From positions 62,001 to 126,000 of the forward strand of contig RFFC02000004.1 of NCBI GenBank assembly GCA_005518205.2: DNA of 64,000 nt, read 5' to 3'. The stretch comes from Hormoscilla sp. GUM202. GTDB taxonomy: Bacteria; Cyanobacteriota; Cyanobacteriia; Cyanobacteriales; Desertifilaceae. The notes beneath the pieces are model-generated. The model did not search any database. It was given only the letters and a program-made list of their open reading frames with translations, and was not told the DNA's origin. The stretch's first letter is position 1. Each line of letters begins with the position of its first letter. A program made the position numbers and the translations under genes. Positions 1-64,000 of this stretch are shown piece by piece.

Positions 1-114
1 TGCTTTCATGCTCAAGCGCTTGACTTTCATGGCGATTTGATTAGCTCGATTTATTCGGAATACAGTCTGCTGCAATGGCTCCTTAAGCGACACCTTTCTA
101 TAGCAAGCCCTTAG
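1..114 (+). pseudogene. 3' fragment of a DUF4112 gene
   Basis: The window opens inside a reading frame that ends with TAG at 112-114. Its middle reads HGDLISSIYSEYS, which matches GGDLISSIFSAYM of the complete DUF4112 gene at 856-1374; about 22 bases are identical at DNA level. The frame then runs into unrelated residues and stops soon after, where the intact protein continues for another 100 residues. I read it as a broken duplicate or recombination scar of the neighbouring gene. The left part lies outside the window. Confidence 0.55.
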
Positions 115-143
115 CAGGAGTTACACAACTCCTGCTAAGGGCT
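106..143. repeat. perfect 17-bp stem-loop
   Basis: Bases 106-122 and 127-143 are perfect reverse complements around the loop ACAC. There is no T-run on either side, so it is not a standard intrinsic terminator. It begins inside the last codons of the DUF4112 relic. Confidence 0.6.
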
Positions 144-249
144 GAAAAGCATGCCAGACAAGGGTTTCATCTGTCATCTCTCAGCCAGAAAATTGGCACA
201 AATGTGGAGGAAGCACTATACACAGTCTATAAATGCTCTATATTATATG

Positions 250-678
250 TTATAGCGACATGCCCATAAATTTTCTATATATCCCGCCCCAGTTCTCCGA
301 CTGCTGGCGATCGCCCTGGCACCACTGTTGACTCCATGACTCCCATTCTACCTCCCGATCGCCATAAATCAACAATACTTCTTCTCGTTCTCGCTGATGA
401 CCTGCTAAATTTACTCCAGAGCGCTGCTTGCACAACCAGTATACCAAAGCCTGGAACTCTGCCCGCCTGCGAATTTTATCTGTCTTATCGACTTGCACTT
501 GCAACTGCTGTCCGTTAGAAAAGAGTAATTCTACAGGGGTCATCAGTAAGGCTATCGCCACTAATATTACCCCCACATAAGAGTTAACATGCTGGCGAAC
601 TGGCCCAAGTATTTGCTCATCATCCATGTCCCAACATAAATGAGTATAAGCCAAAGTTTCCAGATTTTCTAGCACCAC
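250..678 (-). CDS. hypothetical protein with one membrane segment
   Basis: A 142-residue frame that starts at GTG (676-678); an ATG 17 codons further in is an alternative. I do not recognise the family. Residues about 35-53 (VGVILVAIALLMTPVELLF) are hydrophobic and look like one membrane helix. The N-terminal part is acidic and the C-terminal half is basic and charged, suggesting a cytoplasmic tail. It is divergent from the DUF4112 gene. The first 17 codons could be non-coding, because GTG-GTG with no clear Shine-Dalgarno is a weak start. Moderately sure it is a real gene. Confidence 0.5.
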   Translation of the reverse strand: MVLENLETLAYTHLCWDMDDEQILGPVRQHVNSYVGVILVAIALLMTPVELLFSNGQQLQVQVDKTDKIRRRAEFQALVYWLCKQRSGVNLAGHQREREEVLLIYGDREVEWESWSQQWCQGDRQQSENWGGIYRKFMGMSL

Positions 679-708
679 CTAAAAAATATCTAATAGTTGT
701 TATTAGTA

Positions 709-727
709 GCCCGCGCAGGCGGGTTTG
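709..727. repeat. short GC-rich REP-like hairpin
   Basis: GCCCGC / GCGGGT around the loop GCAG, followed by TTGG. The same unit occurs at 46383-46401, there with a perfect 6-bp stem and TTT. It lies between the divergent gene at 250-678 and the DUF4112 gene. Confidence 0.5.
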
Positions 728-855
728 GTTATTGTCGCCCCACCAGAAATGGTGAGGGTGGGGGCGATCGCCCTTGACAGAAGCTAATTATAATAGTAAT
801 AGATTGATATTGTCAAGGCAATCAGACTCAGTAACTAAGACAGAAGGATATACCA

Positions 856-1374
856 ATGGTGCAGCCTCCCCAGAGATCTCCCCTAGTCAACATTGGACAA
901 CCAGACCGCAAGCAAGCAAGCATAGAACGTCTCCGCACCATCAGCCGTCTGCTAGACAACGCAATTTCCATTCCAGGTACAGACTATGGTGTAGGGATAG
1001 ACCCCCTGCTGGGGCTACTGCCGGTCGGTGGCGATTTGATTAGCTCGATTTTCTCCGCTTATATGGTAGTAGAAGCGGCACGATTGGGCCTGCCGAGAGA
1101 AAGCCTAATAAGAATGGTGACCAACCTGATCCTGGACACCCTAGCTGGCACAGTGCCAGTGCTGGGGGACCTGTTTGATGTTGCCTGGAAAGCCAATGCC
1201 AGGAATATGGAACTGATAGAATCCCATATGCAATCCCCCCTGTCCAGCCAAAAAGCAGACAAGTGGTTCGTGTTCCTGCTGTTGACAGGGTTAGGTCTAA
1301 TGGTGGTTGGTGCAGCGACTTTGACCATCACGATTATCGCACTGGTGCTAAACATGTTGGGCCATTTATTCTAA
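856..1374 (+). CDS. DUF4112 domain membrane protein
   Basis: 172 residues. The core matches the DUF4112 family: an N-terminal segment (RLRTISRLLDNAISIPGT), then GIDPLLGLLPVGGDLISSIFSAYMV, then the second glycine-rich helical hairpin TVPVLGDLFDVAWKAN. Residues about 140-168 (FVFLLLTGLGLMVV onwards) form a C-terminal hydrophobic hairpin, so it is probably an inner- or thylakoid-membrane protein. The function of DUF4112 is not established. A fragment of a second copy lies at the left edge of the window. The next 240 bases hold a nested palindrome rather than a gene. Confidence 0.85.
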   Translation: MVQPPQRSPLVNIGQPDRKQASIERLRTISRLLDNAISIPGTDYGVGIDPLLGLLPVGGDLISSIFSAYMVVEAARLGLPRESLIRMVTNLILDTLAGTVPVLGDLFDVAWKANARNMELIESHMQSPLSSQKADKWFVFLLLTGLGLMVVGAATLTITIIALVLNMLGHLF

Positions 1375-1413
1375 ATCTGGTGAACGGACAGGCGATCCGC
1401 CCGGACTACGTCA

Positions 1414-1557
1414 TCGTGTCCGAGAGCGCCCACCCATGTCGTTGCCGGGTAGGCGAACGACAGGGTCGTTTCCGGGAGCACCCACCATGTTGTGTCGCAT
1501 CCTGCGCACAACATGGGTGGGTGCTCCGGAAACGAAAGGGCGTCTCTGGACACGATC
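1414..1557. repeat. nested palindromic element (family A enclosing family G)
   Basis: Outer arms are TCGTGTCCGAGAGCGCCCA on the left and GGGCGTCTCTGGACACGA on the right. Inside them sits a second palindrome at 1468-1534 with arms GTTTCCGGGAGCACCCACC and GGTGGGTGCTCCGGAAAC around a third short palindrome (TTGTGTCGCA / TGCGCACAA). Relatives of the outer pair are at 3715, 6326, 48822, 49242, 51984 and 54468. A relative of the inner pair is at 5984-6047. Confidence 0.85.
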
Positions 1558-1608
1558 GGACGACTGAGAATATGTGATAATGAGTCAGCCGTTGTCTGTG
1601 TCTCGCCG

Positions 1609-2670
1609 ATGGATCAGCCTGTAACCGACCTTGCCGAAGTCCTGAAGAACCAACCCCAACTGGATTTCCAGTTGCCATCGCCAGAAGATGAAGAGATTTC
1701 CGACCTGGAGTTTCAGCAGCAGTTGGAGTCCGCTTGGCAAGTATGCGATCGCTTTGACTTGCAAACCGACATCTGGCGGGGGCGGATCCTGCGGACCATC
1801 CGGGACCGAGAGAAAAAAGGCGGCGAAGGACGGGGGAAAGGATTTCTCAACTGGCTCAAGCAGCGGGATATTACTAAAAGCCAAGCTTATGCCTTGATTC
1901 AACTGGCCAATAGTGCCGATACCCTCTTGAGTGAAGGAAATATGGATCCAGAGGCCATCAACAACTTCAGCAAACGCGCTTTTGTCGAAACGGCCAAATC
2001 GGATCCGGAAGTGCAACAACTGGTCACCGATGCCGCCCAAAGAGGCGATCGCATTACCCGCCGAGAGGTCCGGCAACTAGCTGACGAATGGACAGCCATG
2101 TCCTCAGACTTACTGCCCGCAGAAGTTAAAGAACAGGCAACTGCCGGTTCATTGCCGACCCGTCACCTAGCACCCCTGGTCAAAGAATTAGAGAAACTGC
2201 CAGAGTCTCACTTGCATGCCATAAAATCAGAAGTGGCCGAGCATCCAGATGTAGATACTGTCAAGCAGATGACCTCAGAAGCTCGCAACTTAGCCAAGTA
2301 TCTCGACGCCGCTGCCCAAGTACAAGCATTAAATGATGGGCCCGTAGACATGGAAATGGCCTTAGAAGAAGCCCTGCGCCTGGGTTGTCTGAATACTGCT
2401 TCAGACCTGGTTAAGCAAGCCACCCAACTGGAGCAGACTATAGTCAAACTATACACCACCTGGAAACGTTTGGGCAATCTGGCAGATAGGGTATATGTAG
2501 AGACCGGCGCTTCCACACCCCATCTGCGATCGCTCCTGGTCAGCTTGGGTATACTGACTGGAGAAGTGATGCAAGTACCCTTGTCCGATTTTTCCGGAAC
2601 GGTAGGGGGCGATCGCACCGTCCGCCTGCAAATCCTCTCCGATTCCCCAAGAACACTAGACCGCCTGTAG
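1609..2670 (+). CDS. conserved hypothetical protein, helical, charged
   Basis: 353 residues from ATG 1609. The frame is open further upstream, but those codons are the repeat element at 1414-1557, so I start at MDQPVTDL. I do not recognise a named family. The N-terminal half contains LNWLKQRDITKSQAYALIQLANSAD, which looks like a DNA-binding type helical segment, and the rest is predicted helical and acidic. Residues about 326-331 (LSDFSGT) are encoded by a 19-base family-E repeat that recurs in other genes of this window. No partner gene is adjacent; the next gene is ado, 229 bases downstream. Confidence 0.65.
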   Translation: MDQPVTDLAEVLKNQPQLDFQLPSPEDEEISDLEFQQQLESAWQVCDRFDLQTDIWRGRILRTIRDREKKGGEGRGKGFLNWLKQRDITKSQAYALIQLANSADTLLSEGNMDPEAINNFSKRAFVETAKSDPEVQQLVTDAAQRGDRITRREVRQLADEWTAMSSDLLPAEVKEQATAGSLPTRHLAPLVKELEKLPESHLHAIKSEVAEHPDVDTVKQMTSEARNLAKYLDAAAQVQALNDGPVDMEMALEEALRLGCLNTASDLVKQATQLEQTIVKLYTTWKRLGNLADRVYVETGASTPHLRSLLVSLGILTGEVMQVPLSDFSGTVGGDRTVRLQILSDSPRTLDRL

Positions 2671-2899
2671 ACGATCGGGGACAAATGACCAGTCCCCAGG
2701 GACATCGAGCGACCCCGAGACATCGAGACAAAGAGACCTATCTGGCCAACTGTAGTGATATCATACTCTAGTTGTGGGCAGGGCGGTTGTAATCGGAGTC
2801 AGGCGATCGGGTATCATATAGATAGAAAGGATTTTTCCGAACAGAGGATACCAATCCCATGGGGATAATTTAAATTATAATCCAGGAGAGATTATACCT

Positions 2900-3595
2900 A
2901 TGCAGCAGCTAGCAGTCAGCACGGAACTAGACTTCCAGAGCGAAATATACAAAGACGCCTACAGCCGGATCAACGCGATCGTGATCGAAGGGGAAGAGGA
3001 GGCGAAGGAAAATTACATCAACCTGGCTAAACTGCTGCCAGACTGCTCCGATGAGCTAAAGAAGCTCTCCAAGATGGAAGGTCGCCACAAGAAAGGTTTT
3101 ACAGCCTGTGGCAATAATCTGGGAGTGACGCCAGACATGGTATTCGCTAAAGAATATTTTAGCCAGTTGCACCAGAACTTCCAAGACGCCCTGGCAGCAG
3201 GGAACGTAGTAACCTGCCTTTTGATTCAAGCCCTGATTATAGAATGCTTCGCGATCGCCGCTTACAATATCTACATCCCCGTGGCCGACCCCTTTGCTCG
3301 TAAAATCACAGAAGGCGTAGTCAAGGACGAGTATACTCACCTTAACTTCGGGGAAGAATGGCTGAAAGCCCACTTTGCTGAAGCCAAAGCCGAACTGCAA
3401 GCAGCAAATCGCCAAAATCTGCCCCTGGTCTGGAAAATGCTAAACGAAGTCACAGAGGACGCCCGCAAGCTGGGAATGGAAAAAGAAGCCCTGATAGAGG
3501 ACTTCATGATCGCTTACGGAGAAGCCCTGGCCAATATAGGGTTTAACACCGGTGAGATAATGCGGATGTCAGCCTACGGTTTGGCAGCAGCCTAG
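2900..3595 (+). CDS. ado: aldehyde deformylating oxygenase (alkane synthesis)
   Basis: 231 residues, the usual length. This is the ferritin-like di-iron enzyme that converts fatty aldehydes to alkanes plus formate using O2 and reductant. Visible metal-ligand motifs are the helix with [10 protein letters not shown], then MEGRHKKGF (E-x-x-H), the glutamate of [13 protein letters not shown], and [14 protein letters not shown] (E-x-x-H). It is soluble and cytoplasmic. The start ATG follows CCAGGAGAG. The gene order ado-aar-accA is the common cyanobacterial arrangement. Aldehyde comes from the aar product next door. The 245-base gap before aar is filled with palindromic repeats. Confidence 0.95.
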
Positions 3596-3840
3596 AAGCA
3601 GGGGAAAAAACAGCCGCATGGCTGCGCCCCCAGCAGGCTTCGGGCCCCCTCCGCTGCGCGTATCGGCACAGGCCTAAAGGCATCCCCCGGACGGCGAAAA
3701 CCCGGGGGATGCCGTCGTGTCCCATGTCGTTGCCGAGTAGGCGAACGACAGGGTGGGCGTCTCTGGACACGACGCGGTGATAATGAAACAGATAGTTCGC
3801 GATCAACGCAATTACGCTTTAGAAAAGAAGCCAGCAATAC
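3596..3840. repeat. repeat-filled gap between ado and aar
   Basis: It holds a family-D type segment (GGGCCCCCTCCGCTGCGCG near 3643), a perfect hairpin CATCCCCCGG/CCGGGGGATG at about 3681-3712, and a family-A element at 3715-3771 with right arm GGGTGGGCGTCTCTGGACAC. No coding frame here looks real. Confidence 0.7.
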
Positions 3841-4869
3841 ATGTTTGGTCTTATCGGTCACCTTACAAGTTTGGAACATGCCCAAGAAGTCGCCAGAGAC
3901 TTGGGCTACCCGGAATATGCCGACCAAGGGCTAGATTTCTGGTGCTCTGCACCGCCCCAAATAGTAGACAATATTAAAGTTACTAGCATCACGGGTCAAA
4001 TCATCGAAGGTCTGTACGTGGAATCATGCTTTCTGCCAGAGATGCTAGCTTATCGCCGGATAAAGGCAGCAATGAGAAAAATCCTCAACGCGATGGCTCT
4101 CACCCAAAAACAGGGCATCAAGATTACGGCTCTGGGGGGATTTTCCTCGATCGTATTTGAAGAGTTGAACCTGCACGAGCACAGGCAAGTCCGGAATATA
4201 GAGCTAGAGTTCGAGCGCTTCACGACGGGAAACACCCACACGGCATACGTTATTTGCCGTCAGGTTGAACTGGCATCAGCCCAGCTAGGAATAGAACTGT
4301 CTCAGGCAACGGTAGCGGTTTGTGGTGCCACTGGGGACATTGGTAGTGCAGTCTGTCGGTGGCTAAATACTAAGACAGATGTGGCTTCCTTACTGATGAT
4401 TGCCCGCAACCAAGAACGACTGCAAGCTTTACAGTCAGACTTGGGACGAGGCCAAATTATGGGATTAGAGGAGGCTCTACCCCAGGCTGATATTATAGTG
4501 TGGGTGGCCAGTATGCGCAAGGGCATGGAAATTGACCCCAAGCAATTGAAGCAACCATGCCTGCTGATAGATGGGGGCTATCCGAAAAACATGGGCACGA
4601 AAATATCTCATCCAGGAGTACATGTGCTCAATGGTGGCATAGTGGAGCATTCCCTGGATATAGATTGGAAGATTATGAATATCGTCAGTATGGCAGTGCC
4701 AGAACGTCAGACGTTTGCCTGTTTTGCCGAGTCGATGCTGCTGGAGTTTGAGAAATTGTACACCAACTTCTCTTGGGGACGTAATCAGATTACGGTAGAA
4801 AAGATGGAGCAGATTGGTAAGCTGTCAGTTAAGCATGGATTTAAACCGCTCCTAGTTGAGGAATGTTAG
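3841..4869 (+). CDS. aar: long-chain fatty acyl-ACP reductase
   Basis: 342 residues. It reduces fatty acyl-ACP to fatty aldehyde with NADPH and supplies the ado enzyme. The N-terminus [15 protein letters not shown] is typical. The Rossmann motif is [16 protein letters not shown] at about residue 160. The C-terminal [13 protein letters not shown] carries the cysteine expected to form the acyl-thioester intermediate. Cytoplasmic, possibly membrane-associated. A perfect 26-base palindrome follows the stop (4897-4922), before accA. Confidence 0.95.
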
Positions 4870-4896
4870 AGTCAATTTGGGGCTGAAGTCAATCGC

Positions 4897-4922
4897 CTGG
4901 TCGGGAGACATCTCCCGACCAG
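4897..4922. repeat. perfect palindrome between aar and accA
   Basis: CTGGTCGGGAGA / TCTCCCGACCAG with a two-base spacer. There is no T-run after it, so it may be a processing site or protein-binding site rather than a terminator. Confidence 0.55.
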
Positions 4923-4965
4923 GAGACATCAAACCCGTCCTAAGAATATTATCAAAGTTGCTGAC

Positions 4966-5946
4966 GTGGCAAATACAGAGCGCAAACCGTTACTCCTAGA
5001 TTTTGAAAAGCCCATGGTGGAGTTGGAGGCCAGAATTGACCAAATTAGCTCTCTGGCAGAGGAAAATGATGTCGATGTCTCCGCTCAAATCCGCCAGTTG
5101 GAAGCCAGGGCCGTGCAGCTACGCACGGAAATATTTAGCAGTTTGTCACCGGCTCAGCGGCTGCAATTGGCCCGCCATCCCCGCCGTCCGAGTACCCTGG
5201 ATTATATTCAGGCTATCAGTGATGAATGGATAGAATTGCATGGCGATCGGGGGGGGTATGACGATCGGGCCTTGGTGGGTGGGGTCGGGCGGATGAAGGG
5301 ACGGCCGGTGGTAATGTTGGGTCATCAAAAAGGCCGGGATACCAAAGATAATGTGGCCCGGAACTTTGGCATGGCCTCCCCAGGGGGATACCGCAAGGCG
5401 ATGCGGTTGATGGAACATGCCAACCGCTTTGGCATGCCGATTTTGACCTTTATTGATACTCCTGGTGCCTGGGCGGGTGTACAGGCGGAAGAGTTGGGCC
5501 AGGGAGAGGCGATCGCCTATAATCTGCGAGAAATGTTCCGTCTGGAGGTGCCGATCGTATGTACGGTGATTGGTGAAGGTGGCTCCGGTGGTGCTTTGGG
5601 GATTGGCGTGGGCGATCGGCTATTGATGTTTGAACATGCGGTGTATACGGTGGCTAGCCCGGAAGCCTGTGCGGCCATCCTCTGGAAAGACGCTGCCAGA
5701 TCTGGCCAAGCGGCGGAAGCCCTGAAAATCACCGCCAGAGATCTAAAACAGCTGGGTATCCTGGACCAAATATTGGCAGAACCCCTAGGGGGCGCTCATT
5801 CAGACCCCTTGAAAGCCAGTGGGATTCTCAAACAGGCCCTATGGGAAAATTTAGAGGAACTATCGGCTATGACCGGCGAAAAACGGCGATCGCAGCGCTA
5901 TCAGAAGTTTCGCAGCATCGGTGTATTTCTGGAAGCATCTGCCTAG
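4966..5946 (+). CDS. accA: acetyl-CoA carboxylase carboxyltransferase subunit alpha
   Basis: 326 residues from a GTG start. The alternative of a later start would cut the conserved [12 protein letters not shown] segment. It forms the carboxyltransferase with AccD and makes malonyl-CoA for fatty acid synthesis. Signature segments are [46 protein letters not shown] and [19 protein letters not shown]. It is the third gene of the ado-aar-accA block, so precursor supply and alkane output are linked on the chromosome. Confidence 0.95.
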
Positions 5947-5979
5947 AGACGTCTTTCGTCGAGCGCGCCGATTTTTCGG

Positions 5980-6160
5980 TCGAAACCGGGAGCACCCACC
6001 CGGTTGTGTCGCATCCTGCGCACAACATAGGTGGGTGCTCCGGAAACGAAAGTCCGCGGACCGATCGCGTAGCGTGCGGGCCCCCTCCGCTGCGCGAACC
6101 GAAAAAGAATGGCTGGCACGCTCCGGGACCCCTCCGCTACGCAGTGCGCTATCGGACGAG
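5980..6160. repeat. cluster of palindromes (families G and D)
   Basis: 5984-6047 is a palindrome with arms ACCGGGAGCACCCACC and GGTGGGTGCTCCGGAAAC around TTGTGTCGCATCCTGCGCAC, nearly the same as the inner element at 1468-1534. It is followed by GGGCCCCCTCCGCTGCGC (about 6078) and by the 6107-6155 unit, which is almost identical to 19594-19643 (GGCACGCTCCGGGACCCCTC and onwards). Confidence 0.8.
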
Positions 6161-6325
6161 TGGTATATACTAAAATTAGTACACAATTGTTTACATTACT
6201 CTCATCTACAGCAGTTATTGGGCTGCTGGCTGTCGGAGTCTTCTGTGTCCCCCGGGAGCGCTATTCGCACGTTCCCAGGCTGCGCGGTGGGAACGAGGGG
6301 GGGACACAGCGATGGCCTTGGCTTC

Positions 6326-6370
6326 TCGTGTCCAGAGACGCCCACCCAGGGTGGGCGCTCTCGGACACGA
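6326..6370. repeat. family A palindrome, minimal form
   Basis: TCGTGTCCAGAGACGCCCAC / GTGGGCGCTCTCGGACACGA around a few bases. This is the compact 45-base form without a nested insert, useful as the family reference. Confidence 0.85.
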
Positions 6371-6494
6371 CTTGCTGGTATTAAGTTAGCAGAAGTGGCA
6401 GCTGTATCGCTGGTACCCAATGAAAGGCAGCATGGGTGCTGTCGATAAGAGTGATTGGACAAGAATGCTGCGTAGATAATTGAGTTTTGAGTTT

Positions 6495-7196
6495 ATGACT
6501 ATAGCTTCCCTTAACGGTTCCCAACGCCCAGACATGACTAAAAATCAAGATGCCAAAAAAGTCCTGACTCGTCCCGATCGCAATACTTCAAATGGCTTGC
6601 AACCCAGGCAGCCCGATGAAGAAATCGACGACGAGCAGATGATGGCAGCAGTAAAGACAATGCTGCTGGGGGTAGGAGAAGACCCAAACCGGGAAGGATT
6701 GCTGAAAACGCCCAAACGGGTAGCAGAAGCAATGCGATTTCTCACCAATGGCTACAATCAGTCCCTGGAAGAAATCGTCAACGGAGCCATCTTTGATGAA
6801 GGCCACAATGAGATGGTGTTAGTGCGGGATATCAACTTGTTTAGTCTCTGCGAACACCATATGTTACCCTTCATGGGCAAAGCCCACGTCGCATACATTC
6901 CCACACAGAAAGTCGTAGGATTGAGTAAACTAGCCCGCATTGTCGAAATGTATGCCCGACGCTTGCAGGTGCAAGAACGACTGACGCGGCAGGTAGCAGA
7001 AGCAATTCAGGAGATTTTAGAACCTCAAGGGGTGGCCATAGTGGTAGAAGCTACCCATATGTGTATGGTAATGCGGGGAGTGCAGAAACCGGGTTCTTGG
7101 ACTGTTACGAGTGCGATGTTGGGAGTGTTTCAAGAAGATCAGAAAACTAAGGAAGAGTTCCTGAATTTGATTCGCCACCAACCAGCATTCTTTTAA
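6495..7196 (+). CDS. folE: GTP cyclohydrolase I
   Basis: 233 residues from ATG 6495; the frame extends to a TTG 15 bases earlier, which is a weaker start. It converts GTP to 7,8-dihydroneopterin triphosphate for folate and pterin synthesis. The core shows [19 protein letters not shown], the zinc and active-site segment [26 protein letters not shown] and [12 protein letters not shown] (second zinc cysteine). The first 50 residues are a variable, low-complexity extension. A family-C palindrome follows the stop within 20 bases. Confidence 0.95.
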
Positions 7197-7211
7197 GATC
7201 GAAATTATTTC

Positions 7212-7238
7212 TCGTTCCCAGGCTGAGCCTGGGAACGG
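7212..7238. repeat. family C palindrome after folE
   Basis: TCGTTCCCAGGCTGAGCCTGGGAACGG. Other members are at 14838, 27451, 43903, 46421, 61344 and 61435. Confidence 0.8.
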
Positions 7239-7292
7239 GTTCTAGAGGCTCTGCCTCGGACGTGGATGGCAGCGTAGTTTTAGGTAGTTGAT

Positions 7293-9578
7293 ATGGCAAA
7301 AGGATTCGGGAAGAAAGAAAGTAAAAAGGGTACAAAACGGGAAAAAGCATATTTGAAGCTGATTGACAAGTTACTCAAGTCTCAGGGAACGGTTCGGGCG
7401 ATAAATATTTTGAGAGATAACCAACACCTGATTGATGAGAAGTTGTTGGAAAGGATGGAGATGGTAGCTATGGTGCTAGGGGAAAAGGGCGATCAGCCCG
7501 CGGACGGTCTGAAAAATCGGGAAGCTGCGCAGTTCTTAAGCAATATTGCTGAGTGGCTGGCTGAGGAATTTGGATTAGATAATGAATCTGGAGTATTTCG
7601 TAAGTTTGTGCTGCAAATGATGGCAGCAACTAGGAATAACGGCAACCCAGAAGCCGCCTACCCGATTTTACATGCCTACCGACAGCAATATCCTCAGTTT
7701 ATACAGCGGTTTTATAACTGGGGAATAACACAGATTGAGGAAGCAGATTCAGAGAAAGCCTTGGGTTTGGCAGCGACTATGAGTATGTTTGGCAGAGTAA
7801 TTTGTAATTTTTATGTGGGCGATCGGGCGGAAAATGTCGAAATGGCGATCGCCTGCCAAGAAACTGCTTTGCAAGTCATAAATTGCGAGACAGATCCGAA
7901 ATTATGGGGTAGTATAAAAGACGCCCTGGCTACTGCTTACTGGAACCGAATTAACGGCGCGGAAAACCAGGAGAGGGCGATCGATGCCTATGAAAGCGCC
8001 TTGCAGGTATTAACCCGTGAAGTTTCGCCTGAGGAATGGGGCATAATTAAAAACAATCTGGGTCTTGCTTACCGCGACAGGATTTGGGGCAATAAATCCG
8101 AGAATCTGGAACAAGCTATTAAAGCCCACAAAAGCGCTTTGCAAGTCCGTACCCGCGACGGTTATCCGGAACGATGGGCAAAAACACAAATGGATTTAGC
8201 TGTTGACTACCGTCACCGGCTCGAAGCTGTGCGAGCAGAAAATCTAGAACAGGCCCTTGCCCACTGTGAGAAGGCTTTCCAAGTTTACACCCGCGAATCA
8301 TTTCCTCAAGATTGGGCAGACAATAAAATCAATCTGGGTAATATATACCGTGACAGAATTAGTGGCGATCGCACCGTGCCGGAAAAATCGGAGAACCTGG
8401 AAAAAGCAGCTCAAGCATTCCAAGACGCCTTGGCAGTCTTTAACCGCAATAGGTTTCCCTACAAATGGGCATTATCCCAAATGAATCTGGGTAATGTTTA
8501 CGGAACTCAAAAACTTATACCAGAAGCGATCGAGCGTTATCGTTTAGCGCTAGAAATATTGACACCCGATGATTTTCCGGAACAATGTTTAAGGAATGGC
8601 AGTAATATGGGTAATACAGCCTTGGTTGCCGAGCTGTGGTCAGAAGCGATTGTCGGCTATAGGGCTGCTATTGCAGCTATCGATCGGAACCTTGCTATGG
8701 CTATTTCTGAAGCCCGCCGTCAGGAGATTCAAGCAGAAGCGATCGACATCTACGAAGGAATGGTAAAAGCCTGTATCAATGACGGGCAGCCTGAAAAAGC
8801 CAAAGAATATGCCGAACGTTCTGGTTCAATGCGCCTCATGAATAATGTTACCGAGAATAATCTTACCGAGAATAATCTTGATTGCAATCGAGAAGCTTTC
8901 GATTTCCTCATGCAGGTGATGCATAAAGTTTCAGAAACTGGAGGCGATCTCCAAAGTTTATCTTTGTTTTTAGAAGCAAACTTAGACCAACTGGACGAGC
9001 AACTTCTTCAAGTATTGCGCCGCTTAAGGGTATTTATTCAATCTGAAGTTAATCCGGAGGAATTTTATCAGTTAATTTCTGGGGAAAGGAGCGAGAAAAT
9101 ATCTGCGAATCCGGCGATAATGCTAGTAATGGCTCTGTCAATATTTGCTGATGCAGTTGGTCAATTGCTTAAAGGTAATAGGGCAATAAATATAGAAATT
9201 GCTATTGCTGCATATGAGTTAGTTTATCCTGTTTACGATCCTCAAGTATGTTCAAAATATTGGGGACGTATTCAAAGGAATTTGGGAGTATTTTACCGCA
9301 TCAGGATAAGAGGCGATCGGGCGGCTAATCAGGAAAAAGCGATCGCCTGTCATAAAAATACTTTGCAAATATTTACTCCAGAATCAGATCCACAAGAGTG
9401 GGGATATACTCAAAACAATCTAGCAACTGTTTATTATCAACGAATCAAAGGCGATCGGGCAGAGAATATGGAACAGGCGATTGCTTGTTGCGAAGAGGTT
9501 TTGTCAGTCTGCACTCGCGATCGCTTTCCCGCACAATGGGCTTATGCCAAACAGAATCTCGGCAATTTCTACGGATAA
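7293..9578 (+). pseudogene. TPR-CHAT gene, N-terminal segment ending at an in-frame TAA
   Basis: From ATG 7293 the frame encodes 761 residues and stops at TAA 9576-9578. The same frame continues without any indel to 11141 and then to 12056: 1,588 codons including the two internal stops and the final one. The segment has an N-terminal basic region (MAKGFGKKESKKGTKR) and about ten TPR-like units of roughly 47-53 residues with the phrase RxxGDRAENxExAI. TPR-CHAT proteins are caspase-like peptidases of cyanobacterial signalling or defence. At the stop, the aligned units read YYQRI, YANRI and YRDRI, so TAA sits where Gln, Asn or Asp is usual; CAA to TAA is the simplest change. Segment VPEKS near residue 364 comes from a family-E repeat. 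Confidence 0.8.
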
Positions 9579-11141
9579 CGAGTCAATGGCGATCGGAAAG
9601 ATAATTTAGAATTAGCCATCCGCAGCTACAAAGACGCATTGCATATTCATACTCGCGAAGGTTTCCCTCATAACTGGGCGCAGCTTCAAGACGCTCTGGG
9701 TATTGTTTATGCTAATAGAATCAAAGGCGATCGGGTAGAAAACATAGAAGAAGCAATTACCTACTTCAACTCTGCTTTACAAGTCATTACTCCTGATGCC
9801 TATCCACAGGATTGGGTGAAAATCCAATCGCATCTTGGTAATATTTTGAAAGAACGAGCAGAGAATATAGAATCAGCAATTATTTGCCACCAGAACGCCC
9901 TAAAAGTTGCGAAGATCGAGACAATGCCTGAAGAGTGGGCGATGGCTCAAATTAACTTGGCTTCTGCCTATATCTATCGCATCGAAGGCAACCGGGAGTC
10001 AAATATGAAAGCTGCCATTGACTGTTACAAAGCGGCCTTGCAAGTCTACACCAAAAGAGCCTATCCTCAAAACTGGGCGACGCTGCAAAACAATCTCGGA
10101 ACTCTCTATGACAAGATTGGGCTTATCGAACAAGAAATTGACTGCTTACAAGCCTCCTTAGAAGTTTGCACTCGCGAAGCCTTTCTCCAAGATTGGGCAG
10201 ATACACAATATAATCTCGGTCTTGCCTATCGTCAAGTCGGGCGGTTTGAAGAGGCACTCGATTGTTTCCGCTTGTCTCTAGAAGTCTTCGCCCCTACGCT
10301 GTTTCCCGAATACTGCCTAATGTCTGCACGATGGCTCGGTGATACCCTGTTTAACCTTGGGCGATGGACAGAAGAGATCGAGGCATACTCCCAAGCGATC
10401 GAAGCCGTAGAAACCAGCCGTACCTGGGCAAGTTCTGATTTCCGCCGCCAAGAAATTCTCGCAGCAGCTATTGATGTTTACGACAACATGGTGCAAGCTT
10501 GCATCAGCAACGGGCAACTGGATAAAGCCTTTGAAACCGTCGAACGTTCCCGTGCCCAACGCCTGGTAGACTTAATGGCAAGTAATGACCTCTACCAAGG
10601 TGGCGATATGCCTCCAGAAGTGCAGGAGTTATTGCAGCAGTATGAAAAGCTGCAACGGCAAATCGATGCCGAACGTCAGCGACATGATTCTAGCAATAAC
10701 CGCGAACTGAACCCATCTTTCCGGAGTCGCGCTGCTTGGCAAGCTGACAACGAAACCATCGCCTCCCTGGAATCTGAAAAACACCATGTCTGGGAACAAA
10801 TCCGCCGCCGCGACCCCGTACTAGCGGGTCAAATTCAAGTCAGTCCTGCTAAAATAGATAGTATACAGGCCCTGATCGATCGACCCACAACTGCCATCCT
10901 CAGTTTTTACAGCACTGGCAATGACACTCTCATCTTTATCCTGCGGCAAAACCAGATTGATTTATACATTTGCCGGGAATTGGGACGAGAAATCTTGAAC
11001 GACGGTATTTTGCGCCAATGGTTACAGCCTTACGTTCGCGAACATCAAAAATGGCAAGAGGAATGTGGTGCCGTTCTGGAAGAACTGGCCCGGCAATTGC
11101 AAATCGATCGCCTCATGGCAGAATTGGACGGAATCGAGTAA
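9579..11141 (+). pseudogene. TPR-CHAT gene, middle segment ending at a second in-frame TAA
   Basis: This is the direct continuation of the frame at 7293. If translated on its own it could begin at TTG 9639 (500 residues). It carries further TPR units, a helical coiled segment (VQELLQQYEKLQRQIDAERQR), and the start of the CHAT domain (TTAILSFYSTGNDTLIFILRQ). It ends GIE-TAA, and the frame goes on as LMIVPHFFLHQIPFAAL. CHAT proteins usually run through this point, so the TAA at 11139-11141 again interrupts what should be one chain. Confidence 0.8.
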
Positions 11142-12056
11142 CTAATGATCGTTCCTCACTTCTTTTTGCACCAGATTCCCTTTGCTGCTTTGCCCATAGG
11201 AGAAAGCCAATATCTGGGGGACAAATTCATTATCCGTTACATTCCCAGTTGCCAAATCTGGGAATTTTGCCGAAACCGCCCCCAACTGGGAGATTCCCTC
11301 ACCTACGGAACTGTCGAAGATGCGACAGAAGACCTCGCCGGCGCCGCTTTTGAAGGCGAACAAATTGCCCGACTATACAATATTCCCGACGCATACCGGT
11401 TGCAAGGCAAAGGTCAAGCGACAGTGAAAAACTATCGAGAACTGATCGAGAAAGTCCAGGTACTGCACGCCAGTCACCACGCCCAATCTCGTATAGATCG
11501 ACCTTTAGAATCAGTGCTCAAATTGGCAGATGGCAATATCACCTTAGGAGAGTTGATGACTCCAGGTTGGCGTTTGCCCGATCTATCTGATGTCTTTCTC
11601 TCATGCTGCGAAACTGGTCTGGGCGTGACCGAAATCACTGACGATATTCTCACACTTGCCACAGCTTTTTTGTGTGCCGGGGCCAGAAGCGTTGTTGGCA
11701 CCCTCTGGAAAGTAAATGACTTAGCCGCAGCCCTATTTTCGATCTTTTACTATCAGGAACGTCAGTCAAGCAAAAGTCGCCCCTTCGCTTTGCAACGGGC
11801 ACAGCAGAAATTGCGATCGCTCAAACGAGAATATTTAACCGAACTATCCCAGCAAGCTTCATCGAGAGAAATAGAATTGATCGGAACGCGAAAGCAATAC
11901 CCGAAAGATTCGGTAGAATATGGAGAATGGAAGCGCGAATATCGCATGTATGCAAAAATATCGAAGCAGATCCGCAACATCCTAAATTCCACCAATGAAC
12001 TTCCTTTCTCCCATCCTCGGTACTGGGCGGCTTTCACCTGTCAAGGCTTGCGTTGA
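11142..12056 (+). pseudogene. TPR-CHAT gene, C-terminal CHAT peptidase domain
   Basis: The last in-frame segment. ATG 11145 lies three bases after the upstream TAA (TAACTAATG), so ribosomes could restart and make a free CHAT domain of 303 residues. The expected caspase-like dyad is present: His in VLHASHHAQ and Cys in VFLSCCETGLG, followed by LATAFLCAGARSVVGTLWKVND. The catalytic end is therefore intact although the gene is interrupted. It ends with WAAFTCQGLR, typical of complete CHAT domains. Confidence 0.8.
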
Positions 12057-12126
12057 GTCACCCCGGGTAGGCGTTCAGATGGAAAATTGCGCATGGTTCG
12101 ATCGGTACCCCGGCTGCGCCCGACCC

Positions 12127-12166
12127 AGAAACCAGGTTTTGCCGGAATTACCTGGTTTCTTAATTT
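12127..12166 (+). terminator. candidate terminator after the CHAT domain
   Basis: AGAAACCAGGT / ACCTGGTTTCT with a 12-base loop, followed by TAATTT. The stem is strong; the T-tract is weak. Confidence 0.5.
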
Positions 12167-12263
12167 AAGCATCTTCTGTCACGGATTGTGATAAGATAGA
12201 CCCAGGCAATGGTCTTGGTTTACGACCCATTCCCCAACAAATCATATTCGGCATTCTCCAGTT

Positions 12264-12440
12264 ATGGCTTTTTTGCGTCAAGTATTGGCCCCATTTTTAA
12301 TCTTATTGGTTTTTTTGGTCGCGCTGTTGGCTGTCAGCGCCCGCATCTTTTTACCTAATGATATGGCGGCACCGGCCCCGATCGAGGATGTTGCGCCTTC
12401 CCAGACTGATGCTGTCAGGATGATATTTACTGTTAGTTAA
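12264..12440 (+). CDS. small membrane protein coupled to a GNAT gene
   Basis: 58 residues: MAFLRQVLAPFLILLVFLVA, then LLAVSARIFLPNDMAAPAP and a short acidic tail. One membrane helix spans about residues 7-27. The stop TAA overlaps the next start (TAATG, shared A at 12440), so the two genes are translationally coupled. I believe similar short proteins with the ARIFLPNDMAAP segment occur in other cyanobacteria, but I do not know a function. Confidence 0.7.
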   Translation: MAFLRQVLAPFLILLVFLVALLAVSARIFLPNDMAAPAPIEDVAPSQTDAVRMIFTVS

Positions 12441-12937
12441 TGGCTACACAACAGTTGCTCATTCCAGGATATCAGCTGCGGGCTGGGTGGCAGCTCGAAC
12501 AACCCCGCCTGGTTAAATTCATGCAGCTGACTTACTCCGAACTGTTTCCAGGACGGGATTTTGCGCATTTGGCCCGATCGGTTGACCAGCATTTTTCCGA
12601 ACAGACGCCTCTCTGGTGGGTGGAGGTGGCCGCTGGGCAGCAGTTTTCTGATTATTTGACACCTGTGCCTCAACCGGTGGGCTGCTTGTGGATGGGAAAT
12701 GCTGTCGATCAGGTGAATGCTGCACGCCATGCTCATATCTTTTTGGTTTATGTGGTGCCAGAACATCGACGCCGGGGTATTGGTTCGGCCCTGATGCGTT
12801 ATGCTGAAGCTTGGGCCTCAGATAGGGGCGATCGGCAGTTGAGTTTGCAGGTCTTCTGTGTTAACCAACCCGCGATCGACCTTTATCGCAAGTTGGGTTA
12901 CCAAACTTTTTCCCATTGGATGGTTAAACCCCTCTAA
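12440..12937 (+). CDS. GNAT family N-acetyltransferase
   Basis: 165 residues. The acetyl-CoA binding motif is VVPEHRRRGIGSALM at about residues 105-119, followed by the usual LSLQVFCVNQPAIDLYRKLGY near the C-terminus. The N-terminal substrate side (QLTYSELFPGRDFAHLARSVDQHF) is typical of cyanobacterial GNAT proteins of unknown substrate. The start overlaps the stop of the 58-residue membrane protein. Confidence 0.85.
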   Translation: MATQQLLIPGYQLRAGWQLEQPRLVKFMQLTYSELFPGRDFAHLARSVDQHFSEQTPLWWVEVAAGQQFSDYLTPVPQPVGCLWMGNAVDQVNAARHAHIFLVYVVPEHRRRGIGSALMRYAEAWASDRGDRQLSLQVFCVNQPAIDLYRKLGYQTFSHWMVKPL

Positions 12938-13025
12938 TAGCTCCCCCACCCCCTCTTACAAGAGTATGTTTTTCATTTTCGGCTCCCAAGCGCGAGTGGG
13001 AGATTTATATTTATTTACAAATTTG

Positions 13026-13457
13026 ATGGCTGGTCAAACTACGGGACAGTATTATCAATCAGAATCAACTGGCAGGGAAGCAGCAGAAAGCTTAGGGAAA
13101 ATTTGCACGATATCGAAGATCGGGACATTAGTGCAACTGCTCCAGGATACGAGAAATGAAGAGACGCGCCGGCAAGTAGCAAAAGATTTAGGGGAAATAG
13201 GGAATGGTGATTCAGAAGCGATCGAGGCATTGGTGCAAGTGCTAGAGAATAGTAGAAATGGAGAGACTCGCCGGCAAGTAGCAGAAAGTTTAGGAAAAAT
13301 CGGGAATGGTTCTCGAAAAGCGATCGGGGCATTAGTGCAAGTGTTCCAGTTGGATCGAGATCGAAGAACCCCACTGGCCAGCAACAGCAAGCTTAGGGAA
13401 AGTTTGCACCGTATATTACCATTTAGAAAAATGGATGCTACAAATGAAACCCTGTAA
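13026..13457 (+). CDS. truncated HEAT-repeat protein
   Basis: 143 residues from ATG 13026; ATG 12966 in the same frame is the alternative. Three HEAT/PBS-type units are visible, each with the phrase ETRRQVAxxLGxIGNGxxxAIxALVQVL, as in the C-terminal repeats of larger cyanobacterial NACHT-HEAT or leucine-rich signalling proteins. It has no enzymatic domain, and further decayed units follow after its stop. It is probably a remnant of a bigger protein. Confidence 0.6.
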   Translation: MAGQTTGQYYQSESTGREAAESLGKICTISKIGTLVQLLQDTRNEETRRQVAKDLGEIGNGDSEAIEALVQVLENSRNGETRRQVAESLGKIGNGSRKAIGALVQVFQLDRDRRTPLASNSKLRESLHRILPFRKMDATNETL

Positions 13458-14062
13458 GTCCCGACCAAAGAGTGTTTACTGTCGCGGTGATTTATTGAAA
13501 TGCTAGAGCGGTAGGCGATCGGGGCATTAGTGCCAATTATCCAGTCGGGTAGATCGGATAGAATCTTTGGGGAATTAGTAGGTATGCTCAATTTCATTGA
13601 GCCAGGAAAGATGAAAGCAATACTGGCTTGATTGCAACAGATATAGTCAGATGAAAATAAATACAACCGCAGTAAGTAGCAGCTCAATTATGTATAATTG
13701 AGCTTGTAAATATAGCTGCGGCTATTATGACTAATAGCAAAATATTGTCAAAAACTATTGAATTGTTTTCGCGATCGCCCTTTGACAGACCCTGGCGGAA
13801 ACTCTCGACAGCTGACGAGAACATATCCTCATCAAGTCATACCCTATTTAAGGCAGAAGCCTCTGGTTTGGGTTACCAGGCAGGTCCTAGCAACCAGAAA
13901 GTCCCCGGTGGGCGGTGCCCACCCTACCAGAAAGGAGGTTTGACAGCATCGATCGGTTACGTGCAAGATGGCGATCGCGATTGCGCTGCGTACACACGCT
14001 CCGGGCCTCCTCCGCTACGAGCGAACGACTCTGCTCCATCAATAGTCTGCTAAACTGCGATC
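13458..14062 (+). other. decayed HEAT units and repeat sequence
   Basis: About 13505-13640 translates, with stops, to AIGALVPIIQSGRS and GELVGMLNFIEPGK, which are degraded HEAT units continuing the gene before it. 13727-14053 is an open frame, but its 3' half is a family-F palindrome (GTGGGCGGTGCCCACCCTAC, 13908-13927) and a family-D unit (ACGCTCCGGGCCTCCTCCGC, about 13998). I do not call it a gene. Confidence 0.5.
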
Positions 14063-14809
14063 ATGAACGATGATGACCTATCCCTACTAGACGACCAGAC
14101 AGAGCTAGAGAGTCCTCTGGATCGCATGGAACCGGTTGAAGAGGAACCCCTACCGGATCCAGAGGAAATGCTGGCTCTCCTGGCAGCACCAGAAACCCAG
14201 CAGCGGATGTTGGCGGCCCGGGCTTTTTGTGAAATTACCGATGGGCGGGCTATTCCTCTCCTGATCGGGCTGTTGGCCGATGTCTGTCCCTTGGTGCGTG
14301 TTAGCGCTGCTTATGCTTTGGGTCGCAACCCTAGCCCCGATGCGGTTACTCCTTTGATTCTTCAGCAGAAACATGATTGGAATGGTTACGTGCGCAAGGG
14401 GGTGGTTTGGGCCCTGGGAAACTGTCGCGATCGCCGTGCTTTGCCACCCCTGGTGGATGCTTTATCAACTGATATCTCGGCAGTGCGCCTCTGGGCTGCT
14501 AGTGCTCTGGCCCAGATGGCAGCAGTGAGTTATGCTGAAGTAGTCAAGGCTGTTCCCCCTTTGATTACAGCTTTGCGCACGGACTCCATTCCCGCCGTCC
14601 GCAGTAACTGCGCTTGGTCCTTGGGCGAAATCTGCCGCGAACTCCCTTCTAATGTAGTCTATGCTGGGGCGATCGATGCTTTGATTGAGTCTTTTGCCGA
14701 AGATGAAGACCTCGGCGTCCGGGAAGACGCTAAGGCCGCCCTGCTGAAAGTGGGGGATCCCCGTGCCTTACAATTAATTGAAGAGTTAGAACTTGAAGGC
14801 TGGTTTTAA
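14063..14809 (+). CDS. HEAT-repeat (PBS lyase-like) protein
   Basis: 248 residues with an acidic N-terminus (MNDDDLSLLDDQTELESPLD) and then five or so HEAT units, such as RVSAAYALGRNPSPDAVTPLI, YVRKGVVWALGNCRDRRALPPLVDAL, and AVRSNCAWSLGEICRELP. It resembles phycobilisome-lyase-family HEAT proteins, but those act with a partner and none is next to it. A scaffold or regulatory role is equally possible. A family-C palindrome follows the stop by about 30 bases. Confidence 0.8.
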   Translation: MNDDDLSLLDDQTELESPLDRMEPVEEEPLPDPEEMLALLAAPETQQRMLAARAFCEITDGRAIPLLIGLLADVCPLVRVSAAYALGRNPSPDAVTPLILQQKHDWNGYVRKGVVWALGNCRDRRALPPLVDALSTDISAVRLWAASALAQMAAVSYAEVVKAVPPLITALRTDSIPAVRSNCAWSLGEICRELPSNVVYAGAIDALIESFAEDEDLGVREDAKAALLKVGDPRALQLIEELELEGWF

Positions 14810-14837
14810 TTGGCTAATGGTTAATGGTGAATTGCCT

Positions 14838-14863
14838 CGTTCCCAGGCTCCCGCCTGGGAACG
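14838..14863. repeat. family C palindrome
   Basis: CGTTCCCAGGCTCCCGCCTGGGAACG, perfect arms. It directly follows the HEAT gene and could serve as its 3' stem. Confidence 0.8.
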
Positions 14864-15303
14864 CCATTCACCATTAACCATTCACAATTTTCTCTCCGGA
14901 ACATTTTTTTGTCTATTTGCAGTCTATTTGTCGTAGTCTAATATCTACACGAACTTCCGGAATCCCCGGAACGTCTGTAGGATTTATTCTTTGCTCAGAT
15001 GCCCGTCCCCGTTGAGGTCCAGGAAGCGCAAATATTTCCTCGATCTGTTCGTTTCCCGAGACAATCGCGGAAGTTTAAAAAACTTCCGCGATTGCTGACT
15101 CTTCGCTATAGTCTAGTATCTCTTTAAACTTCCGCGATTGCTCGTGGAAACGAGATACTAATATTAATAGATTATTGAGGCTGAAGAGCGCTTGGTAACA
15201 AAACTTGACATTCAGCAGAGGGAATAAGCTGACCAGGTCGGGACGACAGGGTGCAGAGGCTCTTAAGATGCTATAATTAGTACAAGGTGTGGGACGCGAG
15301 GCA
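14864..15303. other. gap before the protease-TPR gene, with a promoter
   Basis: There is no gene here. 14931-14960 resembles part of the 99-bp element that follows (TAGTCTAATATCTACACGAA). 15052-15150 is that element. TATAAT at 15272-15277 is a good -10 box 27 bases before the ATG at 15304. Confidence 0.5.
15052..15150. repeat. 99-bp paired element, copy 1
   Basis: Ends are TTTCCCGAGACAATCGCGGA and its near reverse complement ending GATTGCTCGTGGAAA, with an internal hairpin ACAATCGCGGAAGTTT(AAAAAA)CTTCCGCGATTG. Copy 2 at 17699-17797 has the same length and is identical except that the hairpin centre is inverted (GTTTAAAAAAC against GTTTTTTAAAC). Confidence 0.85.
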
Positions 15304-17637
15304 ATGAAAAAATTACTGTTGTATGGGAAGAGAAAGATGTCTAGTCGCTGGTTAGTAGCTTCAGGCTGCATGACTTTGTTACTGGTAGGCTGTGGCGAAC
15401 CAAAGTCACAGACTAAAATAGCTCGGGAAGTACAGAAAAGCATAGTCTTAATAGACTATGAGGATAGGTCGGGACATGGAACGGGATTTGTGGTACCAGG
15501 TGCAAAAGATGTATGTACTGTAATGACGGCAGGTCAGGTGGTGAAAGGGAGCGAAAAATTGCAACTGCAAACTCCAGATGGTAAGGTTTGGCAAGCTAGC
15601 CAGATAAAAAGGTTCCCCGACCAGGATATGGCGGTGGTGACTTTTGTCCCCCAGGGGAAAAGTTGCCCCTATCCACCCGTACAGCTGGGAAATTCAAATA
15701 GAGTACAGCGGGGAGAGTCGATATATATTACGGGTTTTACAGAACGAACGGGGGGCGTGGTATTTGTCCCGGGAGACGTGATATCTAATAGAAAGAAACC
15801 GGGATGGGGAGGGTCAGGCATATCTTACCAGAGTGCGGCGGCGGAAGCAATGATGGGGGGACCGGTTCTGGATGCAGCGGGAAGGGCGATCGCGGTGCAT
15901 AATAGTCACCTACTTCCGGAAAGTAAGGATGGGCAAAATGTGGCCCAACGAGATTTACAGTGGGGGGTCCCAGTTAATGGTTACGGGGTAAAACAGGTGG
16001 CGATATCCCCGGCATTTGTGGAAAGTCCCGTGAAACTGCCAGGCTCGAAAGCAGATATGGTGGCGGGTTTGGTGGCGGGTGCTTTGTTGTCCCTCGGGGG
16101 ACTGGTGAGTTATGGAGTTTTCAGGGGCAAAGAACCGGAGGCGAAAGGAAAGTTGGAACGTGGAAATAGGATGTTTGATGAAGGACGGTATGCAGATGCA
16201 GTGATATGTTATAATCAGGCAATAGCAGCAGCTCCGGAATCGGCAGAAGCTTGGAATAACAGGGGGTTGGCCTTGGAAAATATGCAACGGAAAGCTCTTG
16301 GTCTATCATGTTACGACCGGGCATTGCATCTGAAGCCAGATTATCGACAAGCTTGGTATAATCGGGGAGTGGCACTGCGGAAGTTGGAATGCTATGCCGA
16401 GGCGGTGTCCTCTTATGACCGGGCAGTAGAGATTAAGTCGGATTACCATCAGGCGTGGAATAATCGGGGAGTGGCCTTGGGCAGGTGGGAACGCTATGAG
16501 GAGGCCCTGGCATCTTTGGATAGGGCCATAGAATTAAAAGCAGATTATCACGAGGCGTGGAATAATCGCGGGGTGACCCTAGATCGAAAGCAGCGCTATG
16601 AAGAGGCGCTCAAATGTTACGATCGGGCATTGGCAATTAAGGAGGATTTCCCAGTAGCTTGGAATAATCGCGGTTTGGCCCTGTTTAAGTTGAAACGCCC
16701 AGCAGAGGTACTGGAATGTTTAGATCGGGCGATCGAATTGAAGCGGAATTACTATGAGGCGTGGTACAATCGGGGCTTGGTGCTATATTACTACCAAAGA
16801 TATGCTGAGGCGGTGGAGTGTTTTGATGCAGCGGTAGGGTATAAACGAGATTATTATGAAGCCTGGTATCATCGGGGTTTGGCCTTAGGAAAACTGCATC
16901 GCTACCCGGAAGAGGTGTCCTCTTACGATCGGGCAGTGGAATATAAGCCAGATTATCATCAAGCATGGTATAATCGCGGGGTGGCACAAGGAAAATTGCA
17001 TCGCTATGAAGAGGCGATCGGATCTTACGACCGGACAATAGGATTGCAGCCAGAAAATTATACGGCGTGGAATAATCGCGGGGAAATGCTTTTGGCCCTG
17101 GGACGCTACGAAGACGCCCTATATTCTGGCGATCGGGCGGTAGCGATCGAACCAGACGATGAGGAGGGGTGGAATAACCGAGGAGTGGCCCTGGATAAGT
17201 TGCAGCGCTATGAAGAGGCGATCGCATCCTATGAACGGGCGCTACAATGTAAGCCAGACTATGCACCAGCCTGGAATAACAAAGGTTTGACTCTGGGCAG
17301 GTTGCAGCGCTACTGGGAGGCGTTCTATTCTTGCGATCGGGCGATCGAGTTCGATCCCGACTATGCAGAGGCTTGGCATAATCGCGGTTTGGCCCTATCA
17401 TATTTGCAGCGGTATGCAGAGGCCCTGACTTCCTACGACCGGGCGATCGGCTTACAGCCACACTCGGCTTATATCTGGAATAACAGGGGTTGGGCCCTGG
17501 AGAATTTACAAGAACATGGCCAGGCGATCGCATCCTATAAAAGGGCGATATCCCTGGAACCGAATAATCAAGTGGCGATCGATAATCGCAAGCAGTTATC
17601 CAGTCAGTTGGAAGGGGTAACTTCGTATCAATCTTAA
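15304..17637 (+). CDS. lipoprotein: degenerate trypsin-like domain, membrane helix, TPR array
   Basis: 777 residues from ATG 15304. A signal peptide with lipobox LLVGC (cysteine near residue 30) is followed by a trypsin-like domain of about 180 residues. The catalytic positions look lost: MTAGQVV stands where TAGHVV (His) is usual and AMMGGPVLD where xxSGGPxLD (Ser) is usual; the Asp of DQDMAVV remains. So it is probably an inactive protease used for binding. A helix (MVAGLVAGALLSLGGLVSYGVF) leads into thirteen TPR units of 34 residues with AWNNRGxAL and AIxSYDRAI. A strong TATAAT lies just upstream. The gene is bracketed by two copies of the 99-bp element. Confidence 0.85.
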   Translation: MKKLLLYGKRKMSSRWLVASGCMTLLLVGCGEPKSQTKIAREVQKSIVLIDYEDRSGHGTGFVVPGAKDVCTVMTAGQVVKGSEKLQLQTPDGKVWQASQIKRFPDQDMAVVTFVPQGKSCPYPPVQLGNSNRVQRGESIYITGFTERTGGVVFVPGDVISNRKKPGWGGSGISYQSAAAEAMMGGPVLDAAGRAIAVHNSHLLPESKDGQNVAQRDLQWGVPVNGYGVKQVAISPAFVESPVKLPGSKADMVAGLVAGALLSLGGLVSYGVFRGKEPEAKGKLERGNRMFDEGRYADAVICYNQAIAAAPESAEAWNNRGLALENMQRKALGLSCYDRALHLKPDYRQAWYNRGVALRKLECYAEAVSSYDRAVEIKSDYHQAWNNRGVALGRWERYEEALASLDRAIELKADYHEAWNNRGVTLDRKQRYEEALKCYDRALAIKEDFPVAWNNRGLALFKLKRPAEVLECLDRAIELKRNYYEAWYNRGLVLYYYQRYAEAVECFDAAVGYKRDYYEAWYHRGLALGKLHRYPEEVSSYDRAVEYKPDYHQAWYNRGVAQGKLHRYEEAIGSYDRTIGLQPENYTAWNNRGEMLLALGRYEDALYSGDRAVAIEPDDEEGWNNRGVALDKLQRYEEAIASYERALQCKPDYAPAWNNKGLTLGRLQRYWEAFYSCDRAIEFDPDYAEAWHNRGLALSYLQRYAEALTSYDRAIGLQPHSAYIWNNRGWALENLQEHGQAIASYKRAISLEPNNQVAIDNRKQLSSQLEGVTSYQS

Positions 17638-17698
17638 TCTGTCATTGCGATTTTACGCCCTGCGGGCGGGGGGGGTAGCTTTTAGAGATGTTCCTTCA

Positions 17699-17797
17699 TT
17701 TCCCGAGACAATCGCGGAAGTTTTTTAAACTTCCGCGATTGCTGACTCTTCGCTATAGTCTAGTATCTCTTTAAACTTCCGCGATTGCTCGTGGAAA
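17699..17797. repeat. 99-bp paired element, copy 2
   Basis: Same as 15052-15150 apart from the inverted hairpin centre. The two copies flank the protease-TPR gene in direct orientation. Confidence 0.85.
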
Positions 17798-17938
17798 TGA
17801 CGCTTCCCTTTGAAATCCCCCCCCCGTAAGTGCAGCGGCCCTCCGGCGTCGGGCCAGCAAAGAGATGTCCCCTTCTCTCTACTTTCGGTAACAATAAGGC
17901 ACTTCATCCTACATTATTATGCTAACCCTCCCATCTCC

Positions 17939-17970
17939 AAAAAAAAAGAAGCCTGCCCAAACAGACTTCT
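17939..17970 (-). terminator. intrinsic terminator of the sigma factor gene
   Basis: Read on the minus strand: GAAGTCTG TTTGGG CAGGCTTC (one G-T wobble) followed by nine T. It lies about 80 bases after the sigma factor stop. Confidence 0.8.
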
Positions 17971-18048
17971 CACATTACACCCACATGGGAGGTACTTTTC
18001 TCTTTCGATTTTTCGCGTAGCGGGGGTCCGGGAGCCTGTTCCTGGCAA

Positions 18049-19005
18049 TTAGCTGGCGAGAAATTCCCGGACATTAGCCCGACGCTTGCGCAACTTGACC
18101 AAAGCTTCCCGTTCCAGCTGGCGTACCCGTTCCCGGCTGATCTTCAGATGAGCGCCTATTTTGGTCAGCGTCATCGGTTTGCCATAGTCTAAACCAAACC
18201 TGAGAGACAATACCTGTCTCTGCTGCATAGTCAGATCGGCCATCATATTCTCTAACTCTGACTTGAGTGCCGCATACATGGTGAAATCCTCGGGAGTTGG
18301 GCCAGTATCCTCCAACAGTTCTCCCAGTTCTGTATCCTGGTTATCTCCCACCCGCAGATCCAATGATAGCGGTAAGCGCGATCGCTCCAGATGTTCCCGC
18401 ACCTGCGATTGAGTCAAATCTAACTCCACCGCTAACTCGTTAATTGTGGCAGAACGTCCTAGTTCTTGGGATAATCGACGTTGAGCCTTCTTGATTTTAT
18501 TCAACTTTTCGGTTATATGTATTGGCAGGCGAATCGTCCGACTCTTTTCCGCGATCGCCCGGGTAATGGCCTGACGAATCCACCAGTAGGCATAGGTCGA
18601 AAACCGATATCCTTTAGTCGGGTCAAACTTTTCTACCCCTCGCTGCATGCCGATCGTCCCTTCCTGGATCAAATCCAGCAAATCTACATTCCGCTTGATA
18701 TACTTTTTGGCGATGGACACCACCAAGCGCAAATTCGCCTCAAGCATTTTGCGCTTGGCCCTTTCCCCCACCCCGATCGCTCTTTGCAACTGGTCCGTTG
18801 ACAACTCCACCGCTTCCGCCCATTCTTCTGAGGTCGGGGACTGGTCTAACTTCTCTGCCAGAGTTGCTTTCACCTCCTCCAACCGCGTCAGGCGCTGCAC
18901 CTGCTTTCCATAGGTAATTTCCTCTTCATGGGTCAGCAGGGGCACCCGACCAATTTCTCGTAAATATGCCCGTACTGGATCTGTTGTATGGTGAGTTTTC
19001 TTCAT
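18049..19005 (-). CDS. group 2 RNA polymerase sigma factor (sigma-70 family)
   Basis: 318 residues from ATG 19003-19005; the frame extends 29 codons further but without family similarity. Region 1.2 is [21 protein letters not shown], region 2 runs from [20 protein letters not shown] to [13 protein letters not shown], region 3 follows, and region 4.2 is [21 protein letters not shown]. The short N-terminus marks a non-essential cyanobacterial group 2 factor (SigB-E type). Which one I cannot tell. A terminator follows. Its upstream region holds a 49-bp tandem duplication. Confidence 0.9.
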
Positions 19006-19275
19006 AGCGCTGAGTCTGATAATTGTGTTATTTGCCAATTTTCGGTAGGGGCGAAGCATTCGGGAAGGACATCTATCTTGTGATGTCATCATTTGCGCAA
19101 GAATGCCAGTCGCCCCTGCTGCGAATAGTTAATGTGGCATTAACCATTCGCCCCGTTCTATCTTCGATTTTCAAATCCTCTATCTTTGGTTTTCACCGGC
19201 ACCCTAACGAATGCCAGCGGAACCATCCCGGTCTTAAGAGCCAACAGAGCCAGACCGATCGACAAAGTAGTCGTT

Positions 19276-19373
19276 GTTAACCAAATCACGTCGGTTGTCA
19301 TAGCGCTATTTACCTGATTACTATGTTAACCAAATCACGTCGGTTGTCATAGCGCTATTTACCTGATTACTAT
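19276..19373. repeat. 49-bp perfect tandem duplication
   Basis: The unit begins GTTAACCAAATCACGTCGGT and ends GATTACTAT. Copies are 19276-19324 and 19325-19373, back to back without a mismatch. Only two copies and no spacer, so not CRISPR. Confidence 0.9.
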
Positions 19374-19593
19374 TATTTAACTAATCTTAACATTTCTTAG
19401 CAAACCTTGTCTAATGCCCTTAAGAAAATTTTTATTTCCTTAGGGCGATCCAGTTCCACTGGTTTATCTGACCGTTCGCCCATAACCCTCTACTGCGAAC
19501 AGCTCCTGACAGAGATATTCCTCTGAGAAGCCATCCGTCGTTACAAGTCATTAAATTTTCGAGTGGGACTTGTCACCAAATAACATTCCCAAG

Positions 19594-19643
19594 CAATGGC
19601 TGGCACGCTCCGGGACCCCTCCGCTACGCAGTGCGCGATCGGA
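19594..19643. repeat. family D unit near the carB 3' end
   Basis: Nearly identical to 6107-6155: AATGGCTGGCACGCTCCGGG, then ACCCCTCCGCTACGCAGTGC, then GCGATCGG. Confidence 0.8.
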
Positions 19644-19675
19644 CCTGGGAATGTTAACTATTTACAAAACGCCCT

Positions 19676-22600
19676 CTATGTGATATAATCCTGTATCGCC
19701 TTCACCTCCAGAGGGTGGGATTTCAAGGAACGGATCGCATCGACTGTTGCTTTAGCACCGGCGATAGTAGTGATAATCGGCAGCTTGTAAGTCAGAGCAG
19801 AGCGGCGGATCAGGCGTCCATCGGTTTGGGCTTCTTCACTAGAAGAGGGGGTGTTGACCAGCAGTTGAATGTTATTATTTTTGATCTCATCCAGCACATT
19901 GGGACGGCCTTCGTGCAGTTTGTACAGGATCTTGACATTTTCGACACCTTGCTTTGCCAAGGCGCGGCGAGTGCCCTCCGTAGCAACCACAGCAAAACCT
20001 AATTCCATCAGGTCGCGCACTACCGGTACGCCCGCTTCTTTATCCCGATCGCCGATCGATACAAACACCGTACCGCCCGGGGGCAGATGCACACCTGCCG
20101 CTAATTCTGCCTTAGCAAACCCCTTGCCAAAATTAATATCAATGCCCATCACCTCCCCTGTAGACCGCATTTCTGGTCCCAGCAGGGTGTCGCTGCCGGG
20201 GAATTTCTCGAAGGGTAGCACCGCTTCCTTGACTGAAATGTGTTTCGGGATACGTTCGGCAGTAAACCCGAGAGATTCTAAAGTTTCTCCTGCCATTACC
20301 CGAGATGCTAGCTTCGCCAAGGGGACCCCGATCGCCTTGGAAACAAAGGGCACAGTCCGCGATGCCCGGGGGTTAGCCTCCAGAATATAAACCCGTTCTC
20401 CCTGAACAGCAAACTGGATATTCATCAAACCAATTACCTTCAGGGCCTTCGCTAGCTTTACCGTCCAGGAGCGAATCTGGTCTAAAATGGATGCCGAAAG
20501 GGTGATGGCGGGAATCGAACAAGCTGAGTCCCCTGAGTGAACTCCCGCTTCTTCGATATGTTCCATGATGCCGCCGATCGTCACGTGGCCAGTACTATCC
20601 GCGATCGCATCTACATCTACCTCGATCGCCCGTTCCAGGAACTGATCGATTAAGATGGGATGTTCCGGTTCGACCTGCACGGCATACTTCATGTAGCGTT
20701 CCAACTCAGCGTCAGAATAGACTATCTCCATCGCCCGTCCTCCTAACACGTAGGAAGGACGCACTACTACTGGGTAACCAATCCGCTGGGCCACTATGAG
20801 GGCATCATGATAACTGCGGGCAATGCCATTAGCGGGCTGTTCGATCTCCAGTTCCTTGAGAATCTTTTCAAACCTTTCCCGGTCCTCAGCAGTATCGATC
20901 GCATCTGGGGATGTCCCCCAAATCTTGGTAGGACCTTCACTTTTGGAGAGATATTCCTGTAAGAGAACGGCAAGTTTCAAGGGAGTTTGACCGCCAAATT
21001 GGATGATAATTCCTTCTGGTTTTTCCGCCTCAATGATGTTCAGTACGTCCTCTTTCGTCAGGGGTTCAAAATAGAGCCGATCGCTGGTATCGTAGTCGGT
21101 TGAGACCGTTTCGGGGTTAGAATTGACCATAATCGTCTCAAAATCCCGGTCTCGGAGGGCGTAGGAAGCATGACAGCAGCAATAGTCAAACTCAATCCCT
21201 TGACCGATGCGATTGGGCCCGCCACCGAGAATCATTACTTTACGTCGTTCCGATGGCATTACCTCGGATTCTGACTCGTAGGTAGAGTAGTGATAGGGGG
21301 TAAAGGCTTCAAACTCCGAGGCACAGGTGTCTACTGTCTTGTAGACTGGCACTACCCCCAGCTGCTGGCGGTAAGCGCGGACTTCATCTTCGGAGGTTTT
21401 CGTGGCAAAGGCAATCTGCCGATCGCTAAATCCCAGCTGCTTCACCTCCCATAACTGTTCTTTGGTCATCTCGTTCAGAGACGTCCGCTTGAGGAATTTC
21501 TCGGACTCCAATAAGGATTGCATCTTGTCGAGAAACCAGAAGTCAATCCCCGTCAGTTCGTAGATATCCTCTGGACTCATTCCCATCTGCAAAGCGTGAC
21601 GAACTGTGAAAATCCGTTCGGGATTGGGCGATCGCAAACCAGCGCGAATTTGCTCTAAACTGGGCAGCATCTCAGACCGATCGCACCCCCAACCTGCACG
21701 TCCAGTTTCCAGCGATCGCAATGCTTTCTGAAAGGACTCGCAAAAGGTGCGCCCGATGGCCATCGCTTCTCCCACGGACTTCATCTGGGTAGTCAGCACC
21801 GGTTCGCTGCCAGCAAACTTTTCAAAGGCAAACCGGGGGATTTTCGTGACTACATAATCGATAGTTGGTTCAAAGCTAGCAGGGGTCTTCTTGGTAATAT
21901 CATTCTCGATCTCATCGAGGGTGTAGCCTACTGCTAACTTGGCCGCAATCTTGGCGATCGGGAAACCAGTGGCCTTGGAGGCCAGGGCCGAGGAACGAGA
22001 TACCCGGGGATTCATTTCGATCGCGATTACATCCCCATTCACGGGGTTAACCGCAAACTGAATATTTGAACCCCCCGTTTCCACTCCAATTTCCCGGATA
22101 ATCTTAATCGAAGCATCCCGGAGTCGCTGATATTCCTTATCCGTCAGGGTTTGCGCCGGTGCTACCGTAATCGAGTCCCCAGTATGGACGCCCATCGGGT
22201 CGAGATTCTCGATCGAGCAGATAATCACCACATTATCTGCCAAGTCCCGCATCACTTCCAATTCAAATTCTTTCCACCCGATCAGAGACTGTTCGATCAG
22301 CACCTGGGACACGGGGGAAGCATCGATCCCGCTTTCGACGATTTCTTCAAACTCTTCCTGGTTGTAAGCAATACCCCCACCCGTGCCGCCGAGGGTAAAT
22401 GCCGGTCGAATAATCAGGGGATAGACGCCAATTTTCTGGGCAACTTCTCTTGCTTCCGCTAGGTTATTGGCAATTCCCGAAGGACAGACCGACACGCCGA
22501 TGCGTTCCATCGCCTGCTTGAACAGCAGCCGGTCCTCTGCCATTTCGATCGCCTCCAGCTTCGCCCCAATTAACTCTACTCCGTACTTTTCCAGGACGCC

Positions 22601-22915
22601 ATTTTTGGCCAGGGCCACTGCCAAGTTGAGGGCTGTTTGACCGCCCATCGTCGGCAGTAAAGCGTCCGGGCGTTCCTTGGCGATTACCTTTTCCACTATT
22701 TCCGGCGTCAGGGGTTCGATGTAAGTCCGTTCCGCCGTTTCCGGGTCCGTCATGATGGTGGCCGGGTTAGAGTTCACCAGTACCACCTCGTACCCTTCAC
22801 TTCGGAGAGCTTTGCAGGCTTGGGAACCACTATAATCAAACTCGCAGGCTTGACCGATCACAATTGGCCCAGCCCCCAGCAGGAGAATTTTGTGTAAATC
22901 GCTACGTTTTGGCAT
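19676..22915 (-). CDS. carB: carbamoyl phosphate synthase large subunit
   Basis: 1,079 residues, the full family length. It makes carbamoyl phosphate from bicarbonate, ammonia (from CarA) and two ATP for arginine and pyrimidines. The two ATP-grasp halves are clear: [20 protein letters not shown] at the N-terminus and [20 protein letters not shown] at about residue 556. Conserved segments include [46 protein letters not shown] and [17 protein letters not shown]. The C-terminal allosteric MGS-like domain runs from [14 protein letters not shown]. No carA is next to it, as is usual in cyanobacteria. Confidence 0.97.
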
Positions 22916-23215
22916 AGTTGTTGGCTTGAAGTGCTCCGATTAAACCCAGACTATTTTAAGGGGTTTCACCGTTAAGCGTTGTTAGTCATTTATTCATATT
23001 TGCTCAATATTAACCGGCAGAATGGGAGGCCATTTTCCCCTATCACCGGCAACTGCACGCTTGTTTCTGCTCCTACAGCCCCTTTCACCAGTGTTCTGAC
23101 TCAGTAAATACTCTCCTCGGAGCGGCCCGATATTCGCCGACATTCCCTGAGGCTGAATATTATACCATGTAACATCTAGTTCAAATCTTACAAAATATTA
23201 AATTTATTTTTAATG

Positions 23216-23274
23216 CAAGTTTTTTGCAAAAAAACTTGACAAGCTTACTAAGTTAATTGCTATATTATTGCAAT
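23216..23274 (+). promoter_or_regulatory. isiA promoter with two operator-like palindromes
   Basis: -35 TTGACA (23236-23241) and -10 TATATT (23261-23266), spacing 19. A near-perfect palindrome CAAGTTTTTTG/CAAAAAAACTTG (23216-23238) touches the -35, and ATTGC-N9-GCAAT (23256-23274) covers the -10. isiA is known to be repressed by Fur in other cyanobacteria. These are AT-rich inverted repeats in the right place, but assigning them to Fur is inference. A leader of about 145 bases follows. Confidence 0.55.
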
Positions 23275-23420
23275 AACTACGAAAAGCGTTCGAGGCTTGT
23301 TAAGAGGATTGGGTATTGCCTACCGGCGCTTGCCCGGGCATTTAGCCGCTCTTCGGCTGACAAGTTCAGGTCTAGAACGAGAAAATACACTGACACAAGG
23401 ACAAAAGGAGACAAGACTTA

Positions 23421-24449
23421 ATGCAAAGTTATGGCAAGACTGAGGTAAAATATGACTGGTGGGCTGGTAACGCCCGCTTCGCGAATCTGTCGGGTCTATT
23501 CATTGCTGCCCATGTAGCTCAGGCTGCCCTCATTACATTTTGGGCCGGATCCTTTACCCTGTTTGAAATCTCTCAGTATTCGCCCGAGCAGCCCATGTAC
23601 GAGCAAGGGCTGATTCTGCTGCCCCACTTAGCGACTTTGGGCTGGGGGATTGGAGAAAATGGTCAAATCGCCGATACTTATCCCTATTTGGTGGTTGGAG
23701 CATTGCATCTCATCTCCTCTGCGGTTCTGGGTGCAGGAGCCCTGTTCCATACCTTTAAGGCTCCTGAAAACTTGAAAGATGCCACTGGTGCTGCTAAGAA
23801 TTTTCACTTTGATTGGAACAATCCCAAACAGCTGGGCATGATTTTAGGGCATCACCTGTTGTTCTTGGGAGCGGGTGCCCTGCTGCTGGCAGCTAAGGCC
23901 ATGTACTTTGGTGGACTATACGATGCCACGACTCAGATGGTACGGGTGGTTACGAACCCTACCCTTGACCCATGGACTATCTATGGCTATCAGACCCACT
24001 TTGCTAGCGTTAACAGCTTGGAAGATTTGGTAGGCGGTCATATTTATGTGGGTGTACTGCTGGTTGCAGGCGGCATTTGGCACATCATCAAAGAGCCTTT
24101 TGGCTGGGCAAAGAAGCTTTTGGTCTTCTCGGGCGAAGCGATTCTTTCCTACTCTCTGGGCGGTATTGCTTTGGCAGGATTTGTGGCCGCTTATTTCTGT
24201 GCGGTTAACACCTTGGCTTATCCAGTTGAATTCTACGGTCCGGTCCTAGAAGTTAAGCTGGGTATTACTCCCTATTTTGCCGATACGGTCGAGTTGCCTG
24301 CTGGCGTACACAGCGCTCGTTGTTGGTTGGCTAATGCTCATTTCTTCTTGGCGTTCTTCTTCCTGCAAGGTCATCTCTGGCACGCTCTGCGCGCTATTGG
24401 TTTTGACTTTAAGCGCGTAGAAGATGCATTGAATTCTGTAGAAGTTTAA
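23421..24449 (+). CDS. isiA: iron-stress chlorophyll-binding protein CP43' (IsiA)
   Basis: 342 residues, about 130 shorter than PsbC because the large lumenal loop is missing, as expected for IsiA. It binds chlorophyll a and forms antenna rings around photosystem I under iron limitation, and quenches excess light. Six membrane helices are visible, with chlorophyll-ligand histidines in [74 protein letters not shown] and [19 protein letters not shown]. The Shine-Dalgarno AAGGAG lies 10 bases before ATG. It is the first gene of the isi operon. Confidence 0.96.
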
Positions 24450-24492
24450 TCCGTGTGGTGGGCATTGCCCACCCTACCATTAGGAGAGAAAA

Positions 24493-25005
24493 ATGGCAAA
24501 AATTGGTCTTTTCTTCGGGACTCAAACCGGTAATACTGAATCAGCCGCAGAAGCGATTCAAAAAGAATTCGGCGGTGAAGCTGTGGTGGCCCTTCATGAC
24601 ATGGCGCAAGTAGAAGATAGTGACTTTGATAACTATCAATATATCATCGTCGGTTGTCCCACTTGGAATGTTGGCGAACTGCAAGCTGACTGGGAAGGTT
24701 ACTTTGATGATCTCGATAACATTGATTTCAGTGGCAAAAAGGTTGCCTATTTCGGACCGGGAGACCAGGTTGGCTATTCAGATAACTTTCTGGATGCGAT
24801 CGGGATCCTGGAAGAAAAAATTTCTAGTCTGGGTGGGACGACAGTTGGATACTGGCCCACAGATGGTTATGAATTCAGTGAATCTAAGGCTCTCCGCGAC
24901 GGGAAGTTTGTCGGTCTGGCCCTTGATGACGATAACCAGTCGGAACTGACGGAAAAGCGCATCAAAACATGGGTGGCTCAAATTCAAACTGAGTTTGGCG
25001 TCTAG
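24493..25005 (+). CDS. isiB: flavodoxin (IsiB)
   Basis: 170 residues. It replaces ferredoxin as electron carrier at photosystem I when iron is short. The FMN phosphate loop is FFGTQTGNTESAAE, and the flavin-stacking loops are GCPTWNVGELQADWEG and FGPGDQVGYSDNFLDA, as in long-chain flavodoxins. It follows isiA by 43 bases with AGGAGAG before the ATG, so the two are co-transcribed. The gap carries a small family-F type palindrome (GTGGGCATTGCCCACC). Confidence 0.97.
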   Translation: MAKIGLFFGTQTGNTESAAEAIQKEFGGEAVVALHDMAQVEDSDFDNYQYIIVGCPTWNVGELQADWEGYFDDLDNIDFSGKKVAYFGPGDQVGYSDNFLDAIGILEEKISSLGGTTVGYWPTDGYEFSESKALRDGKFVGLALDDDNQSELTEKRIKTWVAQIQTEFGV

Positions 25006-25145
25006 ATATTCGAGTATTCTCAGAAACCGGGTTTCTGCTGTAGTTATCAACGAGATATCTATGCTATGACCGCAGAAACCCGGTAACATGAGCTGACGTT
25101 CTAGCATTCTATTGCTAATTTTTTTTGACTGAATGAGTTGTGAAG

Positions 25146-25183
25146 TTTTAGTTGTGAATAGTGCTATAAATTCACAACTAAAA
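25146..25183. promoter_or_regulatory. 13-bp perfect hairpin between isiB and isiC
   Basis: TTTTAGTTGTGAA / TTCACAACTAAAA with a 12-base loop (TAGTGCTATAAA). A second hairpin CAGAAACCGGGTTTCTG is at about 25021. They could lower read-through from isiAB into isiC or protect the isiAB 3' end. Confidence 0.5.
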
Positions 25184-25223
25184 CTATTATTGAGAAAATT
25201 ACAGTTGTAAGAGCAGAAAGTTC

Positions 25224-25997
25224 ATGTCTGATGCAATTGATGTCTTGTGGTTAACTGCCAGTCCTAGTTTGAAAAGTTTCGATCGGAAACTGCTGCGTTA
25301 TCTATCTCAGAATGTCGAGATTCCACAGCCGCGCAGGATCGCCGAGTGGGAATATATTCAAACCCAAGACGAAGCATGTTCCCTGGATGTGGCAGTAGAT
25401 CTACTACATGATTATCTCAAATCCCAAGATCGACCCATCCATTTGGCCGGTCATAGCACTAGCGGACTTATTGGCCTAATCTATGCCCGTCGCTACTCGC
25501 AGAAAGTGCGATCTTTAACTCTCCTGAGTGTGGGTGCCCAAGTCACGACTAACTGGCAAGCTCATTACTATGTGCTGCGATCGCTTTTTCCCTGTAGTCG
25601 CAAAAAAATCCTGGCACAAATTGCTCGCAGCATGTTGGGCAATACGGCATATCATAAAATCCAGGATTTAGTTAAGGCTTTAGAGATTGACCTAAATTGT
25701 TCTCCTTCCCCTCACTCTCTTTTTAAGCTAGTTAATATCCCGCCATCGGGAGTGGAAATGCCTTTGATGATTTGCGGCAGTCGCACAGATACTATTGTAG
25801 ACCCACAATCAATAGCAGAATGGGAAGCTTGCTTGAAAGATGGCGATCGCCTGTGGTTATGTCCCCAAGGACGTCACTTGTTTCACCACTTGTACCCCAA
25901 TTTAGTAGGAAAGCAAATTTTGAGTTTTTGGCAATCTTTAACTCCCTCTTATCAATATTTCACTAAGAGTTTGAGATCTATTTGCCATCCTCTCTAA
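25224..25997 (+). CDS. isiC: alpha/beta hydrolase of the isi operon (IsiC type)
   Basis: 257 residues. Alpha/beta hydrolase fold with the nucleophile elbow GHSTSG (serine near residue 78) in PIHLAGHSTSGLIGLIYARR, an acid residue likely in LMICGSRTDTIVDP, and the catalytic His in CPQGRHLFHHLYP. Its position downstream of isiA and isiB matches the third gene of the isi operon in other cyanobacteria; its substrate is not known. It is separated from isiB by 218 bases with two hairpins, so expression may be only partly coupled. Confidence 0.85.
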   Translation: MSDAIDVLWLTASPSLKSFDRKLLRYLSQNVEIPQPRRIAEWEYIQTQDEACSLDVAVDLLHDYLKSQDRPIHLAGHSTSGLIGLIYARRYSQKVRSLTLLSVGAQVTTNWQAHYYVLRSLFPCSRKKILAQIARSMLGNTAYHKIQDLVKALEIDLNCSPSPHSLFKLVNIPPSGVEMPLMICGSRTDTIVDPQSIAEWEACLKDGDRLWLCPQGRHLFHHLYPNLVGKQILSFWQSLTPSYQYFTKSLRSICHPL

Positions 25998-26037
25998 ATT
26001 TAATCAATTACTAATCTATCATCTAAGGAGTAAAAAG

Positions 26038-26331
26038 TTGGTAGTTACACTCTGTTTTGTTTGTACTTGGACTTTAATTATTTTTGCCTGTTGTCGTTTA
26101 TGGGTGACTGGGAAAGAGGGCATCACGAGACTAAAACGACTGCATCAAATTCCTTGCTCTCGCTGTCAGTATTTTACTGGAGATTATCGCCTCAAATGCA
26201 CGGTACATCCTATAAAAGCGCTTTCCGAAGATGCGATCGACTGTCTTGACTATGAACCACAAAGCTATGCAGACATGATAGCCCGGAAATCATCATTGCA
26301 TAAAAAAAACATTCTCTCTTCCAAACGATAA
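26038..26331 (+). CDS. small cysteine-containing membrane protein of the isi locus
   Basis: 97 residues from a TTG start, chosen because AAGGAG lies seven bases upstream and no ATG is available nearer than the first cysteines. One N-terminal membrane helix (VVTLCFVCTWTLIIFACCRL) precedes a soluble part with CSRCQYFTGDYRLKCTVHP and AIDCLDYEP. The four cysteines CxxC...C...C could bind metal, which would fit an iron-stress locus, but that is inference. It follows isiC by 40 bases and is probably in the same transcript. Confidence 0.7.
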   Translation: MVVTLCFVCTWTLIIFACCRLWVTGKEGITRLKRLHQIPCSRCQYFTGDYRLKCTVHPIKALSEDAIDCLDYEPQSYADMIARKSSLHKKNILSSKR

Positions 26332-26470
26332 CAGCCAGAACATCCGCCGATCTACTGCTCTGGGTGAATTTCGACGCAAGCTTAGTACCATGCCTTCACC
26401 CTAAAGAGTGGAGCTACGGATGGAGATCGACAAGTAATGATTTTCCAAATAGGTCAGAACCGTCAGGAAT

Positions 26471-26636
26471 GGATGAGTCGTGAACACTAACGGATGAGTC
26501 GTGGACACTAACGGATGAGTCGTACACGGGAACGGATGAGTCGTGAACACTAACGGATGAGTCGTTAGCGGGAACGGACGAGTCGTGGGGGAACGGATGA
26601 GTCGTGGACACTAACGGATGAGTCCTGGATAATAAC
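26471..26636. repeat. 21-bp minisatellite, eight units
   Basis: Unit GGATGAGTCGTGAACACTAA plus C; units start at 26471, 26492, 26513, 26534, 26555, 26576 (19 bp), 26595 and 26616. The first 11 bases are almost constant and the last 10 vary. No spacers, so it is not CRISPR. The Ser-His-rich minus-strand frame over it (26414-26653) is a by-product of the repeat. Confidence 0.9.
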
Positions 26637-26972
26637 GGACTGTGATTGTGCAACGCACTACTACGAACTACTCCCGGAGAACTACGAACTACTTGAACTA
26701 CTTATTGCTGGACGCAAAATCATTACATCTTTATCACTACCGTTGAGTAATAAGCCGGAGATTTTCTCGCCGTTCTTCTGCTGCTTCTGCCCAAAACAGT
26801 GCTTTTGTTCTTGTAGTGATGAAATGCGCCAAATCGTTCTGCACCGGGAATAAATCGGTACGGTTGTCATCACTACTTTTTTAGCACTACCGATCTACGA
26901 AAACCAAGCCCGCGCGGCTCTTCGTGAAAGGGTATGCGTTCATTGCCATCCTCATAGCCTCAAATCTTTGCG
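26637..26972. other. gap without a recognisable gene
   Basis: It contains repeated ACTACGAACTAC phrases just after the minisatellite. I see no coding frame that I can support. Confidence 0.4.
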
Positions 26973-27301
26973 AAGCAAGGGTTTGAGGTTGATGATTTTG
27001 GCAGTCCCGGTCCCATGTTTTGTTTGGATATGTTAGAATATACAAATTACTTAAATTGGACATGCATTGGTTAAATTTGATAGCTCGCAGCGATTCCTAT
27101 AGATTTTTATTGCCAGGATTGATTGAGTTTGCCAAAGCCAAAAATATTACCTGCATCTCTTTTGAAGGTATTGAAACGCGGGAAAAATTAAAGTTAGCTG
27201 AGCAAATGGGAGCGGACTACGTGCAGGTATTTTTGTTCAAAGACCAGTTTATTCAAGTACAAAGTAAATGCCGCCTGCTGACGACAGTGGTGGAGAGGTA
27301 G
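26973..27301 (+). pseudogene. EAL-domain (c-di-GMP phosphodiesterase) relic with a frameshift
   Basis: The first part reads KQGFEVDDFGSPGPM, matching the DDFG loop of EAL domains. Then the frame shifts near 27017 and continues as GYVRIYKLLKLDMHWLN, FLLPGLIEFAKAKNITCI, FEGIETREKLKLAEQMGADYVQVFLFKD. The EGIET loop and the ADYVQGFLF-like motif are the C-terminal EAL signature. The N-terminal half is gone. Confidence 0.75.
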
Positions 27302-27310
27302 ATTTCGATG

Positions 27311-27475
27311 TCTATGGCTGCGCCCCCAGCGCAGCGCTATCGGGATGCTAGCTGCTGCGCAGCGGCTGCGCACGCTACGCGAAAAATCGCGCAAAAACCC
27401 CTCAGACATCGTACTAACATAATTTGGGGTCTCACAACCTTTGCTAATTACGTTCCCTGGCTCTGCCTGGGAACA
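27311..27475. repeat. GC-rich palindromes and a family C unit before the pnp 3' end
   Basis: 27316-27400 holds GGCTGCGCCCCCAGCGCAGC and CTGCTGCGCAGCGGCTGCGC (related to 3617 and 31450). 27451-27474 is CGTTCCCTGGCTCTGCCTGG plus GAAC, family C. Confidence 0.6.
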
Positions 27476-27521
27476 ATGCCAATTGCTAATTGCCTTAACA
27501 ATTAACAATTAACAACAACGA

Positions 27522-29669
27522 TCAAGCAGAGGCTTGGCGAGCAGCAGCAGCTTCGTCGGGGTGAATTCCCAGACGGGTGAGATTAATCCGGCCCTTTTCG
27601 TCGATCCTTCGCACCTTCACTATTACCTCATCACCAACATTTACCTCGTCCTCTACTTTGGGCACGCGGTAATCAGCTAGCTGGGAGATGTGAATCATCC
27701 CTTCCTTACCTGGCAGAAACTCCACAAAGGCACCAATGTCAATAATGCGGGTGACCCGACCGACAAAGACATCTCCCTGATTGACTTTTTTGGTCATTCC
27801 CACGATGATGTTGCGTGCCGACCGGGCATTTTCGGCATTTGTCGATGAGATGATTACCGTGCCATCGTCTTCGATGTCTACCTTAGCCCCAGTTTGTTCG
27901 GTTATGCCCTTGATGGTCTTGCCCCCCGGACCGATAATCAGACCGATCAGTTCTGGATCGATCTTCATTGTCAGCAAGCGCGGTGCATAGGGCGATAAGT
28001 CCGATCGGGGCTCCGATATGGTAGAGAGCATTTTCTCTAAGATATGCATCCGGGCTGGCTTGGCTTGATTAATCGCTTGGGCGATCACTGACAAGGGCAA
28101 ACCGGTGAGTTTCATATCCATTTGTAGGGCTGTAATTCCCGTGTCCGTCCCTGCTACCTTGAAGTCCATATCTCCCAGAAAATCTTCAATTCCTTGAATA
28201 TCCGTGAGAATTCTTACTTCCTCTCCTTCCTTGATCAAACCCATCGCTGCACCGCTGACTGGTTTCATGAGGGGGACTCCCGCATCCATCAGGGACAGGG
28301 TGGAACCGCAGACTGAACCCATGGATGTGGAACCATTGGAAGATAGCACTTCCGATACTACCCGGATCACATAGGGAAAATCTTCTTTCGGTGGTATTAC
28401 CGGCGCTAAGGCCCGTTCCGCTAGGGCTCCATGACCTATTTCTCGCCGTCCGGGCGATCGCATGGGCTTTGTTTCCCCCACGGAGTAGGGTGGAAAATTG
28501 TAGTGGTGCAGATAGCGTTTTTCCACATCGGGGTGGAGGTCATCCATTTCTTGGGCATCTCCCGATGTTCCCAAGGTCACTACTGACATCACCTGAGTTA
28601 GACCCCGGTTAAACAAGCCGCTACCATGTACCCGACTAGGCAAAACTCCCACCCTGGAAGTGATGGGACGCACTTGATCGAGTTGGCGACCGTCAACCCG
28701 GATCCCCTCCTTAATTATTTGTTCCCGCATCAGTTCCTTGGTAACCTGCTTGAAGGTATTACCTACTGCTGCTGAGTTAGCTTCCGCAGCTATGTGGATG
28801 GGATCCGTTTCCGCCAGTTCTTTAATGGCGGCTACTACTTCCGTTTCCTTAATCTCATCTAATGCTGTATCCCGCTGATGCTTGTCCAATTCATACTGAG
28901 ACAAGACTGCTTTGATCCCAGTGGTGGCGCGATCGCGAATAAAATTCTCTAGGGTCGGGTCTACCGTCGGTGGTTCTGCCTTAACCAGTTCTATCCCCAG
29001 TTCTGCCATCAACTCTTGCTGTGCTTCGATCAGGTCGCTGACTGCCTCATAGCCAAAGTCGATCGCTTCTATGATATCCTGTTCTGGTAGCTGGGAGGCT
29101 CCCGCCTCTACCATAATCACCCCCTCCGGAGAACCGGCGACCACCAAGTCTAAATCTCCTTTTTCCAGTTCCGTATAGGTGGGGTTAATCACGAAGTCAT
29201 CCCCCACTAGCCCCACCCGCACTGCTGCCATTGGGCCTGAAAAGGGAATCTTCGCTAGCACTACCGCGATCGAAGCACCCGTCACCGCTAGCACATCTGG
29301 GGGCACCCGATCGTCCATGGACAAGGTTGTAGCTACGATCTGGATCTCGTCCCGTAACCACTGTGGAAACAAAGGACGCAAGGGCCTGTCAATTAGCCGG
29401 CTGGTCAGAATCGCCTTTTCCCCAGGACGGCCCTCGCGCCGCAAGAAACCTCCCGGTATCCGCCCCGCTGCGTACAGTCTTTCTTCGTAATCTACCATCA
29501 GGGGCAGAAAATCAATCCCCTCTCTTGCTGACGCGCTGGTCGCAGTCACTAAAACCGCTGTATCTCCTGATTGTATCAGTACGGAGCCACTCGCCTGTGG
29601 CGCAAATATTCCTACCTTCAGTCTAATATCCCGTCCGTCAAAGGATATTGACTTTTCTATCTCTCCCAT
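27522..29669 (-). CDS. pnp: polynucleotide phosphorylase
   Basis: 715 residues. A phosphorolytic 3'-5' exoribonuclease of RNA turnover that in cyanobacteria also polyadenylates RNA. Two RNase PH domains are visible ([21 protein letters not shown] at the start and [22 protein letters not shown] in the second core, with [20 protein letters not shown]), then a KH domain ([20 protein letters not shown]) and an S1 domain ([20 protein letters not shown]). Full length. The 250 bases upstream hold no gene before IS630 copy 1. Confidence 0.97.
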
Positions 29670-29924
29670 GCAACACTGTGCCCTTTCTCTAACACTTGTT
29701 TATTTCCTGTTCTCTGGCAATCGTAGCATTGATATCAGTGCTTGGTTCTCCTCTGAGCTTACACCCCTCGCACTGAGGGCAGCCGAACTGCTGGTTCATC
29801 CAGCATCTGCCTTTACCTACCCTGTAGGCTCTCTGTGGTCTTTTTAGATATTATCCCATGTATGATAGCATTTATCCGGGTACACTGCACTACGCGGTGG
29901 GCGAACGGGAGTTCGACCTTAGTA

Positions 29925-31106
29925 AGTAGTTGGACAAAATTAATTGCACAAAATCGAGAAAACTTGTTATACTAGATATAGCTACTCGTACATGTAGCAG
30001 ATTTTTGTCAAACTAACGGGGAGTCGGTTTTCATGCTCATCCCCGGCCAGATATATTTGACATAATATGACGATAAATTAGGAGAAATTAAGAAGGATTT
30101 TAATGCGCGAAATAAATGAGCTTTCTGCAAAATTGCTCTTACGAATTTATCATCAAAGTCGCCATCATCAAGTTCGTCAAAGAGCACATTGTTTACTTTT
30201 GCGAGATCGAGAACATAAAAAAGTTAAAGAACTTATGGAAATCTTTGATGTTAGTTATAGAACTATCTACAATTGGATTAAAAATTGGGATTCCGAGGGA
30301 ATGGTCGGACTATATAATAAGTCTGGAAGAGGTCGTAAGCAAACCTTTAGTCTCGAACAAAAAGAAAAAATTAAAGCCTGGACTGAAGAAGAACCGAGGC
30401 AATTAAAAAAAGTGTCTTTTTGTTGTAGTCTAGTTCCTATACGAACTTCCGCAATTGTTAAAACTGTTCAGAGAATATTGAAAACAATGAATATGAGTTG
30501 GCATCGGATGCGTAAAGGGGTAGCTGTCAGCCCCCCAGCTCAAGAGTATGAGGAAAAAAAAGCACAACTTGAACAACTGAAACTGTTAGACAATTTGGGG
30601 GAAATTAATTTGTATTATTTAGATGAAAGTGGGTTTTATTTAATCCCTTGTGTCCCTTATGGATGGCAAAATATTGGGGAATATATAGAAGTACCTAGTC
30701 GGAGTAGCCGCAGATTAAATGTATTAGGAATAATGAATCGCCACAATCATTTAGAAGCGTATGTATCTACTCAAAATATTAATTCAGATGTAGTCATAGC
30801 TTGTATCGATGCATTTTTTCCCACGAGAATGGAAAAGCAAACAGTAATTGTAGTAGACCAAGCATCTGTCCATACTAGTGATGCTATTCAAGATAAGATT
30901 GAAGAATGGAAAGAACGCAATATTACTATATTCCATCTCCCCACTTATTCACCTCATTTGAATTTGATTGAAATCTTGTGGCGGTTTATTAAATACGAAT
31001 GGATTGAAATCGATGCTTATTCTTGCTGGAAAAACTTAGTTGATTCCGTTGAAACAATCATAAAAAATTTTGGAGAAAAATATGTAATTAATTTTGTCTG
31101 ACTACT
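29925..31106 (+). mobile_element. IS630-family insertion sequence, copy 1
   Basis: 1,182 bp with imperfect terminal inverted repeats of about 26 bp: left AGTAGTTGGACAAAATTAAT, right end (reverse complement) AGTAGTCAGACAAAATTAAT. TA dinucleotides at 29923-29924 and 31107-31108 are the expected target duplication. The copy at 52311-53492 has the same length, in opposite orientation, with an identical transposase. Confidence 0.93.
30103..31101 (+). CDS. IS630 family transposase (copy 1)
   Basis: 332 residues. An N-terminal helix-turn-helix (VKELMEIFDVSYRTIYNWIKNWDSEGMVGL) is followed by the DDE catalytic domain: D in LYYLDESGFYLIP, D in TVIVVDQASVHTSD and E in PHLNLIEILWRFIKYEW. All three acidic residues are present, so the enzyme looks active. 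The stop lies within the right terminal repeat. The segment FCCSLVPIRTSAIVK at about residues 106-120 is encoded by DNA resembling the 99-bp element at 15052. Confidence 0.93.
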   Translation: MREINELSAKLLLRIYHQSRHHQVRQRAHCLLLRDREHKKVKELMEIFDVSYRTIYNWIKNWDSEGMVGLYNKSGRGRKQTFSLEQKEKIKAWTEEEPRQLKKVSFCCSLVPIRTSAIVKTVQRILKTMNMSWHRMRKGVAVSPPAQEYEEKKAQLEQLKLLDNLGEINLYYLDESGFYLIPCVPYGWQNIGEYIEVPSRSSRRLNVLGIMNRHNHLEAYVSTQNINSDVVIACIDAFFPTRMEKQTVIVVDQASVHTSDAIQDKIEEWKERNITIFHLPTYSPHLNLIEILWRFIKYEWIEIDAYSCWKNLVDSVETIIKNFGEKYVINFV

Positions 31107-31108
31107 TA

Positions 31109-31677
31109 ATGAGGATTTAATAACCTGTCAACTTCTCCTGAAACGCCCTCGCTGTCAGGATTTTATAGATTCTCACCCCGGGTGCATCTCATAGCAAGCA
31201 TTTGTGTCGCCGTCCGAACCCTAAAGGGTCCGGCTACACAAACAAAGCCCACGCTCCGGGCCCCCTCCGCTGCGCAGGGGCTAAATTACAAAAGTGAGAT
31301 GCACCCCTCACCCCTCACGTGGGCCAAGCATTTGGATGCTAAATTTTTCTATCTATGGCATAAATTGTCGCTCAGCCGCTGCCCAGGGCGCCCCGGAGGA
31401 TATTATTTGCTTGTACACCAGATGCACCCTATTTGTCCTCCCTCGATGCATTTATGGCTGCGCCACCATACCCGATCGGTGTTCCCCGATGCCTTTTTTC
31501 TGATTGTTTGTATAATGGGGGAATCCCGATCGGGGATAATTGAGCATTGAAAATTGATATCGCGTTTCGAGCCCATGATGTGAGCCGATATGAGATTTAT
31601 TATATCCGGTAAATTACCTACAGCATCAGGGTTTCAGAGATTGATAATGAAGAATATTCGCTAAGGATAAAATATAA
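31109..31677. other. 570-bp gap between IS630 and the SNF2 gene
   Basis: It contains a hairpin TTTGTGTCGCCGTCCGAACC ... GGTCCGGCTACACAAA around 31200-31243 and a family-D unit (ACGCTCCGGGCCCCCTCCGC, about 31250). Two frames of 122 and 69 residues here look like translated repeat sequence. TAAAATATAA just before 31678 could be part of a promoter. Confidence 0.45.
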
Positions 31678-34600
31678 ATGGGTATTTTACACGGGAGTTG
31701 GCTAAATCAGGAAAGTTTCTTCATTTGGGGAGAAACCTGGCGCTTGGGAAAAGCGGTGGAAATTACTTCCCAAGATGGGTTGCTACCCCATCCATTGGGG
31801 ATGACATCAGTTGAGTTGCTCTCATTTTTGCAGTCCCTGAGTAACCAGCAGAAAATTAGTTTGCAAATACCCCAGCAAGAGGAAAAATGGCAATCTCAGA
31901 TAATTTCACTGCCAACTTTGATGACGAAATTTACCCTAGGTGACAGCAAAAGGCGAAAGAAAGAGAAAGAAGGGTTGTTTCCCCAGCATTCGGCAGGTTC
32001 GGAGTCCCTTGATGAGGTTTATTTGTATCCTTGGGAAGTTGAGGGACTGTCCTTAAGTCCTCTGGCGGCGATGAATTTTTTGCAGGCTTTGCCGCCGTCC
32101 AGATCGATCGCCGATAAATCTTCTTGGTTGGGGGAAGATTTGTGCTTTTGGTCTCACCTCAGTCGTTGGAGTTTAGATTTATTGTCGAGGGGGAAGTTTT
32201 TACCCACTCTCAAGGGTAATGTTGCTTGCTGGCAACCTCTGCTAGATAGCAGTATAGACCAATCCCGTCTTGCTGATTTTTCTCGGGCTATGCCAGATAT
32301 TTGTCGCAGTTATATGCTTCCTACCGGAAACACTAAAGTGTTGACTACGAACCCGGAAAACACTAAAGTGTTGACTACGAACCCGGAAAACACTAAGGTG
32401 TTGACTACGAACCCGGAAAACACTAAAGTGTTGACTACGAACCCAGAAAACACTAAAGTGTTGACTACGAACAGAAACGATTTGCCGATCGCACCCCAAG
32501 AGTTAATTTGGGGATTCTTGAGTCGGGCGATCGATTGCCAAGTGCGAGTTGTAGGGAGGGAGGGTAAAAATTCTCTCCCCACCATAGCATCTCCTGTACG
32601 GGAGTGGCTATCCGCTTTAACTCGGGAAAAGGCAACTGTCCGGGGGACTGGGATAGAAAGCATTTCTGGGGCCCTCGATCGTTGGACAGCACCGGTACAA
32701 CAGCTGCTACAAGGACGGCAAGGTTTCCTGACTTGTTTTAAGCTGCATCCTCCGGGTCCTAAAGATTGGATGTTGGAGTATTGCTTGCAAGCAACTGATG
32801 ACCCGGAATTTATCGTAGATGCAACAACTATATGGAATAATCCCGTCGAACGTTTGGTTGTAGGCGATCGGGCGATTAAGCAACCGCAAGAAACATTCCT
32901 GAGTGGTTTGGGTTTAGCATCCAGGTTGTTCCCAGCAATTGAAGCCAGTTTAGAAAGCCAACGTCCTCTGTTCTGTCGCCTGACACCGGTGGAAGCCTAT
33001 GAATTTATCAAGTCGGCGGCCTGGCGTTTCCAAGATAGCGGTCTGGGAGTAATTTTACCCCCATCACTGGCAAATAGGGAGGGATTGGCCAGTCGCTTGG
33101 GGTTAAGCATTCGCGCTACCACGCCCAAGTTGAAAAAGGCGGAAAAAGTTGGGTTGCAGAGTCTGCTGAATTTTAAGTGGGAATTGACGATCGGGCAACA
33201 GCGTTTGTCGGAAGCTGAGTTTAAAGAACTGATCGCCCAGGGTTCTCCCTTGGTAGAAATAAATGGAGAGTGGGTGGAGTTGCGACCCCAGGAGGTCAGG
33301 GCCGCCGAAGAATTTTTTGCCAGTCGCAAAGACAAAGTGAATATTTCTTTGGAGGATGCTTTGCGGATCGCTACGGGGGATACCCAGACGATTGAAAAGC
33401 TGCCAGTAGTGAGTTTTTCTGCGTCCGGAGTGCTGCAAGAGTTACTGGCCAACCTGACAGATAATCGTTCCCTAGAGGCGATCGCCACTCCGGCCAATTT
33501 CCGGGGGGAGTTGCGTCCTTACCAGGCCCGGGGTGCCAGTTGGCTGGCATTTTTGCAACGCTGGGGTTTGGGTGCTTGTCTGGCAGATGATATGGGGTTG
33601 GGAAAGACGATCGAACTGATTGCTTTTCTGCTGCACTTGCAAGAACGAGATGCCCTGACAGGAAAGACACTGCTAGTTTGTCCCACTTCAGTATTAGGGA
33701 ATTGGGAGCGAGAAGTCAAGCGATTTGCCCCCACCCTGAAAACTCTAGTGCATCACGGGGAGAAACGGAGCAAAGGAAAAGATTTTGCGCGGACGATAAA
33801 GGATCGGGATTTGGTAATTACCAGTTATAGTCTAGCTTTCCGGGATGAAAAGGAACTTGCAACGGTGGAATGGCAAGCAGTAGTGTTGGATGAGGCCCAG
33901 AACATTAAAAATCCCAGCAGCAAGCAGTCCCAAGCGGTGCGCCAGTTGCAGACAGAGTTGCGCATTGCCCTGACAGGAACTCCGGTAGAAAATAAGCTGC
34001 AAGAATTGTGGTCCATTATGGATTTCCTCAATCCCGGCTATTTGGGTACGCGGCAATTTTTCCAGCGCCGGTTTGCCATGCCCATTGAAAAGTATGGAGA
34101 CCCCTCATCTTTGCAGACTTTGCGATCCCTTGTGGGGCCCTTTATCCTCCGCCGCTTGAAGACCGATCGGGATATAATCCAAGATTTGCCAGAGAAACAG
34201 GAGATGACAGTATTCTGCGGCCTATCCCCAGAACAAGCGAAACTATATCAGCAGGTTGTAGATAAGTCCTTAGGCCAGATAGATGCATCTGATGGACTCG
34301 TGCGTCACGGACTAATTATCGCATTGCTGACTAAACTCAAGCAAATTTGCAATCATCCCGCCCAATTCCGCAAGCAAAAAACCTTGACAAATCCCCAGCA
34401 ATCGAGTAAACTCATGCGGTTAGAGTCAATGCTGTCAGAGGCGATGGCCGAGGGCGATCGGGCTTTAATATTCACGCAATTTGCGGAATGGTGTAAACTG
34501 TTGAAACCCTATTTGGAACAGCAGTTAGGATCGGAAGTGCTGTTACTATATGGGAACACCCGCAAACAGCAACGGGAGGAGATCGTCGATCGGTTCCAGC

Positions 34601-34953
34601 AGGATCCCCAAGGGCCGAAAATAATGATTTTGTCTCTGAAAGCGGGGGGAGTGGGACTGAACTTAACCCGGGCAAATCACGTATTTCACTTTGACCGTTG
34701 GTGGAACCCAGCGGTGGAAAATCAAGCAACCGATCGGGCCTTCAGAATTGGTCAAACCCGCAACGTGCAGGTGCATAAGTTTGTCTGTAGTGGGACGTTG
34801 GAGGAGAAAATTCACGAAATGATTGAAAGCAAAAAAATGCTAGCAGAACAAGTAGTAGGTACGGGGGAAAAGTGGTTAACAGAACTAGATAGCGACCGGT
34901 TGCGGGATCTACTGTTACTCGATCGCAGTGCCATAATAGATGAAGAAGAATAG
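31678..34953 (+). CDS. SNF2-family helicase
   Basis: 1,091 residues. The N-terminal half is the bacterial SNF2-associated region; the C-terminal half is the ATPase: Walker A DDMGLGKTIE, motif II DEAQNIKNPSS, LTGTPVENKLQELWSIMDF, RRLKTDRDI, and motif VI FDRWWNPAVENQATDRAFRIGQ. It remodels DNA-protein or RNA polymerase complexes by translocation; the exact bacterial role is unsettled. Residues about 218-265 are a five-fold repeat of NTKVLTTNPE encoded by a 30-bp tandem repeat, unusual in this family and placed before the conserved ATPase. It forms a block with the Uma2 and SWIM genes that follow. Confidence 0.93.
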   Translation: MGILHGSWLNQESFFIWGETWRLGKAVEITSQDGLLPHPLGMTSVELLSFLQSLSNQQKISLQIPQQEEKWQSQIISLPTLMTKFTLGDSKRRKKEKEGLFPQHSAGSESLDEVYLYPWEVEGLSLSPLAAMNFLQALPPSRSIADKSSWLGEDLCFWSHLSRWSLDLLSRGKFLPTLKGNVACWQPLLDSSIDQSRLADFSRAMPDICRSYMLPTGNTKVLTTNPENTKVLTTNPENTKVLTTNPENTKVLTTNPENTKVLTTNRNDLPIAPQELIWGFLSRAIDCQVRVVGREGKNSLPTIASPVREWLSALTREKATVRGTGIESISGALDRWTAPVQQLLQGRQGFLTCFKLHPPGPKDWMLEYCLQATDDPEFIVDATTIWNNPVERLVVGDRAIKQPQETFLSGLGLASRLFPAIEASLESQRPLFCRLTPVEAYEFIKSAAWRFQDSGLGVILPPSLANREGLASRLGLSIRATTPKLKKAEKVGLQSLLNFKWELTIGQQRLSEAEFKELIAQGSPLVEINGEWVELRPQEVRAAEEFFASRKDKVNISLEDALRIATGDTQTIEKLPVVSFSASGVLQELLANLTDNRSLEAIATPANFRGELRPYQARGASWLAFLQRWGLGACLADDMGLGKTIELIAFLLHLQERDALTGKTLLVCPTSVLGNWEREVKRFAPTLKTLVHHGEKRSKGKDFARTIKDRDLVITSYSLAFRDEKELATVEWQAVVLDEAQNIKNPSSKQSQAVRQLQTELRIALTGTPVENKLQELWSIMDFLNPGYLGTRQFFQRRFAMPIEKYGDPSSLQTLRSLVGPFILRRLKTDRDIIQDLPEKQEMTVFCGLSPEQAKLYQQVVDKSLGQIDASDGLVRHGLIIALLTKLKQICNHPAQFRKQKTLTNPQQSSKLMRLESMLSEAMAEGDRALIFTQFAEWCKLLKPYLEQQLGSEVLLLYGNTRKQQREEIVDRFQQDPQGPKIMILSLKAGGVGLNLTRANHVFHFDRWWNPAVENQATDRAFRIGQTRNVQVHKFVCSGTLEEKIHEMIESKKMLAEQVVGTGEKWLTELDSDRLRDLLLLDRSAIIDEEE
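32329..32472 (+). repeat. 30-bp in-frame tandem repeat inside the SNF2 gene
   Basis: Almost five copies of AACACTAAAGTGTTGACTAC plus GAACCCGGAA. Each holds the palindrome AACACT-AA-AGTGTT. Copies differ by one or two bases. A 30-bp unit keeps the frame whatever the copy number. Confidence 0.92.
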
Positions 34954-35020
34954 GGAAGAGTAAATCGGGGAATTACGAAAACAAAGATATAATGTAGAAT
35001 AGCACAATAGGAGATTGGCA

Positions 35021-35797
35021 ATGAATAAACTAGCAACACGCTCCGGGAGCCCTCCGCTACCCACCCCATCCAATCCGCCTCTTGCACCCCGGCAAACATT
35101 GCCGACGATGTACGACCTACCTAGCGAAGATCCTGAGGAAATCCGGATGCCAGATGAATATCACGAACTACAGTCAATGCTGTTGCGAGTTACTTTCCGA
35201 CCGGGGACTTTTCCCGGGGAGCAACTGTTTGTGGGAACAGATCTCAATATTTACTACGATCGCCATCATCTGAATTGGTACAAACGCCCGGATTGGTTTG
35301 CGGTGGTGGGAGTAGAACGCCTTTACGAGGGTCACGATAGCCGAGATAGCTATGTCATGTGGCAAGAACTGGTCAGTCCATTTGTTATAGTTGAGCTATT
35401 GTCCCCCAGTACGGAAAATGAAGATTTGGGTCGCACTGTGCGCCAACCGGGAAACCCACCTACCAAGTGGGAAGTGTACTCCCAAATTCTGCGCGTTCCT
35501 TACTACGTCGCGTTCAGTCGCCTCAACAATGAATTTCAGGCATTTCATTTGGTGGGCGCTCGATACCAACCAGTTTCCCTGAGTAATGGGCGTTTGCTCA
35601 TTCGAGAACTGGAACTGAGTTTAGGTTTGTGGCGAGGGACTTATGAAGGTATTAACCGGCTGTGGTTGCGGTGGTTTACAGCTGATGGTCAATTGATTCT
35701 GACCCCTAATGAGAAAGCAGCCGCAGCCGAGCAACGAGCTGAACTGTTCGCAGCCAAACTGCGGGAGTTAAATATTGACCCGGATTCCCTGGGTTGA
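35021..35797 (+). CDS. Uma2-family (DUF820) PD-(D/E)XK nuclease, copy A
   Basis: 258 residues from ATG 35021; AGGAGA lies six bases upstream, and a TTG six bases earlier is less likely. The Uma2 core is visible: DLNIYYDRHHLNWYKRPDWFAVVGVE (P-D of the nuclease fold) and PFVIVELLSPSTENEDLG (E-x-L). The C-terminus LFAAKLRELNIDPDSLG is typical. These proteins are numerous in cyanobacteria and their substrate is unknown. Compared with copy B it has six extra residues (RSGSPP) near the start, encoded by a family-D repeat segment, and lacks the ATEADRR array. Confidence 0.88.
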   Translation: MNKLATRSGSPPLPTPSNPPLAPRQTLPTMYDLPSEDPEEIRMPDEYHELQSMLLRVTFRPGTFPGEQLFVGTDLNIYYDRHHLNWYKRPDWFAVVGVERLYEGHDSRDSYVMWQELVSPFVIVELLSPSTENEDLGRTVRQPGNPPTKWEVYSQILRVPYYVAFSRLNNEFQAFHLVGARYQPVSLSNGRLLIRELELSLGLWRGTYEGINRLWLRWFTADGQLILTPNEKAAAAEQRAELFAAKLRELNIDPDSLG

Positions 35798-36128
35798 TGT
35801 GGGGTGCGATCGCTGCTATATCGGGAGCGATCGCCATTTGGAGAGTAATTGAGAATAGTGAATGGAGATGACGAATTCTACAATTGAACGGGAATGGTGG
35901 ACGTAAAGATGGTTATAACTGTTAGATAATACAGTTTCAAGAAGCGTTTAGAAAGGGCGCGTAACTATGGGCTCCAGGGAAATGTTCTCAGCACTAGATA
36001 GTGACCAATTGCGGGATCTACTGTTACTCTATCGCAGTAGCATAATAGATGAAGAAGAATAGTTAATAGGAAATCGGGAATTACGAAAAAAAAGATATAA
36101 TGGAGAATAGCACAATAGGAGATTGGCA
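35798..36128 (+). pseudogene. chimeric duplication junction: SWIM 5' end fused to SNF2 3' end
   Basis: 35798-35989 repeats the start of the SWIM gene (GAATGGTGGACGTAAAGATGG, TTCAAGAAGCGTTTAGAAAG, GGGCGCGTAACTATG), with stops. At about 35989 it joins a copy of the last 70 bases of the SNF2 gene (CTAGATAGTGACCAATTGCG to GAAGAAGAATAG at 36061). The next Uma2 copy follows. This is what a tandem duplication from the SNF2 end to the SWIM start would leave. Confidence 0.88.
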
Positions 36129-37013
36129 ATGAATGAACTAGCAACGCTACCCACCCCATCCAATCCGCCTCTTGCACCCCGGCAAACATTGCCGACGATG
36201 TACGACCTACCTAGCGAAGATCCTGAGGAAATCCGGATGCCAGATGAATATCACGAACTACAGTCAATGCTGTTGCGAGTTACTTTCCGACCGGGGACTT
36301 TTCCCGGGGAGCAACTGTTTGTGGGAACAGATCTCAATATTTACTACGATCGCCATCATCTGAATTGGTACAAACGCCCGGATTGGTTTGCGGTGGTGGG
36401 AGTAGAACGCCTTTACGAGGGTCACGATAGCCGAGATAGCTATGTCATGTGGCAAGAACTGGTCAGTCCATTTGTTATAGTTGAGCTATTGTCCCCCAGC
36501 ACGGAAAATGAAGATTTGGGCCGGACCGTGCGCCAACCGGGAAACCCACCTACCAAGTGGGAAGTTTACTCCCAAATTCTGCGCGTTCCTTACTACGTGG
36601 TGTTCAGTCGCCTCAACAATGAATTTCAGGCATTTCATTTGGTGGGCGCTCGATACCAACCAGTTTCCCTTAGTAATGGACGTTTGCTGATTCGAGAACT
36701 GGAACTGAGTTTAAACTTGTGGCGAGGGACTTATGAAGGTCTTAACCGGCTGTGGTTGCGGTGGTTTACAGCGGATGGTCAATTGATTCTGACCCCTAAT
36801 GAGGAAGCAGCCGCAGCCGCGCAACTAGCCACAGAAGCGGATCGACGAGCTACAGAAGCGGATCGACGAGCTACAGAAGCGGATCGACGAGCTACAGAAG
36901 CGGATCGACGAGCTGCGGAAGCGGATCGGCGACTTCAAGAAGCTCAACAACAAGCTGAACTGCTCGCTGCCAAACTGCGGGAGTTAAATATTGACCCGAA
37001 TTCACTGGGTTGA
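36129..37013 (+). CDS. Uma2-family (DUF820) PD-(D/E)XK nuclease, copy B
   Basis: 294 residues. Nearly identical to copy A through the nuclease core. Its C-terminal helix is lengthened by five heptapeptides of ATEADRR type (last AAEADRR), encoded by a 21-bp tandem repeat at 36828-36932, then LQEAQQQAELLAAKLRELNI. The array should extend a coiled coil. The stop TGA overlaps an ATG of the SWIM frame, so translation into the next gene may be coupled. Confidence 0.88.
   Translation: MNELATLPTPSNPPLAPRQTLPTMYDLPSEDPEEIRMPDEYHELQSMLLRVTFRPGTFPGEQLFVGTDLNIYYDRHHLNWYKRPDWFAVVGVERLYEGHDSRDSYVMWQELVSPFVIVELLSPSTENEDLGRTVRQPGNPPTKWEVYSQILRVPYYVVFSRLNNEFQAFHLVGARYQPVSLSNGRLLIRELELSLNLWRGTYEGLNRLWLRWFTADGQLILTPNEEAAAAAQLATEADRRATEADRRATEADRRATEADRRAAEADRRLQEAQQQAELLAAKLRELNIDPNSLG
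36828..36932 (+). repeat. 21-bp coding tandem repeat in Uma2-B
   Basis: Five units of GCTACAGAAGCGGATCGACG plus A; the first and last units diverge slightly. Absent from Uma2-A, so it expanded after the duplication or was lost from A. Confidence 0.92.
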
Positions 37014-37084
37014 TGTGGGGTGCGATCGCCGCTCCTGCTGGGGCGATCGCCCTTTGGAGAGTAATTGAGAAAAGTAAATTGAGC

Positions 37085-37918
37085 ATGGTAAATGGAGAGA
37101 TGACGAATTCGACAATCGAACGGGAATGGTGGACGGAAAGATGGTTAGAACTGTTAGATAAATACCGTTTCAAGAAGCGTTTAGAAAGGGCGCGGAACTA
37201 TGCGCGAGAGGGAAATGTGCTCAGCATTGAGTTTCAAGACCAGAAGGTAGTGGCCAAAGTGCAGGGGTCAGAAGCAGAACCCTACCAACTTTCAATCTGG
37301 ATGGATACCTTCACGGATGAAGAATGGGATTATGTGATTGAAACCATGTCCCAGCGGGCAATATTTGCCGCCAAGTTGCTAGCAGGAGAAATGCCCGATA
37401 ATATAGAAGAGGTGTTTACCGCCAATGGGTTGAGTCTGTTTCCCTTCACCCTGCAAGAAGTAAGATCGAAATGCAGTTGTCCGGATAAAGCTAATCCTTG
37501 CAAGCATATTGGGGCGGTTTACTATTTGCTGGGCGATCGCTTCAGTGAGGATCCCTTTGTCATCTTCCAGTTAAGGGGGCGGAAAAAAGAGGAAATCATC
37601 GGCAAACTCCGCCAGCTAAGAAGTGCCGAACCAGAGGAGTCCGATAATAAGATATCTGAGATCGAACCGGAAAGTACAAACTTTCAACCTCCCCAAATTG
37701 ACCAATTCTGGAAATACGAGGCCCCACTGGATCCGGCCCTAGTGGTAATAGCGCCACCGCCAAGTAATGAAACTATTATCGATGTCTTAGGAACGATACC
37801 TTTACCAGGGTCAGCAGGAAAAGCGGGAAATGCAGAAGCAGTAATGCAGTATTTGCAGACAGTTTATCAGCAGGTAAGTCAGCAGGCGATGATGGCGGCA
37901 TTGCATCGAGATGATTAA
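37085..37918 (+). CDS. SWIM zinc-finger protein
   Basis: 277 residues from ATG 37085; the frame is open to an ATG overlapping the Uma2 stop (37013), and ATG 37100 is another option. The conserved part begins EREWWTERWLELLDKYRFKKRLERARNYAREG. The SWIM motif is CSCPDKANPCKHIGAVYYLL (C-x-C-x(n)-C-x-H). SWIM domains bind DNA or protein, and in cyanobacteria this protein often accompanies the SNF2 helicase, which here sits 2 kb upstream beyond the Uma2 duplication. Its last 106 bases are repeated at 40121-40226. Confidence 0.88.
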   Translation: MVNGEMTNSTIEREWWTERWLELLDKYRFKKRLERARNYAREGNVLSIEFQDQKVVAKVQGSEAEPYQLSIWMDTFTDEEWDYVIETMSQRAIFAAKLLAGEMPDNIEEVFTANGLSLFPFTLQEVRSKCSCPDKANPCKHIGAVYYLLGDRFSEDPFVIFQLRGRKKEEIIGKLRQLRSAEPEESDNKISEIEPESTNFQPPQIDQFWKYEAPLDPALVVIAPPPSNETIIDVLGTIPLPGSAGKAGNAEAVMQYLQTVYQQVSQQAMMAALHRDD

Positions 37919-37976
37919 GACTGACAACTGACATGTTCCCAATGCTATAATCGATCGGAGAAATTAACAAGCAAGT

Positions 37977-39524
37977 ATGAAGCGTAGAGACTTTATCTAT
38001 CTGGTGGGTGCGTCCGCTGGTTCAGTCTACGCGGCGATGACCGCCCTAGACTTACTAAAACAACCAGCAACCGCCAGGAGTAAATTTGAAATTTTCGGCA
38101 ACAGCAAGGGCAAAAAAATTGTCATCCTGGGGGCTGGTATTGCTGGCATGGCAGCAGCTTACGAACTGGGAAAAGTTGGCTACGACTGCACCATCTTAGA
38201 AGCCCGAGAACGCGCCGGAGGTCGCTGCTGGACAGTCCGCCAAGGTACAGTAGAAACAGAGATTAGTGGTGAAAGGCAAGTCGCTAACTTCAATGCCGGA
38301 CTGTACTTTAATCCGGGTCCAGCGCGGATCCCCCAGCACCACATTACCCTAGACTATTGCCAAGAATTGGGCGTCCCCATAGAAGTTTTTACCAACGTTA
38401 ACGAAGCAGCCTACTACTATAATGAAGGTGTCGGACCTCTATCGAATCGACCTGTGCGGATCCGCGAGGCGAAAACAGATATGCGGGGCTATATGACAGA
38501 ATTACTCGCTAAGGCGATCGACCAAGATGCCCTAGATCTGCCACTGACAACCGAAGACATAGAAAAAATGCTCGAATTTCTCCGCAGAGAAGGCAATCTA
38601 TCCCCAGATTTGTTCTATAAAGGGTCAAGTCGCCGTGGTTATCGGATTTTACCAGGGGCGGGATTGCAACCGGGAGAACCATACAAACCCTTTGACCTGA
38701 AAGCGCTGATTCAATCAGGGTTTGGCAACTACTTCTTCTTTGAATATAGCATCAACCAACAAATGCTGATGTTTCAACCTGTGGGGGGCATGGATCGAAT
38801 TGCCAAAGCCTTTGAAAACCGAGTGGGTAATTTGATTACGTACCAGGCAGAAGTAAAAGAGATTAGAAAAACTCCCAGGGGCGTGAGAGTCATGTACACA
38901 GACAAAACTGGCAAACGGCAGCAGATGACTGGAGATTTCTGCATCTGCACTATTCCCTTATCGGTGCTGAAAAATATCCCAGCCGACTTTTCTCCAGATA
39001 TGAAAGCAGCCATCAACAGTGTAGTTTACCTGTCAACTGGGAAAATTGGCTTACAGTTTAAGCGTCGTTTTTGGGAGGAAGACGATGGCATCATGGGTGG
39101 GATCAGCCGGACAAACCAGAACATTACCCAGATTTTCTACCCTTCCTACGGTTATCTATCCTCCCAGGGAATTCTGGTTGGCTACTACAACTTTGGCGAA
39201 GCCGCTGTGGAAATGGGAAATCTGTCTGCGGCAGAACGGCAAGCCCGCGCCTTGACAGAAGGTGGTAAGATTCATCCTCAGTATCCACAGGAATTTGAGA
39301 CTGGGTTTTCGGTAGCATGGCACAAAATTAAGTACAATTTAGGAGGCTGGGCTACTTACACCGGAGATCTGCGGCAGCAGTTTTACCCCAGACTAAATCA
39401 ACCAGATGGTCCTATCTATCTAGCGGGGGAGCATTTGAGTTACTATACGGGTTGGATGGCTGGGGCGTTGGAGTCAACACGGACAACAGTAGCAGCACTG
39501 CACCAGCGGGTTCAAAATGGTTAA
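37977..39524 (+). CDS. flavin-dependent amine / L-amino acid oxidase, Tat-exported
   Basis: 515 residues. The N-terminus MKRRDFIYLVGASAGS is a twin-arginine signal. The FAD-binding Rossmann motif VILGAGIAGMAAAYELGKVGYDCTILEARERAGGR follows, and the C-terminal flavin motif is IYLAGEHLSYYTGWMAGALES. The family (monoamine oxidase / L-amino acid oxidase) oxidises an amine to an imine and makes H2O2. The substrate is not evident. It is followed after 20 bases by a RidA-type gene that also has an N-terminal membrane or signal segment, a natural partner for imine products. Confidence 0.9.
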   Translation: MKRRDFIYLVGASAGSVYAAMTALDLLKQPATARSKFEIFGNSKGKKIVILGAGIAGMAAAYELGKVGYDCTILEARERAGGRCWTVRQGTVETEISGERQVANFNAGLYFNPGPARIPQHHITLDYCQELGVPIEVFTNVNEAAYYYNEGVGPLSNRPVRIREAKTDMRGYMTELLAKAIDQDALDLPLTTEDIEKMLEFLRREGNLSPDLFYKGSSRRGYRILPGAGLQPGEPYKPFDLKALIQSGFGNYFFFEYSINQQMLMFQPVGGMDRIAKAFENRVGNLITYQAEVKEIRKTPRGVRVMYTDKTGKRQQMTGDFCICTIPLSVLKNIPADFSPDMKAAINSVVYLSTGKIGLQFKRRFWEEDDGIMGGISRTNQNITQIFYPSYGYLSSQGILVGYYNFGEAAVEMGNLSAAERQARALTEGGKIHPQYPQEFETGFSVAWHKIKYNLGGWATYTGDLRQQFYPRLNQPDGPIYLAGEHLSYYTGWMAGALESTRTTVAALHQRVQNG

Positions 39525-39544
39525 CAAGGGAAATAGAGAAGAAA

Positions 39545-40090
39545 ATGATGAACAGATCGATCTCTCAGTTGTGGCAGCGAGGGCGTTGGGTGCTATTGGC
39601 CCTGGGCCTGAGTATTGTCAGTGTAGTGCTTGTGAATCTGAATAGCAAAGCTGCTGCACCAGAAACAGTGGAATTTTACGCGCGACCAACTTCATCGATC
39701 GCGTCAGCGGTAGCGGTGCCAGGGGGACGGGGGTATTTCTGGACAAGTGGCACAGTTCCGCCACCCTTGGACAGAAATGCCCCGGCTGGGAGTCGAGAAC
39801 GATATGGCGATACCAAAACCCAAGCCCTCGGCACCTTGAAGCGTATTGAGGAGAGATTGCAGCAGGTAGGACTGACAATCTCTGATGTAATTTACCTGCG
39901 GGTTTACCTGGTAGCGGACAAATTCAAAGACAACCAAATTGACTATCAAGGGTGGTTTGATGCCTATAAAGAATACTTTAATAATTCCTCAAATCCTAAC
40001 AAGGTAGCCCGTTCAACAGTGGGAGTGGCCGGTTTAGTGGTTCCCGACTGGCTGATCGAAATTGAGGCGGTCGCAGTTTTCCCGGAATAA
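39545..40090 (+). CDS. exported RidA/YjgF-family protein
   Basis: 181 residues from ATG 39545; codons upstream overlap the oxidase. An N-terminal hydrophobic segment (WVLLALGLSIVSVVLVNL, then SKAAAP) looks like a signal peptide. The RidA core shows QALGTLKRIEERLQQVGLTI, VIYLRVYLVAD, and RSTVGVAGLVVPDWLIEIEAVAV, with the conserved arginine and glutamate. RidA proteins hydrolyse reactive imine or enamine intermediates. Its place right behind an amino acid oxidase suggests it deaminates that enzyme's imine product outside the cytoplasm. Confidence 0.88.
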   Translation: MMNRSISQLWQRGRWVLLALGLSIVSVVLVNLNSKAAAPETVEFYARPTSSIASAVAVPGGRGYFWTSGTVPPPLDRNAPAGSRERYGDTKTQALGTLKRIEERLQQVGLTISDVIYLRVYLVADKFKDNQIDYQGWFDAYKEYFNNSSNPNKVARSTVGVAGLVVPDWLIEIEAVAVFPE

Positions 40091-40120
40091 TTACTTGACT
40101 TTCACGATGATGGCGCGGAA

Positions 40121-40226
40121 GCAGGAAAAGCGGGAAATGCAGAAGCAGTCATGCAGTATTTGCAAACAGTCGATCGGCAGGTAAGTCAGCAGACGATGAT
40201 GGTGGCATTGCATCGAGATGGTTAAG
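40121..40226 (+). repeat. copy of the SWIM gene 3' end
   Basis: From GCAGGAAAAGCGGGAAATGC to CATCGAGATGGTTAAG it matches 37813-37918, with eight differences in 106 bases by my count. The oxidase-RidA pair lies exactly between the two direct copies. Confidence 0.88.
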
Positions 40227-40352
40227 GTCGAATTGAGAATTGAAATTTTTTGATGATTTATTATGTTTATAGCAATCCGCATTATCGTCTATTTGCCATT
40301 TTCAATTCACCATGGGCAATTCTAAATTTGCAAGGGTCAAAAATTCATGCAT

Positions 40353-40544
40353 TTATTTGATAGACACGGGTGCTAGATCGATGTTATATTCTGATTCATA
40401 AACCTCTTGAAAGGACTCGATCGCCTCTTGAAGCTTGCTAATAGCATCAGTTTGGGTGATTCCTTGACCTACTATACCATTCTCCAAACACAAAGCCACC
40501 CAATAACTTGCGCTTTGACTCAAGACCACCGTGTAAAAATCCAT
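40353..40544 (-). CDS. HicB-like antitoxin domain protein (orphan)
   Basis: 63 residues from ATG 40544: MDFYTVVLSQSASYWVALCL, then ENGIVGQGITQTDAISKLQEAIESFQE. This is the HicB/DUF1902-like partial RNase H fold. The longer upstream frame (to 40694) has no family similarity, so I use the inner ATG. No HicA toxin is next to it on either side. It may be an orphan antitoxin or regulator. Confidence 0.7.
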   Translation of the reverse strand: MDFYTVVLSQSASYWVALCLENGIVGQGITQTDAISKLQEAIESFQEVYESEYNIDLAPVSIK

Positions 40545-40767
40545 GACTATTCCTCTATGAGAGAACTGCACTATCATATTAGCAACGATCGCCAATGTCA
40601 AGGTTCGATCGTGGCGGACTTTAGTCCTTCCCACTTGACAGGGCCAGGTAAAACAGCTTATAATTATGTTACCATAAAAGCTAGCTTTTGACATAAATAT
40701 AACTTGTTTCGACAGATATAAAAAATCATGTATGTCAAGCTCCAGCGGGGGAGAAGAGTAAAAAACC

Positions 40768-41580
40768 TTGGCTAAACAACGAATCGACAGTTTATTGGTA
40801 GAATTGAAATTATGTGAGTCGCGCCAGCTGGCCCAGCGGCGAATTCGGGCAGGAGAAGTGATGGTAAATCAGCAGGTGATTGACAAACCTGGCACGACCG
40901 TAGATACTAACTCCCAGATTAAGGTCAAGGCCCGATCGCCCTTCGTCTCCAGAGGGGGGGAAAAGCTAGCTAAAGCCCTAGAGGTCTTTGCCATACCGGT
41001 GCAAGACCGGGTATGCTTAGATGGTGGCATTTCCACAGGCGGTTTTACCGACTGTCTGCTGCAAGGGGGGGCGGCACTGGTTTACGGGATCGATGTGGGC
41101 TACGGACAAGTTGACTGGCGCTTGCGCCAAGACCCCAGGGTGATATTGCAAGAACGGACCAATTTGCGATATCTTACTCCTGCCCAGTTGTACGATCGGG
41201 CTGGACCAGCAGATTTAGGAGTGGTGGATGTCTCGTTTATCTCCCTGACCAAAATTATGCCTGCCCTCTGGCAGCTACTTTCGCCTCCCAGAGAGGTAAT
41301 ATTGTTAGTGAAGCCGCAGTTTGAAGTCGGGCGCGGTCGTGTGGGCAAAAAAGGGGTAGTGCGAGACCCCCAAGACCGGGCCAATGCCATACTACAAGTG
41401 TGGCAAACTGCATTACAGCTGGGGTGGCGCGATCGGGGCTTAATGCGATCGCCTCTAACAGGTCCGGCTGGTAATATAGAATATCTCCTCTGGCTAGGAA
41501 TAGACAGGGCTACCCCAGGGCTGACTCCTGAGGAGATATCTCAGATCGCCCAAGCTGGCCCAAAAGGCGATATCAACTGA
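40768..41580 (+). CDS. tlyA: TlyA-family rRNA methyltransferase
   Basis: 270 residues from a TTG start (AKQRIDSLLVEL). The N-terminal S4 RNA-binding domain (SRQLAQRRIRAGEVMVNQQ) is followed by an FtsJ-like SAM methyltransferase (VCLDGGISTGGFTDCLLQGG, GIDVGYGQVDWRLRQDP, VVDVSFISLTKIMPALW). Known TlyA proteins methylate 2'-O-ribose in 16S and 23S rRNA. The glycine in LDGGISTGG replaces the more usual alanine. No start ATG is available nearby. Confidence 0.88.
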   Translation: MAKQRIDSLLVELKLCESRQLAQRRIRAGEVMVNQQVIDKPGTTVDTNSQIKVKARSPFVSRGGEKLAKALEVFAIPVQDRVCLDGGISTGGFTDCLLQGGAALVYGIDVGYGQVDWRLRQDPRVILQERTNLRYLTPAQLYDRAGPADLGVVDVSFISLTKIMPALWQLLSPPREVILLVKPQFEVGRGRVGKKGVVRDPQDRANAILQVWQTALQLGWRDRGLMRSPLTGPAGNIEYLLWLGIDRATPGLTPEEISQIAQAGPKGDIN

Positions 41581-41612
41581 CAAGTAAGTTCTTTGGGATC
41601 TACCGGGATTAA

Positions 41613-42380
41613 ATGAAAAGTAAAAACCAGCAACTTATCTATCTCATCTTGACGCGGATAATCCTTTATCTAGGGGTGATATCTATTGTTATAGGTTTGG
41701 TGAGGTGGCTGAAAGAATTATCAATTTTGTTTGCCGATAAATACTTATACAGTATTCCCTCGAGCGGCGATATATTGCGAAGTGTAGAAATAATCGAGCT
41801 GGCAAATATCGTATTATTTGCCATCCTGGGAATGGCATTTGGCTTGGCAAGCATCCTGTTGCCCAGGAAGCTGAGGCTGAAAATCAGCGCTATACTTTTA
41901 ATTCCTATAGTGGCTATAATATTTAATACCACTAGCGTCATCAGATACAGGCAATGGGTAGAAAAAGTGGGAGTGCAAGAGAAACTTTCTACGGCTGAAG
42001 CCACAGGTCTAACCAATGCATTTTTGACCAGTCAAGTGGGAAAGAAAGGCTTCTGGGGTTTCTACTTATATACGGCAAAATACCCTATGCTTCCTCAAAA
42101 TAAAATCGAAATGCGGGCAATGAAAAGAATAGATGATAAGCTGAAATTAGGATTGATTAAAATTGTCGGCGAAAAATTATCTTGGCTAGTGAAATTAATG
42201 TTTGCACTGGCAGGCTGGATTATCAAATTATTTTATTTGACAATCTCACTCATAGCAACAATTTCCCATTTTAAGTATGGGAAGATGGTCTCAGAAATAC
42301 TGCAGGTGCAAGTAGAAAAAATGATGGAAAAACTTAAATTACGCGAACAGTTCCGGAAAAATCGGAAGTTCCTATCCTAG
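41613..42380 (+). CDS. hypothetical polytopic membrane protein
   Basis: 255 residues. I do not recognise it. Four hydrophobic segments are visible: about residues 7-28 (IYLILTRIILYLGVISIVIG), 60-80 (IVLFAILGMAFGLASILL), 88-106 (KISAILLIPIVAIIFNTT) and 193-220 (WLVKLMFALAGWIIKLFYLT). The C-terminus is strongly basic. It starts 32 bases after tlyA and may share its transcript. Confidence 0.6.
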   Translation: MKSKNQQLIYLILTRIILYLGVISIVIGLVRWLKELSILFADKYLYSIPSSGDILRSVEIIELANIVLFAILGMAFGLASILLPRKLRLKISAILLIPIVAIIFNTTSVIRYRQWVEKVGVQEKLSTAEATGLTNAFLTSQVGKKGFWGFYLYTAKYPMLPQNKIEMRAMKRIDDKLKLGLIKIVGEKLSWLVKLMFALAGWIIKLFYLTISLIATISHFKYGKMVSEILQVQVEKMMEKLKLREQFRKNRKFLS

Positions 42381-42470
42381 GTGGTCAGCGGTCAGGATAA
42401 TTCTGCGGCTAGGTTTCGGCGGCTATTGCCCAAGAAGAAGATGGATAATTAACCATTAGCAATCGCCAGT

Positions 42471-43853
42471 TTAATGAAAAAGTTCTTGGCGCAGACGATA
42501 GAGAATTGTGTTAGAGTCTACCCGATCGAGAATGGATTTAATCACGGTATTAGCACCTAATGGTCCCCAGGTACAACCTTGTTCTAGATAAACTTGGGCG
42601 GCGGTTCCCACTTTGTAAGCACCATATCCAGCTAAACAAGCTTGGGCGATCGCGGCCCCGCCAAAAGCGGTAATTGCGGTAGCACCAGTAACAGCAGCGG
42701 TAGTTTTGCCCAACCCAAAGAGCAAACTACTGCCCAATTCACCCAGCATTAATCCCCCAGAACTAAATACAATGGTCTTCCACAGCTTACTAGCAGTATA
42801 GTTGGTCATGGGTAAATTATAGAGTTTTCCTAACTCCCGAATCAAAGCTAAATCAGTCACCGCCCCTCCCATAATATCTAATAGAGCGATCGGGTTGACG
42901 GCCACAGCTATGGCCTTATAGCGAGCAAACTTCCAAATTAACTCTTCCCCTTGTTCGCTGCGGTATTCCACAGTTTTGCGAGCAATACTAGTCTCTGCTT
43001 CCCTGGCCTGCACTAGTGCGTTTAATGCTAAGAGCGATCGCCCTTCGCGGTTGAGCAGATCGATAATTTTCTGCCGCAACTCATCCACCTGGGATGGGGG
43101 GGTTTCCCATTCATAACTAACAGTACCATCAGGCAACTCCACCCGCACCTGTCTGGACATTGGTGCCGCTGCCACCCGGACAATTTCATTGCGAGTCAGC
43201 AGGTTGCCACCAGTGCCTCCGGCGTCTTCCGCATGCTCTTGTCCTGAAGGACACGGCATGCTCCAGACACCGCCGAGTTGTTGTAACTTCCGATAAATTG
43301 CCTCCAAGTCCTGTTCTGGATAGAGGTCAATCTTATTAAACACCAAAATTAGCGGTTTTTGAGCCTGCTGGAGTTCCAAAAGTGCATCATACTCAGTGCG
43401 GGTGATATCCCCAGCGACCACAAATAAAATCAAGTCCGACTGCTGGGCCACCTGCTGGGCCATATCCGATCGCACTTGACCTGCTATTTCATCTAATCCC
43501 GGCGTGTCAATTAATTCCACCTGCACCCTCCCTCCCCCACCATCCGTCCATCGGACAGAACGGGGCCATTGGGTCACCCCATGAATGGGACCAGTTTGGA
43601 GGATTTTTTCCCCCAATAAAGCATTCAAAACCGCTGACTTGCCCCGACTGACTAGACCAAAAACCGCGATTCTAATTACAGTATTATCCAGTTTATCCAG
43701 TACCGACTTCAACAGATCCAGTTCCGGTTGCACTGGCAGCGATCGCATGTGACGGTGTCCGTATTGAGACAAGGCTTGCCTGATACTAGCACGAGCCTGA
43801 TTTAGGTGAACTCCTTGTGCTAACCCATCACCGGATTTATTTTTTCCCATCAT
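42471..43853 (-). CDS. dynamin-like / Era-like GTPase with C-terminal membrane helices
   Basis: 460 residues. The G domain shows P-loop GLVSRGKSAVLNALLG, G3 DTPGLDEI and G4 NKIDLYPE. The C-terminal region (AVAVNPIALLDIMGGAV, SLLFGLGKTTAAVTGATAITAFGGAAI) is the hydrophobic DUF697-like part common in cyanobacterial GTPases. Between them, residues about 195-212 (GVWSMPCPSGQEHAEDAG) are encoded by a family-B DNA repeat (43219-43275) that also occurs in dnaX in a different frame, so this linker was probably gained by repeat insertion. AGGATAA precedes the ATG. Confidence 0.85.
   Translation of the reverse strand: MMGKNKSGDGLAQGVHLNQARASIRQALSQYGHRHMRSLPVQPELDLLKSVLDKLDNTVIRIAVFGLVSRGKSAVLNALLGEKILQTGPIHGVTQWPRSVRWTDGGGGRVQVELIDTPGLDEIAGQVRSDMAQQVAQQSDLILFVVAGDITRTEYDALLELQQAQKPLILVFNKIDLYPEQDLEAIYRKLQQLGGVWSMPCPSGQEHAEDAGGTGGNLLTRNEIVRVAAAPMSRQVRVELPDGTVSYEWETPPSQVDELRQKIIDLLNREGRSLLALNALVQAREAETSIARKTVEYRSEQGEELIWKFARYKAIAVAVNPIALLDIMGGAVTDLALIRELGKLYNLPMTNYTASKLWKTIVFSSGGLMLGELGSSLLFGLGKTTAAVTGATAITAFGGAAIAQACLAGYGAYKVGTAAQVYLEQGCTWGPLGANTVIKSILDRVDSNTILYRLRQELFH
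43219..43275. repeat. family B repeat inside the GTPase gene
   Basis: CCGGCGTCTTCCGCATGCTC, TTGTCCTGAAGGACACGGCA, TGCTCCAGACACCGCCG. Relatives: 54057-54113 inside dnaX, and shortened forms at 46566-46615 and 52000-52040. Confidence 0.88.
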
Positions 43854-43902
43854 TTATCCTAATTCTACATCTATGCTGCACCACCACAACAGATCCAAGG
43901 CC

Positions 43903-43930
43903 GTTCCCAGGCTCCCGCCTGGGAACGAGA
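43903..43930. repeat. family C palindrome with an empty-site counterpart
   Basis: GTTCCCAGGCTCCCGCCTGG plus GAACGAGA lies between AAGGCC and GTGAGAAACTGCC. The two other copies of this flank (near 49120-49145 and 51765-51790, opposite strand) have only AAAAA at that place. Confidence 0.88.
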
Positions 43931-44022
43931 GTGAGAAACTGCCAGTCCGATAGAGTTAACCCCTTTCATCCCTATTCTCAACCCCGATCGATGGAAATTA
44001 CCGGACTTTTTGGTTGTTGCTC

Positions 44023-46266
44023 TCACAACTCACCCGATCCAGGCGATCCGGGATGCGCGGGATGCGCTGTTAATGCTGCTTTAACCTGGGCAAACACACT
44101 CGGCCAGTCTCCCAGTTTTGCTTGACGAAATAGCCGCATTGTCGGATACCAGGGACTATCGGATCGATCGAGCAACCAGCGCCAGTCAGGAGAAAATGGT
44201 AGCAGCACCCAGACAGGTTTTCCTAAAGCACCTGCTAAATGGGCAACTGCTGTATCTACAGATATAACTAAATCTAATTGTGAGATAACAGCAGCAGTAT
44301 CAGCGAAGTCATGCAACAGCTCTCTTAAATCCTGTATAGGTGCCCCATCTAGGATATCTGTATGTTCCTTTTGCAGACTATAAAGAGAAATCCCTGGTAT
44401 CTGGGAAAGTTCCAGAAACAGGGACACTGGACAAGACCGCTTGCTAGCTGTAGCACCTTTAGGATCACTAGCCCACACAATGCCGACTTTTACCTCTCCT
44501 TCCGTTCGTAGTAATTCACTGTACTTGACGGCGTCCTTCTCTTCGTACAAATAGGGTATTCGAGCCGGAATAGTTTCTATAGTCGTACCCAGGATGTGGG
44601 GGAGACTCATCAGGGGGACTTGCACGTCAAATGCTGGTAATGGTTCGCCTTTGACTACCACCTCTTGAACCCCAGAGACCGTAGTCAACAAGCGCCTGAG
44701 AGCCCGATAGGTTTCCAGAATTACTTTACCAGCACCCCGCTGGGCTACTAAGGGTGCGTAACGGACGAACTGGATAGCGTCCCCGTATCCCTGTTCTGTA
44801 TGTAGGAGAATAGTTTTTCCTGCCAGTGGCGAACCATCCCAAAGAGGTTTTCCCAAGCGTTCTTCGAGGGTCTGTGACTTTGTCCACTCGCGCCAGCGCC
44901 ATTCATATTCTACAAATCCTTGCTGAAAGTCCTGCAATAATAACGAGCACATTCCCAGATTTAAGTGGGCCGTTACTGCATCTGGGTTTAAGGCAACAGC
45001 ATGGCGGTAATAGCCGATCGCCTCTTGTATTTTCAGTTGTTCTTGCACGGCAACACCCAGGTTGCTGTAGGCATCGGCAAGGTCTGGTTTCAGGGCGATC
45101 GCCTTTTGGTGGCATGCGATCGCCTCTGCTAACTTACCCTGCTCTTGCAAAGCGGTCCCCATCTTATCGTAAGCTCCTGGATAATCTGGTTTAATTGCCA
45201 GAGCCTGGCGATATTGTCCGATCGCTTCTGCTATTTTACCCTGCTCTTGCAGTATCATCCCCAGGTTGCAAATTGCTTCCGGATAGTTTGGCTTTAAGGC
45301 GATCGCCTGTTCACACTGTTTCGCCGCCTCTGCTAAGTTCTCACATCCTTGATAGTATATACCCAACTGATTGTAAAATTCCGCCTTTGGTTTAATGGCA
45401 ATGGCTTTTTTACAATAGGCGATCGCCTCTTTTCTACGGTTTTGCTCTTCCATAATTTTGGCTGCATTATAGTAAGCATCCGCACAGTTGGGGTTAATGC
45501 TGATGGCCTTTTCGTAGCAGGCGAGCGCTTGTTCCTTATGGCCCAAGGAGCACAAAATTACGCCCAAATTATTGTGCAGGCTCATATCCTGGGGATTGAG
45601 AGCGATCGCCTCCCGGTATACGGATACTGCTTCTGCTAGCTTCCCGGTATTTTGGAGACATACTCCCAACAAATTCATGGTTTCGCTATGTCCCGGATGA
45701 GCCAATAGCACTTGGTGACAGAGGGCGATCGCCTTGTCTTTTTCTCCCTTTTGATACCAACTAATCGCCTGTTGGTAATGAGCGCTCGCCTCTCGATAAC
45801 GCTTTTCTTGGCGACGCATTGCCGCCAATTTTTCATGGGTCGCGCCACTCTGGTGAGGCGATCCCACTTGCTGGTGCGTCTCGCGCAGCTCTAATCTTTT
45901 TCCCTGCCTTTCCAGGGCCAAAGCCAGGTTCTTATAAGCATCAGGATAATCAGGCTTCACCGCGATCGCCTGTTTGTAGGCAGCGATCGCCTGTTCTATT
46001 TTCCCCTGTTCCCAGAAGCTAGCCCCCAGATTATTATAAGTTTCAGGCCAATCTGGCTTTATGGAGATCACCTGTTGGAAATAGTTGATCGCCCGATCGT
46101 ATTCCGGCGTCTGATAAGCAATAATTCCCAGCATCTGCATAGCTTCTACCTGATGAGGCTGCTGTTTGAGCATCGCCAAATAAACAGCCCTCGCTTTATC
46201 CAGACGTCCGGCTTTGTAGTGACTCAAAGCCTCTTTTAACCAATCATTATCTGCTTGCTGTACCAT
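44023..46266 (-). CDS. TPR protein with glycosyltransferase-like C-terminus, intact copy
   Basis: 747 residues from ATG 46266, chosen because the paralogue at 49378 begins the same way (MVQQADN). About 14 TPR units (AIAAYKQAIAVKPDYPDAYK type) lead to a C-terminal domain of about 270 residues (LLHTEQGYGDAIQFVRYAPL, VILETYRALRRLL, VGIVWASDP, LDLVISVDTAVAHLAGALGKPVW) like those of GT9- or SPINDLY-type proteins. The donor and target are unknown. A 100-bp IS630-derived MITE ends four bases before the start codon, where the paralogue has AGGAGG, so translation of this copy may be impaired. Confidence 0.87.
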   Translation of the reverse strand: MVQQADNDWLKEALSHYKAGRLDKARAVYLAMLKQQPHQVEAMQMLGIIAYQTPEYDRAINYFQQVISIKPDWPETYNNLGASFWEQGKIEQAIAAYKQAIAVKPDYPDAYKNLALALERQGKRLELRETHQQVGSPHQSGATHEKLAAMRRQEKRYREASAHYQQAISWYQKGEKDKAIALCHQVLLAHPGHSETMNLLGVCLQNTGKLAEAVSVYREAIALNPQDMSLHNNLGVILCSLGHKEQALACYEKAISINPNCADAYYNAAKIMEEQNRRKEAIAYCKKAIAIKPKAEFYNQLGIYYQGCENLAEAAKQCEQAIALKPNYPEAICNLGMILQEQGKIAEAIGQYRQALAIKPDYPGAYDKMGTALQEQGKLAEAIACHQKAIALKPDLADAYSNLGVAVQEQLKIQEAIGYYRHAVALNPDAVTAHLNLGMCSLLLQDFQQGFVEYEWRWREWTKSQTLEERLGKPLWDGSPLAGKTILLHTEQGYGDAIQFVRYAPLVAQRGAGKVILETYRALRRLLTTVSGVQEVVVKGEPLPAFDVQVPLMSLPHILGTTIETIPARIPYLYEEKDAVKYSELLRTEGEVKVGIVWASDPKGATASKRSCPVSLFLELSQIPGISLYSLQKEHTDILDGAPIQDLRELLHDFADTAAVISQLDLVISVDTAVAHLAGALGKPVWVLLPFSPDWRWLLDRSDSPWYPTMRLFRQAKLGDWPSVFAQVKAALTAHPAHPGSPGSGEL

Positions 46267-46270
46267 TTTA

Positions 46271-46370
46271 AGTACATGGACAAAATTAATTTCACACACT
46301 CTCTCGCGCTAGTCTCCATATCCGGAGCATGTCGCCCATGGCTATGTGCAATTATTTTTGTCTAACTACT
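46271..46370. mobile_element. 100-bp MITE with IS630-type ends
   Basis: Left end AGTACATGGACAAAATTAAT, right end (reverse complement) AGTAGTTAGACAAAAATAAT, both followed by TGCACA or TTCACA. TA at 46269-46270 and 46371-46372. The ends match those of the full IS630 copies, so its transposase could move this element. Confidence 0.88.
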
Positions 46371-46856
46371 TACATGTATATAGCCCGCGCAGGCGGGCTT
46401 TGTTCGTGTAGCCGGGCCCCTCGTTCCCACGGCTCCGCCTGGGAACGGGTGAGGGCGCGTCCGCCCCAACGGGTTTTGACCACACCCTAATTGGCGATCG
46501 GCCTGCGGACTTTCGTTTCCGGAGCGCGCTCCCGGAAACGACCGAAAAATCGCATTCCGTCGGGGCACGTCTTCCGCATGCTCTTGCTGAAGGACGAGCC
46601 ATGGGACAGACACCGCAAGGTAACATGGAGATCGCCTGGGGGTAGAGGCAGGGCATCAATAATAGGCGTTGCACATTTTGGGGATGATGCCATTGTTTGC
46701 ACTAGCAAAACGCTACTGAAAGTGGCTTATAGTCTACGTTTAAGAGTTATGCAAAGAGACCCATCATCCCGTGATTGTGCAACGCTTCTTTTCTCTCGAT
46801 GTCCTCCCTATCTCAGAAGATTGCCAAAGTAGGAGATAGAGGGTCGGAGCTTTCAA
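46371..46856. other. repeat-rich gap between the TPR gene and LRR-RTX gene
   Basis: REP hairpin GCCCGC-GCAG-GCGGGC (about 46383), family C palindrome (46421-46447), GTTTCCGGAGCGCGCTCCGG type palindrome (46509-46530), and a shortened family B unit (46566-46615). No supported gene. Confidence 0.6.
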
Positions 46857-48545
46857 CTATAGTTCCCCCCATCGTACAGTGAAATCATCGACATTAATCA
46901 GAGTCGAATCAATGCCCTGTAGGGTGGCCAGGGTTTCCCCTTCAATGTTAATCAAGGTATTTCCGCCCTGAGAGACGATCTGCAAATCGTCGAAACTCAA
47001 ACCTCTTCTTAGTCCGATGGAGTCTATGCCATCAGCAAAGTCTATGATGGTATCCCCGCCATGGCCCTGCTCCAGGACAAAAATATCGGCGCCCTTTCCT
47101 CCCTGGAGGGTATCGTCTCCATCTCCTCCGGTGAGAGAGTCCTTCCCATCTCCTCCGAAGAGAGAGTCGTTCTCATCTCCTCCGTGGAGGAAATCGCCTT
47201 CATTTTCGCCGAAGAGAGAGTCCTTCCCATCTCTTCCGATGAGGAGATCGCTTCCATCTCCTCCGAAGAGAGAGTCGTTCCCATATCCTCCGTCGAGGAT
47301 ATCGTTTCCATTTCCGCCGACGAGAGAGTCGTTCCCATCTCCTCCTTTGAGGCGATCGTCTCCATATCCTCCGTCGAGGCTATCGTTTCCATTTCCGCCG
47401 ACGAGAGAGTCGTTCCCATCTCCTCCGTCGAGGCTATCGTCTGCTAGGCTACCGATGAGGGTGTCGTCGTTCTGATCATCCTGACCGATTATTGATGGGA
47501 CGACAACAATGTCAAAGGTATCTGTCTCTTCACCTTTCGCTTGGTCAATGGCGGTTACCGTTACGGTAAAGGTGCCTTCGGTAGTAGGGATACCGCTGAT
47601 AACTCCGGAGTTGATGGTTACGCCCCCTGGTAAACCGGTAGCTGTGTAGTTGTTGATGTTGTCATTGATGTCGCCGAAGTTTTCGCTAATGTCTATGTTA
47701 AGGTTATTACCTAGCAAGAACTCCTGGTCGGGAATCTCGGTTTTTACGTAAGGGGAGTTTTCCAATCGCTTGTAAGCCTGTAAATCTAGAACCCGTTGGG
47801 GGATGGTGCCAGTCAGGGAGTTGCTGGACAGGTTAAGAATTTCCAAATTGCTCAAACTCTCTAACTCCTTCGGGATGCTGTCAGTCAGTTCGTTCTGATG
47901 AAGGTAGAGCCCTTGCAAATTGCCCAGATCCCCTAACTCCGCCGGGATGGGGCCAGTTAGTTGGTTGTTGGACAGTAAGAGCATTTGCAAATTTTCCAGA
48001 TTCCCTAACTCCTTCGGGATGCTGCCATCCAGTTGGTTGTAGGACAGCCAGAGCTGTTTCAAATCGATCAGATTCCCTAACTCCTTCGGGATGCTGCCAT
48101 CCAGTTGGTTGTTGTTCAGGTATAGCCCGTTCAAATTTTCCAGATTCCCTAACTCCTTCGGGATGCTGCCAGTCAGGGAGTTGCTGGACAGTTTGAGCCA
48201 TTCCAAATTCTCCAGATCCCCTAACTCCTTCGGGATGGTGCCAGTCAGGAGGTTGTTGGACAGGAAGAGACCCGTCACCCTGTAATCAATTACCTCCACC
48301 TTTTCCAAACTTTCCAGATACCCTAATTCCGTCGGGATGGCGTCAGCCAGTGGGTTGTCGTACAGATTGATCGTCTCCCTGTGTTCAATTACCCTCACCC
48401 CATACCAATCCTTAACAATAGAAGCCTCGGGGGGAGTTGAGCTGTCGAAATCCCAGTTAGCCCAGCCTGTATTGTTCTTCCAATTATCCCCATCAGTGCT
48501 TTCATAGAGAGCCTTCAGGGCTGCATAATCATCGGCATTGAGCAA
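46857..48545 (-). CDS. secreted LRR protein with RTX calcium-binding repeats
   Basis: 562 residues from TTG 48545. Leucine-rich repeats of 24 residues ([24 protein letters not shown]) at about 60-260 are followed by a cadherin/Ig-like domain (PSIIGQDD region precedes), and then RTX nonapeptides [10 protein letters not shown] at about 370-470. RTX proteins lack a classical signal and leave by type I secretion, with calcium-driven folding outside. A run of 16 G lies 35 bases upstream. ATG 48622 would open the same gene in frame if the run were 14 or 17. The gene sits between the two arms of an inverted duplication. Confidence 0.83.
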
Positions 48546-48579
48546 GTCAATGTCAATATCTGATAATCCTGCTGATTGA

Positions 48580-48595
48580 GGGGGGGGGGGGGGGG
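48580..48595. repeat. homopolymer of 16 G upstream of the LRR-RTX frame
   Basis: On the coding strand it is C16 and would encode polyproline. No in-frame ATG precedes the annotated frame, but ATG 48620-48622 is out of frame only by the tract length. Confidence 0.85.
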
Positions 48596-48821
48596 AATTA
48601 TGTTGATTTTTTGGTTTTTCATTGATTTTTGATTTTTGAGCAGAGGTGCTGGTGTAATACCAGCCCGACTATCGTCATATTCCCAACTAGAGATTATCCA
48701 TTTAGACTTTTTTGTAGTCTCTGATACATAAAATTACTTTTTTTATTTTTGATTTTTTATGCTAACTATAAGCTGTCGCGCATCTAAACTGCATGTTGGG
48801 AAAATCGAGGCAACCCACGAC

Positions 48822-48865
48822 TCGTATCCGAGAGCACCCACATGGGTGGGTGCCTCTGGACACGA
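48822..48865. repeat. family A palindrome
   Basis: TCGTATCCGAGAGCACCCAC / GTGGGTGCCTCTGGACACGA. One base of the left arm is changed. Confidence 0.85.
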
Positions 48866-48956
48866 CAGGAGAGCGTTAATGCTTAACGGCCATTTTTGCC
48901 TATGCAATTTAATGCATCACAGCTTATCCGGAGAGTTGGCTGTGCGCATTGCAGGG

Positions 48957-49045
48957 GTTGGTAGGGGTCGAGCTGTCCCGTTAGGGACAACCCTCCCATT
49001 CAAAACCGGACTTGCGACTTTCACCGCAGGAGGCTACTGGTTGAT
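48957..49045 (-). other. probable group II intron 3' remnant (domains V-VI)
   Basis: On the minus strand the segment contains TGCGGTGAAAGTCGCAAGTC and CGGTTTTGAATGGGAGGG, then GTTGTCCCTAACGGGACAGC and TCGACCCCTACCAAC. GCGGTGAAAGTCGCA is the hallmark of domain V of cyanobacterial group II introns, and the following stem fits domain VI. The 5' strand of the domain V base is mismatched, and there is no reverse transcriptase nearby, so it is a dead fragment. Confidence 0.5.
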
Positions 49046-49084
49046 AAGCCCTTGTCATGGGTAGCCAGTGATTGGATTACTCCT

Positions 49085-49290
49085 TGTTTGTCTTATGAAA
49101 TTTCACCCATCGGACTGGCAGTTTCTCACTTTTTGGCCTTGGACCTGTTGTGGTGGTACACAGTAGATGTAGAATCAGAAGAAAACTCCTTCCAGGAACT
49201 TGTTGTTCCTGAAAAGAGTTTTCCAGCCGCAGGTCTGTTAGTCGTGTCCAGAGACGCCCACCCATAAGGTGGGCGCTCTCGGACACGAAA
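49085..49290. repeat. third copy of the duplicated flank and a family A palindrome
   Basis: 49108-49170 (CATCGGACTGGCAGTTTCTC, then TTTTTGGCCTTGGACCTG) repeats the flank that also lies at 43862-43960 and 51755-51818. 49242-49288 is a family A palindrome. Confidence 0.75.
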
Positions 49291-49377
49291 AGAAAATCTC
49301 CCGAGAATCAGAAATTAAACAGTTGAAAATTGAAGCTATAATTAACGTTAGTTTGTCTGTCATGATTAGGAGGTAAA

Positions 49378-51686
49378 ATGGTACAGCAAGCAGATAATGC
49401 TCGATTAAAAGAGGCTTTGAGTCACTACCAAGCCGGACGTCTGGATAAAGCGAGGGCTGTTTATTTGGCGATGCTTTCCCAGCAGCCAGAATTAGTAGAG
49501 GCTATGCAAATGCTGGGAATTATTGCTTATCAGACGAAGGAATACGATCGGGCGATCGGCTATTTCCAACAGGTGATATCCATAAAGCCAGATTGGCCTG
49601 AGACTTATAATAATCTGGGGGCTAGCTTCTGGGAACAGGGAAAAATAGAACAGGCGATCGCTGCCTACAAACAGGCGATCGCAGTGAAGCCTGATTATCA
49701 TGATGCTTATAATAACCTGGTTGTGGCCCTGGAAAAACAGGGAAAAAGATTAGAGCTGCGCGAGACGCACCAGCAAGTGGTACCGCCGATCCGGAGTGGC
49801 GCGACCCCTGAAAAATTGGCGGCGATGCGTCGCCAAGAAAAGCGTTATCGAGAGGCGAACGCTCATTACCAACAGGCGATTAGTTGGTATCAAAAGGGAG
49901 AAAAAGACAAGGCGATCGCCCTCTGTCACCAAGTGCTATTGGCTCATCCGGGACATAGCGAAACCATGAATTTGTTGGGAGTATGTCTCCAAAATACCGG
50001 GAAGCTAGCAGAAGCAGTATCCGTATACCGGGAGGCGATCGCTCTCAATCCCCAGGATATGGGCCTGCACAATAATTTGGGCGTAGTTTTGTGCTCCTTG
50101 GGCCATAAGGAACAAGCGCTCGCCTGCTACGAAAAGGCGATCGCCATTGACCCCAACTGTGCGGATGCTTACTATAATGCCGCCAAAATTATGGAAGAGC
50201 AAAACCGTAGAAAAGAGGCGATCGCCTATTGTCAAAAAGCCATTGCCATTAAATCAGAGGCGAAATTTTACAATGAGTTGGGTATATAGCATTTCTCGAA
50301 ATTCTGAGGTACAGCCGCCAGCCATGAAAACCACTGATAGCAATGCTTTCACTGTACCTCACCTTATTGAAAAATGCTATATACTATCAAAGATGTGGGA
50401 ACTTAGCAGAGGCGGCGAGGCAGTATGAACAGGCGATCGCCTTAAAGCCGAACTGTCTGGAAGCAATTTGCAACCTGGGGATAATACTGAAAAAGCAGGG
50501 TAAAATAGCAGAGGCGCTTGGACAATATCGCCAGGCTTTGGCAATTAAACCAGATTATCCAGAAGTATACTATAGGATGGGGCTCGCTTGGCAAGAGCAA
50601 CGTAAGTTTGCAGAGGCGATCGCATGCTACCAAAAGGCGATCGCCCTGAAACCAGACCTTGCCGATGCCTACATCGACCTGGGTATTGCCCTGCAAGAAC
50701 AACTGAAATTACAAGAGGCGATGAGCTATTACCGCCATGCTATTGCCTTAAAGCCAGATGCAGCAAAGGCCCACATGGGTAGTGCGTGGTGCTTGTTATT
50801 ATTGCAGGACTTTCAGCAAGGATTTGCAGAATATGAATGGCGCTGGCGGACAAAATCACAGACCCCGGAAGAACGCTTGGGAAAACCCCCTTGGGATGGT
50901 TCGCCACTGGCAGGAAAAACTATTCTCCTACATACAGAACAGGGACACGGGGACGGTATCCAGTTCGTCCGTTATGCGCCTTTAGTAGCCCAGCGGGGTG
51001 CTGGTAAAGTAATTTTGGAAACATATCGGTCTCTCAGGCGCTTGTTGACTACGGCCCCTGGGGTTCAGGAGGTTGTACTCAGGGGCGAACCATTACCAGC
51101 ATTTGACCTGCAAGTCCCCCTAATGAGTCTCCCCCACATCCTGAATACGGCGATAGAAACTATTCCGGCTCGAATACCCTATTTGTACGCTGAAGAGAAG
51201 GACACCGTCAAGTACAGTGAATTACTACGAACGGAAGGAGAGGTAAAAGTCGGCATTGTGTGGGCTGCTAATGCTAAAAGTCATGCAGCTAGCAAGCGGT
51301 CTTGTCCAGTTTCCCTATTTCTGGAACTTTCCCAGATCCCAGGAATTTCTCTTTATAGTCTGCAAAAGGAACATACAGATATCCTGGATGGGGCACCTAT
51401 ACAGGATTTAAGAGAGCTGTTGCATGACTTCGCTGATACTGCTGCTGTTATCTCACAATTAGATTTAGTTATATCTGTAGATACAGCAGTTGCCCATTTA
51501 GCAGGTGCTTTAGGAAAACCTGTCTGGGTGCTGCTACCTTTTTCTCCTGACTGGCGCTGGTTGCTCGATCGATCCGATAGCCCTTGGTATCCGACAATGC
51601 GCCTGTTCCGCCAAGCAAAACCGGGAGACTGGCAGAGTGTGTTTGCCCAGGTTAAAGCAGCATTAACTGTCCCGGGTGAGTTGTGA
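49378..51686 (+). pseudogene. TPR-glycosyltransferase-like gene, second copy, broken by a 93-bp MITE
   Basis: An inverted paralogue of 44023-46266. It has AGGAGG four bases before its ATG. The first frame ends at 50289 after YNELGI, and the second (50343-51686) resumes as YYQRCGNLAEAARQ. The intact copy reads YNQLGIYYQGCENLAEA, so the interruption is exactly the element at 50287-50379. Removing it and one TA gives GGT ATA TAC TAT CAA, which restores one open frame to the C-terminal domain (KVILETYRSLRRLL, VDTAVAHLAGALGKPVW). The rest of the gene looks undamaged, so the insertion is recent. Confidence 0.9.
50287..50379. mobile_element. 93-bp MITE with TA duplication
   Basis: Terminal repeats TAGCATTTCTCGAAATTCTG with GAGGTACAG, against the other end (reverse complement) TAGCATTTTTCAATAAGGTG with AGGTACAG. 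TA on both sides (50285-50286, 50380-50381). It inserts 95 bases into the TPR gene. Confidence 0.9.
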
Positions 51687-51983
51687 GAGCAACAACCAAA
51701 AATTCCGGTAATTTCCATCGTTCGGGGTTGAGAATAGGAAGAAAAGGGGTTAACTCCATCGGACTGGCAGTTTCTCACTTTTTGGCCTTGGACCTGTTGT
51801 GGTGGTGCAGCATAGATGCGGAGATATTACTGTTAACAGTAGAGGTGGTATGGGCAGTACTTTTACTTTTGATATCCAAGTCTATCTGGCATCTGCGCCT
51901 GAGGTGCAGATCCAAATGCCAAAAAGGCGGGCGATCGGGCTATAACCGGAACAACCTAGATATCGCCTGCTCGTAGCTTCCCT

Positions 51984-52072
51984 TCGTGTCCGAGAGCTGC
52001 CGTGTCTTCCGGGCGCGCTATTCGCACTACCCTCCAGACACGGCCCACCCATGTGGGCGTCTCTGGACACGA
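51984..52072. repeat. family A palindrome with a nested family B-like insert
   Basis: Outer arms TCGTGTCCGAGAG and GTGGGCGTCTCTGGACACGA; inside is GCCGTGTCTTCCGGGCGCGC ... CCTCCAGACACGGC. It lies inside the receiver domain of the kinase relic. Confidence 0.83.
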
Positions 52073-52310
52073 ACTGCTGGTCCGACCGCAAAAGGCTAGT
52101 AAAGCTGCTGACATCCCTAGGCTTTGAAGTGCTAGAAGCGGCTAATGGTGAAGAAGCAATTAATGTCTGGTCAACTAGGTCACCCTACCTAATCTTGATG
52201 GATCTGCGGATGCCCGTGATGGATGGCTATGAGGCTACTAACCAATTATCTAAGCTCAAAGGTCAGGCAACAGCGATCGTTGCTATGACTGCTAATGCTT
52301 GGGAGTCATA

Positions 52311-53492
52311 AGTAGTCAGACAAAATTAATTACATATTTTTCTCCAAAATTTTTTATGATTGTTTCAACGGAATCAACTAAGTTTTTCCAGCAAGAATAA
52401 GCATCGATTTCAATCCATTCGTATTTAATAAACCGCCACAAGATTTCAATCAAATTCAAATGAGGTGAATAAGTGGGGAGATGGAATATAGTAATATTGC
52501 GTTCTTTCCATTCTTCAATCTTATCTTGAATAGCATCACTAGTATGGACAGATGCTTGGTCTACTACAATTACTGTTTGCTTTTCCATTCTCGTGGGAAA
52601 AAATGCATCGATACAAGCTATGACTACATCTGAATTAATATTTTGAGTAGATACATACGCTTCTAAATGATTGTGGCGATTCATTATTCCTAATACATTT
52701 AATCTGCGGCTACTCCGACTAGGTACTTCTATATATTCCCCAATATTTTGCCATCCATAAGGGACACAAGGGATTAAATAAAACCCACTTTCATCTAAAT
52801 AATACAAATTAATTTCCCCCAAATTGTCTAACAGTTTCAGTTGTTCAAGTTGTGCTTTTTTTTCCTCATACTCTTGAGCTGGGGGGCTGACAGCTACCCC
52901 TTTACGCATCCGATGCCAACTCATATTCATTGTTTTCAATATTCTCTGAACAGTTTTAACAATTGCGGAAGTTCGTATAGGAACTAGACTACAACAAAAA
53001 GACACTTTTTTTAATTGCCTCGGTTCTTCTTCAGTCCAGGCTTTAATTTTTTCTTTTTGTTCGAGACTAAAGGTTTGCTTACGACCTCTTCCAGACTTAT
53101 TATATAGTCCGACCATTCCCTCGGAATCCCAATTTTTAATCCAATTGTAGATAGTTCTATAACTAACATCAAAGATTTCCATAAGTTCTTTAACTTTTTT
53201 ATGTTCTCGATCTCGCAAAAGTAAACAATGTGCTCTTTGACGAACTTGATGATGGCGACTTTGATGATAAATTCGTAAGAGCAATTTTGCAGAAAGCTCA
53301 TTTATTTCGCGCATTAAAATCCTTCTTAATTTCTCCTAATTTATCGTCATATTATGTCAAATATATCTGGCCGGGGATGAGCATGAAAACCGACTCCCCG
53401 TTAGTTTGACAAAAATCTGCTACATGTACGAGTAGCTATATCTAGTATAACAAGTTTTCTCGATTTTGTGCAATTAATTTTGTCCAACTACT
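52311..53492 (-). mobile_element. IS630-family insertion sequence, copy 2
   Basis: 1,182 bp, opposite in orientation to the copy at 29925-31106, with the same ends and TA at 52309-52310 and 53493-53494. Confidence 0.93.
52316..53314 (-). CDS. IS630 family transposase (copy 2)
   Basis: 332 residues, identical in translation to copy 1 at 30103-31101, including the complete DDE triad (LYYLDESG, VVDQASVH, NLIEILWR). Identity of the two copies points to very recent movement or to gene conversion. Confidence 0.93.
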   Translation of the reverse strand: MREINELSAKLLLRIYHQSRHHQVRQRAHCLLLRDREHKKVKELMEIFDVSYRTIYNWIKNWDSEGMVGLYNKSGRGRKQTFSLEQKEKIKAWTEEEPRQLKKVSFCCSLVPIRTSAIVKTVQRILKTMNMSWHRMRKGVAVSPPAQEYEEKKAQLEQLKLLDNLGEINLYYLDESGFYLIPCVPYGWQNIGEYIEVPSRSSRRLNVLGIMNRHNHLEAYVSTQNINSDVVIACIDAFFPTRMEKQTVIVVDQASVHTSDAIQDKIEEWKERNITIFHLPTYSPHLNLIEILWRFIKYEWIEIDAYSCWKNLVDSVETIIKNFGEKYVINFV

Positions 53493-53792
53493 TACCAGGT
53501 AATTGCCTTTCCCAATACTTGGGATGATTTTATCAGTAAGCCTTTCCCAGAAGAGCTGCTTCTAGATAAGAGAGCGCATCATTTGGGGGCACGCTATCTT
53601 TATGAATGATTGCGAATACTTAACGGAAAATCGGGGGTGCATCCCACTTTCGCAAGGGGGAAGCATTCGGAGAGTCTATCTGTAAACTTATATCATAATT
53701 GGTCGCCCGAATGCTTCACCCCTACAGCTATCTTTGCAAATCTGGGAAGCACCCAAACGAGGTCCATGCCTGCCCAAATTCGCAACTTTCCA

Positions 53793-55811
53793 TTAGAAGG
53801 GGATCTCATCTTCTTCATCATCCTCTTCTGCAACCCGATCGGGTTGCTGCTGGTCGGTAGCTTTGGGATGGGTTCTCTCGACGGGGGTTTGGTTTCCGAT
53901 TTTTCCGGAACGGTACTCTGAGGACAAGGATATCAACTCTCCGCCGAAAGATGCAGCCAAGCTTTCAGCAGCTGACGTCACAGCCTTTTCCTCCTGGCTA
54001 CGGGCTTGCATCCTGGCAGATTCTTTGGTAATTGCAACTGTTGTGTTGGCTGCGTCCGGCGTCTTCCGCGTGCTCTTGTCCTGAAGGACTCGTAGCGACC
54101 GAGACACCGCCGGCTGGTTTGTTTCCGTTGTCGGACGGGTGTTGGTGGGGGATGGCGGCTGTGGAACAGCAGCAACTTGAGACTGCTGGTCTGATGCTAC
54201 TACTAACTTTACCGTGACGGGGCCCTGGAGAACTGTAGAAAAAGCTGATTCCACGGAGGGCAAAAATCTCTTAACCATCTCCAGCAAGGGCTTTGAGCTG
54301 ATGCTAACCTTGATGGTAGAACCCTCAATTGCCAGTAGCCTTCCGTGTTCAGAGAGGAGTGCGCGAGTCGTGTTAAACTCGATCGCCTTAATTGCCTGTT
54401 GCCAAATTTGCTCGTATTCAATTGACTCAGGCATCTCCACCGGTTCAACTTTAGCCCTAGGTTCCTCTCGTGTCCGAGAGCGCCCACCCACAGGGTGGGC
54501 GTCTCTGGACACGACTACCGGATTTGCTGTTGGTGCAGCAGGAGATTTGTTCTTCATTGCTGCAGAGGCGATCGCACTTTGGGGAGGTTTTTCTACGGGG
54601 GACTCACTGCGATCTGTTTTTTCTGGCTGTGAAGATGTGATAGTTTTATTTGCAGCCTGAGAAACCTGTTTGCTATTGCGATCGGTCCGCGGACGGCCCG
54701 AAAAATCGGGCTGTTGAGTGAGGGCTGATGGCAACAAACCCAACAGGGTCACTTCTAACCATAAACTGGGTTGGGTAGTGTGTTTGATTTGATATTCACT
54801 ATCTTTGAGGTGCTTTTGTCCTGCTAAAATTATTGATGGGGAAAACTTGTCAGCTAACTTACATAATGCCTCCCAAGTGGGGGGAGTCATAGCCACTAAA
54901 TCACTCCGCTGGGGTGCTGTTTTGGCAATTAGTAAATCTCGGTAGAAACTGGCGATGTTTTGCAGGAAGATCGCCGGTTCCTTGCCGCGCTCGACGAGCG
55001 ATCGGCATTGTGCGAGTAAACTCAGGTTATCGTCAGATGCGATCGCGCTTATCAGGGCAAGCAAATCCCGTTCTGGCACCGAACCCACCAAATCCCAGAC
55101 ATGTTCTGGCCTCACCTCACCGGGCTGTAAGCTGAGTTGATCGAGTAAACTTTCGGCATCCCGCAGTCCCCCTTGGGAAATTTGGGCAGCTAGGGTAATA
55201 GCTTCATCAGTAATGGCGATGTTTTCTTGCTCGGCAATGTGCCTCAAATGCTTTACCATTGCTGCTAAAGGAATGCGACGAAAATCAAATCGCTGACAGC
55301 GAGAGATGATGGTGGGCAAAACTCTTTGAGGGTCAGTTGTTGCTAGCACAAAGACTACTCTTTCTGGGGGTTCTTCTAATGTCTTGAGCATCGCGTTGAA
55401 TGCCGAGGTACTAAGCATATGAATTTCGTCTATTATGTATACTTTGTAGCGACCTCGGACTGGGGCAAATTGTGCTTTTTCGATCAGTTCTCTGATATTA
55501 TCAACCCCGGTGTTGCTGGCGGCGTCAATTTCGATTACGTCTAGGGATGTGCCTTTGGTAATGGTATGGCACATCTGACATTCGCCGCAAGGGGTATCGG
55601 TAGGTCCATTGCTGCTCAAACAGTTGAGAGATTTGGCGAGAATGCGGGCGCTGGAGGTTTTGCCCGTGCCTCGGGGACCGGCAAATAGGTAGGCGGGGGC
55701 GATCCGGTTGGCGCGCAGGGCGTTGCTTAAGGTGGTGGAGATCGCCTCTTGTCCCACCAGTTGGGCGAAAGTCTGGGGGCGATACTTCTGGTGCAGGGGT
55801 TCGTAACTCAT
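53793..55811 (-). CDS. dnaX: DNA polymerase III gamma/tau subunit
   Basis: 672 residues. The clamp-loader ATPase: Walker A FAGPRGTGKTSSARILAKSL, zinc site CGECQMCHTI, Walker B IDEIHMLSTSAFNAMLKTLEEPP, sensor 1 FVLATTDPQR, and domain III QISQGGLRDAESLLDQLSLQ. No intein is present, although several cyanobacterial dnaX genes have one. The linker beyond about residue 370 contains three repeat-derived segments: DFSGRPRTDRN (family E, 54680-54713), VVSRDAHPVGGRSRTRE (family A, 54468-54514) and SLRVLQDKSTRKTPDA (family B, 54057-54113). A short family-E motif encodes SGKIG near the C-terminus. All leave the frame open. Confidence 0.95.
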   Translation of the reverse strand: MSYEPLHQKYRPQTFAQLVGQEAISTTLSNALRANRIAPAYLFAGPRGTGKTSSARILAKSLNCLSSNGPTDTPCGECQMCHTITKGTSLDVIEIDAASNTGVDNIRELIEKAQFAPVRGRYKVYIIDEIHMLSTSAFNAMLKTLEEPPERVVFVLATTDPQRVLPTIISRCQRFDFRRIPLAAMVKHLRHIAEQENIAITDEAITLAAQISQGGLRDAESLLDQLSLQPGEVRPEHVWDLVGSVPERDLLALISAIASDDNLSLLAQCRSLVERGKEPAIFLQNIASFYRDLLIAKTAPQRSDLVAMTPPTWEALCKLADKFSPSIILAGQKHLKDSEYQIKHTTQPSLWLEVTLLGLLPSALTQQPDFSGRPRTDRNSKQVSQAANKTITSSQPEKTDRSESPVEKPPQSAIASAAMKNKSPAAPTANPVVVSRDAHPVGGRSRTREEPRAKVEPVEMPESIEYEQIWQQAIKAIEFNTTRALLSEHGRLLAIEGSTIKVSISSKPLLEMVKRFLPSVESAFSTVLQGPVTVKLVVASDQQSQVAAVPQPPSPTNTRPTTETNQPAVSRSLRVLQDKSTRKTPDAANTTVAITKESARMQARSQEEKAVTSAAESLAASFGGELISLSSEYRSGKIGNQTPVERTHPKATDQQQPDRVAEEDDEEDEIPF
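54057..54113. repeat. family B repeat inside dnaX
   Basis: CCGGCGTCTTCCGCGTGCTC, TTGTCCTGAAGGACTCGTAG, CGACCGAGACACCGCCGG. Same DNA family as 43219-43275, but translated in another frame. Confidence 0.88.
54468..54514. repeat. family A palindrome inside dnaX
   Basis: TCGTGTCCGAGAGCGCCCAC / GGGTGGGCGTCTCTGGACAC plus GA, a complete member in the coding sequence, read on the minus strand as VVSRDAHPVGGRSRTRE. Confidence 0.92.
54680..54713. repeat. family E repeat inside dnaX
   Basis: GATCGGTCCGCGGACGGCCC plus GAAAAATCGGGC; the opposite-strand form is at 56176-56215 in the TPR relic. Confidence 0.85.
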
Positions 55812-55977
55812 GTCGATGCTGGCCTGACTCCGATTTTTTACTCGCTTTACCCCAGAAACCGGATTTCTTTTGGGTAAAATACTGATATAAAGTTTAGCAC
55901 CTCAGTCCCAACCCGGTTTCTGACAATACTCGATGTCCTAGAATGAAAATGCAGGCAGTACCACCGGACCCAAGCAG

Positions 55978-56486
55978 ATGTTAAAACGGATTTGGCGATC
56001 GATTGTAAGATTCTTTCAGGGTTTATTTGGCAAAAAGACGCCGGAACGGACAGAACCGACTGAGAGCAAACCGCCTCTGGAGGATGCTGATTACGAGTTT
56101 TTGTTCATGCAGTTGCTGGAAGGGGTACATTTTGGTTGGGGACTTGTCCAAGTATTGAACTATCTAGATAATTTGTCCGATTTTTCGGGCCGTCCGCGGA
56201 CCGATTTTTCGGGCTGCGGAAACCTTATTTTACCAGGGTAATGAGCAATTTGACGCGGGTAATTATCAAGGGGCGATTCGCAAGCTCCAGGCCCCTTCCG
56301 CTGCGAGGAGGGTTCCCGGAGCTTGCGCACACGCTACCCTGCGGGGTCGGCTGTTGGGACCAGGCCCTGAGCATCAAACCCGACCTCTATGAAGCTTGGA
56401 CGAATCGCGCTTTGGCCCTGAGTAACTTGGGCCGCTATGAAGAGGCCGTTGCTTGCTACGATCGCGCCGCAGATGATAATAATTAA
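55978..56486 (+). pseudogene. TPR protein relic with two repeat insertions
   Basis: The N-terminus (MLKRIWRSIVRFFQGLFGKK, then YEFLFMQLLEGVHFGWGLVQ) is that of a cyanobacterial TPR family. At 56176-56215 a family-E repeat replaces the linker. Then AETLFYQGNEQFDAGNYQGAI begins a TPR in another frame. After GAIRKL a second insert (about 56280-56355, family D, GCTCCAGGCCCCTTCCGCTG) is followed by WDQALSIKPDLYEAWTNRAL and ALSNLGRYEEAVACYDRA. The TPR would be continuous without the inserts. Confidence 0.75.
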
Positions 56487-56548
56487 ACCCAAGGTGGCGG
56501 TAGCCACCCTCAATTTTACATTCACAATTTACCATGCACAATTTTCCA

Positions 56549-57262
56549 TTACACTGCGAGAAATCTTTGAATCACATCGTTGCTGAGTTCATCGGTAGAT
56601 CCTGATGCGACAATACCTCCCTTTTGCATGGCATAGTACCAATCTGCTTGCCGGACAAAGTGCAGGTGTTGTTCTACTAATAGCACGGAAATGCCTGTGG
56701 TCGCAATTATTCTACTCACTGCTGCCTCTATTTCTAATATGATTGAAGGTTGTATGCCTTCGGTGGGTTCGTCTAATAATAGTAGCTGCGGACGCCCCAT
56801 TAAGGCCCGGGCGATCGCCAATTGTTGCTGTTGTCCGCCACTCAGATCGCCTCCCAGGCGCGACAGCATTGTTTCTAAGACTGGAAATAACTCCAATATC
56901 TCCTGGGGAATTGCCCGATCGGCTTTTTTCATCCCACCTGGACGGGCCTCTAACCCCAGCAACAAGTTTTCCTTCACTGTTAACTGAGGGATAATTTCCC
57001 GTCCTTGGGGAACGTAACCTATGCCCCGACGCGCCCGGCGATCGGGTGAGAAAGAGGAGATCGACTCTCCGGTTAATGTTATTGTACCCGCGCGGGGTTT
57101 GAGCAATCCCATAATTGTCTTCAGGAGAGTCGTTTTGCCCACACCATTACGTCCAATTAGGCAAACCATTTGTCCGGCAGGAACGTGCAAATCCACATCT
57201 CGGAGAATGTGGCTCTCACCATAGTATACATTTAACCCAGAAATTTGTAGCATGTTGTTCAT
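56549..57262 (-). CDS. urtE: urea ABC transporter ATPase (UrtE type)
   Basis: 237 residues. ABC ATPase of the branched-chain amino acid / urea importer group: Walker A GRNGVGKTTLLKT, signature LSGGQQQQLAIARAL, Walker B LLLLDEPTEGIQPS and H-loop VEQHLHF. The opening YYGESHILRDVDL and GREIIPQLTVKENLLLGLEA favour UrtE over LivF. The other urt genes are not next to it: a divergent membrane gene starts 95 bases away, so it is a single-gene unit here. Confidence 0.82.
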   Translation of the reverse strand: MNNMLQISGLNVYYGESHILRDVDLHVPAGQMVCLIGRNGVGKTTLLKTIMGLLKPRAGTITLTGESISSFSPDRRARRGIGYVPQGREIIPQLTVKENLLLGLEARPGGMKKADRAIPQEILELFPVLETMLSRLGGDLSGGQQQQLAIARALMGRPQLLLLDEPTEGIQPSIILEIEAAVSRIIATTGISVLLVEQHLHFVRQADWYYAMQKGGIVASGSTDELSNDVIQRFLAV

Positions 57263-57357
57263 TTGTCAGTTCGCAGGACTTGTCTTGCCTGGGAGCAGGT
57301 GGAATAATAGATGTTAAGATATTATATCTGAAAGTAGGCCAAGGGAATTGGGCATAA

Positions 57358-57789
57358 ATGGAACCTGGGAAAAAAAGACGAGTTTGGGCGATGACGCCCG
57401 CTGCTTGGATCGGACTAACTGTGCTTTTCTTTCTGCTTACCTGTGGAGGGATCTGGTCCTGGTGGACCTTTGCTCATCCGGAGTCCCCGGAACAAGCAGC
57501 CGATCGGGCAAATATGTTGCAGGCAATCTACGAACATGGTAATTATATTGAAGCGGCGATCTGGAGTATCTTTGCGGCAGTCTTTGCTGTGACTGCTGTA
57601 AAACAATCTGGTATCGATCGTACCTGGTCTATTGTCGCTGCATTAACTTTCTTTTTCTTCGGGCTATCGGACATTGTGGAAGTGTTCACGGGTGGTTGGT
57701 GGCCTCCCTGGTGGCTGTTTCTCTGGAATGCTGCCTGTGTGGCCTCGATGGTGGGTTTGTTGGTGACATATCTGCGCTATTTAAGGTGA
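57358..57789 (+). CDS. hypothetical membrane protein
   Basis: 143 residues with four hydrophobic segments: WIGLTVLFFLLTCGGIWSWW, YIEAAIWSIFAAVFAVTAV, TWSIVAALTFFFFGLSDIVE and WWLFLWNAACVASMVGLLVT. I do not recognise the family. It is divergent from urtE and shares its 95-base upstream region. Confidence 0.65.
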   Translation: MEPGKKRRVWAMTPAAWIGLTVLFFLLTCGGIWSWWTFAHPESPEQAADRANMLQAIYEHGNYIEAAIWSIFAAVFAVTAVKQSGIDRTWSIVAALTFFFFGLSDIVEVFTGGWWPPWWLFLWNAACVASMVGLLVTYLRYLR

Positions 57790-57842
57790 CTGGTCCGAAT
57801 TAATTTAGCAACTGGTTTTCAGGGAAAGTACCCGATTTACTG

Positions 57843-58005
57843 GAGAGTGCGAAGTTCTCATACAATACGACGAGCGCCCAAAAGCAGCAAATCCATGCGG
57901 TGAGGGGCTTACAGGCCGTAGTCGCTCGCGAATTGCCCTCGATGGGCGCTCAGTCCCAAACCCCCTTGTGACAAGTAGTTATTCAAAGAACTTCGCACTG
58001 TCTCG
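57843..58005. mobile_element. 163-bp MITE candidate with an 11-bp target duplication
   Basis: Ends GAGAGTGCGAAGTTCT and (reverse complement) CGAGACAGTGCGAAGTTCTT. The direct repeat CCGATTTACTG lies immediately outside both ends (57832-57842 and 58006-58016). No coding frame inside. Confidence 0.68.
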
Positions 58006-58059
58006 CCGATTTACTGCTAAGTGCTATAATAGCAAATAAACTTAGATTCTACAGGAGGT

Positions 58060-58422
58060 ATGAACTGTTTGAGACCAGTAGAGGTAAATGCCCCCAACGG
58101 TCACATAATCCTCTGTGCTAAAAAAGATTCTGTTTTAGTGCCCATCGCCAAAGTTGCCACTTACGCGATGGGTAAAGTGGCAATGTATCCTCAGTCGGAG
58201 TTGCGACAACTCCAGCAAATGAAACAAAATGCTCGCAAGTTGTTCGAGCGCAATCCTGGAAATGAACAAAGGTTGAGTCATCTGAAAAAGTTAAGGCATA
58301 ACTACGAACGTTCGAGATCGATGCTTAAATCACTGCAAAAAGTAGGTTTAAATGATTCTGAGAATGACATCAATAATTGTATACCACTTGCTTCATGTGG
58401 GCGAAAAAGTTACGATGGATAA
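58060..58422 (+). CDS. hypothetical protein, charged
   Basis: 120 residues with GGAGGT just before the ATG. The sequence (VNAPNGHIILCAKKDSVLVP, LRQLQQMKQNARKLFERNPG) is basic and partly helical, with no recognised family. The second half overlaps another frame (58364-58555). A frameshift joining the two is possible but cannot be shown from one sequence. It is the first of several small genes of unknown or immunity-like type. Confidence 0.45.
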   Translation: MNCLRPVEVNAPNGHIILCAKKDSVLVPIAKVATYAMGKVAMYPQSELRQLQQMKQNARKLFERNPGNEQRLSHLKKLRHNYERSRSMLKSLQKVGLNDSENDINNCIPLASCGRKSYDG

Positions 58423-58555
58423 TCGGGTAGATTATCTTAGCGACCTCGAAGCACCAAATGGTACTTTCAGGATTAGGAGTACTTGGAGTCTCCTGTCAAA
58501 TGAGAGAAAATATTTATCAACGCTCAATTTTATTCCTAGCAGCAAAGGAGAGTAA
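58364..58555 (+). CDS. hypothetical protein overlapping the previous gene
   Basis: 63 residues from ATG 58364: MTSIIVYHLLHVGEKVTMDN, then RVDYLSDLEAPNGTFRIRST. Unrecognised. It ends three bases before the next gene (GGAGAGTAAGCGATG), which argues that this frame, or a fusion with the previous one, is translated. Confidence 0.4.
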   Translation: MTSIIVYHLLHVGEKVTMDNRVDYLSDLEAPNGTFRIRSTWSLLSNERKYLSTLNFIPSSKGE

Positions 58556-58558
58556 GCG

Positions 58559-59008
58559 ATGGAAATTGATGAATTCTATATTCTCACAGATGATTTGATA
58601 GATTATAGCAGTTTATCGTCCGATACTCTCAAGGAATTGGCTTTGGGAGAAGAGTTATTTATCGCCACTTCGGCTTTGGCCCAATTGGCAACTATAAATA
58701 GCTCTCTGGCATCTGCTGTGGCGGCGGATATTTTGTCCCACTTGAAGGGCGATCGCTATCTTCAGGCGGCGGCGATCGAGACTCTGTTTGGGATTGATAA
58801 AATGCGGGCGATAGAGTATATGAAGCAAGCAGTAACAGGAGAGGAAGATCGTTACATTTTAACTGCGATCGTGGAGCTGGCGATCGAAAATAAATCAGAT
58901 TTTCAGTCTGGCCTGGGTTGGACAGTGTTTCGCTTGCTATCCGATAAAATAAAATCATTCAATGCCGACTCGATCGATACCGAGAGATCGCTTCTTGAAT
59001 CTCTATAA
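58559..59008 (+). CDS. hypothetical acidic helical protein (immunity-like)
   Basis: 149 residues, acidic: MEIDEFYILTDDLIDYSSLS, a helical middle with ALGEELFIATSALAQLATIN and HLKGDRYLQAAAIETLFGID. HEAT-like small proteins of this kind often serve as immunity proteins in polymorphic toxin loci, but I cannot identify the family. It follows the previous stop by three bases with GGAGAG in the overlap. Confidence 0.55.
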   Translation: MEIDEFYILTDDLIDYSSLSSDTLKELALGEELFIATSALAQLATINSSLASAVAADILSHLKGDRYLQAAAIETLFGIDKMRAIEYMKQAVTGEEDRYILTAIVELAIENKSDFQSGLGWTVFRLLSDKIKSFNADSIDTERSLLESL

Positions 59009-59149
59009 CGATCGCTTAGGAAAAAAGTTGGGTTAAAACGATCGGACCTCAACTAGAAGAAAGACGACGAGAACGACAGAGAAGAGGGCGACAAGGCAGG
59101 GGCGCAAAGAGACCGGAAAATGGTCGATTCTGTTGCACGAGAAAAGAGG

Positions 59150-59281
59150 ATGAACCAAGAGCAGCGACGGCTCTTTGGTGATTATATCGAACAAATCAAG
59201 CGCAGTGAGAACCGAGGTGGTGACGTTAACTTTACCTACAGCGAACTGCTTGATTTAGCTGATGAATTCCTCAGTTTATAA
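59150..59281 (+). CDS. small unrecognised protein
   Basis: 43 residues, MNQEQRRLFGDYIEQIKRSE, then NRGGDVNFTYSELLDLADEF. AAGAGG lies directly before the ATG; an in-frame ATG at 59120 would add ten residues. It is shorter than usual gene-calling limits. Codon use and position between the immunity-like gene and the DUF4279 gene make it plausible. Confidence 0.5.
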   Translation: MNQEQRRLFGDYIEQIKRSENRGGDVNFTYSELLDLADEFLSL

Positions 59282-59325
59282 TGGATTTAATCGATTTTGG
59301 TAACATAAGTTACCGAGGCTGATAG

Positions 59326-59739
59326 GTGAGTACTATTCAAATGTCTTTACGACTGGGAGGAATTCTTCCTCCCCAAGATAAGTTAACACAAATTCTGGGA
59401 ATTGCACCTACGAAGGCAAGGCGGCGGGGAGAACGAATTTCGTCAAAGCGCGTCCAACCTGCTGATATCTGGATTCTCGATCTGGCTAAGTTCGATACTG
59501 ACAGTACCCCACAAGAGATAGATAAGCATATGCTACAATCTGCTGTAATTATACAGCAATTGGCACCTTCCCTGGCAGCTTTAGACCGCACTAAGTGCAA
59601 TACTGATTTGTATGTTAGTACTGTCCGCGAAGAAGACCAAGGCGGGTTGTCTTTCTCCCCAGAACTGGTAGCCGCTGCGGCGGCAGCTAAGTTGTCAATT
59701 CAGATATCTATCCTGGTGATGCTGGATGATTACGATTAA
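59326..59739 (+). CDS. DUF4279 domain protein
   Basis: 137 residues from GTG 59326; ATG 59341 is the alternative. LRLGGILPPQDKLTQILGIA and PTKARRRGERI, then WILDLAKFDTDSTPQEIDKH match the DUF4279 pattern (short domain often found as an immunity-type protein). The C-terminus SIQISILVMLDDYD is typical for that family. No toxin is next to it. Confidence 0.68.
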   Translation: MSTIQMSLRLGGILPPQDKLTQILGIAPTKARRRGERISSKRVQPADIWILDLAKFDTDSTPQEIDKHMLQSAVIIQQLAPSLAALDRTKCNTDLYVSTVREEDQGGLSFSPELVAAAAAAKLSIQISILVMLDDYD

Positions 59740-59997
59740 CTGCGATCCCTATCAAACGATCGTACCTCAACCAAAGTAGGGTGGGCACCGCCCACCAATG
59801 CACAACAGGTTAACAGATCAACAGGTCTCACGCCTCCCATTTCGTGCCACCCACCGCCAGAGGTCTCACCAAAAGCGCAACCTCCTCAGACAGGTCTCAC
59901 GCCTCCCATTTCGTGGCACCCACCACAACAGGTCTCACCCTCCCCCAAAAGTAAAATAGGATGTTATAATTAGAGCAAACAGCAAGAGAATGGCGGT
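59740..59997. repeat. gap with a direct repeat and a family F palindrome
   Basis: GTAGGGTGGGCACCGCCCAC (about 59776) is family F. CAGGTCTCACGCCTCCCATT, then TCGTGCCACCCACC appears at about 59820 and again, with one change, at about 59900. CAGGTCTCACC follows near 59939. No gene. Confidence 0.7.
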
Positions 59998-60261
59998 ATG
60001 GCTATGGCAACGGATATTAAACAGGCTGTCAAACAAGCAGTTGACGATCTTCCTGATGAAGCAGTAGCAAAAGTTTTCGACTTCATCCGATATTTGCAAT
60101 GGCAGCGAGAAAAAGTAGACCAGTCATGGTTTGCCAATCAAGAATGGCAAACTCGCTATCGAGAAGCAAAGGAAGATATCAAAGAAGGGCGGTATCAGGA
60201 CTTTGATAATATTGATGATTTACTCGCCTGCTTGAAAAATCAGCCAGAAAGTGCAGAATGA
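59998..60261 (+). CDS. type II antitoxin
   Basis: 87 residues (ATG 59998 or 60004). LPDEAVAKVFDFIRYLQWQR is the helical N-terminal motif of DUF2281-like antitoxins; the C-terminal part EGRYQDFDNIDDLLACLKN is the toxin-binding tail. Its stop overlaps the toxin start (ATGA), so the pair is translationally coupled. TATAAT-like sequence is at 59963. Confidence 0.85.
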   Translation: MAMATDIKQAVKQAVDDLPDEAVAKVFDFIRYLQWQREKVDQSWFANQEWQTRYREAKEDIKEGRYQDFDNIDDLLACLKNQPESAE

Positions 60262-60515
60262 AACTCAGAATCACAAAACGTTTTATGAAGGACTATAAAA
60301 AATTGCCGTTGGACATTCAGCAGCGATTGGATCGAAAACTGGAGTTTTTGCTGAATGACCCCAGTTATCCATCTTTGCGAGTTCATAAGCTGCGAGGTGT
60401 TGAGGGTTTGTGGGAATTTAGCGTCACGATGAACTACCGAGTTATCTTTGAAGTTGAAGATGAATATTACCTGTTGCTTGGCGCTGGACCTCACGATATT
60501 GTTGACAGAATTTGA
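60258..60515 (+). CDS. RelE/ParE-family toxin
   Basis: 85 residues. KRFMKDYKKLPLDIQQRLDR, KLRGVEGLWEFSVTMNYRVIFE and YYLLLGAGPHDIVDRI show the RelE/YafQ fold; R in YRVIFE and H in GPHDIV are usual active-site candidates. Such toxins cut mRNA in the ribosome. The antitoxin lies directly upstream with a four-base overlap. Confidence 0.87.
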   Translation: MKLRITKRFMKDYKKLPLDIQQRLDRKLEFLLNDPSYPSLRVHKLRGVEGLWEFSVTMNYRVIFEVEDEYYLLLGAGPHDIVDRI

Positions 60516-60665
60516 AGGAGATCGCGCCCCTCCCATGCGCGCCCCGTTCGGTACAAGCGGGACTACCTACAAGAGGATGCGTTCCTTAGAGGAACAGATA
60601 GGGGAACCCACCCTACTTACTATTTGACTCCAAAGATTTCGGACAAGTATCTGCTTGACAGGGGG

Positions 60666-61304
60666 TTATATTATTGTATCACCTCTGTCAAGTAGACTTT
60701 TGCTAGTAGTCTGGATAATTTGCGTGAATATTCCGATAATTGACTCGATATTACCAATGAAATGTTCTCTTGATTCGATATCCACCGTCTTCTCTGCCAA
60801 TTTCATAAATTTCCACAGACTTCCCGTGGTCACGCAACCATATATGCCAGGAATCTGATTATCTTTCTGTTCGTTAAATATTTGCGCTGCTACCATTTCC
60901 GCCATGCACTGAGGAATTCCTGATTTGATGTTATCATCTTTGGCCTCCACCATTGTTACCACTGGCGCTGTTACCGATAACTGTTCGGGAGAGTGACTCA
61001 GGATAAAGTCACATCGGCCATTCAATCCTTGGGTTTTATCTACGGTGAATTCCGTTCCCGAAAAAATACTGATTTGACGATTGAATTGCTTCCGAATTTC
61101 AACTAAAATTGGAGCCCCTATTAGTTCCGATCGCGCTTTGTCTGTATCGATCTCCAAGGCCAGAGGCAGGTTCTCTTCTAATACTTCTCTCAAGAGAGGA
61201 CTAGGTGAGACCGGTTCGGCAGCAGGAAATAATTCTACTTGCCTCTGTATTTTCAGGTTGAATTTACTTTTCAGATCTTCGATGGTAAAGTCACTGTAAG
61301 GCAT
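60666..61304 (-). CDS. conserved PD-(D/E)XK nuclease-like protein
   Basis: 212 residues. The fold can be read from ELIGAPILVEIRKQFN, GRCDFILSHSP (D), VVTMVEAKDDNIKSGIPQCM (E-A-K, then Q). The family occurs widely in cyanobacteria as a hypothetical protein. The 60516-60665 gap before its stop holds a family-F like half palindrome only. Confidence 0.75.
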   Translation of the reverse strand: MPYSDFTIEDLKSKFNLKIQRQVELFPAAEPVSPSPLLREVLEENLPLALEIDTDKARSELIGAPILVEIRKQFNRQISIFSGTEFTVDKTQGLNGRCDFILSHSPEQLSVTAPVVTMVEAKDDNIKSGIPQCMAEMVAAQIFNEQKDNQIPGIYGCVTTGSLWKFMKLAEKTVDIESREHFIGNIESIIGIFTQIIQTTSKSLLDRGDTII

Positions 61305-61343
61305 GATTATCCTGGTTACGTAATTCTCTCATTCAAAATTTTA

Positions 61344-61463
61344 CTCGTTCCCTGGCAGAGCCTGGGAACGGCAGAGCCTCCAGATATGCTATATTATAAT
61401 TATTTCCTAGCTGTTATAAACTGGAGGCGTCCGAGTCGTTCCCAGCCAGAGACTGGGAACGAG
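61344..61463. repeat. 120-bp inverted structure from two family C palindromes
   Basis: 61344-61370 CTCGTTCCCTGGCAGAGCCT plus GGGAACG and 61435-61463 GTCGTTCCCAGCCAGAGACT plus GGGAACGAG. The spacer holds GCCTCCAG ... CTGGAGGC. Confidence 0.75.
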
Positions 61464-61558
61464 GTAATTGAGATGCACCCGTGCTTACATTGAGTAGGGT
61501 GGGCGGTGCCCACCCTACATTTAGGTTAGATGCTCCCATTTTAAGAAGATCGGGTACT

Positions 61559-61909
61559 ATGAACGATCGTAAAAAACTCCTCAAAGCCCTGCGCATTGCT
61601 AGTTTATATTGCCTGTTGTTCCTGGTAGCTTTTCTGCCGCCAGCTATCTGCTGCGGCATCCCAGAGATTTTCCATGCCCCCGTCCCCTATCTCGCTAATT
61701 TACCACAATTTCTCTTCCAATGGTCCTTCTTTACTCTCTACAACTACACCCAAGGGATAAAATTGGCTTTGTTGCCCTCCTACGGCCTTACAACCCAGTT
61801 GGCTTTTTTTGTTCCTAGTCTTGCTGGAGTTAATCTTGCCCGGCACTGCAACTGGTTAAGGCGATCGCCGCTAACAGGGCCTAGAAGCCAGGCACGACAA
61901 AGCCTTTGA
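61559..61909 (+). CDS. hypothetical membrane protein
   Basis: 116 residues from ATG 61559. The codons before it are a family-F palindrome (GTAGGGTGGGCGGTGCCCAC, 61494) and so not part of the gene. Two hydrophobic segments: ASLYCLLFLVAFLPPAICCG and LTTQLAFFVPSLAGVNLA. Unrecognised. Confidence 0.5.
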   Translation: MNDRKKLLKALRIASLYCLLFLVAFLPPAICCGIPEIFHAPVPYLANLPQFLFQWSFFTLYNYTQGIKLALLPSYGLTTQLAFFVPSLAGVNLARHCNWLRRSPLTGPRSQARQSL

Positions 61910-62074
61910 CAGAGCCATTTTTTTTGCGATCGGTTAGTTGAAAACGGGATAGTAATTCAGATCAATTATGTTTCATCGGTTCTTATCAGTAGTTGACCAC
62001 ATGCTTTCCTATTATAAGTTCAAGTTTAGCCTGAAGAAGTTCCCCGACAAGGGAAAACTTCTGAAAACTTCCGA

Positions 62075-63265
62075 CTAGGAAATAGGTTCAACTGCGAACA
62101 GCGTCATCATCCCGGCATTCAGGTGATCGTTGACGTGACAGTGGTACATCCAAGTCCCCGGATCGTCTGCTATCATGTCCAGTGTTTTAGCACTCGCTGG
62201 AAATATTTCTGTAATGTCCGTCCGGTGCCCTGCGTACAAGAGAGTCTCGCCGTGCCAATGAGGAGTGTGGATATCTACCTCAGTTCCCATCGCCAGCAGA
62301 TACCAGCGTACTTGCTCGCCTTCTTTCATCGTCATTCCCTTTAAGTTAGCATAGAGTAAACCATTGATCCCATGCATCAGATTACTCTCGACGAAATCTT
62401 CGTCTGATTTTTCGCGCAGCGTGGGGTCTACCGACTCTCCGACAAACTCCTCGATATTTGCATCGATATATAGACTGCTATTTTCGTCAAATACCGTGAA
62501 CAGATTGACAAATTCCCGGTCAACCCCGAGGGGCAAACCTGATTTTTTTTGGAGTGTTCCCTGCTTGTGAACTACGATCGCCCCCACCAAACCCGCATTC
62601 GTGTCTGCAACCTCGTTGACATGGGAGTGATAGGGCCAGACGATCGAATTGGGATCTTCAGGACCGGGACCTGCCCGATCGGGCACTAGCCAAGTATAAG
62701 TATAGCTCTGGCCTGGAGGCACGGCGTCATCCCCCTTATCCTTGAGAGTAGTTCCGTCCTCATAGGGCGTTCCTTCGTTATCCTTGGTGTAGAAAAACCC
62801 GTGGGGGTGCAGGTTGAGGTTAAACCGCGTCTGATTGCGAAAATGGATTAAGACCCTATCCCCGACTTCAGCGCGAATAATCGGACCGAGTATGCCCAGA
62901 TGTTCTGATGGCGTCCCCGGCTTGCGAATTATTCTCATTTCTCCCGTCTGAGAATTGAGTACCTCATTCGGTCCGTCAATCACTCGGCCAAAATTAGGGG
63001 TGTAAGATCTAAAAACGGCTTTTCTGTAAATCCTTCCGATCCGGTCAGGCCCATCCCCCACGAACACCAGTTGGTCTTCATTAAAGGGTTGCCCTGTCAT
63101 CCGATTGATCGGAAATGACGGCGCATAATCCCAGAGAATTTCCTCTGCGGCGATCCAGTATTCGCGCACTTGCGGCGGATAATGCGTCCGCGCCGGGACT
63201 ACCAGTAACAAGGCCATGGTAACGCTCAACATCATGCTGAGCATGATTAGACTTTTTTTCAGCAT
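62075..63265 (-). CDS. multicopper oxidase, exported
   Basis: 396 residues with a signal peptide (MLKKSLIMLSMMLSVTMALL, cleavage near PARTHY). Copper sites are complete: LHPHGFFY, WPYHSHVNE, HTPHWHGE and MYHCHVNDHLNAGMM (type 1 Cys-His-Met). It has the ceruloplasmin/hephaestin-like arrangement with a C-terminal plastocyanin-type site, and is shorter than three-domain laccases. It oxidises a metal or phenolic substrate with O2 in the periplasm; the substrate is not evident. The gene is alone, with the ISL3 end 40 bases upstream of its start. Confidence 0.88.
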   Translation of the reverse strand: MLKKSLIMLSMMLSVTMALLLVVPARTHYPPQVREYWIAAEEILWDYAPSFPINRMTGQPFNEDQLVFVGDGPDRIGRIYRKAVFRSYTPNFGRVIDGPNEVLNSQTGEMRIIRKPGTPSEHLGILGPIIRAEVGDRVLIHFRNQTRFNLNLHPHGFFYTKDNEGTPYEDGTTLKDKGDDAVPPGQSYTYTWLVPDRAGPGPEDPNSIVWPYHSHVNEVADTNAGLVGAIVVHKQGTLQKKSGLPLGVDREFVNLFTVFDENSSLYIDANIEEFVGESVDPTLREKSDEDFVESNLMHGINGLLYANLKGMTMKEGEQVRWYLLAMGTEVDIHTPHWHGETLLYAGHRTDITEIFPASAKTLDMIADDPGTWMYHCHVNDHLNAGMMTLFAVEPIS

Positions 63266-63303
63266 CGCTCCCTTAGTAATTGCTAATTATTCCTTACTAA
63301 TCT

Positions 63304-64000
63304 GGCTCTTCGGTACTTGGGTTGCTAAACTATTGCTAATTTTGAAAAGCTAATAAACATCTTAGCTCAAAATTTTCTATGTTACGAAAACAAAATCCGC
63401 ACCGTTTAACTAACTTAATTTTTTGGTTAATACCTTCAACAATGCCATTAGTTGTTTTTTGCTCAAAATCTGCTGTTATCTCCACTAACCAGCGACGGAT
63501 TGTTCCTTGACTTTTGGGAAATAATTCTGCTGATTGTTTCAACCATTCTGCTAAATTCAATAAGCCATCAAACCAATTTATGCTCTCTTCAAATACTTTC
63601 CTAAAATTTTCTTTTAATTCATGCATCTTTTGCAGCTTCGGGAATTCTTTATTGACTTCTTCTAATTGGCTTTTTTGAGCTTCATTTAAATCATCGGAAT
63701 TAGCAAGAAGGACATATTTACTGTGATGAAGCACCTTGAGTTTTGCAGTTTTTTTCTTCTTATCATCCATGTTATTAACTTCTTTTTTTGTTTGCTTACG
63801 ACCATTGTCTAATTCTTCTTGAACCTGGTTCATTACATGAAATCTATCAGCTACTACCTCGGCGTGAGGCATTAATTTTTCTACCAAAGTTTTATAGGGA
63901 CGCCATAAATCAATGCTAACCTCTTCTATGCCTGATAACACGTCTATTCCCCAAGATAGCAACACTTTTTCAATGGCTTCTTGGGTTCGATCGGGGACTA
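63304..64000 (-). mobile_element. ISL3-family insertion sequence, partial
   Basis: It begins at GGCTCTTCGGTACTTGGGTT, which fits an ISL3 end, and runs off the window. The transposase covers most of it. The other end and target duplication are not visible. Confidence 0.6.
63336..64000 (-). CDS. ISL3 family transposase, C-terminal part
   Basis: The frame is open to the right edge (VPDRTQEAIEKVLLSWGIDV), so the N-terminus is outside. EEVSIDLWRPYKTLVEKLMPHAEVVADRFHVM carries the second acidic residue of the ISL3 DDE domain, and NGIVEGINQKIKLVKRCGFCF the glutamate. Residues about 75-110 are lysine-rich. Confidence 0.85.
   Translation of the reverse strand, partial: VPDRTQEAIEKVLLSWGIDVLSGIEEVSIDLWRPYKTLVEKLMPHAEVVADRFHVMNQVQEELDNGRKQTKKEVNNMDDKKKKTAKLKVLHHSKYVLLANSDDLNEAQKSQLEEVNKEFPKLQKMHELKENFRKVFEESINWFDGLLNLAEWLKQSAELFPKSQGTIRRWLVEITADFEQKTTNGIVEGINQKIKLVKRCGFCFRNIENFELRCLLAFQN

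Follow-up and report, generated by a model that had tools for sequence, protein, structure and literature searches.

The palindrome at positions 43903-43930 of the window (the whole 64,000-nucleotide stretch analyzed, C4:62001-126000 of the 6.87-Mb genome G000) is a member of a mobile family of 24-27-nt hairpins that has at least 70 exact copies in that genome. G000 was compared with two same-genus relatives, G001 (GM7CHS1pb) and G002 (SP12CHS1), both Hormoscilla MAGs of cyanobacterial symbionts of sponges; all three Hormoscilla genomes are metagenome assemblies. Taken as a whole, we consider it probable that the hairpins form a mobile family, that one of them inserted a single time into a homogentisate phytyltransferase (HPT) gene and was then copied by recombination, that template switching flips such hairpins in place and that new sites are entered by a replicative route.

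The three copies of one flank reported in the sequence-only reading of the window were found to the base at 43863-43974, 49085-49170 and 51755-51818. The first, read on the + strand, is AAGGCC-GTTCCCAGGCTCCCGCCTGGGAACGAGA-GTGAGAAAC. The second and third (both listed on +) are on the opposite strand to the first and are empty, with TTTTT (AAAAA in the complement) at 49130-49134 and 51779-51783. The insert had been placed at 43897-43935, an interval that takes in flanking bases; the palindrome itself stands and occupies 43903-43926, followed by GAGA to 43930. This insert, the 24-nt hairpin GTTCCCAGGC-TCCC-GCCTGGGAAC plus GAGA, is present in place of AAAAA. To its left is a fragment of the HPT 3' end (43863-43902, +; the gene sense is the - strand) and to its right the same fragment continues (43931-43974, +). 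The occupied copy lies between a gene encoding a TPR-repeat protein (44023-46299, -) and a GTPase/DUF697 gene (42471-43853, -), and an inverted copy of the TPR gene (49378-51686, +, as two ORFs at 49378-50289 and 50343-51686) lies between the two empty fragments. Folded as DNA, the hairpin has an energy of -12.4 kcal/mol (z -6.2). A role as an intrinsic terminator was rejected, as no T run follows the hairpin, and no terminator-like site was found in 43700-44200. The Rfam search gave no match at the palindrome, and a text search of the literature with the palindrome returned only unrelated papers.

The flank is the 3' end of the gene for HPT, a vitamin-E gene. HPT is intact in G001 (C6, L053:6911-7876; 321 aa, NCBIfam PRK12887, 460.8 bits), a pseudogene in G002 (C191, L066:870-1447) and present only as fragments in G000. 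The AAAAA of the empty copies is TTTTT in the HPT sense and falls within the SHFLAL coding sequence of the intact G001 gene. Five other genera are likewise free of insert, with equal spacing at this site (five of eight outgroup loci were readable; the remaining three did not match the search motif). As the intact G001 gene and the outgroup HPT proteins both lack the insert, the empty state is ancestral, and these comparisons support the earlier proposal that the palindrome was probably gained rather than lost twice; in the strain comparison, it was not present in every orthologue of the flank. That the palindrome was ancestral and that precise loss left AAAAA in the other copies seems barely credible. 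Hairpins do shrink by deletion elsewhere (for example, G000 C8:43017 and C1:97078 relative to G001), but AAAAA is part of the intact HPT frame with its spacing kept in other genera, and precise loss would have had to restore an identical run of five bases wherever the flank is now empty. None of the six genomes of g3, a genus in the same taxonomic family, gave an HPT match.

The flank is empty in two copies in the window, in two in G002 and, in G001, in three fragments as well as the intact gene. It is occupied at the focal site, in the G001 orthologue of that site (whose flanks are 89-96% identical) and in the HPT pseudogene of G002 C191, and no other flank copy found in the three strains is occupied. 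The G002 pseudogene has the identical insert at the identical position, whereas the gene that appears to be its orthologue in G001 is intact and empty. All three occupied copies share the 28-nt allele with its ragged ends and a linked T-to-C change about 37 nt from the insert (position 43967 in the window), reading CCCTTTC where the four comparable empty copies read CCCTTTT. The gain proposed by the sequence-only reading is thus supported, but its timing, after the duplication, is not supported as proposed, as the G001 orthologue and the G002 pseudogene are also occupied. The simplest and best-fitting reading, owing to the identical insert and the one linked base, is that a single insertion into a copy of the HPT gene probably replaced AAAAA without target duplication and that the occupied stretch would then have been copied between HPT fragments by recombination. 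To judge from these alleles, a new insertion into one of two duplicates explains the data less well than one insertion plus copying. It appears unlikely that this spot was hit twice independently, once in the ancestor of the focal locus (locus A) of G000 and G001 and once in the G002 HPT pseudogene. A hot spot is conceivable given that A-rich targets recur (AAAAA, TAAAAA and the TTTTT of C16:83407); however, the 28-nt allele, its ragged ends and the linked change are the same in all three copies. G002 has the GTPase gene of the focal locus without an adjacent HPT fragment, which indicates that locus A is a later arrangement or was lost in G002.

The palindrome family is not a product of chance, because its core counts are far above those of the controls. 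The exact core GTTCCCAGGN{3,8}CCTGGGAAC has 70 copies in the genome versus none for the reversed control pattern, and a looser form of the core occurs 16 times in contig C4 versus 0.1 times in shuffled sequence. A bulged, orientable subfamily of 42 copies mostly has GAGGG at one end. Comparison of the three strains on both strands (covering 0.66 Mb in G000, 0.82 in G001 and 0.34 in G002) gave five more clean pairs of occupied and empty orthologous sites. At C1:11696, the palindrome of G000 replaces TAAAAA, and the empty state is identical in G001 and G002, indicating gain in the third strain. The bases replaced at the other sites are ATTTAGGA (C17:69181), ATGAATCG (C4:235976), about TTTTTGT (C16:83407) and ATTACTTG (G001 C6:775883). 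Over the focal and the five further sites, about 5-8 target bases were replaced, about 6-8 when the five are taken alone, and no target duplication was found at any of them. C4:55272 and G000 C16:84226 have less clean ends and were left out of the five.

Two insertions are in frame within conserved enzymes, HisZ (NF008940, 590 bits) and a long-chain acyl-CoA ligase. In HisZ, G000 and G002 have QRSQAGAWERD in place of LLN, whereas neither G001 nor any of eight outgroup species has the insert; the insert in the ligase is in a loop of variable length. The third coding case, C16:84226 in a phosphate-acetyltransferase-like protein, has the palindrome in G000 and G001 and lacks it in G002. A single tree cannot accommodate this distribution together with that of the HisZ and ligase inserts (G000 and G002), and thus recombination or loss also occurs. 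These alignments show the family apparently spreading into new sites, even within working genes, and the in-frame cases show that a conserved enzyme can gain about seven to eight residues through such an insertion.

For the movement of the smallest mobile repeats, these strains provide clean before-and-after pairs of known polarity and exact ends, the target being replaced rather than duplicated. Derivation from a MITE or another DNA transposon was rejected, as no target site duplication of constant length was found and target bases were replaced. We infer that new sites would be entered by a replicative copying step on single-stranded DNA and not by cut-and-paste transposition; the step would be template switching or the work of a REP-type tyrosine transposase. 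Put forward as speculation is a family of tiny palindromes without REP tags that would enter DNA, reading frames included, by template switching during replication, replace about 5-8 bases and flip so often that orientation is near equilibrium even between strains with flanks 98-100% identical. The palindrome could also be, though this is less likely than not, a REP-type element that a REP-associated tyrosine transposase (RAYT) moves by acting on the single-stranded hairpin. RAYT-like proteins are encoded in all three strains (NCBIfam NF047646 is the best match of one of them, at 66 bits, below the cut-off of 80), and related hairpins lie upstream of RAYT genes, although only in G000 C17 and G001 C6. 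A strong RAYT match (E 1e-45) was found in 7 of 12 genomes having the palindrome versus 7 of 47 lacking it, an association confounded by relatedness, and three genomes with 9-14 copies have no strong match. Moreover, neither a GTAG nor a CGTC tag was found in 86 outward flanks, where about one was expected per tag. The RAYT partnership is kept as a rival because, in the other genomes with the palindrome, most RAYT genes have no such hairpin beside them.

Where both strains of a pair have a palindrome at a site, the hairpin of one is often inverted, exactly and over its full length, relative to that of the other; in the first set examined, the flanks of such sites were 98-100% identical. In the window, the family palindromes at 7214-7236 and 14839-14862 (the latter with the loop of the focal one) are exactly inverted in G001 and not in G002. 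That at 27452-27474 is exactly inverted in G001, arm mismatch included. At 61347-61369, G001 and G002 both differ from the family palindrome of the window, and two successive flips through overlapping hairpins explain the difference at the hairpin. In a survey of all hairpins rather than of the palindrome family only, exact inversions between G000 and G001 were found at 4 of 245 hairpins with arms of 6 bp, 1 of 76 with arms of 7, 3 of 40 with arms of 8-9 and 7 of 17 with arms of at least 10 bp (Fisher p 4e-7 versus arm 6); results from different strain pairs are not independent. As the survey covered hairpins of all kinds, inversion is a property of hairpins and not of the family, as template switching during replication would predict. 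These counts show, as a natural series in a bacterium, how the rate of hairpin inversion changes with arm length. Three metagenome assemblies were compared and hairpins are hard to sequence, and hence the insert difference or the inversions might be assembly artefacts at a hairpin. This is very unlikely, however: the occupied state recurs in three separate assemblies, and the inversions are exact over the whole hairpin, rise with arm length and mostly have flanks 98-100% identical. Intermolecular template switching at the replication fork would account for the inversions. What the flips point to is template switching at hairpins; they do not show that it drives insertion.

In its behavior, the family is like the known small mobile palindromes (SDR, REP and RPE elements), without a GTAG or CGTC tag. 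The SDRs of Nostoc and its relatives, described by Elhai and colleagues in 2008, are reportedly 21-27-nt cyanobacterial repeats, some with a hairpin, and are said to occur at sites that also exist in an empty state, in many cases inside other repeats. The present family is similarly a short dispersed cyanobacterial repeat, with a 24-nt core, 70 exact copies and six occupied/empty comparisons, a likeness to the general description of SDRs, of which eight families have been described. Exact in-place inversion and in-frame insertion are features of the Hormoscilla family that, to our knowledge, are not part of that SDR description.

Like REP elements, the palindromes are hairpins of 20-40 nt in tens to hundreds of copies, sometimes intragenic and in genomes with RAYT genes; intragenic REPs are known in many species (PMC3733652). 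REP elements have GTAG or CGTC tags (PMC3733652), whereas the Hormoscilla family has neither and its bulged subfamily has GAGGG at one end. The in-frame palindromes in conserved genes, here HisZ and the acyl-CoA ligase, recall the Rickettsia palindromic elements (RPE) in the placement of the insert. The host is unrelated, however, and the CGTC tag of the group to which RPE-4 and RPE-6 belong (PMC3733652) is missing. For the flips, the likeness is to exact inversion of a loop between intact arms, with long arms preferred. Small inversions of chloroplast genomes are hairpin spacer inversions by template switching. Hairpin spacer inversion by template switching has been described in yeast (PMC8604942). 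In contrast to the yeast and chloroplast cases, Hormoscilla is a bacterium, the frequency is high, the hairpins belong to a dispersed family and one locus flipped twice.

Several further observations concern the family and other repeats. The distribution of the palindrome core is patchy: the core is frequent in genomes from distant genera of the order (G011, G019, G029, G041 and G055; 109 copies in the first of these) but absent from g2 and g3, genera sampled from the same taxonomic family. At G000 C1:11696, C1:17763 and C4:55272, the palindrome apparently lies within the loop formed by a longer, imperfect hairpin, CCCGGGAGCGC...CACTACCCGGG, and thus seems nested in a different repeat family. 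A second palindrome family, TCGTGTCCAGAGACGCCCACCC...GGGTGGGCGCTCTCGGACACGA, has at least four copies in the window (49242-49288, 6324-6370, 1414-1460 and 54468-54514). A lone Rfam CRISPR-DR28 match at 46381-46404 (-), near the family palindrome at 46423, scores 36.6 bits against a cut-off of 35 and is probably due to chance. G001 C2:2942551-2943192 contains near-identical repeats in which GTTCCCTGGTTCCACCTGGGAAC occurs seven times at intervals of about 101-110 bp. In G002 C66 (L214), an open frame of 2405 codons has seven family palindromes, three of which are in a 36-nt tandem array (EVAAFPGSPQGT).
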